A DNA stretch of 64,000 nt from Bolinopsis microptera (taxonomy: Eukaryota > Ctenophora > Tentaculata > Lobata > Bolinopsidae). Positions within the stretch are counted from its first letter, which is position 1, and each line of letters opens with the position of its first letter. The DNA is taken from NCBI RefSeq assembly GCF_026151205.1, contig NC_087078.1:15579118-15643117 (forward strand). The letters run 5' to 3'. Under the pieces are notes generated by a model. It was given only the letters and a program-made list of their open reading frames with translations, was not told where the DNA came from and did no database searches. This document shows positions 1 through 64,000 of this stretch, in pieces. Made by a program: the position numbers and the translations under genes.

Positions 1-3000
1 AACTGTACTACTACTGTACTACTACTACTAACTGTACTACTACTACTACTACTAACTGTACTACTACTGTACTACTACTACTAACTGTACTACTTCTGTA
101 CTACTGCTACTAACTGTACTACTACTACTATCTGTACTACTACTGTACTACTACTACTAACTGTACTACTACTACTAACTGTACTACTACTGTACTACTA
201 CTACTAACTGTACTATACTGTACTACTACTACTAACTGTACTACTACTGTACTACTGCTACTAACTGTACTACTACTGTACTACTGCTACTAACTGTACT
301 ACTACTGTACTACTACTACTGTACTACTAACTGTACTACTACTGCTACTAACTGTACTACTGCTACTAACTGTACTACTACTGTACTACTGCTACTAACT
401 GTACTACTACTGTACTACTGCTACTAACTGTACTACTGCTACTAACTGTACTACTACTGTACTACTACTACTAACTGTACTACTACTATACTACTACTAC
501 TAACTGTACTACTTCTGTACTACTGCTACTAACTGTACTACTTCTACTATCTGTACTACTACTGTACTGCTACTACTAACTGTACTACTACTGTACTACT
601 ACTACTAACTGTACTACTACTGTACTACTGCTACTAACTGTACTACTACTGTACTACTGCTACTAACTGTACTACTAACTGTATACTACTACTACTAACT
701 GTACTACTACTGTGCTACTGCTACTAACTGTACTACTACTACTACTAACTGTACTACTACTGTACTACTACTACTAACTGTACTACTACTGTACTACTGC
801 TACTAACTGTACTACTGCCACTAACTGTACTACTACTGTACTACTGCTCTAACTGTACTAACTACTACTAACTGTACTACTACTGTACTACTACTAACTA
901 CTACTACTGTACTACTACTACTAACTGTACTACTACTGTACTACTACTACTAACTGTACTACTACTGTACTACTGCTACTAACTGTACTACTACTGTACT
1001 ACTACTACTAACTGTACTACTACTGTCCTACTGCTATTAACTGTACTACTACTGTACTACTACTACTAACTGTACTACTACTACTAACTGTACTACTACT
1101 GTATTACTACTACTAACTGTACTACTACTGTACTAACTGTACTAACTGACTACTACTGTTACTTACTACTAAACTGTACTACTACTGTACTACTACTACT
1201 AACTGTACTACTACTGTACTACTGCTACTAACTGTACTACTACTGTACTACTACTACTAACTGTACTACTACTGTACTACTGCTACTAACTGTACTACTA
1301 CTGTACTACTGCTACTAACTGTACTACTACTGTACTACTGCTACTAACTGTACTATGCTACTAACTGTACTACTATATTGTACTATACTGTATACTATAA
1401 AAACTGTTATATATCAAACTGTACTATAATTGTAATATGAAAAATGTATATATATAAGTACTATTATAAAATGTTACTACGTCTACTATCAATGTTATAT
1501 GTACTATACTATAACGTATACTTGTATACGCTACTAACTGTATAAATTACTACTAATTACTATACTGTCTACTATATAATGTATTACATATTAACGTACT
1601 ATAGTAATTAAAAAGTACTATTGTACTACTATACTAACTGTATATACTGTAAAATGTTTAACTTTTACTAATATAAAAATGTATATGTGTACTACTATTA
1701 ACGTTTATTGTATACTGTATAATGTTTACTGTTTGATAATGTACTTATGTATATGCTAAAACTTTTAATGCTATAACTGACTATAAGTATAAAAGTACTT
1801 ATAAAAACTGTACTATATATACTAATGTATATAGTACTAAAATTAATGTACTACTACTGTATCTATATAAGTATTTACTTATATGTTAATTTACTACCTG
1901 TATATGTACTAACTGTATTCTATGTACTTTTTTATACAAAACCTGTATATAGTATTATGCTACTAATTAATGCTATAACTGTCATACTGTACTATGCTAC
2001 TAACTGAATATAGTATAGTACTAATGTATATGCATAATTTTACTATTTATATATACAAACTGTACTATATGTATATACTATAATTATTTCTGTACTACTG
2101 TATAATTTATACTAATTGTATACTATTACTGCTATATAATGTACTTATGTCTATTACTAATGTCTTAGTACTATGTAAAAACTGTATACTATTACATGTC
2201 GCCTAACTGTATATAACTTTTTACTATACTACTAACTGTATAATGTGTATGCTCAACTGTATATATACTATAAGTATTTACGTATATACTATAATGTCTA
2301 CTCTGTATATGCTATAACTGTATATGTTAATGTTATATTATACTGCTACTAACTGTACTTATATAACTGTATCTACAGTACTACTACTAACTGTACTACT
2401 ACTGTACTACTACTACTAACTGTACTACTACTGTACTACTACTACTAACTGTCTACTACTGTACTACTGCTACTAACTGTACTACTACTGTACTACTACT
2501 ACAAACTGTACTACTACTGTACTATGCTATTAACTGTACTACATACTGTACTACTACTACAAAACTGTACTACTACTACTAACTGTACTACTACTGTATT
2601 ACTACTACTAATGTACTACTACTGTACTACTGCTACTAACTGTATACTACTGTACTAATACTACTAACTGTACTACTACTGTACTACTACTATAACTGTA
2701 CTACTATGTACTACTGCTACTAACTGTACTACTACTGTACTACTACTACTAACTGTACTACTACTGTACTACTGCTACTAACTGTACTACTACTGTACTA
2801 CTGCTACTAACTGTACTACTACTGTACTACTGCTACTAACTGTACTACTGCTACTAACTGTACTACTACTACTAACTGTACTACTACTGTACTACTACTA
2901 CTAACTGTACTACTACTACTAACTGTACTACTAATTGTACTACTGCTACTAACTGTACTACTACTACTAACTGTACTACTACTACTACTAACTGTACTAC

Positions 3001-3809
3001 TACTGTACTACTACTACTAACTGTACTACTACTGTACTACTACTACTAACTGTACTACTACTGTACTACTGCTACTAACTGTACTACTACTACTACTAAC
3101 TGTACTACTACTGTACTACTACTACTAACTGTACTACTACTACTACTAATTGTACTACTACTGTATTACTACTACTAACTGTACTACTACTGTACTACTA
3201 CTACTAACTGTACTACTACTGTACTACTGCTACTAACTGTACTACTACTGTACTACTGCTACTAACTGTACTACTACTGTACTACTACTACTAACTGTAC
3301 TACTACTGTACTACTGCTACTAACTGTACTACTACTGTACTACTACTACTAACTGTACTACTACTACTAACTTTACTACTACTGTACTACTACTACTAAC
3401 TGTACTACTACTACTAACTGTACTACTACTGTACTACTGCTACTAACTGTACTACTACTGTACTACTACTACTAACTGTACTACTACTGTACTACTACTA
3501 CTAACTGTACTACTACTGTACTACTACTACTAACTGTACTACTGCTACTAACTGTACTACTACTGTACTACTGCTACTAACTGTACTACTGCTACTAACT
3601 GTACTACTAACTGTACTACTGCTACTAACTGTACTACTACTACTAACTGTACTACTACTGTACTACTGCTACTAACTGTACTACTGCTACTAACTGTACT
3701 ACTGCTACTAACTGTACTACCACTGTCTATTGCTACTACAGTACTACTACAGTACTACTTCTACTGTACTACTACTACTGTACTACTACTACAAACTGTA
3801 CTACTACAT
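1..3809. repeat. ACT-rich satellite array with decayed centre
   Basis: Long tandem array of short variant units made of AACTGTACTACTACTG-like blocks followed by ACT triplets, with a commonest unit of about 29 bp. It already runs at the left edge and stops at about 3,809, where a dispersed repeat begins. Roughly 1–1,375 and 2,375–3,790 are regular. The part between is AT-rich and degenerate but still shows AACTGTA and TACTAC words. The + strand has very little G throughout. No ORF of interest. It may be pericentromeric or an ordinary expanded satellite; the sequence does not decide. Confidence 0.95.
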
Positions 3810-3811
3810 TA

Positions 3812-3974
3812 TAATGTTGTGATTGCATAATTTATTGTAAATATATTATATTTCAGTATTACCGTATGTACCGATGGGAATATTTACGCGATGGGTAAGC
3901 GGGTAATATCCTGTTCAAACCCAGGATACATAACATGAAGACTTTGTTGTAACTTTGTATGAAAAGCATTAATA
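3812..3974 (+). repeat. Dispersed repeat, copy 1 (second copy at 59,720)
   Basis: About 160 bp that recurs, diverged but colinear and in the same orientation, at 59,720–59,878 inside a MYCBP2 intron. Shared blocks include TAATGTTGTGA, GCATAATTTATTGTAAATAT, CAAACCCAGGAT and GAAAAGCATTAATA. No terminal inverted repeat or coding capacity is visible, so it could be a SINE-like or MITE-like fragment. It abuts the end of the satellite array. Confidence 0.75.
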
Positions 3975-4096
3975 CATAATTTGGTGCTTCAATGTGTGGT
4001 TAATGTAGATGGTTATAATTTTCGACACAAAAAGCCAGCCGCTGCCCAGTTCTATTTATATTAAATTAATTAAGGTCGTCAACGTAAAAATGATTA

Positions 4097-4378
4097 AAAC
4101 ATGGACATCTTTATTTGGTAATCATGCCCATACAAATGGTCCCAACATTCATTGCAAGCTACATTATTTTTTCTCATAAAGTTGATTAAAAGTCCTAATA
4201 TGATTTCGAAAAATGAGATCATTGCTCATCAAACATTGACACCTTTATTTGGTAATCATTCCTATACAAATGGTCCCAACGATTATTGCAAGCTACTTTA
4301 TCTTTTACCACATCAAGTTGATTAAAAGTCCTTTAATATGATTAATGATTTCAAAAAATTAGATCATTGCTCAAAATA
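4097..4378. repeat. Tandem duplication of ~135–150 bp
   Basis: Two adjacent diverged copies, about 4,097–4,231 and 4,232–4,378. Both contain TTTATTTGGTAATCAT, ATACAAATGGTCCCAAC, GCAAGCTAC, AGTTGATTAAAAGTCCT and GATCATTGCTCA. No coding potential. Confidence 0.8.
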
Positions 4379-7300
4379 GAAAACAAATTGATCCGAAGCC
4401 TACTTATAAAAGTACCTCCTGTCTCCCCATCTCAGTTAATATGCTTTCTTATTCAATAGTAAATGATAGGGAAGCAGTGTTAGATTGGCGCCTTAGATTT
4501 AGATTTTAGATAGCCTATTTTAGATTATGGCTCATTTTAGATGGCCCATCTACAGATTCAAAAATATGTCATACTATTCGCACACATTTTATCGGTCAGT
4601 TAATTTCATATTTTGCAATTTAGATGATTTTGCGTTTAAAAATCTATATTTTATAGTACAATTCTTCTCTTAAACTACTAAAACACATAAAAGTCTTCCT
4701 CTTATTACCAGGCATATTTTAGCACTGCTACGGAAAGACATACAATTTAGTATTTACATTCGCAGTTATCATGGCAGCGGTCAAAATATATTTTAGCATT
4801 TTTACAACTTACAACCCGCATATTTTGCTGTGTTGGCAACTATCCAGTGATCCCCAAACCTTGCACGGGTTATGCGAGTAATGTGCGTCAAGGTCAAACT
4901 TCTGAGATGCTGGCTTTCCAGGTCCATGGACATAAATTACACAGTAGAGGGTGCTGGGTGATTCGATGATCAATATCCCTCCCCCTTCTCTAAAAAGATA
5001 TCTTCCATAAATGACGTCAGGACTGAAAAGGCAGGGACTATACTGCAAATTCTTCAGTTTCTGGAATTTGATACTATCCAGATACTACTGTTATACTTCC
5101 TAAGAAGAATGCAACCTTGAAACCAGTCTTTAAAACAGCTGCCACACAATTTCGTTACCACCCCTCTATTAAACTACTGTCAACGGGACCTGGAATGAGC
5201 TGGAATGGTAATCTACACCATTCACAATTCTTTATCTCTTCTTGAACTCGTGTAGTCGTGTTACTTCATGCTTTTAAAGTGTAGATATACCCAAGTTTCA
5301 AATTGTTACATGTGTCTGAAACAAAAGAATTATATTTACGTTATGATACGGGAACTGGTTCTATCTGATGAATTGCAGGTCTGTAGTTGCCCTGTAACTT
5401 TGTAATACCCTCGAGTTTTAGTTTTTGGTCGATTTCTTGGCAAGTTTAGAAATTACTTATGTAGTGTTATCTCGCAAAAGTATGAAAAGTAAATAGTAGA
5501 TTATAGCTTCAAAACTTGCTGTAGTACCCGATAGAATAAATCCACCGATGTGTGATGACCCATCTAAACTCAACTCCTATTAGCTGCGCTTACAAATAAA
5601 GAAATAAGATGAGTTTGTCACCTATTAACAATTTCCTATAATCGGAACTTGAGTAATTCGTACGAGGTGCCGAGAAAAAGGAGTACAATCATCGAAGTTG
5701 CATTAAAATTTTTTTTTGCTCTGTGGCGAATAAGCTTGTTGATGTGTTGAACCTTTTTAAATTTTATTCTTTGGGGTCCCTGCCTAAGGATTGATCTTTA
5801 TAAAATAGTACGTATATTTTTTTAAAAGTATATCAAATCGAAAAATCTTCAATCTAAGTTGTAATCTTACATTTACTTACTTAAAGTTAACTTCATATAC
5901 ATGCTCAGTGCTCAGTGCTCACCCTATACGCTCCTCATAACATGGTAAACTGTAAAGCAGTAAACACCAAAGATCTAATGTCGGCACATTGTAACGCTTC
6001 GCTCATTCGAAGGATTGTCATTTTAGCAATGAACAGGTGTTCTTAAATACTGCACCATCACGTACACCAATTTGTCTGTAATATGTGATGATATCATGGC
6101 CGTCTGGCCGATGAAAGTTGAAACAACATTTTTCTGAAAATGCGTCTCTATTATCGACATGTCACTGCAAGAAGATCTGGCTTTGAGATTTTTAAATAGT
6201 GCGATATTCGTCTTCTACATGCTTCAGTCTCCAAAGGTATGCCATCTACTACTAACCTCGTTCCGATAACAATTTAACATCAATGTTCCAGCATTACGAT
6301 TACTACTGGTCACTGGAGATAAGATTTTAATAATATGTTGCAGATCAGATCAATTATACTTTTAAAACACGATGAGCAAAGATTAAAATACGTGACTGCA
6401 ATTATATACCTGAGACTGTTATAAATGTGATACCTAGAATTGATTCACTCTTAATTTACCATTATCACGTACCATGTACCACGTTCAGTTACCAGGTGGT
6501 TTTAGGTAATAGGTATGAAGAATTGGCTAGCTGCTTCAGAGAGATAAGATGTCAGATCGAAGCGACAACTTTGTACTCGTAAAGGCAAATATTTTGATTA
6601 TCGCTTTTTCGATATGGTTTTTGTCAGAGGTAATATTTTGTGAAAATTAGCCACTGGTAATTCTAATACCTACCTCAACTAAAAAATTTAATTTAATCTC
6701 GATAGCAATAATATTATTAACGCACCATGTTTTGCTGTTTGCAAGTATGCTTTTGTAGTATTTATTTTTAAATTTCATCCAGTCTTTTTGATCGATAAAC
6801 CCAAATTTCAAATTACATCTTTTGAACCACTAAACTTTAAATCTTTTGAGCCAAAGGGCTAATATATCATTGTTTAACAACAGGTAAATGTTAAACCAGG
6901 TCCCAGCCACTTGGATTTAGCTTGGCCACTTTAATGCTTTAATGACGATAATGAGTTTCCTTACATGTGAATAATTACAAATAATTACTAAGTATCAGTA
7001 AGTTAAACAGCGGGTACAATCTATCTAGGATATGCTGTCTGGGCGAGTAAGATGGGTGCAGAGCTAAAGAGAGGGTTACAGAGGGCTAGAGAGACAGCTA
7101 GAGTAGTTAATGCTAACACATTCTGCAGCCTCACTAACATAGTGTGAGCATGAGTAAGATGCAATGATCCGGCGACCAACAGCAGACACACAAATTAGTC
7201 CTCTTCGGCCCACGGTCGGTTGGTCGTCTCAAGACTTTAAGACTACTACCCTGGGTGTTAAGATGTGGCCTAGTGACAAGCGCCCTTCTGATAAAGCACA

Positions 7301-8249
7301 TTTACTGCTTTATTTTAACATTTCAACTCTCCTAGAACCTCTAAGTCTCCTATGGGAGTGGTAAATAATATCCACGTTGTCTGTCTGTGATCTTTAACTC
7401 TTTAACACTCCAATGATCCAAACAACCAAACCATGCAGACCCATCGTTAGAACACCTGTGATATTTTGCTCTAATCACATTTTATCTGGTTAGCTATGTT
7501 CTCAGGAAGTGTTTTGACAGGAAGTAACTAAGTAAGAACTCGTTATTTAGTGATATTTAGGGCAATCTGATCTGGTTACCACGTGTCATGATATGTTACA
7601 GTTTAGTTGTGCTATTTAGCCGCATTAGTGGTTGCCATGCTAACTATGTTAAGATGCGGATTGCGGGGCAGAGTTTAAATAAGCTAGGAATAGCACAATC
7701 ATTATCTACAGTCTGCTACAATTTGTGGTCATACTCTGAATACTAATAACGATTAATAACGATGCATAAGTAAGTTAGTAAGATTGTAGCTGAGTCATAT
7801 GCAACCAAGTTTGCGGTTTTAGATCTGCAAAACGCGACCACTGTGTGGTTGATCGATAGGAAGCTCGTTCTTAAATTGCATAGTTTTTCTTTTGTATTGT
7901 GTGGTCTCTTCTAATACAATTTGAACTATTCCTGAGGCTTCCTTAAATAACACATTTAATTTAATTGTACCAGTGCTGTATCTATTGAGTAGCCTGAAAG
8001 TTGGAGTGAACAGCTGCGCAGAACCGAAATAGGTGCGACCGTGCGCATTGCTAGTCTGTAATTAACCCTGCAGTACACTGTATATGAACAAAAACACCAA
8101 ATCATGAGTAGTATTTGGCATTGCGGGTGTTTAAAAAAGAGAGAGCTAATTTTAACACGACAATTTCACAAAAATACATAGCATAGGGTCTCTGCTAACG
8201 AGTTATGCAGAATTAAAAGATTTAAAAGATCACCTGTGGTATCCAAACA

Positions 8250-8320
8250 CCACGTGACACACCACATGACTCATCATGTGACACACCACGTGACACACCA
8301 CATGACTCATCGTGTGACCA
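8250..8320. repeat. Short tandem repeat rich in CACGTG/CACATG
   Basis: About 70 bp built of CACGTGACACACCACATGACTCATC-type words, shown here only as a pattern. CACGTG, CACATG and CATGTG hexamers recur every 10–18 bp. CACGTG is the E-box bound by bHLH-zip factors such as Myc/Max and USF, so a cluster could act as a regulatory site. It may equally be a minor microsatellite; the nearest gene I can identify starts 2.5 kb downstream. Confidence 0.55.
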
Positions 8321-10794
8321 TCATTAACGAGAGGTCCCCAGTAGATGTTTTGAAAACATTGCAACACTCACGTAGAAGGGGAACCAGGTGGACCATCCTA
8401 GGACGCGGCGGTTTTTCCGTACAATAAATTGCAAATATTGTCAATTTTGACGTTTTGTCTGTGCTTTTATGAGTTTATGAGTTTATTGGTTGATAATAAG
8501 TGGTCAGTGGGGGAGGTGGTGTATACTCATGTTTCATTTACAGTCACGTGACCAATTGTTAGTTTGTAACGCATGAAAAGGCAGGGACAGTAAATTTGTG
8601 ATTAGCTAAAGCTTAACGTCTCAGAAACTCGGAAGATTCATTCTAATGTTTCCAATTTCCAAAGTTTATTGTACGGTAATAACATTTTTACAAAAACAGT
8701 TCACTATTACAGTTATATGATTTATTCACGGAACCATACCGTAACTAAATAATTGTTGGTTTGCTTCATTCTAACTTAAAGTATCTATTTCTGCAGCTGA
8801 CTTGGCCGCTTATATTTATCTAACGTCTTGCTCAAGATCTTTGCCTGATTAACATATCCAGCCGTGACCGGGAATGTTCAGACGTATAGAGCATTTCATT
8901 TAATTAATTCCAGGTTTTAAAATTCAGTCTTTACGTTATCTCATATAAATTGATGGATAATTCGTTTGTTTGATCGACCGCGAGTTTATTAAATAAATGA
9001 TAGTGATACTCACTAAGTCTTATACAGTTTAATAACTTAGCATACCATTTTAACCATGATAGCCTAATAAAGGATATCTTCCTTGCTACCCTACAGCATA
9101 GCCGCGAAAAGCTGCCCTCTAGGCCTCTCAGTCTCAAGGTTTGAGTTTTTGTAATACTATTGCAATTATTTTGAACTTTAAACGGCCGAGTTACATGAAC
9201 CCTGATATAGGATAGCCGGCCAGAGCGGTCTACAAGAGGGTCTAAGATACGTGAGACTAACGCAAATGTAGGAGTGATACCAGGTGCATCGCAAGTCTAC
9301 TACAGGTCTACTGAACCACTCATACAGTAAATAGTGGACACATTTGGGAGGTGGGAATAGTGTTCTGTGTTTATTCATTGTTTACTTTTGTTTACCCAAA
9401 CAATCCTAATTAATTTAATGATAATCAATTCCTCCATTGTGTCGGATAGGGGTTAGCAGGTGTGTAGTTAGATTTTCAGTCTAGACTCTAGACCTTGTTG
9501 GATCAGTTCCAGTTTTGTTCTGTTAATGGACTTATCGCCTTTATTTTCCAAACTCCGACACGAAGCAACTAACTGTTCTTTTTTACGTGGTTACGTTGAA
9601 TAAAATGAACCTTTTACAATTTACAAACTTGTATAACTAATACAGAAGAATCAAGATCACGTTATAACTCGAATACCTCAAATATCTTTAATCTTTATGG
9701 GGTGTATAAAGGTATCTTGTCGGTGCTGCAGACCAAGTTTTATACAGTTATGCCTTATGTAACCTAGCGTCCCGCCCACCACATTACCATTTAGTGCTGG
9801 TAATTACCACCGACGGTAAGATGGAGGAATAATTCCAAAAGGTGGGAGTTAGCAGCCCAGGGCAGACGCGTCCATTAAGACAGGAGGGGGCTGCAGGTGG
9901 TGGCGGATGGGGTGAGCAGATTTGACACAAGTTATCCGCGATATTGGAGGAGTTTTTGAAGCTTTGTACGTGACGTAAAGAGTATTGCATCTGTCGTTAG
10001 TGCTGTTCATTAGTATTCTAGAATAGGTTTATGTTCCAGACGTGTGCTTTATGTGGTGGGACACAATTGTTGCTAATATTGGAGAGTTTTGTAGCTCTTT
10101 ACGTCACGTTTTGAGAGTCTCGTACGTCACATTTGTGCTGTTCATTATTGTAAATATAGGTACATGTTCGTACATGTTCTGAACATGTGTTTCCTTAAAA
10201 AGTTTACTTTTAGGTAACCTTCTAGGTCTATTTTGAGATACAGAAACCACGTATTGCTCTCTCATACGTCATGAGTCATGAGTTTTGTACACGTAGCTGG
10301 TATTATGCAGCTCTGTAACATTATCAGGTAAAAGAAGAGTGGTTTTGTGTGTTTGTTAGCCAATAGAACGTGTTTTCTTTCCAGGCAGGTAAATATGAAG
10401 AGGTAGGGATGTACGCCGCTCAAATTTACATAATTACGCTGTAATCTTGGTAAAACGTAAAGTTGGGCGGTATTCCATTTGCTGACCAAAATTAGTTGCC
10501 TTTGAGGTTATTTTAAGCTCAAAAGTCAACATATAAGCATGCACGGTTGATAGTTAAGTCCAGAATTAGTTGCCCTGTCGTCAGAAAGTTGTTAAATGTG
10601 GACAATACCTTCTACTTGCTTACAATTTTTTATTCTGATACTTTTGTATTTTACACGACTAAATGAAAAAATTGCATTTTGATTATGTGTTCTATCCCTT
10701 TTTCACTTAAATCAAATGTTTTCCCATTGACATTAACAGTTTTCCTAATCATTGTATCAAAATTAATTGATCATGATGTTATCTTATAGGAACC

Positions 10795-12290
10795 ATGGTC
10801 ACATCGGGTCACTGCAACAGCACATATGCGTCCCAGAACTCTTACTATTGGGAGGAACATATAATTTACAATGAGACTATGCGGATGCTGCTCGTTGTGG
10901 TAAATCTGGGCGTTTCAACTGGAATCATAATGAGCTTCTCAATGATCATGATGGTCATCTACCGTCAGGTAAATACATTCTATGACTAAGATGAGCTTTA
11001 AGATAATGTAAACTCATTTCTGTGTATTTAGTTATAAATTTTTAAATAGCTAGAGGTATTTTTGCTTCAAGTACTGTTTACAGTAACCTGTTGACTATCA
11101 GTTATATACAATTAGCAATGAGTACAAATATGCATAATTTCTGTACAGTTCGTAGTTAGTTCTAACCGTCGTAATAACAACAAACTAGAACCATGTTTAC
11201 CATAAAGTAAGTTAGACATCATATGTCCGCAAGTAGAAACATCATTCAAAAGTTTTTCTTGACCAACTTATGGTTTTCAGAGAGAGAAACGGAAGCCAAG
11301 TAACGTGTTCATATTGAGTATGTGTGTAACGGACTTCATGGCGACTACCATCATTGCACCTCATTTTGTGGCAGCAGCAGCGTTAGGTTAGACAGTCAGC
11401 ATTTGATTTAGAATAATTTAATTTATTCTTTGCATGATGATTGACAGGAAGAGAATATGTTTTATTTAAAAATATAATAAATTATTAAACATCGTAATAA
11501 AAGAGTAGTGTCTTTATAGTTCTCCTTGAAATCCTATGAATCGATTTCTCATTCTGAAATTCCTCAGGTAAATGGCCCAGCAACTATCTCCACTGTAAAG
11601 TGCTGGCATTCCTCAATACATTCCTGCCTGGAATGAGCATCATGAATCTAATTCTCATCGCTCTTGACAGGATGGTGGCTATTTTCAAACCCACCAAGTA
11701 AGTTGTTTCATTTAATTTACTATAATATCTTTTTATGTATATATTTTATATATATATATAGAATGGTGGAGTAATTAAAGTATATATACTTTAATTACTC
11801 CACCACCGGTACTTTTATGGAGAACCATATGCCCAGTGCCCACTTACAAAATTAGTACCCAACGCAGATGGCTGGGGTTCTAAAAATTGATAAGCTTCCA
11901 AGATACTATAGATAAGTACTCTAACTCGGTAATAGAGTGGCATGTGGATGTTAACATGAACATTGAACACGCGTCATTCATCCACCGTAACTCATAGCTG
12001 TACCATTATTAGTCATGGCTACCACTCATTTGTCTTAAAACTCGCTAAAAACCTTTAGTAAAGTTCTCATCGTGCAGCATTAGTCACCTGACAAGATCAT
12101 TATTCAGCACCAAACAGTACCAGCCATACTTTGGGGGTTTTAAACCCCGCCACCATACGACAACTTCCAATAGTGTTTAACTGAGCCAATGATCGCAGCT
12201 GTGCTATGCGGAGGTCATCACAGAGTGATGTGCTACAGAGTAGAGTTACCAAAACATATTTCACCGCATGTAATACAACTCCCTCTCTCC

Positions 12291-12385
<95 letters not shown>

Positions 12386-15097
12386 TCTCTCACTGCCTCC
12401 GACTATTGACAGGACTAAGATAGCTGTTTGTTTGATCATCACACGGTTATAATACAGCACAATTGGCGCCAGATAAATGATATGTGTTGCACACAGCGTT
12501 AAATTGGCTAGATTAAAGGCTTGGATGCTTGTGTAATTGCTAAGGGACTAAGGGAATTTTGCCGCTTTGAATATTTTAGCACCAAGATGCCCAGCAGTAA
12601 GCAAAGATTTTTTGGCCAATATCTTAAACAATAATCTCAGAATGTGTGTTTTCTGTCTGTCTGTCTGTGTGTGTGCGTGTGTAATTTCCGAGCGGCTTAT
12701 TCAAGAAAACGGTAAGAGTTGCGGGACTGGTTTTTTCAGTATAGTGCCGAGAAAACTCTGACGAAGCCAAATGGTAAAAGTTTTTTAAATCGGTCGGTGG
12801 TAAGACTAAGTGGTTTAATTGATGGTTTTGTACCACAAATGTTACATAATAAAAATGGCTTGAGCAGCTTAATCAAGAAAACGGTAAGAGTTACGGGGCT
12901 CGCTCTCTCTACCACTACTGCATATTATGTAGCGTTGGTACATATATCATAATTACTAAATTAGGTACACTGTCATGAATACTATAAACTTATTAGGGGA
13001 GGGATCGCTCATAGCGGTCTGTTTGGACTGTAGAGAGAGTTCATACTTTCATTTTTTTTTCAAAATTCAAATAAACTTTACATCAATGTATTACAGTTAT
13101 ATTCAATAGAAAAGACCACAATTATATCTCCTGTGAGGCAAAAAAATGGAAAAAGAGAGCTAGAAAAATATTCATGAGACTCAACACTACCAGACTGCAG
13201 CTGGAGCGAGAAACATTATGTAAACATCAAAGTAAAATTTATTTCGGCTGAACCAAAACACGGTGAACACGACAATGTAATGCATGTTTTCAAATATGCG
13301 GATGTGGTGCGGAGTTAATAAGGGTTAATTTCTATTGATTATTGTTTAAGATACTATTGTTTAAGATACTATTGGATACGTGAGGGCACTCCGAATAGAA
13401 TTGCTCACCTAATGCGGGTTTTGACTCAGCGGGTAAATACTCTTAGGTACCCTTTTTAACTGCGGCAGTGAAATCCCGTCCGAAGGCCGGGTTACACTAG
13501 TAAATACTTAAATACAATGCCGATGATCACACAAATGACAACATACTTTACGGTATTCTAAAATTGTACTCAATTCTGACTGGCATTTAAATCCGACTCA
13601 AGGTAGCTAGGTATAGTAAGCGCACCGGATTTCGACAGGCAATGAATTGCGAAAGCGCGAACAGAATTTCGACTGATCTTATATGTAGATCTCCGATATT
13701 TTGGAGTTTATTCCATTCATTGATCATTCTGCAGAGTTCACAATGTTTGACTTATAGAATTTGACTCAGCGTAAATTTATTATAATTATATAGAACTAGA
13801 AGGGGCACTTGTGAAATGAAAATTGCCACCCGTAATTTTTTCGGCTCAAGACATTCTGGGCCAATAATGTAACACTACTATATACTACAGGTTCAGCATG
13901 GTACGAGCTGTTTTACAAACTTTCTAATTTGCACTATAGCATTAATAAAATTTACGAATATCGTATCATTCCGAGTCTTCGCCCACCTTGTGCAACTAAT
14001 AAAAATCAACAGGAATATTACAATAATTGCTCACGAACAAGTACAATGTACATACCTTTATTATTCATCAATCCGGATTTCAGTGGAATATGGCCATATT
14101 CCGCAAAAATTGACACGTCCCTCTCTTCAGATACAGAGTCTGGTTGTGTAACAGGAACGCGCGGATTATCTGTGCATGTTTCTGGCTCTACTCCCTTTCC
14201 ATCGCCTCCCTCTCCTTCTGGGACTGTTTCTCTCAGCCTCTCTTTGACGGAGCTGTCATGACTTGTCTTCTTACAGGTATGAGATTCCTGAAAAAAGTGT
14301 GAGGTTAATTTCTCAGCTGGAACTCACAAGACTTACTCTGAGTACTTACGCAACTCTTAGTACTTACGCAACTAAACTTACGAATCAAGGAATAATGAGA
14401 TGTTTTAGTTTCTCATCCCCCAAATGAATAAAACGATGCTAAAGTAATACAAATATTAATTAACAAACCCCCATCTACAGGTCGTAAGTTTCTCATCCTC
14501 CAGCTCTCCTGCGAAGTAATCCCCGGCCTTGCAGCTACTGTAACCTGCTACACCTTCATTGTGATCAAACTGATGCAGCGCTCTGCCAGTATCTACTCCT
14601 CCGGTAACAAGGCCTCCAGAGTTAACTACGAGATTAGAATGGCTAAAATCGGTGGTCTCGTCAGTGGGTTCTTCATCATGACCTATCTCCCGTACTACAC
14701 GATAATGTTCCAATACAGAGAACACATGGAGCCACTCATAAAACTTATGGCAGGAATCCTTGTGGTGACCAGCTACAACTTCGACGCCTTCATGTACGGT
14801 TACTGCAACAAGAACTATAGACGTGAGATCAAGAAGATAGTTCACAGCAAGGTTCCGTGGCTGGTGAAGGTGACTCCAGCGGACCACATAAACACAGATA
14901 CTCACACAAACAATGATACCAATACAATGTACACTAACGCTGCCGCTAACACCACTACAAGTCTCACTAGCACAAGTAACTTGTCCCCCAAACAGAGGCA
15001 TTCCCTAGCTCCCTCGCCCATCAGGGAGGAGAGTGAGACCTCTGTTTCCGTCTCTAAGGATTACTCTGTGTCGAAGTTATCTCTGGCCACCACGTGA
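10795..15097 (+). CDS. Class A (rhodopsin-like) G-protein-coupled receptor, 5 exons, 390 aa
   Basis: Seven-transmembrane plasma-membrane receptor. Exons: 10795–10968, 11281–11386, 11568–11697, 14131–14276 and 14481–15097; every phase joins and the total is 1,173 bp. The start ATG has context ACCATGG and follows a possible acceptor at 10,789. The N-terminus has N-glycosylation sequons at N8 and N26. Family landmarks: TM2 D76, TM3 Cys103 and ECL2 Cys182 for the usual disulfide, D127-R128-M129 in place of DRY, TM4 W155, TM5 P200, a TM6 TYLP motif in place of CWxP, and a TM7 NFDAFMY in place of NPxxY. The tail is Ser/Thr-rich. Intron 3 is long (2.4 kb) and holds a CT microsatellite and a palindrome. 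An AATAAA lies 40 nt after the stop. The ligand cannot be read from sequence; aminergic, peptide and melatonin-like subfamilies all remain possible. Confidence 0.9.
11765..11804. repeat. 40-bp perfect palindrome in GPCR intron 3
   Basis: GGTGGAGTAATTAAAGTATA is followed directly by its reverse complement, giving a perfect hairpin with no loop. It lies just after a TA-rich run. It could be two abutted terminal repeats left by a miniature transposon. Confidence 0.8.
12281..12392. repeat. (CT)n microsatellite
   Basis: About 110 bp of nearly pure CT dinucleotide in GPCR intron 3. It creates artificial Ser-Leu and Arg-Glu reading frames on both strands, which are not genes. Confidence 0.97.
12690..12900. 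repeat. Duplicated ~35-bp motif in GPCR intron 3
   Basis: The block CTTATTCAAGAAAACGGTAAG (one extra base trimmed at each comparison) recurs about 175 bp downstream with few changes, flanked both times by GAGCGGC/GAGCAGC and GGGACT/GGGGCT. It is probably a fragment of a tandem repeat; no coding value. Confidence 0.5.
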
Positions 15098-15136
15098 TAG
15101 TTTACATCACATCTTGATCTTAGATGTTTTTTTTTC

Positions 15137-15142
15137 AATAAA
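15137..15142 (+). terminator. Polyadenylation signal of the GPCR
   Basis: AATAAA 40 nt after the GPCR stop codon, preceded by a T run. Position and hexamer fit a cleavage/polyadenylation signal. Confidence 0.6.
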
Positions 15143-16634
15143 TCTCCTGAGACGGTATAGTTTTTCGATCGTAATATTTAATATCCGCACCAGTTGCAGT
15201 TAATATACTGTCCCAATCAACACCTGATCCAGCTTTCCCTCCGTTATATAGATCCTATATTTAGGAATATGCAAAGACTAACAACTTAGAGTTTTTTTCC
15301 CTTCAATTTGAAAGAAATATAGTATAGTTTTGAGTAGCACGTGGTTGCCAGGTGTTTACCCTACAGGATCGCAGAATAGGGACGGTATATACCAGACTTG
15401 ATACTTGTAACAACCAGGACTTATTAAAGAAATGGAGTAGGTACTATAGCGCCAGGAAAATGGGGTTGAGATGATATACTACCTAGGTGCTAGGTTAGAG
15501 TCACGAAAATTTGGTGTGATAAGATAATTCTAGAGATTAATATCAATATTGTTTGTTACATTATTTTGACAAGCTATGCTGTGATGATATTATTCTGATG
15601 TTTCGACTTGCGATAATTATTTTTCGACGGTTTGTGTTTGTATAACGACTTTGTTAATATGCCAATATAGGGTAATTGATAGTGAACTGTTTATAGATTT
15701 TAGAAAATTCATGGATTGTAATGAGCATGCTTTTAGTTTTTAAAATCAGTTGTTTTATTGGTAAACATATGAACTTAATTATTAATTTGATCATTAACGG
15801 CTAAGTGAATGTAAGATTCGAACAGCGTGAAATCATCAGCACTAATCACATTTTAACAGCTTCATTGAAACTGACTGACAAGAACAGAACATTGATTCAT
15901 TCCAGGATATTAGGAATTTGGATTTAGATTGAATGAATCATGAACATAAATCTTACAGACATTGTCCCAATTTAAAAATTAAGTTACTATCCGTTAACAG
16001 TATTTTCAGCTTCAAGAACTTCTGCTATTAACCTTTTCTTTGATTTCTATAACTAAATTAAGATAAAACTCACATGCTGCACTGCACGTGTTACTAACTG
16101 CACTGCCACTCTTAAAGAAAAGACCTAACGTGGAGTATTCTCCCTTCAACCCCAGACATATCCCACACACCTGACGATAATATTCACGCGACTAAGAGCC
16201 AGCCAGACCTTATCATTAGCGGACACCCTTGACTCAAAGTTTTGTCCGGAGTTAAAAGCAGTCTGGCAAGAGCTAGTTATTAGTACCGTCGATTAGTACC
16301 GCTACGTAGCGACAAACGAAAAAGTTACAAAATTAGCAATTACTAAGCGGCTCGGTAGTGGCCTCAGCTGTCCTGGAACTAACTAACTGAGGTCTGAACA
16401 ATAGCATGGAAGTGGTTATAAGTCTGTCACCCTTCGATAATTTTCTCGCTTAAACTTCAGTTTCTAGTTCAGGACCTGGCTGGACAGGTGCGATTAAGAA
16501 CAGTGGTGTAATTACAAATTATAAGTTTTTAATAGCCGACAAGGCCATTATGTTGCCACTTTACGTTCAGTTTTAGCATAACCTCCGTTTTGTTTGTCGG
16601 AATTTTCGCTTGAGGGAGTTTCAAGTTTGAAGAA
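15143..16634. other. Intergenic stretch between GPCR and secreted-protein gene
   Basis: About 1.5 kb of AT-rich sequence with no ORF or exon chain I can support and no obvious repeat. The promoter of the downstream secreted-protein gene is presumably here, but no core element is clear. Confidence 0.5.
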
Positions 16635-19600
16635 ATGAACTTGTTTGCAGTCCTTCTCTTCGCCTGCTTCGGTCAGACAGTTCGTAGTTATCAGTGCGTA
16701 GCAGGAATCAAGTCTTATTTCGGTAAAATTGTAATAAAGGAGTTTTATAACTAGTTATTGAAATTTTGCATCGAATGCGTAACTACCCCAGCTAGCTTTA
16801 GCCTTAATTGAGAATGAGATAAAGACTTAATGTATTCGGATATCGATTTAATAAAATTAAAATATTCCACGTTGCACTGCCACTGGCACTATGCAATTTA
16901 TAGCAAGTTATGACAATTACGTGTGACGTGGTCCTACAATTTTTCAGAAAAGTTAGATGTTTCTGGAGGAGTTTTTACTGAGGAAGATGTAGAACTCGAC
17001 TGTGGAAAGAACAAACTTATCAAAATATGGACTGAGCCGGTAAAGCCAACCAGACGCCATGGCACGGAGTTTCACGGAATCGGTCGTGATACGAACGAAG
17101 CCTCCCTAAAGATCATGACTGTCAGAAGATTATGGTTCAGATGTGAAAATAGCAGTAAGTTTAACATTTAATAGAATTAGAAGACATTGAGTTTTTTAGT
17201 AGTTTAGTTGAACCTGGTTGAACCCAACAATATCTTTGTTGGACGACCACCCAGTTGCAGGGCTATCTTGAGCAGCAGAGAAATTCAAACTCAGTCGTAC
17301 GACATTTTCACTGAAAGTTAAAGCATAAAGGCAATATTGAACATAGCTCGGGCAGGACACCACTAATAAATATTGAAACTTGTGTAATGAAATTTGAAAA
17401 CAATCTCTGATCATTCATCCTTAACACTTAAAGTTAATAATCCAAACAAAATCGGGCCTATCCTTTACTTTTAGAATAAACAAATTTACCACTCGAAGAG
17501 AGACGGGAAGAAAGCGCGAAGTTTCTGTACGGACAGAAAACTCTTCCTGAAGTCAAGAAAGTGTGTCCAAAAAAGATGAAGGCACTGATTACTGCTCTCG
17601 ATCCAATGTCATACGAATACGATCGTTATGATGACACGCCGGATTTTAACCAAGACGCGTGTATTGGGAAAACAAAATGTGTCATTAAGAAAGGAACGAG
17701 AATCGCAACAGCGACATACAAGATAGAAACAGATTGCAGGGCTGAAAATCGTAAGTTTGAGACTCTGAGTCTGACACTGATTTTTGGCGGACACTTTCAA
17801 AAATGTAAAGCAATTTCAGTTTCAACTTCAAGAGGCGATGTAATAACATGAAAATAACATTAACTGACGTTAAATCATGGTCAATTTAAGACGTCAATAT
17901 TTTTGATTGAGGAGCGTGATGGCACTCCGAAATATCCTAACCACTTTTTGTTTTCGGGTTAGTTCTTCACCGTTAAGATAAACTACTCCCCCAGATGCAC
18001 TGCACTGTTGCAACTCGGAGGAATCAAAGGACAGTGAAATGTTCAAGGCAAAAAGAGCCTGCAACTTAATACTTGAGTGTGAATGTTGCCAAAGACAAAC
18101 AGATGATAAAGTTAACATACGGTCTTGTGGAAGCATGGGCAAAAAGTGGGCCAACGCTGGTTTCGCTAGTTTAGCTGGTTAGTTTAGTTAAATTACTTAA
18201 TCAGGAAACCATTTGGTTCTGACTCTGGGTCAGCTTATATTTTACATTAAACTTCTGAGCTGGTTCTATAATTCACATTAGGAATAACCCAGACCATCTC
18301 TTTCATCTAGTTAAACTTAAAAACTACGAGTACGCATACACTCAGAGGTGATCCCAAATTATGAGTTAAACGAGTGATACTATTACTAATAACTAACTAT
18401 AAATTTCAATTAAAAGCTCACAGAGGATTTAAATTATTGGCTGCCAAGTGCCAACAAGTTCACTTCAGCTCTTCTATCGCTCTATTGGTCTGGTTACTAT
18501 GTTACTGATTACATTTTGCAGGGATAAACCACAACATGGGAATTAAGTATGATGAGAGCGATGATGATGACGCAACTGACGGTGACCCTGATTTCGGTAA
18601 GGATACTGTAAGTGTAAAAGTATGGCTTCAAAGTTAAATAGTTGATGTACAGTGGGGTGCTATATCTTTTCGTCATTCCTGAATGCGCGCATTTTTTCCC
18701 GATCCATGACTCAAAGTCAAAGTGCCGAAGGCACAAAAGAGTCAAGGACAAGGGTTGGCTTGATACATGTTTTGTATCCCAATATCGGCGCTTCGCGCGC
18801 GAAAAGTGGCATGCAACGTATGTCAAGGGTTAGCGAACGAGGTTTTTTTTTGTATATGGTAGCTTTGCGACCGTGCGTGCGTGCGAGCGTACGTGCCTTC
18901 GCCTTCAGTTATCGCCCACGTTTCTGCCTGCGCAAAGTTATTTTGCGCGATAACCTGATTTAAACAATTGTTGGCGCGCAGTGCTGAACTGTTCAAGTAA
19001 ATTGTTAATTTCACCATGTATGCATCCCGCTAGGGACTAATTGATAGCATATTATTATTATTTTGAGTTAGTAATACTAATAGTATTACTACTTTGCACA
19101 GATCTGTGTCAGGTTGCATAAACAATAAACATATGGTTACATAGAAATATGCACGATTTTCAAATTCAATATGGAATTATATTATGTATTAACTGGGCGG
19201 CGCTCTTTCTGTCACTCCGCCATATCTGCATGCTTATAGTTATAAACAGTAAAGACTGGGGTCCCCAGTTGGTATGGAATATGATAAAATACGCCATCAC
19301 GGATCGGGAAATTGAGCGGCCATCCACAAGAGAAAAGCGGCCGCATTTCTTGTAGTTGTTGATTTTAGCATTTAGCGCGCAAGTTTGCGTGCACGTCACG
19401 TGATATTGTATTTGTTAGCAGTGAGTTTAATTACGAGTCAGAGAATTTGTCTAGTACAAGGCCCAGACCCTACTTTGGCGTATCTAATTCTATAGTAAAT
19501 ATTGCAATTGTTGGAATGTTACAAATCTGACACCATTTAAAATTGAGGAACAGGGTATCTTAATTTTGTATCTTTGTTCCCCCTGTTTTATTCAACCGGG

Positions 19601-20950
19601 GAAATATTGCAATTATCCAATCGTATAGTTTACTCTGCACCCTTCTTAGACGAGGACGGCTGCCACGTGCGAAAAGCATATCTTAAAGTTGGCGATGGTA
19701 ACCCTAAACCAATTTGCATTCCTGGAAACATGGCAAGGATTCTTAGTCTCGTCGATCTCTTTTCTGATCAGCGTAAGTACTTCTTTTTGTGACATTTTCC
19801 TGAATAAATAGGCAACTACTATTATATTATACAGTGCCACTAGAGTATATTATTATTGCTACTTCATTGGTAACTTAGTGACTAGAATTATACTTATTAG
19901 GTACTCAAAATATTTTGGTTCTAGAATGAAATACTGAGCTTCTAGTTTTACTATTAGGATATTATATAGATTACTATACTATATAGATTATAGATGAACC
20001 ATCAAGATGTGACAGAGTTGCGGGGATCACATCAATATCGTATTTAACACAAGTGTATATTTATTCTACAGATGGTGGTAAGTGCGTAGTTAGAAGCATC
20101 AAAAATGACGATGCATGCACGGGAGAGGTAGACCCAGCTGAACAGTACTATTTTGGGTAAGGTTTAAAATTAGAAACTGAACAATTTTAACTTGCAACTT
20201 TTTAGTCATCCTCAGACTCCCTCAGTGACAGGCACACTTACTTTCCCATCAAATCTGTGATATACAAATCTTATAACTACACTATAAACTAATTGGCGAT
20301 TTCTAGCCCTAAATAAACATAGCACACACAAATGTATACAATGAAGAGGCTATCATTTCTAGTGATTTCAGAGGGGCTTCAAAATGTATAATAATTACCG
20401 TTTGGTTTCATTGGATACATTAAGTCGGCAACATTCAATGTACCATGTATAGATATATGTATTAAAAGAACTAATTAATTATCATATCATTGTACAGTGT
20501 TAAAATACATTGATTGAATCTACTCACCTTGCAGAGTAAACGTCCTTCTGCCGCCGGAATCTGGTGTTGCTTCTAACCTTAAAAATGCTTTGACAGCGAG
20601 ATTGGAAGAGGAAAACATTGAAACACCTTTCCTTCTCAAGGTAAATTTCCATATGAAATCTTTCTTTTTTTCCGAGAAAGTAACCGATGAAGTTGGGGCT
20701 TCACATTTTGTAATTTAATGTTGGCCTTTGCGGTCAGCAAACATGGTAGAAATGTCCTAATTTCAGTGTACACAGTTGCTAAAATAATTGATGCCGATGG
20801 ATACAATGTACAATATTTTCGCTGTTTCTTTGAAGATCGATTCTTTTATAAAATTGCTGAATACTGATTTGTTTGCAGGATAACATCAAAGAACGGACAA
20901 ATCTGAACGATGTCGACATGATCAAGTTCACGCTGGCATTCAGTCTGTAG
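16635..20950 (+). CDS. Secreted cysteine-containing protein, 8 exons, 367 aa; family uncertain
   Basis: Exons: 16635–16722, 16948–17154, about 17499–17750, 18522–18596, about 19554–19772, 20072–20156, 20535–20640 and 20879–20950; phases close to 1,104 bp. The first exon encodes a clear signal peptide, MNLFAVLLFACFGQTVRS, so the product is probably exported. The mature part has spaced cysteines: ELDCGKN and LWFRCEN in exon 2, KVCPKK, CIGKTKCVIKK and ETDC in exon 3, then GCHVRK, PICIPG, GGKCVVRS and DACTG. Exon 4 encodes an acidic run (DESDDDDATDGDPD). The exon 3 C-terminal pattern resembles the end of SUEL-type galactose-binding lectin domains, but the diagnostic N-terminal part is missing, so I do not name it. 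The acceptors of exons 3 and 5 are weak. At exon 3 the better-looking acceptor at 17,474 would bring a stop into frame. Intron 4 carries a CpG-rich repeat insertion. A polyadenylation signal follows at 21,225. Confidence 0.75.
18640..19410. repeat. CpG-rich dispersed repeat inserted in an intron
   Basis: This patch is much richer in CG and GCGC words than its surroundings. Its block around 18,793–18,828 (CGCGAAAAGTGGCATGCAAC) recurs in reverse complement near 38,483–38,520. Its block around 19,187–19,270 (ACTGGGCGGCGCTC, CTGTCA, TCCGCC, TGGGGTCC) recurs in reverse complement near 39,430–39,515. The order of the two blocks differs between loci, so the copies are rearranged or mosaic. Part of the intron between exons 4 and 5 of the secreted-protein gene. 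Confidence 0.65.
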
Positions 20951-21224
20951 TTGTGGAGTCAGCGTTGGCTAATGGCTGGGAGAGATTTTGAAGGAACACT
21001 GCATTGTAAAACTGTGTGGGGAGAACAACATATCCATATTAGTAGAATTATAATGAATCAATTGAATTAATATTATTATTTCATTTTTTACAAAACTTTT
21101 TTTCTTGAATTGATTCAGATAATTTGAGAAGCTGCTGCCCGAAAACTAATATCTATGGGAACAATGGTGAAATGTTTTCAGTGTTCGGTCAGGGAAAAAA
21201 GAATCAAGATAAACTTTTTGGTTA

Positions 21225-21230
21225 AATAAA
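21225..21230 (+). terminator. Polyadenylation signal of the secreted-protein gene
   Basis: AATAAA within GTTAAATAAATAAATAG, about 275 nt after the stop codon. This is the first canonical hexamer I see downstream of the gene. Confidence 0.45.
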
Positions 21231-21780
21231 TAAATAGTAAAAATTCACAAAAATCACACTCTTAAACAGCCCCAATCAAACACACGTACACATAATCTTA
21301 GCCAGTCGAATAATCCACTTTTCATTGATTTCAGGCTTTAAGAGGATTGTACTTATTACGACAGTCTTCCGGATTTCGACGATTATCAAAAATAATTAAC
21401 ATTCAAATCGGGCTGCAAAGGGCAAATTTAGGTTATGTCTCCAGTTTTTCTGGTAACATGATCTCGTTTCGTTCAAAAGATTAAACCATAAAAAACATGT
21501 TGCACTGCATGCAAAATTTCACAACCTCGAGAATCTAAAGTCCATATAAAAAGTAAACTCGAGGAGCAAAAGAATCTGAAAATAGTGCTGACCTAACCTA
21601 TAATGTAGGTTTCTACTTCCTGTCACAAAACCTACTACCTCAGAATAAAAGTCAGTCAAATAAGAATCTAGATCCATGCAGCATGTAACTGAGAAATCTC
21701 TTCTTCTTTATATTGAACAGCTTTCTTTATCAAACAAAATTCCTCATTCTAAACAAACCAAAGGCTAATGCACCAAGTCG

Positions 21781-21845
21781 GAATTTAGCACGTAGTCTTT
21801 GTAAAAGAGTTTAGCACGTAGTCTTTGTAAAAGAGTTTAGGTACT
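21781..21845. repeat. Direct duplication of a 31-bp block
   Basis: TTTAGCACGTAGTCTTTGTA plus AAAGAG occurs twice back to back, then partly a third time. It lies in the 1.1 kb between the convergent secreted-protein and PCGF genes, where I see nothing else. Confidence 0.7.
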
Positions 21846-21995
21846 AAAAGAGTTTAAATCAGTCTGTGGTATCATAAATCAATCATAAATCTCAATTTGA
21901 TGATCAGCTAAAATGAAATTCCGAATTCGACTCTGCTCTTGCCTCTTTCGGTCTTTCACATAGAGTTCGAACTAAATTGCGGGTGGGTCTTTCTG

Positions 21996-22001
21996 TTTAT
22001 T
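21996..22001 (-). terminator. Polyadenylation signal of the PCGF gene
   Basis: TTTATT on the + strand, which is AATAAA on the minus strand, 83 nt past the PCGF stop codon. Confidence 0.55.
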
Positions 22002-22083
22002 CTTTCATTTCTTCTGATAAGATTGTTCAAGTATGATAAATCGAATCTTACTCATTCATCACACGTATGCCTTCCTTTAAGTT

Positions 22084-31894
<9,811 letters not shown>

Positions 31895-33454
31895 TATGTA
31901 ACTGAATTGTAGGTTAGGTTTGCTGTTGTTGTTTGTGTAACATTGGGTGTTACAAGTTACATAAATATAGAAATTGTCACAATGTGGTCGTTATGTAAAT
32001 ATATGTAAGTATCATTCATAATGATTACATACTAAGATTATTTGAAAAGAGGTATTATTGTATATAATTGTAATAGTTTTCTGGATTTGCAATAATTAGA
32101 ATTTCAACTGACACCGATAATAATCATACACTATGAATAGTATTAGTAAGGGCCCATCAGTTACAGATTTAGTGTAAACAATTAATCGACTGATCCAAAA
32201 AAATTGGAGTTTACAACAGATAATAACTTAATAATGATATATAATACATTTACACTGTCAATGTTTAGAAAACCAAATACAGATCTTGCAACATCAGCAG
32301 GAACAAACAGTACGGAAACAGTGGCGGAAAAGCTACACACTTGAACGTAAAATCACAATTTGTGTCACAAACTGCAAATCATTTCCAAGGTAGTTTGCAA
32401 ATCGTTTAACTAAATACAGTGCATTTAAATAATATGTTGCACACCTTGATATTTAAAGTAATTAATATAAGAAATTCTACTCAGATCCACTACAAAACAC
32501 CCCATCAAACTATATATCACAAGAATCATACTGTTCAGATAAAGAAAACACTTCCCGAAAGACGGCTTAGGGGTCGTTCACATATTAAGTAATCAGCCGA
32601 GTGGGGAAGGGGGGGGGGGTTTCCAAATGATTACGCTAGTGTAATTTTGACACAAAAAGTGATTACACTAGCGTAATCATTTGGAAAAAAGTGATTACGT
32701 AATAATATGTGAACGACCCTTTAAATAACAGCTATCGTTATACTACGTATAACTTAAAGCTGTGTAATTTAATTAGCTCCAAAATTCTAATCATGCCAAA
32801 ACGTGGCATCACAAGAATTTCACATGATAAATATAAGAATAAAATTAACATTAAGTTTGCATTGATACCTTGAAAAATAGATTTAACTTCATTTACAGTC
32901 AGGTAACTGACTAGTGGTACCATAGGACCGTTACAAGTTCATTTTGTCAATAATGCATTGACATAAATTTAAATTGTTTATTTTCATCGGAGTATCACTG
33001 CTGTCTGGTTATTAAACAGACGTAATTATTATCAGAAGAACAAATTTGAATAAGAAGTAACAAAAAACTTACATTTGTCTAATTTACCCATGTCTTTTTT
33101 ATTTTCCTTATTTCATTATCGACACGGACAAAACAGACAAAAACTCCACTATTTGGGTATAATGATGGCTCTTCTCAGTCCTTAAGATAAGATGCAAAAT
33201 TGCTTGATGATTTGATATTTTTAAAACAAAATCTGAAGGAAAAGAATGGTAATTTCACGGTTTTATGGGTCACAATATCTTTGAATCGGTAGAAATTATG
33301 TAGAAGTCATGTTCAGATGTGAGACGTGAGTGTAGATCTCTGCTTTGAGGAGTGAGTAGAGTTTGTCTGAAAACGATCAAACAAGCACTGTTGCAGTGCA
33401 ACGATCCAGCAAGAGCAATGTGCAATTACTTTCAAACAGGTTGTCAAAAGAGAA
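31895..33454. other. Gap between PCGF and zinc-finger genes
   Basis: No gene seen. It contains the PCGF 5' region, a palindromic MITE at 32,571–32,720 and TTTATT words near 33,097 that could be the zinc-finger gene's polyadenylation signal on the minus strand. Confidence 0.5.
32571..32720. mobile_element. Palindromic MITE, ~150 bp
   Basis: Outer ends GGGTCGTTCACATATTA and its reverse complement (TAATATGTGAACGACCC) frame a second inner inverted pair, CCAAATGATTACGCTAGTGT against ACACTAGCGTAATCATTTGG. A G11 run interrupts the left arm. No coding. The transposase superfamily cannot be settled by eye. Confidence 0.85.
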
Positions 33455-35002
33455 CTATTGACTGTGTTCGTCCTTGTAAACTGTTTCTTCCACGATCCAA
33501 TCATCTGCAGGTATTGGAGCTTCAATCAGTTCAGCCATCTCCTCCAACGACCAAATCGGGTTTTCAGGATCATCAAGAGTCTGCATATCTTTAGCGCTAT
33601 TGACATCTTGGTGTCCGTCTGACGGTGGCATCAGATCAAACTTGCTTTCCATCTCCCCCTGGTGAAACTTCATCTGATGAAACTTGATGGCATCGTATGA
33701 TAGGAAGAGAGCAGAGCAGAAGCTGCACACATACGAGTGTGTTCTCTCATAGTGCTTGTCAAGAAGATAACGAGTGTTGAAGACTTTGTTGCAGAACGAA
33801 CACTGGTAAACCGTTTTGTCTCCATGATCATCATCCGGGATTTTGGTGGTACTTGAAGTTGGTTGGACGTCAGTCAACGTGTTGCCATCGGAAACAATAA
33901 GGCTTGCCGTGAAATCTGGACCAGATTCTGAGCTCATCCTTCGAGCAATTTCTTTGCTGATGTCAACTGATTCAGGATTAGCGGTGCTGGTCAGTGTCTG
34001 CAGAAGATTTCCGATGTCGTTGTCAGTTTGGTTGTGTAAAAGAAGATGCCGATCAAATGTCATTCTATGTTTCACTGCCTTGTGACAGACCGGACAAACG
34101 TTGACCTCCTTCCATTTATGTTTTGTAGTCATGTGCCTGATGAGTTCAGTTTTTGTGGAACATTTAAACGTACATCTGCTGCAAAAGAAAACCCCCAAGT
34201 TATTTTTTGGCAAGTGGAACATCTTTAGGTGACTTTTGTACGCTGATTGACATTTCAAGACTTTGTTACAGATTTTACACTTGTACCTGACACCTTCGTG
34301 GATGGATAAAACATGGTTTCTCAAATTTTTGATGGTTGAAAATACCTTGGAACAATAGTAGCACTTGAATGCACCGTCACACTCATGCTTGACTCTCACA
34401 TGGTTGTAGAGAGACCACGGGTACCCAAACAACTTTGAACACTTCAGACACTGATACTTTTTTACATTTAGATGTTGAACATTGATGTGTTCCTCCATGG
34501 TGTGTTTCCTGGCAAATTGTTTTCCACAATATTTGCACCGGTTACTTCCCATGTTGTTGTGAATGAACTTGATGTGTTGCGTAAGATTGTCGTGTCTCGT
34601 AAATGTAGATGGACAATAAGGACATTGAACAGTAGTGGAAACATGAACACTTTCTTTGTGACGACGCAAGTTAAAGTTTCTGGAGTATTTAAGACCACAT
34701 ATGTCACACACAAAACGACTGGACACGTTGTTTTTCCGGCCCATTTTCTTTTTCTGGTGAGTTATTTCAGCAATTTGAATATTAGTTTTATTGCCATGAG
34801 AATCAAATACAGTCTCTGTTGTTGAAGAGATAACCATACTGGAATTTGCCGAGGCACCATTGCCCCCATCGTCGTTAGAGACAGAATTTCCAGTATTTGG
34901 TACAATGACCCATACAACATGATCCTCTGTAGTATTTTGTTCTTCTGCGTTGTCTTGTAGTGACTCCATCCCTACCCATGTTGAAACATCTTCCTCCATC
35001 AT
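33455..35002 (-). CDS. C2H2 zinc-finger protein, ten fingers, 515 aa
   Basis: Probable nuclear DNA-binding transcription regulator encoded in one exon. Ten C2H2 fingers are visible: eight nearly tandem from about residue 97 to 330 (first FVCDICGLKYSRNFNLRRH, then CPYC, CKYC, CLKC, CYYC, CKIC, CSRC, CPVC) and two more at about 405–460 (YQCSFCNKVFNTRYLLDKH and YVCSFCSALF). Linkers between fingers are mostly short, and few match the TGEKP consensus. A basic stretch HQKKKMGRKNN at 82–92 could be a nuclear signal. The N-terminus and the extreme C-terminus are acidic. A sequence like TTTATAG just upstream of the ATG suggests a spliced 5' untranslated exon. No SCAN, KRAB or BTB domain. Orthology not assignable. 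Confidence 0.93.
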   Translation of the reverse strand: MMEEDVSTWVGMESLQDNAEEQNTTEDHVVWVIVPNTGNSVSNDDGGNGASANSSMVISSTTETVFDSHGNKTNIQIAEITHQKKKMGRKNNVSSRFVCDICGLKYSRNFNLRRHKESVHVSTTVQCPYCPSTFTRHDNLTQHIKFIHNNMGSNRCKYCGKQFARKHTMEEHINVQHLNVKKYQCLKCSKLFGYPWSLYNHVRVKHECDGAFKCYYCSKVFSTIKNLRNHVLSIHEGVRYKCKICNKVLKCQSAYKSHLKMFHLPKNNLGVFFCSRCTFKCSTKTELIRHMTTKHKWKEVNVCPVCHKAVKHRMTFDRHLLLHNQTDNDIGNLLQTLTSTANPESVDISKEIARRMSSESGPDFTASLIVSDGNTLTDVQPTSSTTKIPDDDHGDKTVYQCSFCNKVFNTRYLLDKHYERTHSYVCSFCSALFLSYDAIKFHQMKFHQGEMESKFDLMPPSDGHQDVNSAKDMQTLDDPENPIWSLEEMAELIEAPIPADDWIVEETVYKDEHSQ

Positions 35003-35403
35003 ACTAATAACCTATAAATATAAAACTGTTTATAAATTTAATTATATTAAGGACTCAAATATTATGATCAATTATCTACTGTTTTTATTAACAATCGTTT
35101 GACAAACCAACAAAATTTTGACTTCAGTTTGCAACGCAAAGTGGTGTGCCGTGTGTGTGGGTAATTTCTGATTGGGACAATACAAACAGTGTTAAAACAA
35201 CAATTTTCACTGAACTATTATATTGAGAAGTAAAATAAGAAGCAAAAAGAGACAATAAAACTAAATTTGTCAATAAATAAATGTAAAATTACAATATAAT
35301 ATATATAATGTAAAAGAAATGTGTATTTATCTTAAATACTAAATAAAAACATGGGATGATAAAAGCATCTCTGAACTTGACTAAGTTAATAAAGAACAGT
35401 ACA

Positions 35404-36336
35404 TTACTGGAAATGGAGATTCAACTTGATAAATCGAAGGACGTTTTTAAAATTCATAAGCTCAACAAAATGAGTATTTCTGTCTCTTACACCAAGCACA
35501 CCATCACTCACTGTACTGTCGGATAAAATAATTGAAAATGGGATACCTTTTAGATCATTTTCTTCACAAATTTGGTCAATAGGTGAGCAGTCACTAAATT
35601 CAAATCTGATGTTTTCTCGTTGAAAAATAGTAAGCAACTCATCAAGTATTTTATGAACATCAGTTTGAATTAAAGGGTCAACAATAATACTTGCTTGAAT
35701 AGGAGCAAACTTGTGATGAAGTTTGAGATACTCATACCCATCTACTGAAGCAACTGAGTCCTCCAGAAATGTATTCATACAAGCCATTGTTGATCTCATG
35801 TTACAGATAAGATCCATTTTAAATTTGTCAATACTAACTGACTCAATCCATGTCCGTTCAATGGAAAATGCAGTGTCATTGCTTTCGTGTGGCAGAGGGT
35901 CATATAGAATGTCATAACATTTGGGCTGAATTTTCTGACTCAAGTTTAAAGGTCTATTTATAAACATTTTCCACCATGACTTGCTTGTTTGATGAATTTC
36001 GTGAATTTTAACATCTGCATCATTACTAGCTTTAAGGAACGAGACATACACTGTATCCATTCCATTTTTTCCAATGTTGGATTTCTCTAGCTTTTGAGCA
36101 AAAATTCCAATGCTATTTGAAGGTTCTCTGAATAACCGTAAGGTCAGCTGATTGCCTGAGTTCAAAATATCAGTAAACACTCTTAGATTACAGAAAGGGA
36201 AGTTCCCTGTGACAGGAGTCTGTGAAACAAGCTTTGTGTTTGTACCAAACAAATGGGATTCATATAATTGACTTTCAATGTTTTTCTGTAGGCAAGCAAG
36301 AAAAGAAGGGGAAAGTCCAGACAAAACTCGAGACAT
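35404..36336 (-). CDS. POLG2: Mitochondrial DNA polymerase gamma accessory subunit (POLG2-like), 310 aa
   Basis: Processivity subunit of the mitochondrial replicase, related to class II aminoacyl-tRNA synthetases. The best evidence is the C-terminal anticodon-binding-like domain (about 205–310): LHHKFAPIQASIIVDP corresponds to the LHRKLAPVKVALD region of vertebrate POLG2, and FSIILSDSTVSDGVLGVRDR to its [20 protein letters not shown]. At 310 residues it is shorter than the vertebrate protein (about 485) and nearer the shorter insect proteins. The start is fixed by an in-frame TGA just upstream, and TATTTCAG before it suggests a spliced leader exon. The N-terminus is not an obvious mitochondrial presequence. 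Lies 400 bp upstream of the zinc-finger gene on the same strand; the two are separate transcripts as far as I can tell. Confidence 0.78.
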   Translation of the reverse strand: MSRVLSGLSPSFLACLQKNIESQLYESHLFGTNTKLVSQTPVTGNFPFCNLRVFTDILNSGNQLTLRLFREPSNSIGIFAQKLEKSNIGKNGMDTVYVSFLKASNDADVKIHEIHQTSKSWWKMFINRPLNLSQKIQPKCYDILYDPLPHESNDTAFSIERTWIESVSIDKFKMDLICNMRSTMACMNTFLEDSVASVDGYEYLKLHHKFAPIQASIIVDPLIQTDVHKILDELLTIFQRENIRFEFSDCSPIDQICEENDLKGIPFSIILSDSTVSDGVLGVRDRNTHFVELMNFKNVLRFIKLNLHFQ

Positions 36337-36988
36337 ATCAGTTCATTTCCTGAAATACTACTTGTCAGACATTCTCATTAATAACTTGTTGACATTATAA
36401 TTAAGATTAATATTGTGATGAGCGTTAGCTGACGTTTCATATGAACGTTCCAAGATAACAGAGTGTATAATCTTAAGATTGATGGTAGTCATGTACACAT
36501 GAAAACGAGGCGACCGCTTGTGACTCGACTAGTTATATACAATATGATTTCTGATATGATTTATTAACATTATTATATTGATCTGCTAATTTATACTTGT
36601 TGGTAGCCATGAAGAGCCAAACTAGTCATGACTACCATCAATCCAAAGATGAATATTGTAGAATACAAACTTGAAGCACTGTTTTTGCAATTTCTGTTAT
36701 CACATTTCTCAGCAAATGTATGTTCGCAACCGTTATGAAAGTAGACTATAGACAGAATGAGCTAGATATGTGCTGCCCATTCATCAGTCACCCAATACAT
36801 CACATTTGTAACAAAAGACTGGTTCATGCTCCTTAGTATAAATCATCAACATACGTATTTTGTTACTATGGACGAAATGGGTGTGTCCACTCACCAAAAA
36901 TCAAAAGACATCAGGCATTGTCGACATTTCGGCTGCATGCCTTGATCATCTAAGACAAATGTTGAAATTACATTTTACATAGCTGATT

Positions 36989-37216
36989 CAGTGGCGGGGC
37001 ATAAAGAAGGGCCCTTAAATCGTCGTTTAAATGTGGGACAATTTTGAAAAACTGAACGCTTTGCTCTGGACACACACTTTTTTAGAGATTTGCCGGTGTA
37101 TCCTCGAAAATCACCTAATTTATACAATTTTAGGGAGGGGCACTAAAAGGGGAGGGGGTGCCAACAGGGGGGCCCTTTTTTGGCGGTGGGTGCCAACAGG
37201 CAACGTTACACCACTG
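36989..37216. mobile_element. hAT-like MITE, 228 bp, with 8-bp target duplication
   Basis: Starts CAGTGGCGGGGC and ends CAACGTTACACCACTG. Short inverted ends of the CAGTGGC type and an 8-bp target duplication are hAT hallmarks. The duplication AGCTGATT is perfect at 36,981–36,988 and 37,217–37,224. The interior contains GGGGCCC-rich stretches and no transposase. Confidence 0.9.
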
Positions 37217-38079
37217 AGCTGATTGTTTTTATACATACGGCATACCTAAAACTCCTCAAGAATGACCGACTCAAGAGCGAAATTTAAAAAATATTATGTG
37301 TGTGCTAGAACCGTTGGAACCAAATATGGGGTGATGTATAATAATTCATAATTCATTAGATTTGTATTGTATTCCTATGTTACTTATAAAGCGTATGTTA
37401 TTGCCCACGTTAAGGGGCCTGTTAATAATTAATTAAATTATTAGCTATTTTATATTTAATAATAATAATTACTTATAGAATATAATTCGATAAATACATT
37501 TGTGTAAGGAAAATATTCAAGCAATATACACATATAACTTTAGCAATGCTTACTGTCTGACTATTTACTTTGCTTTATTTTAAGATACAAATTAAAGTAA
37601 AATCGTAAAACATACCCGGAGAAAAGATTAAAGTGCATACAATTAGAGTACATACAATTCTTTGCATATAGGATGGCAATCAGTCTGTTCCCGAAAGACT
37701 TCAATGTGCAGTTAGAGTTATAAATCATGTAGCGCTCGATTTACAGTTCGTAGTAGAAACGTGATCTAACAATATACATATATCAGCGATGGTTATTGCC
37801 CAGCTATAATGTTGGACATCCCCCGCCCCAAATAAAACACCAATACAATAATTGCAATAAAATAGTAGAAATTTGAATGTGAATGGTGAATGAAAGACCA
37901 GCTATTATATACTGTACTGTATACATGATACAGAAAATAAATAAATAAAAAGTACACAACATGAATTTTCATTGAGTGTTGAGCCCATGGCCATCGTAAA
38001 CATTTTATGATACAAAATTTCAACTATAGTCAACAGTTTATTGATTTCGAATTAGCAGTAATCAGTATTTAAATATTTT

Positions 38080-39520
38080 CAGTACGGTCGGTCTGCCGCA
38101 TGATGTCAATCCATCAAGATCGTAGATTCACGATGTCAATCCTTCGCAACTCGGCGAGGCCCAGTGGTGTATTTTTCCGATTTACAGAAGTGATTGCGAG
38201 AAGAATTATTTGTGGTTGCGAGAAAAAATATTTGATGTGCGGCACGGCCTAGTAGTGCATCGCGCTGCACCGAGATCGTTGCTCTACTGAGCAAAAATAA
38301 TAATTCGCACGGCGCGTCGAAGCGGCGCACAGGAAAACTATAGTAATAGTGCAAAAACTGCTGCTAACTGCTGCTCACTTTGACCATTGTTAATGGTCTG
38401 GCCCGGCGCGCGCTACTTCGTAGCACTTGCCATCGGGCAACATTTCGAGAAGAAAGCAGCGCGCGCTACTTCGAAGAAATGTTTGACATACGTTGCATGC
38501 CACTTTTCGCGCGCGAAATCAAAAAATTTAGACGGGTAACATCCGTCAACTGCTCACTGCTGTTCACTGCTGTTCACTGCTGCTCACTGTGCATGCTGCT
38601 ATGTGCTATGGGCGCGCGCGTGCAGCAGCAGTGAGCAGCAGTGAGCATCAGTTAGCCTGAGGTCTCCAAGTAACTGTGGGCAAGCTTTTTCAAAAGTGAA
38701 AAAATGTGGAATGATTGAATTGGGTGGGCGTGCACTTTTGCAAGTGCAAGGGTTCATGCACAGACCTATTGGTCTACATGTATTTAACGGGTGATACTCG
38801 TAAAATATCTGTTCCAACTCGGCGCGCGTCCTGGTAGGTTGTAAACCTACAAACGTGTATAGGCTTTTACTAATTTGCTCGCCCAACCATGTCTACATTC
38901 TACAACAAAAACTTTTGCGCGTCTCCTAAATGCGATCGATTTAGTGAGCGCGGACTTTTTGGCGAAAAAAGACGTTTGCGTACGAACTACGCGTACTTTT
39001 TTCTAAAAAACGCTGCCTATATATTTACAACCCAGGAAACCCTACCGGCTGGGGTATATCTCCAAAAGTAAAATAAATAGAACCTTCCGGTTTTCAACAA
39101 AATGTCCGTCTCGTAAATTTAAAGTTGGCTCCCCAGGAGCACAATTTGGGACAACTTAGATTTTGAATTAAACCAAAAAGTTTGATTTTGGGCTAAATAA
39201 AATATCACAGCTTTTAAACTTTGCGAAGTAATGTCGTTGTCATGACTACTAGGCTCAATGCAGCGTGCGAAAGGTAAACTTGATGTGACGCGCGACGCCA
39301 AACGTGCTGTTGAAAATCTATCACCTCTAGCAAGCCCAGCAGGCGGTAAGGTTTTCTGGGAATTAAACAGCATTGGCGAATTAAATGGTCGAGACGCAAT
39401 TTGACGGATGTTATTTTGCCGCTTTAGCTTCTCGAAATTTACCTGAGGACCCCAGGCTATTATGTTCCGCCGAATAAAGATTCGGCGGAATGACAGGCTG
39501 AGCGCCGCCCAGTAACTCAA
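38080..39520. repeat. CpG-rich mosaic of dispersed repeats
   Basis: Dense in GCGCGC and CGCG words against an AT-rich background. It contains reverse-complement matches to the intronic repeat at 18,640–19,410. A run of GCTCACTGCTGTTCACTGCT near 38,545–38,590 faces its near-complement at 38,620–38,645, forming a hairpin. GGAAACCCTACCGGCTGG near 39,040 faces a similar inverted block at about 39,340–39,360. Probably remains of one or more mobile element families. Confidence 0.55.
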
Positions 39521-39625
39521 AATATTATATATATATATATATATTTATATATACATTGGCCCAATGCAAGTTCTACGTAGTATAAGTAACGCGCGCCGGG
39601 AGCTAGTCCATTAACAATGGACAAG

Positions 39626-40103
39626 TCGTGATCCCCACGATCGTTTCACTAAGTTTCACCCCTTTATCGTTCTTAGGATACAGGGCCGGGGAGCCGCGCA
39701 CTCGTGCGCAGCGGGTCATATAACGTATGACAAGTCATTCCGCAAGCGTTTTTGCCAAATTTTCGACGCACACTACGCATAAAAGCATTTAGTTGTTATT
39801 ATATAATATATATATATCATATACATAATTATATTATGTATTATATCATTATGCATTATATATCATTATATTATCAATGGGCACCTGCGCATTCGTCATT
39901 AATTTCAAATAACCATAACTCATTGAGATTACATCTGTTCTAGCTCATATTTTAATTCCAAATAGAAAACACTATGATCTTATTGCTGTCAAAATATGAA
40001 TATAATTTGTATCACGTCGTGACCCCCACGGTCGTTTCACTAGGTGACGATACAGGGGGAGCCGCGCACTCGTGCGTGGCGGGTCATACAACGTATGACA
40101 AAA
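39626..40103. repeat. Direct duplication of a ~100-bp CpG-rich block
   Basis: Two diverged copies, about 39,626–39,735 and 40,018–40,103. Both contain CGTGA(T/C)CCCCACG(A/G)TCGTTTCACTA, GCCGCGCACTCGTGCG and GCGGGTCATA(T/C)AACGTATGACAA. Function unknown; about 280 bp of AT-rich DNA separates them. Confidence 0.8.
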
Positions 40104-40367
40104 TATAATTACTTTATTTGCCTAAGAGTTATAGACTGTCAAAGTTTAAAACGCGCATTGGTACAGCACTTCACTAATAAGGTTATATTTATATTTCTTA
40201 ACATTGAACATATTTTTGATCCTTACACATCATACTATTCTGTCCAATTAATGAATAGGTCCCCAAACTCATAACAGAAAACATGTCTTTTTGCCCGTAA
40301 GAGCCTCTACCAGTATAGTTAGTAAGGAGCAGGACCTATTCTAGGGGACAAGACTTAGACTCTGCTA

Positions 40368-41255
40368 GTGGTAGTGCCAGTGCTAGGGGACAAGACACTG
40401 CTAGTGGCTACCACTAGTAGTGACACTACTAGTGGTAGTGCTAGGGGACGAGACACTGCTAGTGGTAGTGCTAGGGGGCGAGACACTGCTAGTGGTAGTG
40501 CTAGGGGACATGACACTGCTAGTGGTAGTGCTAGGGGACAAGACACTGCTAGTGGTAGCGCTAGGGGACGAGACACTGCTAGTGGTAGTGCTAGGGGACG
40601 AGACACTGCTAGTGGTAGTGCTAGGGGACAAGACACTGCTAGTGGTAGTGCTAGGAGACAAGACACTGCTAGTGGTAGAGGCAGTGCTAGGGGACGAGAC
40701 ACTGCTAGTGGTAGTGCTAGGAGACAAGACACTGCTAGTGGTAGTGCTAGGGGACAAGACACTGCTAGTGGTAGTGCTAGGGGACAAGACACTGCTAGTG
40801 GTAGTGCTAGGGGACAAGACACTGCTAGTGGTAGTGCTAGGGGACAAGACACTGCTAGTGGTAGTGCTAGGGGACAAGACACTGCTAGTGGTAGTGCTAG
40901 GGGACGAGACACTGCTAGTGGTAGTGCTAGGGGACAAGACACTGCTAGTGGTAGTGCTAGGGGACAAGACACTGCTAGTGGTAGTGCTAGGGGACAAGAC
41001 ACTGCTAGTGGTAGTGCTAGGGGGCAAGACACTGCTAGTGGTAGTGCTAGGGGACAAGACACTGCTAGTGGTAGTGCTAGGGGACAAGACACTGCTAGTG
41101 GTAGTGCTAGGGGACAAGACACTGCTAGTGGTAGTGCTAGGGGACAAGACACTGCTAGTGGTAGTGCTAGGGGACAAGACACTGCTAGTGGTAGTGCTAG
41201 GGGACAAGACACTGCTAGTGGTAGTGCTAGGGGACAAGACACTGCTAGTGGTAGT
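40368..41255. repeat. 30-bp minisatellite block 1 (~29 copies)
   Basis: Unit GTAGTGCTAGGGGACAAGAC plus ACTGCTAGTG. The first copies (to about 40,740) vary, with CGAGAC, CATGAC and AGAGGCAGT forms; later copies are almost identical. Because 30 is a multiple of three, long reading frames exist on both strands, but they have no start context, introns or non-repeat domain, so I treat them as non-coding. Confidence 0.97.
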
Positions 41256-41454
41256 GGGGTCCGGGACTCTAGGGCGTAAGACTCTACGGCGTGACACTTT
41301 AGGGCGGCGCCCTAACCCTAACCATCACCCTAACCCTAACCCTTATCCTAACCCTAACCCTAACCCTAACCCTAACCCAACCCCAAACCCTAACCCTAAC
41401 CCTAACCCTAACCCTAAGACCCTAGAGTCTTACGCCCTAGAGTCCGGACCCCGT
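41256..41454. repeat. Interstitial telomeric array with inverted linkers, copy 1
   Basis: CCCTAA repeats at about 41,310–41,415, with scattered variants (CCATCA, CCTTAT, CCCAACCCC). They are framed by linker GGGGTCCGGGACTCTAGGGC (41,256 onward) and, at the other end, its near-perfect inverse CCCTAGAGTCCGGACCCC. The linker also has CTCTAGGGCG and CTTTAGGGCG, which look like decayed telomere units. Confidence 0.95.
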
Positions 41455-41700
41455 GGTAGTGCTAGGGGGCAAGACACTGCTAGTGGTAGTGCTAGGGGAC
41501 AAGACACTGCTAGTGGTAGTGCTAGGGGACAAGACACTGCTAGTGGTAGTGCTAGGGGACAAGACACTGCTGGTTGTAGTGCTAGGGGACAAGACACTGC
41601 TAGTGGTAGTGCTAGGGGACAAGACACTGCTAGTGGTAGTGCTAGGGGACAAGACACTGCTAGTGGTAGTGCTAGGGGACAAGACACTGCTAGTGGTAGT
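41455..41700. repeat. 30-bp minisatellite block 2 (~8 copies)
   Basis: Same 30-bp unit as block 1, with one variant copy (CTGGTTGTAGT). It sits between the two telomeric arrays. Confidence 0.97.
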
Positions 41701-41899
41701 GGGGTCCGGGACTCTAGGGCGTAAGACTCTACGGCGTGACACTTTAGGGCGGCGCCCTAACCCTAACCATCACCCTAACCCTAACCCTTATCCTAACCCT
41801 AACCCTAACCCTAACCCTAACCCTAACCCAACCCCAAACCCTAACCCTAACCCTAACCCTAAGACCCTAGAGTCTTACGCCCTAGAGTCCGGACCCCGT
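41701..41899. repeat. Interstitial telomeric array with inverted linkers, copy 2
   Basis: Repeat of 41,256–41,454 at a spacing of 445 bp, including the same irregular CCATCA, CCTTAT and CCCAACCCC positions. Array plus block therefore duplicated as a unit. Confidence 0.95.
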
Positions 41900-42075
41900 G
41901 GTAGTGCTAGGGGGCAAGACACTGCTAGTGGTAGTGCTAGGGGACAAGACACTGCTAGTGGTAGTGCTAGGGGGCAAGACACTGCTAGTGGTAGTGCTAG
42001 GGGACAAGACACTGCTAGTGGTAGTGCTAGGGGACAAGACACTGCTAGTGGTAGTGGCAGTGCTAGGGGACAATG
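41900..42075. repeat. 30-bp minisatellite block 3 (~5 copies)
   Basis: Last units of the minisatellite, ending in a GGCAGTGCTAGGGGACAATG variant, after which ordinary AT-rich DNA resumes. Confidence 0.95.
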
Positions 42076-43263
42076 CTCGTCTAGACTTAGAGTTAGGAGG
42101 TGAAGCTTTGCTTGGGGACTCTGCTACATGCTAGCAGCTGGAGACAAATTGGTTTTGATTTATTCATCTTTAATTCACAAATTCTTCCTAAATGATCACC
42201 AGATTCATTTATTAGTTCCTTAAGACATGCGTTTAAAAAACACAGACCTGAAATGTGATGAAATTGCCGTTTTGTATGATCTAATGAAAACATAATTTTT
42301 TTGAGTAGTGAAAATCCATTTAAAAATACACGGTTAACTTTCACACTCTGTAAACTAACAGTATCAAATAACGCTCTGAAATGTTGGGATTGGTTATGGT
42401 AAAGGAAAACTCTTCAACATTAAATTCGAAAATATTACTCAAACTCATATGGATTCAAAACAAGTTTAACCTTAGGAAAAAATGAAATGTAGTACCTTAA
42501 TCATTAATATAACTATCATTCAGTAAATTTTATTCAATTTTTTTTTCCTAAATCTTGCACCCAGAAAAATCTATTATCATCTGCACAACTTGGTTAAAGA
42601 TTTCATAAAATGATAAACCTTCGATTGTCATTCACAAATTGCAAATGAACTCGAAGCAGCATTTGATATATAGAGCTATCAAACATAAAACCAAAACAGA
42701 CCTCAATATCATGGTCATATTTCGATAAAAAAGGAAAATCAAATACTTCATAAATAATGATGACAATTCGTTATTCAAAATCGAAGCTGAATGCATAAAA
42801 TTGAATTTTTAATAGAAAGTACACTTTAAGTTCATTACTCAAATTCTATTCAACTATTTGCTGGTAAATAAAAACGCAAATTGCCTCATCTATAAAAATC
42901 TTTCTCTCTCCATCTTTCTTGTTGGTATTTACTTAAAGTTAGATATTCTGCTTTTTTGCAGAAATGACCTTGATAAACACAGGATATTATTCAGCACAAG
43001 TATAATATATTCGCAGAAAAATGATGATCTGAACGCTGGACTTGATATCATAAAAACAAAGGATGTAATATCTGTTTCATTGACACGCCTTCCAGTAATA
43101 GTTACCACAGTTCATTTTAGAACATAAATATTCTTAACAGTCATTCACAATTCTACAAAGAAACGAATAGTCATTTGCTGTTATGCTTCGAAATTGAAAG
43201 TCGTTTAGTGTACCAAATAGAAACTGAAAGTTTTTTTTCCTCAATGGAAACTGAAAGTGAAAG
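42076..43263. other. AT-rich stretch 3' of the EF-hand gene
   Basis: No gene or clear repeat. It lies downstream of the minus-strand EF-hand gene and probably includes its 3' untranslated region. Confidence 0.4.
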
Positions 43264-44689
43264 TTATTTGCTGTTCATGATTATCGTAAACTCTTCAAGG
43301 TTGATACGTCCGTCCTCATCTAAGTCTCCTTCTTTTATCATATCTTCAACGTCTTTCTGATAAAGGAAAATGGATTTTAGATTCGAGACAATAGTAGCTT
43401 AAAATCGCATGAACGGTAAAAGTGAACAGAACGGAGAAGTAAAATCCATTGATTTAAATTAACAATCAAGTTATCAAGCCTTATGAGGCGGGAATTGAAT
43501 GGAACCCAGCCGACAACTACTAATCCCAGAACTGTAATGGAAATTATCTACAATTGGATTAAACTATGAATTGTGTTATCGTTGACAACTAAGATAACGT
43601 AGATAATTAGCTAATTGGCTAATCGCCAAGATAATTATCTAATAACCTCAGTGAGCTGCTCTCCGAGTCCTCTCATAATCTGAAGGAGTTCTAACTTCTC
43701 GATGTAACCGTTATTGTCTTTATCCAAAGCTTGGAATGCTATTCTGATGTTATCATCCGCCAAATCATTTAAGACCTGAATGTTGTCAAACTTTCAGTTT
43801 CATAGTTATACATTATTCTGTCAGAAATCGGGAAATAAAAATTCAGAAAATTAAAAATAAACATGTCGAATAGCAATAGAGCAATAGTATTAGAAAAACG
43901 TATATTTAAATATCATAGCCATGAATAGCGACCTTATAAAAAACACATCACGTAATACTAATTACCACTGCATTGCGAGCCATCATTTTGAGAAACTCAT
44001 GGAAATCGAGATTACCGTTCTTGTCGTCGTCGTAATCCTGGAAACAGAGATACCCACGTGATTACAATGGTGAAATAAGAAAAGTGAATTTTACGTTGAT
44101 AAATCTAGAAGAAAAAACGCATGTACTGGCACAATGAGGATACGAAATCCCGGAATCACGAAAAGTGAGAAGGAATTCTAGAAAAATAACAAAAGTAATA
44201 TTCATACCGTCATGAACTTATCAATAGCGTCTTTGGATGCGGGAGTACCGAACATGTTGACTATCTTAGTTATCTGACATGACGTAATGTACCCTCTACC
44301 TGGAAATAACAAATACTAAATATAGAATTAAAATACTCTATTAATATTGAATTAAAATACTCCATTTATGTTTAAGATAAACGATCTTACCAATAGATCT
44401 GGATACCCATATTTTGTTCTGACTCGTGACTGTGATTAGCTTATCAGATTTCAGCATTGGCCATTCAAAATCCAGAATTACTGTCACGTGTCAAAACAGA
44501 ATAGTTTGCCTCCCCTCAAGTATCCAAATCTATTGACTTGACTATTAGCTAAGATTTATGATATACAACGTAAACAAGTAAATCATTAAACGTAGATTTA
44601 AGCACTTGACAACTATACCCACCTTCTTTATCGAAGAGACTGAATGCTTCTTTGAATTCCAAAACCTGTCCTTCTGTGTAATGCTCCAT
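43264..44689 (-). CDS. Calmodulin-like four-EF-hand protein, 5 exons, 150 aa
   Basis: Calcium-binding sensor of the calmodulin/troponin C superfamily. Exons in gene order: 44623–44689, 44208–44299, 43966–44037, 43647–43775 and 43264–43356; phases close to 453 bp. The N-terminus has the calmodulin-like word EFKEAFSLFDKEG. Four loops: DKEGRGYITSCQ (position 12 is Gln instead of Glu, so site 1 is probably weak or lost), DDDKNGNLDFHE, DKDNNGYIEKLE and DLDEDGRINLEE, the last three with all usual oxygen ligands. Calmodulin length (149 aa), but sequence divergence and the lack of the calmodulin central linker argue against true calmodulin. A troponin C-like or lineage-specific calmodulin-like protein is likely. 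No signal peptide, so probably cytosolic. Confidence 0.92.
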
Positions 44690-47600
44690 ATTCAGTCCAT
44701 GATGCTATGGTAACACTGTTAGTCACTATAACTACATTCCTATTTAACATCATTTTGTGAGTCAATTCCATTTCACTTGAGAAATGAGAGGTTGTACTTG
44801 TATTGATATATTTCCGGATTGAAAACTTAAAGAATAATAGCACTATATGCTACTCGACACACCGTAAATAGGTGTCAAATGTGACTCCAAAGTGTGCATC
44901 AGAGAAAGATGACCCCGAATTAGACCCAGAGAAAGGTGCTCAGAGAAATGTAACCCAGAGAAAGATGACCTTGAAAATACAATGAGCTCTAATTTCTCCT
45001 CCCGACACGACGTAAACGGAGTACCCGGACAAACAAAGAACTCCCAAATTATCCGGACTACTGGACTCACTGGAGGTGGTCTGATCCCCATGATTATTCA
45101 GCAGCTACTAAAGACCAGGTGTGTGGTATTGTTTAAGGGGGGCGCCCTGCTTTTTGGAGGTAATTGTACCAGCTTGGCTTGTGGGCGAAAAGCCAGCACA
45201 TCAAAACCGTCTCTGTAATATGGTAAGTTGTCTGTGTCGGAAGGGGACTAGAGTTTGTGTTCAAAGGACAAAGAATGGTACACGGAGTATGGTAATGGGG
45301 ATGGGGTGGGTGATTATGGGGATGGGGTGGGTGGTAAAATAGGGATACCTGGCGTGGCATGGACAACCATGTCTCCAGCTATCTAGGTATGATACGTATC
45401 ATTGTAATTTGGATCAAACTTACATTATAGGTGTATATTGTATCTGAGCTGTTTAGTTATTAGCATAGTTCAGTGATTCGAGGCAATTATACAATAATTC
45501 AATTATTCAATTATTCCACCCATTGTTCTTCAGTCATTAAATATTATAGATAAAGAAAGTGTGCCAATGTCGCGAGATTACAGAATAATTCATTATGCCA
45601 GCTGAGGAGTTTGCTATCACAGGAGACCGTCTATCATAATTACAAACCATAAAACATGTTGGTACTCGGTACCGAAAGGGAAAAACGTCACGAAAAAGTA
45701 AGCACAAAGTTACAACTTGTACGTGCGTGGAAATAAGTCGGATTCTATAATATGTAAGATATTCTCTCTAAAGTTTTCTGGTCTAGCCGAGTGTTCCGTG
45801 GAATCTGAATTCTAAATAATATGTTCTGGGTATAAGAAAGGGCAGGGGAATGTGCGACCCGAATGTTCTGAACTATTTAGGGGGTCAGGTACGACAAAAT
45901 CCATGAAAAGTCATTTAGCGAGAGAGAGAAATTGTAAAATCTTAGAATGAGACAAATTGTAAAGTCTTCGTTTATTTGACTGCCATCTGAGAAAAATCCA
46001 GAAGAATCTTAAACTTGTAATGTCCGACATAACAACTTTAAGAAGCATTGTAAATAGTTAAGTAGTTACATGTAAGTTTTCAGCTTGGTCAGAAATTCGC
46101 AACAAAAATATCGACTTCTATTCGTTACTGAGGGGCAGTAATTCGTGAAAATTAGGCAGCCCAAGGTTATCTCGAACTATTTGAGTCAGGCTGGTCATGG
46201 TCACAGGAAATAAATACCTCTAACATTCTAACTAGCGTCTGGAGGCACGAAAATAGACTAATAGGCAGTTCGAATAGACGAATACAATCTCTCTAGCTGT
46301 TGAGCACAGGCGAAAACTGTTAAGTGACATTTTGTTCTAGTGAATCAAAGAATGTCTAAAATTTCGAGGAATCTAGAATAAATACGTAATCCCATCCGTC
46401 TTTAACTTGAAACTTTATAAATACAGACGTTTTACCCCTGCTTCGTTCAACAATGTTTTACAAGTTGTAATACAAATAGGGTTATGGTGTGGATAAGTGG
46501 AAATGTTGTGGTAAGGGTAGGGACTTGAGGATAGACTTTGGGATAGGTGCAAAGACATATTTAAAAACATCATTAAGTAAGTAATAGGGGATGAAATGTG
46601 GTGGGACGAAATGTCACAGGATATAATGTCTTACACCCATTACGAAACTTATTGTTGAGTACATCCGAGGTATCACTTTGTGGCTTATAATATTGATATC
46701 ATGTGTAACGAACTAGAGAGAGGTGAGGCCCAGGTAAGAGGATGATAACACAGACCGGCGGATGCAGACAGGCGACAGCAGACAGGATGTAGATGCAGAT
46801 GTAGATGCAGATGTAGATGCAGATGTAGATGCAGATGTAGATGTAAACAGCTATATAATGTCTTTAAGCTCTCGGCTGAGTAATTAACCAACCTCAAATG
46901 AGAGAAGAGCCTGCTCTAGGAAAATGTTACCTAGCTGTAGCTCAGTAGTAGCTGTGATCGCTTAGAATGCGTCAGCGTGACTAATTACCTTAAGAGAGGT
47001 TATTAGAAAGAAGTTAGTAAAAGCTAAATCACATGATGATTCAGAATAGGACGTGGAACCTTCCTAAATAAAAACACAACACAACAGGAGAGAGCTAAGA
47101 AATTGTGACAATTTTATCATGACAATGAGTTTAATAATATAAGGCCTCTCACCACACTCTCATAACATGTGACCTAACAGAAGTTATTAGGGTAGTCAGT
47201 AGACAATACAACTTGTAACCTTACGTCAGAATGGGTGGTTACTGATAGAGAGCCGGAACGAATTGTTACAATCTATTATAATTTTATACTCCCCGCGTTA
47301 ACTATAAGTATATTCATTATTCAATGTAAATGGCTGGTATGGTAGATAATACATATATAGTATAGTAGTAGTAGTAGTAGTATATATTATCTATATTATA
47401 TCTATATATCTATATTATAGTGTACAACTCTATTACATCCCCTTGTGCTATGGAGTATGGACAGATAACAAACAGGCTCACACTTTTATAAGAGGTCTGT
47501 GGGACATAGTACTATTTGTCCCATGATATGCTGCTCTTCGATCACAATGCAATGGTCCGAGTGAAAATGAAAAATGAGGCCGTTTATGTTGGCTGCTATG

Positions 47601-49781
47601 TAAATCATGACAGCTACGATTGTGTGAACGCAAATGACAATAGTACGGAGTTTATCCCATTCAATATTTTATAATTTATAGTAAAAACCTTTAAAATTAC
47701 AGCCGTCCGGAACCTTAACAATAAACAATTATTACCCTTCATTATATTTTTAAAACCGTCAAAATAGTTGCAGATTAAAAGGCACAAGGACCAAGGTGAT
47801 CTTGAAGTCCTCCACAAGCAATTTGTTCAATTATTCACAAACTCCACAAGATGATTAAATTCTGAAGCCAAGTTTCGAACAGAAAAAAAAACTTAACTTA
47901 TAGATAAAATGGTGAAACTCGCAATCAAAAGAACTGAAACAAGTAACTGATTAAAGCTGAAGCCATCTAGAGATTTCATTGCACTACCATGGGGTGAAAC
48001 TTCAAAGATAAAACGGCGGGAGCCGGAAAGGTAGCTCAGAGAATCTGTACACTGGCAATCTTTACAAATGACAGCCGATAGTAAATGTACCCAGATAGAG
48101 ACTTCAAAGTATCAGTGCCATACTTCAAACCGGCGACCAATAATTTACTTAGCAAATGTAAACGGAGTATTCGAACAGTTACAAGTGGGTTGTCACCATG
48201 ATAGGCACGACATTCAGGGAGATGACAATAAAACAAGCCGGCTAGAATATATTGGAACAAGGAGAAAGCTGACAGAATTGAGCCAGTCCTCTGAATGGAG
48301 TTATATGAGATAGCCGTATAGCTGTTTAACAGCTCTCAACAGCAATAACGGCTATAAAAACCGTACAAGTACTGAAATAATGACAATTCTTATAACAGCC
48401 AACGTACAGAACTTGGAGAGGAACAAAAGCTACAATAAGATCCTACGAGAAAAGAAGCTCAACATTTTTCTAGAATCCACAGGGAAAAGAGCAGCACAAA
48501 CTGTGAAATATATTTCTCCAGACGGAAAACAACAAACCGTGAAGATAAGTTAGATCAACGAAACACCGAACCATGACAAAATACATTAGAAACCCCGACT
48601 ATAATATTGTAGTACATGTATCAAGCGGGGAGCCACTGTTAGAGTTATCTTACACCAGACAACGTAGCCACAACTCTCGTATTATGAGTAAATTACAGAG
48701 CAAATATGCAATGAAATGCAGTAATTATAATTGCTGAATGAGCTCTGATGTAGGGATTCTGTACTGTGTATGTCACACGATGTCTAGCTAAACAGGAGGT
48801 GAGGAGCCGGCCGTTAAAAGCTTGTAATTGCAATACAAATTTAAGCTCGAGATTGCAATAGAAATACACTAAAAGCTCGAGACTTGCAGGCCAGCTTTTC
48901 ACGGTTATGCTATAAACTGGACGTAAGGAGTTCCAGAAACAAAGCATGTTCCAGAGCAGTGTGATTAGTGTGTCAAGTTCAGTTCAGAGTGGGATTTCAC
49001 TACTCATGTCAGGTGCGAGCTTGTTTGTGAACGGGGTGATAGAAGTAAGAGGAACAAAGTGTGTCGGGAATGTCAGAGCGGTATTTCCATTACGTTAGCA
49101 GAGTAGATTACTCATGTAACTGTCAGGTCGAAATGGAAACGTCTAGAAGATTTATCAAGTTGAAATAACATTTGTAACTCTTTACAAATGTGGCTTCCAA
49201 ACCGCGTCAGTGTCATTGGTCAGATTCGTTAAATGACAATTTGTGTCATGCGAGGGATCTCTTTAAGAGTTTAAGTGTAACAAAAGATAAGCCCGAATAA
49301 CGATACAAAATTACAAAATAGAAGTCTTAACAAAATACAATCAATTACTTTAATTGGGTATAAAATCTCGAAGAAAAAGATAAAAAGCATCCCGTCCAAT
49401 ATTAAATATATGTGGGCTCACAACAACATAATATCATAATTCATAATCTGATTATTTAGAATTTTACCCGTTACTAAGTAATACCGACAGGTAATGGTGT
49501 CGATAATATTCCGATAAGTTTATATATACCAGCTGTATCGCATTACCAATACAAATTGATACAAATGTTTATGTAACGCAAACGTAACTTAATCTATGAT
49601 ATCAATTAAATTTATAACTAAACCCTTGCCTGAAAGTCCATGGACAGATTCACATGTGACGTCGTACACAAACATACCTCTGATCAGTTGTTGCTACCTC
49701 ATTTCTCGTTATATCTCAATCTCTTATCTTGGTCACAGAATTTCGATGTGTTTCAGAGAAACTTTCCTTGTGTTTGAGATC
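44690..49781. other. 5 kb without a supported gene
   Basis: I found no exon chain. It contains a short GAGAAAGATGACC-type repeat around 44,900–44,970, GGGGATGGGGTGGGTG runs near 45,296–45,335, a GATGTAGATGCA array at about 46,790–46,845 and a TAG run near 47,365. Open frames near 44,982 and 48,068 are short and have no family resemblance. Confidence 0.5.
46788..46845. repeat. 12-bp GATGTA/GATGCA microsatellite
   Basis: Alternating TAGATGCAGATG units, about five copies. Confidence 0.9.
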
Positions 49782-51084
49782 TCAGAAAGTCTGTACGTTC
49801 CTGCAGACCCCGCAGCCCAAAGCAAACTCCTCTCCGGTAGCAGGGTGATCATCTAGTCCTAACGGACAGGTCCCCTCAAGTTGGGTAGATTTAGGTCCCA
49901 CTGGACACTGAGGTAAAGACTCCTTGCTAAGACTCCGCAACCGGACAAAGTCATCGTGACACGGGGTGCAAAAGTGGGTAGTTCCGAAACAAAAGTACAC
50001 GGCCACTGAGCAGCAATACCTAGTGGGGATGTGGAATGTAAGCAGCAATGCCTAGTGCAGTGGGGATGTGAAATGTAAGCAGCAGTACCTAGTGGGGTTG
50101 TGAAATGTAAGCAGCAGTACCTAGTGGGGTTGTGAAATGTAAGCAGCAATGCCTAGTGGGGTTGTGAAATGTAAGCAGCAATGCCTAGTGCAGTGGGGAT
50201 GTGAAATGTGAGAAGCAATACCTGGATGGGACTGGGGATGTGAAATATGAACCACAATTTTCTATTGTCTTACATGTTAATAATCCCTTGTTATCTAGTC
50301 TCTTTTTGTGTAGCTAAAACAATAGCTACCAGGCAGTAACGGAGCACAATATAACCAAGCTAACCAGAGTCACAATACAGCCAATGTGGCTGAATGTGGG
50401 TATTGTTTCTCAAAGAATGGCACTTATACAGAGACAAATATGTTTTACCAAAGCTAACATATTATATATATAGGCTATAATAATAGCTTAGAAATATCGG
50501 AAACTGGAGAAGTTATTTAGAATATATATTCGCATTTTATCCACACTATATTTACATTACACGTACAACGTGATATCGTTATCAGTGCAGTGTGTACAAC
50601 ACCAACTACACCGATCAATTGCCAATCTGCGAAACATTTAATTATTATTATCACTTCGAGATGGCCAGGCCTACTCTCATGCTGTCTATATGTGATGATT
50701 AACTCTGAAAAACTAGGGACAACTGGGGAATGATCCCAGAACCTCGAGATTTCGCGTCTCTTGCTCTACCAATTGAGCTACTGACCCTGATTCTCAGAGC
50801 GAAATCACCACTCATATGGGATCTTCTGGGATCATTCCCCAGTTGTCCCTAGTTTTTCAGAGTTAATCATCACATATAGACAGCATGAGAGTAGGCCTGG
50901 CCATCTCGAAGTGATAAGAAACTGGAGAAGGTTCAAGATAAATATTGTCTGATTTATTGTACCAGTTCCAGAAGCGTGTTACTTACCGACACTTGTACTC
51001 GAGGTAGTCAGTACCATGCTTAGGACACACTTCTTGTGAGAGATTACTGCAGCCACCACAGACCAGGTCTTCTGGGTCAAAGTC
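49782..51084 (-). CDS. MYCBP2: MYCBP2 last two exons, tandem-cysteine domain
   Basis: Exons 50987–51084 and 49782–50019 encode [45 protein letters not shown] and the end [17 protein letters not shown], which is almost word for word the C-terminus of animal MYCBP2. In the human protein this domain carries the relay cysteines of the RING-Cys-relay mechanism that esterifies threonine. The cysteines appear conserved here, but I cannot number them against human without an alignment. Confidence 0.93.
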
Positions 51085-54000
51085 CTGATAACAAAGAGGA
51101 CTTGTCAACAAATATCAAACGAGTCTAAAAAGTGTAAATAAGGTGGCCTTAAACTAGGAAATGTCTGAAGGAACTGATTCGAAAGCTAACAGATGGTAAA
51201 ATATTAAAGGAACATGTTCGATCTAGAAAATTTAATTTTGATCATTACCAGACACAGTCTTATCAAATTTCAGGAATACAGTAAACCTCTAAATTGAATT
51301 AAAAATCAAACAGTGGTCCGACGTTAAAGGACTGTTCTGACTTTAAAATTGAATGATCATTGTTTCAAGCGTTCACTAAAGTGTTTTAAAGCGTGGACGG
51401 CATACTCTTTTTGGAATTTTTCCAGAAAAGATGTGGGCTAATCCTACAGAAAAGATGATTTGAAACACGTATCATGTTCACTCACGATCCTTTGCCCTTG
51501 TCCACTGGCCAGTAGCAAGTGATCGCAAGCTGATCATAGATATAAAATTGAAAATTACACAACACTGCGACTAAGGGCGGACATGGGTCCGAAAACTTTA
51601 GATTGGTGATGTCGTTACATAACGGCACTCCTACTTTGAATGTTGTTAACTAATATATTTTAGTAAGCCCGAGAACTTACGTCGCCTGCATCAGCCTGGC
51701 ACTGAGCCTCTCCCCCAAAGTACGCTTTCTTACACTTGAAGCACTGATAGTACGCGTACTTGTTCATTGCGTTCTCTATCGCTTCCTCCTCCGTATCACT
51801 AGAAATGTTTTGTGAACTTTTTGTGATTAGTATGCATATTCGAAGAAATAAACGAGGAGAAACACTATAAATTATGTATTGTCAAATAACCTAGGCTTTA
51901 AGAAAGCTGGCATAAGCTGCTGTAATAGAACAAGAAAAGGTAATGGGCACAACAATTTTGAGTGGCAGAACCTCTGAAAGTATCAACTTGTAAAATATTT
52001 GACTCACAAGGAAAGTCCGTCGTATTTAAGTCTCATGACACTCTTCTTCTTGACATCCTCCATAAGGACATGTAGATCTTGCAACATTTCATCCAGGAAC
52101 TCGTGCACTAACAGACCCTGAAACAGCAAGAAAGATAAGCTCCTTGTGAATAGCTGACACCATCTCATATTTAAATATGAGATGGTGAGGCTCTAAGCTT
52201 GCCGCAAGAGAGCTGACAGTAGAGGTCATGTGATGTTACTTTCACAAATTAAACGTGTTGTGATTATTAAATAATAGAAACAAGACAACAAAAACAGTAC
52301 CTTGCAAATGGGACAGTGCAGGAAACCAAATGCTATCCGGGGTCCAATCCATCTGAGATAACATGAATTAGAAACCGTACCAAGTATTGGGCTGTAAGTA
52401 CAGATTGCATTTGTGACGTAAGACTCATCTAGAAAGAGTCAACGTTACTACATAGTACATAGTATCTTATTCTTCTGGAAGACTAGGAGTTACAGGCCAC
52501 ATGAGGGCTCTGAATATGGGGGCTCTATAAGATTGCGAAACTAATCAAATGAAACGGAGAGCATAAGTCCTTGCAAGTATCCCTGAAACTCGAGATATAC
52601 GGCTATTGCTACATGGCGGGAGGTTATGGTGGACACAGTGAGGCTGTGATTCTCTAGACCTCACTCAATACCTTATAAAGCTACCAAAATATCATCAGTC
52701 ACACTTTAAACATGTCCGAAAATACGGAGACAATCAGCTAATTCAGAAGTCAGATTAATAAGGTACTAGTACCTGTTGGTAACCACCGTGGATATACACT
52801 GACTGTGAAGAATGTGTCCACAAGATAGTTGTAAACAGGGGGCACATCCCAAACTTTCTGAAATAAATCGTTTGTCTCGTAAAATAAATTTAGATTATTT
52901 TATCAGTCAAACTTTAGATTATTTTATAAGTAAAATATATTGAATGCGTAGAGTATAAGTACGACGTATTTCAACAGCTTATATCGTGGGCATCAGTGAT
53001 GTTAGTATCGATTTATAAGTTTGAGGTCGACGATATATTAACTGAAATCTCTTGAGATTATTTTGACTTCAAACCGGCACATAGAAGAGTGAAATTCAAA
53101 CAAAATCCAACGGAACATATTTTGATACGCTGTCACTGAAGCGAGAATCATTGGATAATGACCGAGCTGTAAAACAGATGAGTCAAAGGACTCTGAGCCA
53201 AAATTTGCGATTACAGAAGCAAGTTTTGTACCGAATCTATGATGATTTAATTCAAAATAACATTAAAACTGTCCAGCGCGCAACTAAACCCCAGTTAGAA
53301 GGCACGTAACGCGACACATATACTGTAATAGAATCGGTCACGAGGGCGGAAGTTTCCTAAAAGGGTGGACACAAGGGCGGGAATTTCCTAAAACGATCAC
53401 ATGACTCACTTTATCATGGAAATATACACCGGGTTGAATGCGTACCTGTGAAGCAAATGACGCACATATCGTCGGCATCTTGTTTTAATGTGCCACTACA
53501 GTTCTTTAAACATGGCAGACACGTTGTTTCACCTGTGTTACCTGCAGACAAATTAGTTAGACAACGTGCACGTGGTATTCAAAAATTCAAGAAATTTTTA
53601 GATTTCTCGGACTTTGGAATGTCTACTTAAAAGGAAGTAGCCTTAGTAAGGATTTAACATATAACACTTTAGTTTTTTCTAAGCTAAATTTGGTAAAAAA
53701 GGCTAGAGTGTTGATTGTTAAACCTTAGTGCAAAAACCTTAAAAACTTAAAAACTTTTAAAAATTAATAAACAAAATATACAATACACTAATACATCTAA
53801 AATTATAATGGTCTACAAATGGAGTATTAATAAGGATTTAACATAGAACACTTTATTTTTTTCTTTAAAGCTAAATTTGGTCAAAAAGGCTAGAGTGTTG
53901 ATTGTTAAACTTTAGCGCAAAAACCTTAAAAACTTTTAACAAACAAAATATATACGATAACTAAATATAACTACAAATATAACGTTCTACAAACTTACAA

Positions 54001-57000
54001 ATGGAACTAAGTAAAGCTCACCTCCACAAGGATGTCCACATTCCAAGGTTTGTTTGCAGGACACTTTAAACTTAGAGTTACATTCCTCGTTCTTACATAC
54101 GCTTCCACCCTCTGGACTCGGCTCACCTGCTTCATTACAGAACCTGGAGAGGGTTTATTAGAAAATAAACATTAACATTGGGAGCTGGAGGGGATAATAA
54201 ACATTAACATCGGGAGCTGGAGGGGATAATAAACATTAACATTGGGAGCTGGAGGGGATAATAAACATTAACATTGGGAGCTGGAGGGGATAATAAACAT
54301 TAACATTGGGAGCTGGAGGGGATAATAAACATTAACATTGGGAGCTGGAGGGGATAATAAACATTAACATTGGGAGCTGGAGGGGATAATAAACATTAAC
54401 ATTGGGAGCTGGAGGGGATAATAAACATTAACATTGAGAGCTGGAGGGGATAATAAACATTAACATTGGGAGCTGGAGGGGATAATAAACATTAACATTG
54501 GGAGCTGGATGGGATAATAAACATTAACATTGGGAGCTGGAGGGGATAATAAACATTAACATTGGGAGCTGGAGGGGATAATAAACATTAACATTGGGAG
54601 CTGGAGGGGATAATAAACATTAACATTGGGAGCTGGAGGGGACAATAGACATTTTCTCGGATGAATAACGAAAGTGTCGAGAATATTTCACCATTTCGAC
54701 ATTATCAACGAAAATTTTCGAAAGACACACATAAATTAGCATATTATACAGCTGCAAAAATGTTTGAAAATATTTGACAGATTTATTCTAATGTTTGACT
54801 TTCCATATGCAACAGGTAGCCCATTTTGTGAGATATCTTATTGATGGTTGGCTACTTTAGTGCCCCCTTTAAAGTAAATAACACCATTATCTTGCAAGTA
54901 AGTCATTTTGAGCTCAATGGAGTAGGCAGGATGCATGCAGATGAAAATAATGTGACATAAAGCAATAAGGCGTCATGTGATTATCACGTGACTACAAATA
55001 TAAGTGCTCAGATCACTTATCTTATAGTCAGATCTGTAATGTCGGTACCGGTATTTTTCTTCAAAAAACGCCATTAACTATCGATGGAGCGATTCAAAGA
55101 TCGGCCTGTACTACATCTGCAATATAACATCATTTCAATTGCGCGCACATACGTGACCAGTTGAAAATCGTGGTGGCACCAATCTCGGAACTCGTTGTAA
55201 ATTGTTGTAAAACAAATTTCATGAGACTAAATTTGTCGGCGACTAATTTTGAAAGGAGACCAAAATTTCAGTAGAGCATAAATGACAATATTATTGAGCT
55301 CACAGTGTTTATAATTAATATAATGACATCACTGTTCCGTTGTGAAACTACGAAGCACAAAACTGTACCAACGTCCTATTGCACTTGAAGGGTTAGAGCT
55401 CCTCTTGGACATTACATTTTTATTCGATCCATCCCAACATGTTCTGTTGAAACGGCTGAAGGCCAAGGATCATATCGCCATAAACTACGTCGTACCGACA
55501 GAAATGGTAAAGTCGAAAAAGGGTGAAAAAGAAACCGAACAGCTTACTGTAGAACTTAGTGATACAGAGTCACAGACTCTGGATCTGATGTTATTGAAAT
55601 TCCTGAGTAATGCATTGCAGCTTAATCTGTAATGCTCAGACGGGTGCTCATTGCCTAATTGATAGATAGCATTTTATTTTACAAATTATTTGTTTTATTT
55701 CTTTATTGCAACAAATCATTTAATCAACATGCCTAACGTTAAACTATAAAGTATGACAATATATGCGAAATCGGGAAAAAAATAGCTAAATAATGGAAAA
55801 ATCAAAAATGGAATGGAAAATAGTCTCGAAAAGTCGAAAAAATATGTGACTAAAATTGTTGTAGACTAAAAATTTGCGAAATTTGTGACTAAAATTATGG
55901 TAACCAAAATTATGGTGACCAAATTTATTGTGAACCAAATTTATTGGCCCTAAGGTACCTTGAAAACGTAAAATGTAGAGAAAATTACGTATTTATTTTT
56001 ACGCATTTTATGTAAATACGTACCGAAAATATTCATATTGATTATGTCTCAGGCCGTTCAAAGGGATTGTCTTGTAGAAAATGACAAAAAGCGTTTTTTG
56101 TTCCACAAATAAAAACCATCAAATATTTGTAAGTGGCGATAAAGACTCCTCCAAAAAGATCGCGCAATGGCGTGATTGTTGACTGCAACTAATACTGTTG
56201 GACTGGACTATTAGCGAAAGGTAAAGTTTTATAATAAGTGTTAATAGATTTCGGCTTAACTCAATTATTCACGTCATATCTGATATGCTACCAGTATAAG
56301 TACCAATAAAAAATATTTGTTTCTATCCAATTATAAAATTCTGCAACTTCATACAATTTTTATATGAAGTTGTAGGATTTTATAATTGAACAGTTGAATA
56401 GAAACAAATACTTTTTATTGGTAAATCCCTTATACTCAGATCCTAGCGAAGGAGAGGCTTTTGGTTTAGATTAAGAGTTCATATTCTCAATAATAGGACA
56501 AGATTAAAAAATACTGATGAAATTGTAAGCATTTGAAAGCATTCGAGCTACAATCCAAAGCGTAACTGACAATTAGCAGCAATCTACACAAAAAATTAAT
56601 AGTTGAATTATTAAATACTTAATTACAAGCGTTCTATAATAAAAAAATGACGACAACTTGCAGGTGCCTGACAAGCAAAACGTGATGCAACCAGGACAAA
56701 CTAAATAACTCAATATCTGGCACTGCAAAACAACTCATACCGTCCCCGTACCTGCAAATAAAGGCGTCCGACTGGGTACTGTAGGTGTTCTTAAACTCTA
56801 TAACCGCACGGCGGGTCTGGGTGTCAACCGCGGCGGTCATCCAGTACAGCTTGACACGGCACATGTTCTCATGTTTACTAATAACAACACTCGCCTCCGC
56901 TGCTTTGAATACCTGCCAGGGTAAAGTTTGGCATGTCGGGAATGTTAAAACTAAAAAGGAATGTTAAAACGATTATCACGTAATTTATGTCCACATCATT

Positions 57001-60000
57001 TTTGTTGTTATCAAGTTATCAGGGGCTATGGAACAGCGGTTCCGACGTGCTATCACTATCAGAAAAGGTACCTGGCCAAAAATAATTATATACTTTTGTT
57101 AATACATTTTTTCAGCTTTACTCCTTGACAATTGACAAAAGACATAGAGGCCTTTTGTTGGCCGTGTAGGGGCCAATAATCACCCAATATCTCGACTACT
57201 GCTAATTTTTATACCGCCTAAAAAGTCCATATTACCTGGCGCTGATGAGCCTTTGACTTGCGACTGAGATGAAGATACTTATCACACTCAGTACACAAGT
57301 ACCCGCATTTGTTACAGGAGATAATAGCTTTTGTTCGACTGTCATCGTGGTTCTCACAGTAATCGACCTTTACACTCGCGTCCTGGATATATGAGAGATG
57401 TACAGACTACAGGTTATCATGAGAACTGGAAGTTGAAGCAACTCGTCGGTAATTTTCTAATTAGTAATCTTGAAGATTAAAAGTTGTGGGTCATATAAAT
57501 TCTCGCATTATAACAGACAAGAGGTATTACATATTTGATGAAGCTCTAGAACATCCACCAGTCATAATTCTGGCACGTACTACGATAAAAATATGACAAG
57601 TCATACCCTGGTAACAGTGACTGATGACGCCAAGTTATCCTCCATGACGGACAGAGCAGCCAGTGCTAACCACAACCCCCTGTTCTGAGCTACTTTCTCC
57701 TCCGACCTACAGTCGTCAGGTATGTGAGTCAAACAGAAAACAATGTAACCCAGGCAGAGTCTAGAACATTCTTTCCATTCCTCCCCGAGGTTCCCCTGGG
57801 ACATGTCCCGGAGTAAGATCATCACTTCCAGCGCCAGGTCCGCAGCAACGGTTCCCCGGACCCAGTAGTCCGGGTGTTCTAGATTCATTGTAGCACCCTC
57901 ACCGCTCCTCTTGCCTTTGCTCTTCACTATCAGAACGATAGATTTCATGATGTACGCGAGTAGTTTATTCAACACAGTCATTTTAGGCTGACTTTGTTTA
58001 TCTCCGGCATCTTTCACGGTACTGTTTACAGGACTTGCGCCTGAGCTGAGCGGATCAGTATCCTCATCATAAGGGAAGCGTGGTATGCAAGTGTTGGTGA
58101 TAGAACATAGCTTATCGGGTGATATCTGGGATAATATCCTGCGGAGTAACAAGATGACTTGTCTCTGTATCCGTTTGGTGCCCATGTGCAGCAGTTTGAA
58201 GACGTCTTGGATCAGAGACTCGTGGATCACGAGGTTGTCACACCCTTCTGCTGAGCCGCTAAGCGCTGAAAAGATCGGGAGTTCGTATGGAAAGTTTAAG
58301 TACTTAAGTAATCGTGGTAATGGAGATTGATACATAAATTTATATACATGGTACTGAACTTGATACTGAAACTGTTATTGATAAGAATAGCCATTAGTTT
58401 TTTACCTGAGACTAAAGAAAGTAGTTCGAAACAGTAGTCGTCATTAAAAGAGTTCTTATCAGCAATTGACAAGGTCTGCTTCCGAATAGCGCTGACTACG
58501 TGCATTAACACTTTATTCTGAGTTTCTGTCAGGTGGGACTGTTCAAACAGTATCGAAACCTGAAATAATATACTCGATGACTGATGACTGATGACTGATG
58601 ACTGATGACTGATGACTGATGACTGATGACTGATGACTGATGACTGATGACTGATGACTGATCAACTATGACTGAACTTAGCATCGATAACTGCAGACAT
58701 CATGATTAAAGTTTGTAAAGTTTTGGGATAATTTTACGGCCTGGATGTGAACATTTTTAAAATATAGAAATGTTCAATGTTGTGTACTACTACTATAATT
58801 AAATTGTCTGCAGTGATCGATAAATAATGCTTTAGACGTGACGTATTGACGTTGACAGATGAAAATTTAAAGCTCCAATTTGGAAGTTCGATCTGGAATA
58901 ATGAAAAAATGGAAATACCGAGGATATCAAAAATAAAAAGAGCAATAACTGAACAAACTATAAATATACAATTGTGATTGATTGAGAAAAGAAAACGTAA
59001 AATAAAGTGTTTCAATATACCAAATGTTCTTGTAAGTCAGCGGAGGTGTGCGTTACTTCACCTTCTTCCTTGGACACGTCCTTAGTGATGTTCTTCAGAA
59101 TATCATTCGTCAAAACCCTGAAACCACGTACATGATTATTTAATGGACCTTAATAACCAAATACAGGATTAAACAGATCTTAATAATGGGTCATACAGGG
59201 CTTTCATCATGGGCTTGTAACTTTGTAATGAATGAAAAACCAATGAACCTAAAATTATAACTGTATATTGTACCATATCATGATCTTTCATCAATCATCA
59301 TATATGCTTGTGATGTATGAAAAAGCAATGATCCTAAAATTATAACTGCACAATATCAATGTGTGGGGATTGGTGAGGTGATTGAAGAGAATAACCCACC
59401 TGAACACTTGAAGAGCGAACTGCTGACAAGAAGGAATAGCGCTGGTAGGGGCCACTTCCTCCATTCCACCGAACACCACTAATTGTCTCACTCTCACGTG
59501 ATCTATCTTAGCTGTGAATTCCAACTGAGTGGGGAAATTAGCAATGAGTACTATTTTATAGTTCTGAGTAAATAAATATCATAGTTAAATTTATGAAGGA
59601 GTAAGTTTTCAGTGGATGCGAATTTGTATATTCATTTATTGCTTGATTAATTTGTTTTTGTGTTTAATTTATGATTATTTGTATCTGAGATTCTGTGATT
59701 AAATTTATTTTGTTGGTTGTAATGTTGTGATATTGCATAATTTATTGTAAATATAATATATGTTTCAGAATTATGTAATGTAACGTGATGGAAATATTTT
59801 AAACGGGCATATCCTGTCCAAACCCAGGATGCACTACATGAAGAATTCGTTGTAACTTTGTTTGAAAAGCATTAATAGTTCTTAGGAAATATCACAACTG
59901 TGAATAACTATCACACCACAGACCACGTCTTGAGGATTTCGTTAGCAGTTCTAAAGAATTGCAGAAGCTAGCTGATGTTTTGTCACCATCAGCTCAATCT

Positions 60001-63000
60001 GCGATGGAAGCTATTGTTGTTTAAATGTGATATGAAAAAGTTTGTTTACCTCGATATGACTGTATCCAGAAACCTCAAACCACAGCCATCCATTATGTCG
60101 CGTCGATAAGTCCTTACTCGAATGTAATTTCAAGACTTTTGGCTGGTTCCCAACTTTGAGAGAGACTTTTGTTGTGATGAATCCTCGATCCTCCTCATTG
60201 TTCAGATGAACTGCCAGAGCATGAATGGATTTGTTGGAGGGTATTTTAATGCCAATCCAGTTGTCCTTGTCTCCTGAAGTATGTCAGCATTTAGTTAATA
60301 CCGAGTTTAATACTTAATTAATTGAGTTAATATCATTTAGTATTTAGTTAATCGTATTCATAGTAGCAGAGGTTCGCTTAGTACGTGCATTTTGAAAGTA
60401 CTACGAACTTATGAGTCATGATCTAATCACGTCATTAATTAAACCAACATTAGTTTTGGCCGACTGACTGTCTCTCTCGGTAAATTCATCACAGAGAGTA
60501 GCAGAATGTGACCTTTAAGTTTTCGTTTCAATTGTCGCGTCGACAAGTAGTAAGTGACAGTTTAGTTGCTTATATAGACCCATTCCATTGCTATATAAAT
60601 GTGACACCTCTTAACGAGAAAGAGGGACAAGTATTGTTGACAAAGTAGCGTTTCGATAACGAACATTTGTTAACTTCTCAATTCTCAAGGTTAAACTGCT
60701 TTCTTTTTAATAGCCAATTCTTTCATACACGACCATCATGTTTAACTTATATTCAATGTTATTTTTGTAACCAAGGCAGTTATCAATCCCATTATTATGA
60801 ACGACTTTCAGAGATCATCTATTTTCATGTTTCAAAAGTTGGAGAGAGTCTCTCCTAGTTTATTCTCAAGATTAGGAGAATACTCCACTAAGTTACATTT
60901 TGTGGGGCTGACTGGAGACCCCATTAAGGCAGACTGAGAAACACTAGCACTGTTAACTGTCCAGACCCAGTCCAGTGCAATGTAACACCTCCCTGCTAGA
61001 GAGAGGCGAGATGAAGACGCAAATGTTATACTTATACTGGCAAATCAGAGAAAATATTTTCTTGTGTTTAAAATCGATGGAGAACAAGTAAGATAACTCC
61101 GATGTTAAATAGTCAGCCCACATCAAATCTACTAATTTTTGACTGCCGAACGTCCAGGGCGAATATATAATGTGATCATATCATCAGTGAACAAGCCGAC
61201 CAACCATTATAACTAGCAGTGTAGAATTCCTAAACTAAAACATTTAAAAGCTAATAATATAGCAGTATCGGAAATATCAGGATATCACATTGAGACGGTG
61301 TAAAAGTTAGAGAGAATCTCTCCTATTTTCCTATTTAAGGTTAGGAGATTGCTCCTTTATTTATAACATTTTGTGGGGCTGTCTGGTGAGTAGACCCCTA
61401 TCAGCCGCCTGAGATACTATGCACTGTTAACTGTCCAGACCCAGTCCAGTGCAATGTAACACCTCCCTACTAGAGAGAGGCGAGATGAAGACGCAAATGT
61501 TATACTTATACTGGCAAATCAGAGGAAATATTTTCTTGTGTTTTAAATAAAATCAATGTTCGGTGTGTCGACTGCATTATTTTAAGTTTGATATTTTCAC
61601 TGCCAGGTGTTTAAACTGAGACTGAGCAAACTCCACATTCCCACCAAATACCTTTAAAACGGCAGATAAAATTCCCACCAAATAACAGCAGATAAAAGAA
61701 ATTAATTAATTAGATAATTAATTAATCAGATAATTAATTAATCCAACCAACCTGACTCCCAGAAAGTATCGGTCTTCTTATCATGAAGATAAGGTATGAG
61801 GGAATCTCTAGAGGAGACCGTCAGCTCAACATCCGCCACGTTAGCAATCTCTACAGATCTGTTGAAAGTAGGAAGAGGGGTCGGACTCTCTCGTCTACTG
61901 GCACTTGTTAGTAGACGGTGAATGTGGCTGAACACTTGAGAGTCTTGAAGGAACTTGTGGTCTTCTGGCCGGAACTCCAGGTTCCAACATGATATTGCTA
62001 CCTGCGGTAAGAGTTAGTAAAACAGTTAGAAGAGTAGGAGGAGTTCCACTATCTTACTTAAAAGTTAGAACATTTTATCTTATCACATTTCAAAGATAAG
62101 ACATTTTCGTGAGATCTATTTTGATAGATAGGTGCAACAGCAGCCGGCATCAAAATAAAGTATCAAACCTTCTGAATGTGTGAACCAGCTGGGAGGCGAG
62201 GTAGCAGGTCAGATAATGACTGCATGACACCTCTAAAGGCAGCACTGACACAGCTGTCGTAGCATCTGATACTGCTGCTGATAGGATGCTGACAAATTGG
62301 GAGCAGGCCCCCCTTCTGTCTAGCCTGTGTTTGTCAATTTTAGTTTGATTAATAGCAGTTTTGTTTTAAAAACTACGTCCCAATTGAACTAGTCACGTCG
62401 ACCAAAGCCAACACGACTTATTTCAAATCAATGACACTGTAATCCAACAAATAAATATCAATCCTATTATTAACTGTACTTACTTCTGATGAGGAGGGAT
62501 CTGATAGGAGGCCCATATACAGTCTCCAAAGAACACTGTGTAATATAGGAAGTGAGGACACAGTCTTAAGTAGCCAATCTGCTGCTTGTAAGCCATGTGA
62601 GACGAGCCACGCTTTCTCGACACCTCTTATCAGCTCTTCTTCCAGGTCTTGTAGTGGTTGTTTCTGTGGGAGACCAGCTTGTGAAACAAAAGGGAACTGT
62701 GGTTCAAATTGTGACAAAGAGTGGAATTAGACGGACTCGAAAGTTTACTAATGTTTTGTTCTGACACGCTTGACAGATCACGATGATATTTAATCTTTTT
62801 TAGTTTTCTGCAGTGAGTTACACTGTATATTATTTCAAAAGATATGAAATGCCCCAAGAAGGGAAGGGTTTGTACCTGAGACATGAACCCAAACAACCAG
62901 CCCCGGTCCAGCGAGATGACTGTAGCTAACTTCCGCAGTTGAGGCGAGGGATTTTGTAAAATATTCGTCCGTTTTGCATCTTTCTGCAATAAAGTTAATT

Positions 63001-63538
63001 CGAAAATCAGACAATGAAATATAATTTTTTATTAATGAAACAAAATCTATATAATTTGACAAGGATAGCTATTAGCTATTAATGCTTATATATGACATGA
63101 AACATGAATGTGCATTGTGAAAACAAGTGTGAGCGCGTGATCAAGCAGCAGAGGCACCATTTAGTTGCAAAAAAAACCCTGCAGCCTTTCTCATTTTAAT
63201 TGCAAATTATACATATAATGCAGAAAATGAACGGTAAATTATGTGATTTCACAACCACTGTCCGCAACTAAACAGCGCCTCTGACGAGCATAAAAATATA
63301 GCCAGCAGCCCGAGAATTCACTGACCCATTTCCCCTTCCTTGGAATGGTGGCAATGGAAAGAGATTTCTGAACGGGTCTGTCTTTGCGGTTCATAATGTG
63401 CTGTGATGATGCTATCATGATCGGTTCTACAATGCTGGTAAGGGCGGAGCCGGAGCTATGTCCCACTTCCACCTCATGCCGAATTTTGGCAGATTTCGGG
63501 CGGTTTGGTGACTTTGGTCCCGAACTTTGGCGGTGCTC
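49782..63538 (-). CDS. MYCBP2: MYCBP2/Highwire/RPM-1 E3 ubiquitin ligase, 3' part, 20 exons, 1,130 aa visible
   Basis: Giant neuronal ubiquitin ligase that limits axon and synapse growth. Exons in gene order: 63326–63538 (weak acceptor), 62876–62983, 62484–62663, 62169–62324, 61752–62001, 60050–60273, 59400–59524, 59021–59117, 58406–58559, 57607–58265, 57236–57382, 56752–56912, 54022–54143, 53446–53541, 52773–52857, 52301–52352, 52008–52117, 51681–51798, 50987–51084 and 49782–50019. All phases agree over 3,393 bp. Landmarks: [21 protein letters not shown]-like [15 protein letters not shown]; a DOC-type domain; [20 protein letters not shown] and LLSLVSALSGS; the zinc-binding CENHDD…CDKYLHL…AHQRQVFK segment; a RING; and the terminal tandem-cysteine domain. 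The N-terminal RCC1-like and PHR domains must lie beyond the right edge. Introns carry several tandem arrays and a palindrome. Confidence 0.95.
50021..50235. repeat. Tandem repeats carrying copies of the last-exon splice acceptor
   Basis: Five to six units of about 31–37 bp. In gene sense each contains CCCCACTAGGTATTGCTGCT or a close variant, which is the acceptor plus first codons of the last MYCBP2 exon. The real acceptor is the copy next to the exon. Confidence 0.88.
50648..50918. mobile_element. Palindromic element with tRNA-like loop, 271 bp
   Basis: Arms of about 92 bp (50648–50739 and 50827–50918) are near-perfect reverse complements; they include TGCTGTCTATATGTGATGAT and AACTAGGGACAACTGGGGAA. 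About 87 bp separates them. It lies in the last MYCBP2 intron. The central part and inner arm hold a tRNA-shaped sequence on the minus strand. Confidence 0.88.
50716..50787 (-). tRNA. tRNA-like sequence, probably a pseudogene
   Basis: 72 nt with standard tRNA spacing: acceptor 7, D arm GCTC-AATTGGTA-GAGC, anticodon arm, 5-nt variable loop, T arm CTGGG-ATCATTC-CCCAG, acceptor. Acceptor pairing has one mismatch and one wobble. The A box (TAGCTCAATTGGTAGAGCA) is good. Against function: position 33 is G, not U; the anticodon-stem base pair 27–43 is mismatched; the T loop lacks TTC at the usual place; and the sequence is within a transposon-like palindrome. The apparent anticodon CGA does not agree with the short variable loop expected for serine. 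Confidence 0.5.
52301..53541 (-). CDS. MYCBP2: MYCBP2 RING exons
   Basis: Exons 53446–53541, 52773–52857 and 52301–52352 together encode the [14 protein letters not shown], then [17 protein letters not shown], then [17 protein letters not shown]. The Cys/His ligands CxxC, CxH, HxxC and CPIC are all present, so the ubiquitin-E2-binding domain is intact. The first of these exons also carries [18 protein letters not shown]. Confidence 0.92.
53648..54010. repeat. Tandem duplication (~180 bp × 2) in a MYCBP2 intron
   Basis: Copies at about 53,648–53,825 and 53,835–54,010 share AAGGATTTAACATA, GAACACTTTA, GCTAAATTTGGT, AAAAGGCTAGAGTGTTGATT and AAAAACCTTAAAAAC. It fills nearly all of the intron after exon 54022–54143. 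Confidence 0.85.
54160..54648. repeat. 32-bp minisatellite, ~15 copies, next to a MYCBP2 exon
   Basis: Unit AACATTGGGAGCTGGAGGGG plus ATAATAAACATT, near-identical copies. It begins 16 bp from the acceptor of exon 54022–54143. In gene sense each unit contains CCCCTCCAG, very like the real acceptor CCCTCTCCAG. Confidence 0.97.
55342..55632 (+). other. Unassigned 96-codon open frame in MYCBP2 intron
   Basis: Opposite strand to MYCBP2. The frame opens at a GTG with no good ATG and encodes a mixed, non-repetitive sequence ([40 protein letters not shown]). Composition looks protein-like, but no family is recognised and no splice partner is evident. It could be an exon of a nested gene or a transposon fragment. 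Confidence 0.25.
56302..56422. repeat. Imperfect hairpin, ~120 bp
   Basis: ACCAATAAAAAATATTTGTT … CAACTTCATA faces TATGAAGTTG … AACAAATACTTTTTATTGGT. Probably a small MITE in the MYCBP2 intron before exon 56752–56912 is read (its 3' side in gene sense). Confidence 0.75.
58573..58662. repeat. 7-bp microsatellite (GACTGAT)n next to a MYCBP2 acceptor
   Basis: About 13 copies, starting 13 bp from the acceptor of exon 58406–58559. In gene sense it reads ATCAGTC repeated, so it places many AG dinucleotides just upstream of the true AG. Confidence 0.95.
59720..59878 (+). repeat. Dispersed repeat, copy 2 (first copy at 3,812)
   Basis: Colinear with 3,812–3,974, with small indels. Located in the MYCBP2 intron between exons 60050–60273 and 59400–59524, antisense to the gene. 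Confidence 0.75.
60050..60273 (-). CDS. MYCBP2: MYCBP2 exon encoding the DOC-type domain core
   Basis: Begins in the middle of [15 protein letters not shown] and ends [14 protein letters not shown]; the next exon starts [19 protein letters not shown]. This matches the jelly-roll DOC (APC10-like) region found between the PHR repeats and the RING in this family. Exons on either side keep phase (GA start after a one-base overhang, phase 0 end). Confidence 0.85.
60836..61541. repeat. Direct duplication of ~237 bp in a MYCBP2 intron
   Basis: Copies at about 60,836–61,072 and 61,303–61,541 share GAGAGAGTCTCTCCTA-type starts, TAACATTTTGTGGGGCTG, CTGTCCAGACCCAGTCCAGT, GAGAGGCGAGATGAAGACGC and CTTATACTGGCAAATCAGAG. 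The 3' two-thirds is almost identical and the 5' part has diverged. No terminal inverted repeat and no ORF. Confidence 0.9.
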
Positions 63539-64000
63539 CTTTATTGAAATATTATAATGTGAAAGTTTGATACAAACGTTCCGTGATTAAAAACAATGCA
63601 GGAATGAGTGAATCTGATCTATTAAACATGGAAATGCAGAAATTTGACTCTTGAATATAGAACATCAGCTCATAATAGTAAGGGGAAAAGTGGTCGATTT
63701 AAGGGTTCCGTTGGATTTAAATGTTCACAAGGATTTAGCAACGGAATATGGTAGTTAGAACCCATACGAACATAATTAGACTTGTCACCAATTTTGTATC
63801 TCGACAGAAACACCACTTTTTACCACTTTTTACCACCTTTGTACCACTTTTCTGGTTTGCCAAATATCTTTAGTTGTGAACGTCGTAGAAGGCTGAAAAT
63901 TAACCTAGAATGTTTATCTTATCAAGGAGTAAAACTTTTGTACAAAAATTTTTACATTGGACAATCAGCTAATTGGATAATTACCAATTAGTTAATTACC
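63539..64000. other. MYCBP2 intron running off the window
   Basis: AT-rich sequence in which I see no further exon; the upstream exons of MYCBP2 should lie beyond the right edge. Confidence 0.5.

Follow-up and report, generated by a model that had tools for sequence, protein, structure and literature searches.

A 32-bp minisatellite with acceptor-like units upstream of a MYCBP2 exon, and a junction-spanning array in the same gene, in the ctenophore Bolinopsis microptera

The 64-kb window analysed here (the whole stretch of 64,000 nucleotides) is crossed in its right part by the MYCBP2 gene, which lies on the minus strand. Nine joined exons, from 56912 to 49782, give a single open frame to a stop codon, and the last 248 residues of this spliced frame match MYCBP2 in the PDB (5o6c_A, E 2.8e-107). 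The spliced frame places an exon at 56752–56912, a predicted phase 2 intron of 2608 nt at 54144–56751 and, downstream of it, a cysteine-rich exon of 122 bp with a phase 2 start at 54022–54143, the position given in the initial annotation; the final coding exon, which is also covered by the PDB match, occupies 49782–50019, with its acceptor AG at 50021–50020. The 122-bp exon falls before, and outside, the stretch matched by 5o6c_A, so that it is assigned to the gene on the strength of the spliced frame, which is open and compatible in phase. Its single Pfam match was to zf-tcix, at 13.7 bits and below the cut-off of 31.2, and zinc binding by this exon is plausible, judging from its cysteines. 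A tRNA-Ser(CGA) gene lies at 50714–50788 within the last MYCBP2 intron, on the same strand as MYCBP2.

The intron at 54144–56751 carries a tandem array, here called array 1, which TRF places at 54164–54653 (minus strand), with 15.3 copies at a period of 32 bp, 98% matches and the gene-sense unit AATGTTTATTATCCCCTCCAGCTCCCAATGTT. The head-to-tail arrangement and the unit length, inside the range of about 10–100 bp, make it a minisatellite, in line with the approximately 15 near-identical 32-bp units described earlier; the edges given at that time (54144–54648) were off by 5 to 20 bp, and the array is separated from its exon by 20 bp rather than 16 bp. The sequence AATGTTTATTATCCCCTCCAG was matched 15 times (up to three mismatches; 13 exact), every time inside array 1, whereas 100 shuffled sequences gave 0.00 matches on average. 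Of the 15 units, 11 share one sequence, and the remaining four hold five substitutions, two of which sit in the unit most distant from the exon. With a search that skips very common words, a two-unit query matched a single locus (7 matches) in the whole genome assembly, and within the 581 bp upstream of the array only the far 43-bp end (about 55198–55240) was matched elsewhere, accounting for 39 of the 40 scored matches of this flank (40 of 111 candidates were scored). Since in this search the unit was found at one locus and the matches of the flank, among the candidates scored, were confined to its far 43 bp, array 1 does not look repeat-borne, and carriage by a repeat element was rejected.

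The initial annotation had proposed a ladder of decoy 3′ splice sites, and each unit does contain an acceptor-like AG (CCAG) together with a branch-site candidate of the YNYTRAY type. The 15 decoy AGs have their G at 54185 + 32k (k from 0 to 14), spanning 54185–54634 on the minus strand. Scored with a matrix built from predicted, not observed, exons of the B. microptera genome, the consensus decoy reaches 6.8 bits, which is inside the range of the 121 predicted acceptors and below their median (29th percentile), and two decoy variants score lower, at 5.7 (first unit) and 3.9 bits. The true acceptor of the exon at 54143–54022, with its AG at 54145–54144, scores 11.4 bits (93rd percentile among the same 121), slightly flattered by its presence in the training set of the matrix. 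It lies in the 20 nt of non-array sequence TTCTAATAAACCCTCTCCAG (54144–54163, minus strand), which also holds a CTAAT branch-site candidate with its A at −15. The suggestion that the proximal AG wins agrees with its far better score, and this is probably the site preferred in the cell. The units read CCAG|CTCC, so that the AG is no donor and the array lacks dual-specific AG|GT sites.

As judged by eye, the branch-site-like motif in the units is TGTTAAT, giving TTAAT where the true site has CTAAT, and a second such candidate precedes the true acceptor at 54171–54177 (minus strand; A at −29), within the terminal partial unit of the array. Upstream of 146 predicted acceptors, CTAAY is approximately three times commoner at 11–20 nt (12, compared with 2–7 per bin further up), and in a wider window it is found at 13 of 146 acceptors against 3–9. 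TTAAY, the motif of the array 1 units, is also somewhat raised at 11–20 nt (17, compared with 5–14 further up), less than CTAAY. No unusual RNA fold was found in 54120–54320 (z −0.61). A GTTTATT/AATAAAC hairpin covers the CTAAT candidate, and similar 7-bp hairpins occur at 7 of 121 intron ends, the array-1 intron being counted, and in 46 of 1355 intron windows; RNA structure hiding the decoys was rejected on these grounds.

Together, these observations suggest that array 1 is probably a recent minisatellite that the intron tolerates, its weak decoys being outcompeted by the stronger proximal acceptor. A 32-nt block holding a weak chance acceptor (CTCCAG) and TGTTAAT near the 3′ end of this MYCBP2 intron may have been duplicated repeatedly, growing locally into the present array, which would persist owing to a spliceosomal preference for the last AG. 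This last AG would be favoured by its own CTAAT candidate outside the array, by its higher score (CAG before G) and by the exon alongside; the decoys score lower, and splicing to any of them would bring in a stop almost immediately. Tandem arrays are, moreover, common in the introns of this genome: in a sample of 121 predicted introns from 312 kb, 27 introns contain at least one array, with 45 arrays in total. Several points count against this account, among them the raised TTAAY noted above and the acceptor scores at array 2 given below. No more than 99 among the 3698 AGs in introns score as high as the consensus decoy (82 among 3591 when the array-1 intron is left out), and this score falls in the range of real acceptors, which makes leakage to the decoys likely. 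The 15 near-identical units could also reflect maintenance.

On translation, splicing to any of the 15 decoy AGs would run into a stop four codons past the junction, and this is the same stop irrespective of length modulo 3, because the unit is entered in one phase each time. Such uniformity, together with decoys that are plausible acceptors by score, would fit a reading in which copy number tunes the share of MYCBP2 mRNA diverted to the decoys and hence to nonsense-mediated decay. A 25-bp VNTR of human ABCA7, in the passages cited, shows more exon skipping in its longer forms, whereas the use of the VNTR-unit donor and of a cryptic acceptor was described there as unchanged with length (PMC5954066). 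Given also that the decoys score below the median, tuning of this kind appears very unlikely in MYCBP2.

Another account concerns the origin of the unit, which the initial annotation had regarded as a copy of the acceptor. On this account, duplication began with the genuine 3′ splice site, and what now serves as the acceptor would be the last unit of the array, in which 9 nt (TTCTAATAA) were inserted ahead of ACCCTCTCCAG. One half of the earlier argument is void, as the AATGTTTATT beside the acceptor is array 1's own terminal partial unit and not independent evidence. The AG-anchored half stands to the extent that ATCCCCTCCAG and ACCCTCTCCAG match at 9 of 11 bases, an agreement equalled in 2 of 120 other predicted acceptors. 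In the comparison with shuffles named at that time, the unit and the 20-nt gap attain a local alignment score of 8.5, which is reached in 4.7% of 1000 shuffles and by 6 of 119 other acceptors. The start of the exon matches the unit at 3 positions over 11, and pyrimidines and a CAG are to be expected in any acceptor. Among the 45 intronic arrays, the unit of array 1 has the top sense-strand acceptor score and is alone among the sense units in exceeding the 25th percentile of predicted acceptors; in the antisense control, two of 45 do so, and one of these (7.0 bits) scores higher than the array 1 unit. Plain duplication of a splice junction does exist in the same gene, in the array described below, although the units of the two arrays are unlike. 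The sequence therefore lends weak support to derivation of the unit by copying, and an acceptor-derived array 1 is a possibility that we regard as doubtful, local growth from a chance block being preferred.

The second array (array 2; 50009–50250, minus strand) comprises seven copies of 32 bp, two of them 37 bp, each holding the acceptor together with the 11 nt that open the last MYCBP2 exon. The exon-adjacent copy reads CCACTAG|GTATTGCTGCT, and each of the six upstream copies differs from the last exon at one of these 11 nt (10/11 identical). The last exon begins RYCCS, which is identical in 5o6c_A, and this identity makes the exon the likely source of the array. Array 2 repeats a genuine splice junction, unlike array 1: its seven copies span the intron–exon boundary in the manner of the repeats known as mirages, while array 1 stops 20 bp before its exon and is no mirage in that sense. 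The true acceptor at array 2 scores merely 4.6 bits (10th percentile), whereas the most distal copy, at 50222, has an acceptor of 8.1 bits (49th percentile) and a donor of 8.2 bits (75th percentile of donors), so that score on its own is insufficient to decide which site is used; in translation, splicing to the 50222 copy would reach a stop. AG|GT is present in four of the seven copies, at 50222, 50121, 50089 and 50020. A dispersed origin of array 2 was rejected, its one genome match being array 2 itself, as was an origin in common with array 1: both arrays have a period of 32 bp, but their units agree at 16 of 32 positions (P 0.18 against shuffles).

Several arrays close to exons raise the question of whether tandem arrays in this genome arise preferentially at intron 3′ ends. 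The sample of 121 introns was obtained with a custom exon predictor, trained on 14 MYCBP2 exons and four long ORFs and then self-trained; phase-compatible neighbours were required and predicted exons with more than 20% array overlap were removed, and the last MYCBP2 exon and array 2 are absent from the set. Among arrays of at least four copies (score of at least 60), three of 18 lie within 25 bp of an acceptor (0.77 expected, P 0.03), namely array 1, array 3 (below) and an array at L032, and two of 18 within 25 bp of a donor (P 0.18). Within 60 bp the counts are again three (P 0.27) and two (P 0.59) of 18, against 1.85 expected. For wholly intronic arrays within 25 bp, donors (5 of 45, P 0.02) are as well represented as acceptors (4 of 45, P 0.08; 1.67 expected on each side), and in a looser set, within 60 bp of an exon, the two sides are balanced at 6 of 46 each. 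An earlier unchained count was likewise near-equal, with 15 arrays on the acceptor side and 14 on the donor side of 194 predicted exons, some of these being artefacts inside arrays, and the acceptor scores of array units show no sense/antisense bias (18 against 17). The P values come from trials in which both the array class (four) and the distance were varied, and donor counts are comparable; a general acceptor-side enrichment was not established, and arrays may lie nearer to exons than expected at both ends of the intron.

Individual cases beyond array 1 that would fit such a tendency are array 2, array 3 and two further loci of the sample. Array 3 (58576–58675, minus strand) consists of 14.3 copies of AGTCATC in gene sense, with 16 bp between it and the acceptor (58560) of the downstream exon at 58559–58406. 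Its repeats bring in an AG at 7-nt intervals ahead of this acceptor, leaving scant AG-free room for a branch site. Array 3 was considered as a series of acceptor copies and rejected, its AGs scoring 2.5 bits or less. At L032:272–531, next to a myosin-head gene, 21.7 copies of TACTAATTAACT (gene sense, branch-site-like) end 17 bp short of a predicted acceptor, and a further array at L009:9810 (window coordinate 83810) is found just upstream of a predicted acceptor. Set against the balanced counts, these cases leave a genome-wide process of array growth at intron 3′ ends unlikely. The broadest combination, in which arrays would repeatedly grow from branch-site/acceptor blocks, the array 1 ladder would vary in length with its copy number setting the amount of productive MYCBP2 mRNA, and the AG|GT sites of array 2 might permit recursive splicing, is in our view highly improbable.

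Other repeats were observed in the window and the sample. Related minisatellites with 16–17-bp units of the TACTATTTACCCCCTT kind occur at 31543–31720, L019:1466–1515 and L017:3673–3733, and at least two of them have alike flanks, as if borne by a dispersed element. Interstitial telomere-like CCCTAA arrays are located at 41310–41417 and 41755–41862, inside a 445-bp duplication; exact TTAGGG x6 has 1686 and 1561 occurrences in the genome (overlapping). A large array of the ACTACTGT type occupies positions 1–3807 and extends approximately 4.8 kb to the left of the window, and at 25681–28586 ORFs that look reverse-transcriptase-like by eye precede a homopolymer stretch of about 148 C.

The two MYCBP2 arrays, one repeating a real junction and the other a decoy acceptor, form a natural experiment on spliceosomal choice among many near-identical acceptors. 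They would also show minisatellites at exon boundaries outside lancelets, where such arrays were named. If copy number alters splicing, a large ubiquitin ligase gene would be under length-variable control; if it is without effect, array 1 would be a tidy example of tolerated repeat growth. In the open-licence literature searched, the connection of MYCBP2 with minisatellites turned up only an epilepsy variant in another gene.

Repeats carrying splice sites are already known, as boundary arrays in lancelets and as donor-side arrays in human genes. Lancelet mirages, as described in the sections cited, are tandem units with splice-site sequence at an intron end, reported for Adh3, with units of 10–72 bp, and for the globin genes BflGb6 and BflGb9 (PMC3902484). 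Array 2 resembles them in spanning the junction, as in BflGb6, and fits the published description in the part cited (PMC3087553), whereas array 1 shares with them the splice-site-bearing tandem units at an intron end and is without exon sequence. In human genes, the 25-bp VNTR in intron 18 of ABCA7 includes the donor, and a cryptic donor one unit further in is used, with one unit retained, according to the same passages (PMC5954066); both this VNTR and array 1 are intronic, but the former touches the donor, while the latter is found towards the acceptor and leaves 20 bp free before the exon. A minisatellite in human IFI6 (6-16) is reported to give rise to multiple splice donors (Turri 1995, cited in PMC4526556), and the notation of the 31-bp VNTR of human CBS, c.1444_1467+7, takes in the end of the exon and 7 bases of the intron (PMC2630376). 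As far as these excerpts describe them, IFI6 and CBS are like the MYCBP2 arrays in having short units at an exon end, and differ in being on the donor side and partly exonic. In the CBS repeat, the donor recurs in each unit. Dual-specific AG|GT splice sites within tandem repeats are described, in the text cited, for UBC (PMC10809524). On that description, array 1 differs from the UBC repeats, its units having AG|CT, while array 2 is like them in the AG|GT of four of its seven copies and unlike them in being mostly intronic.
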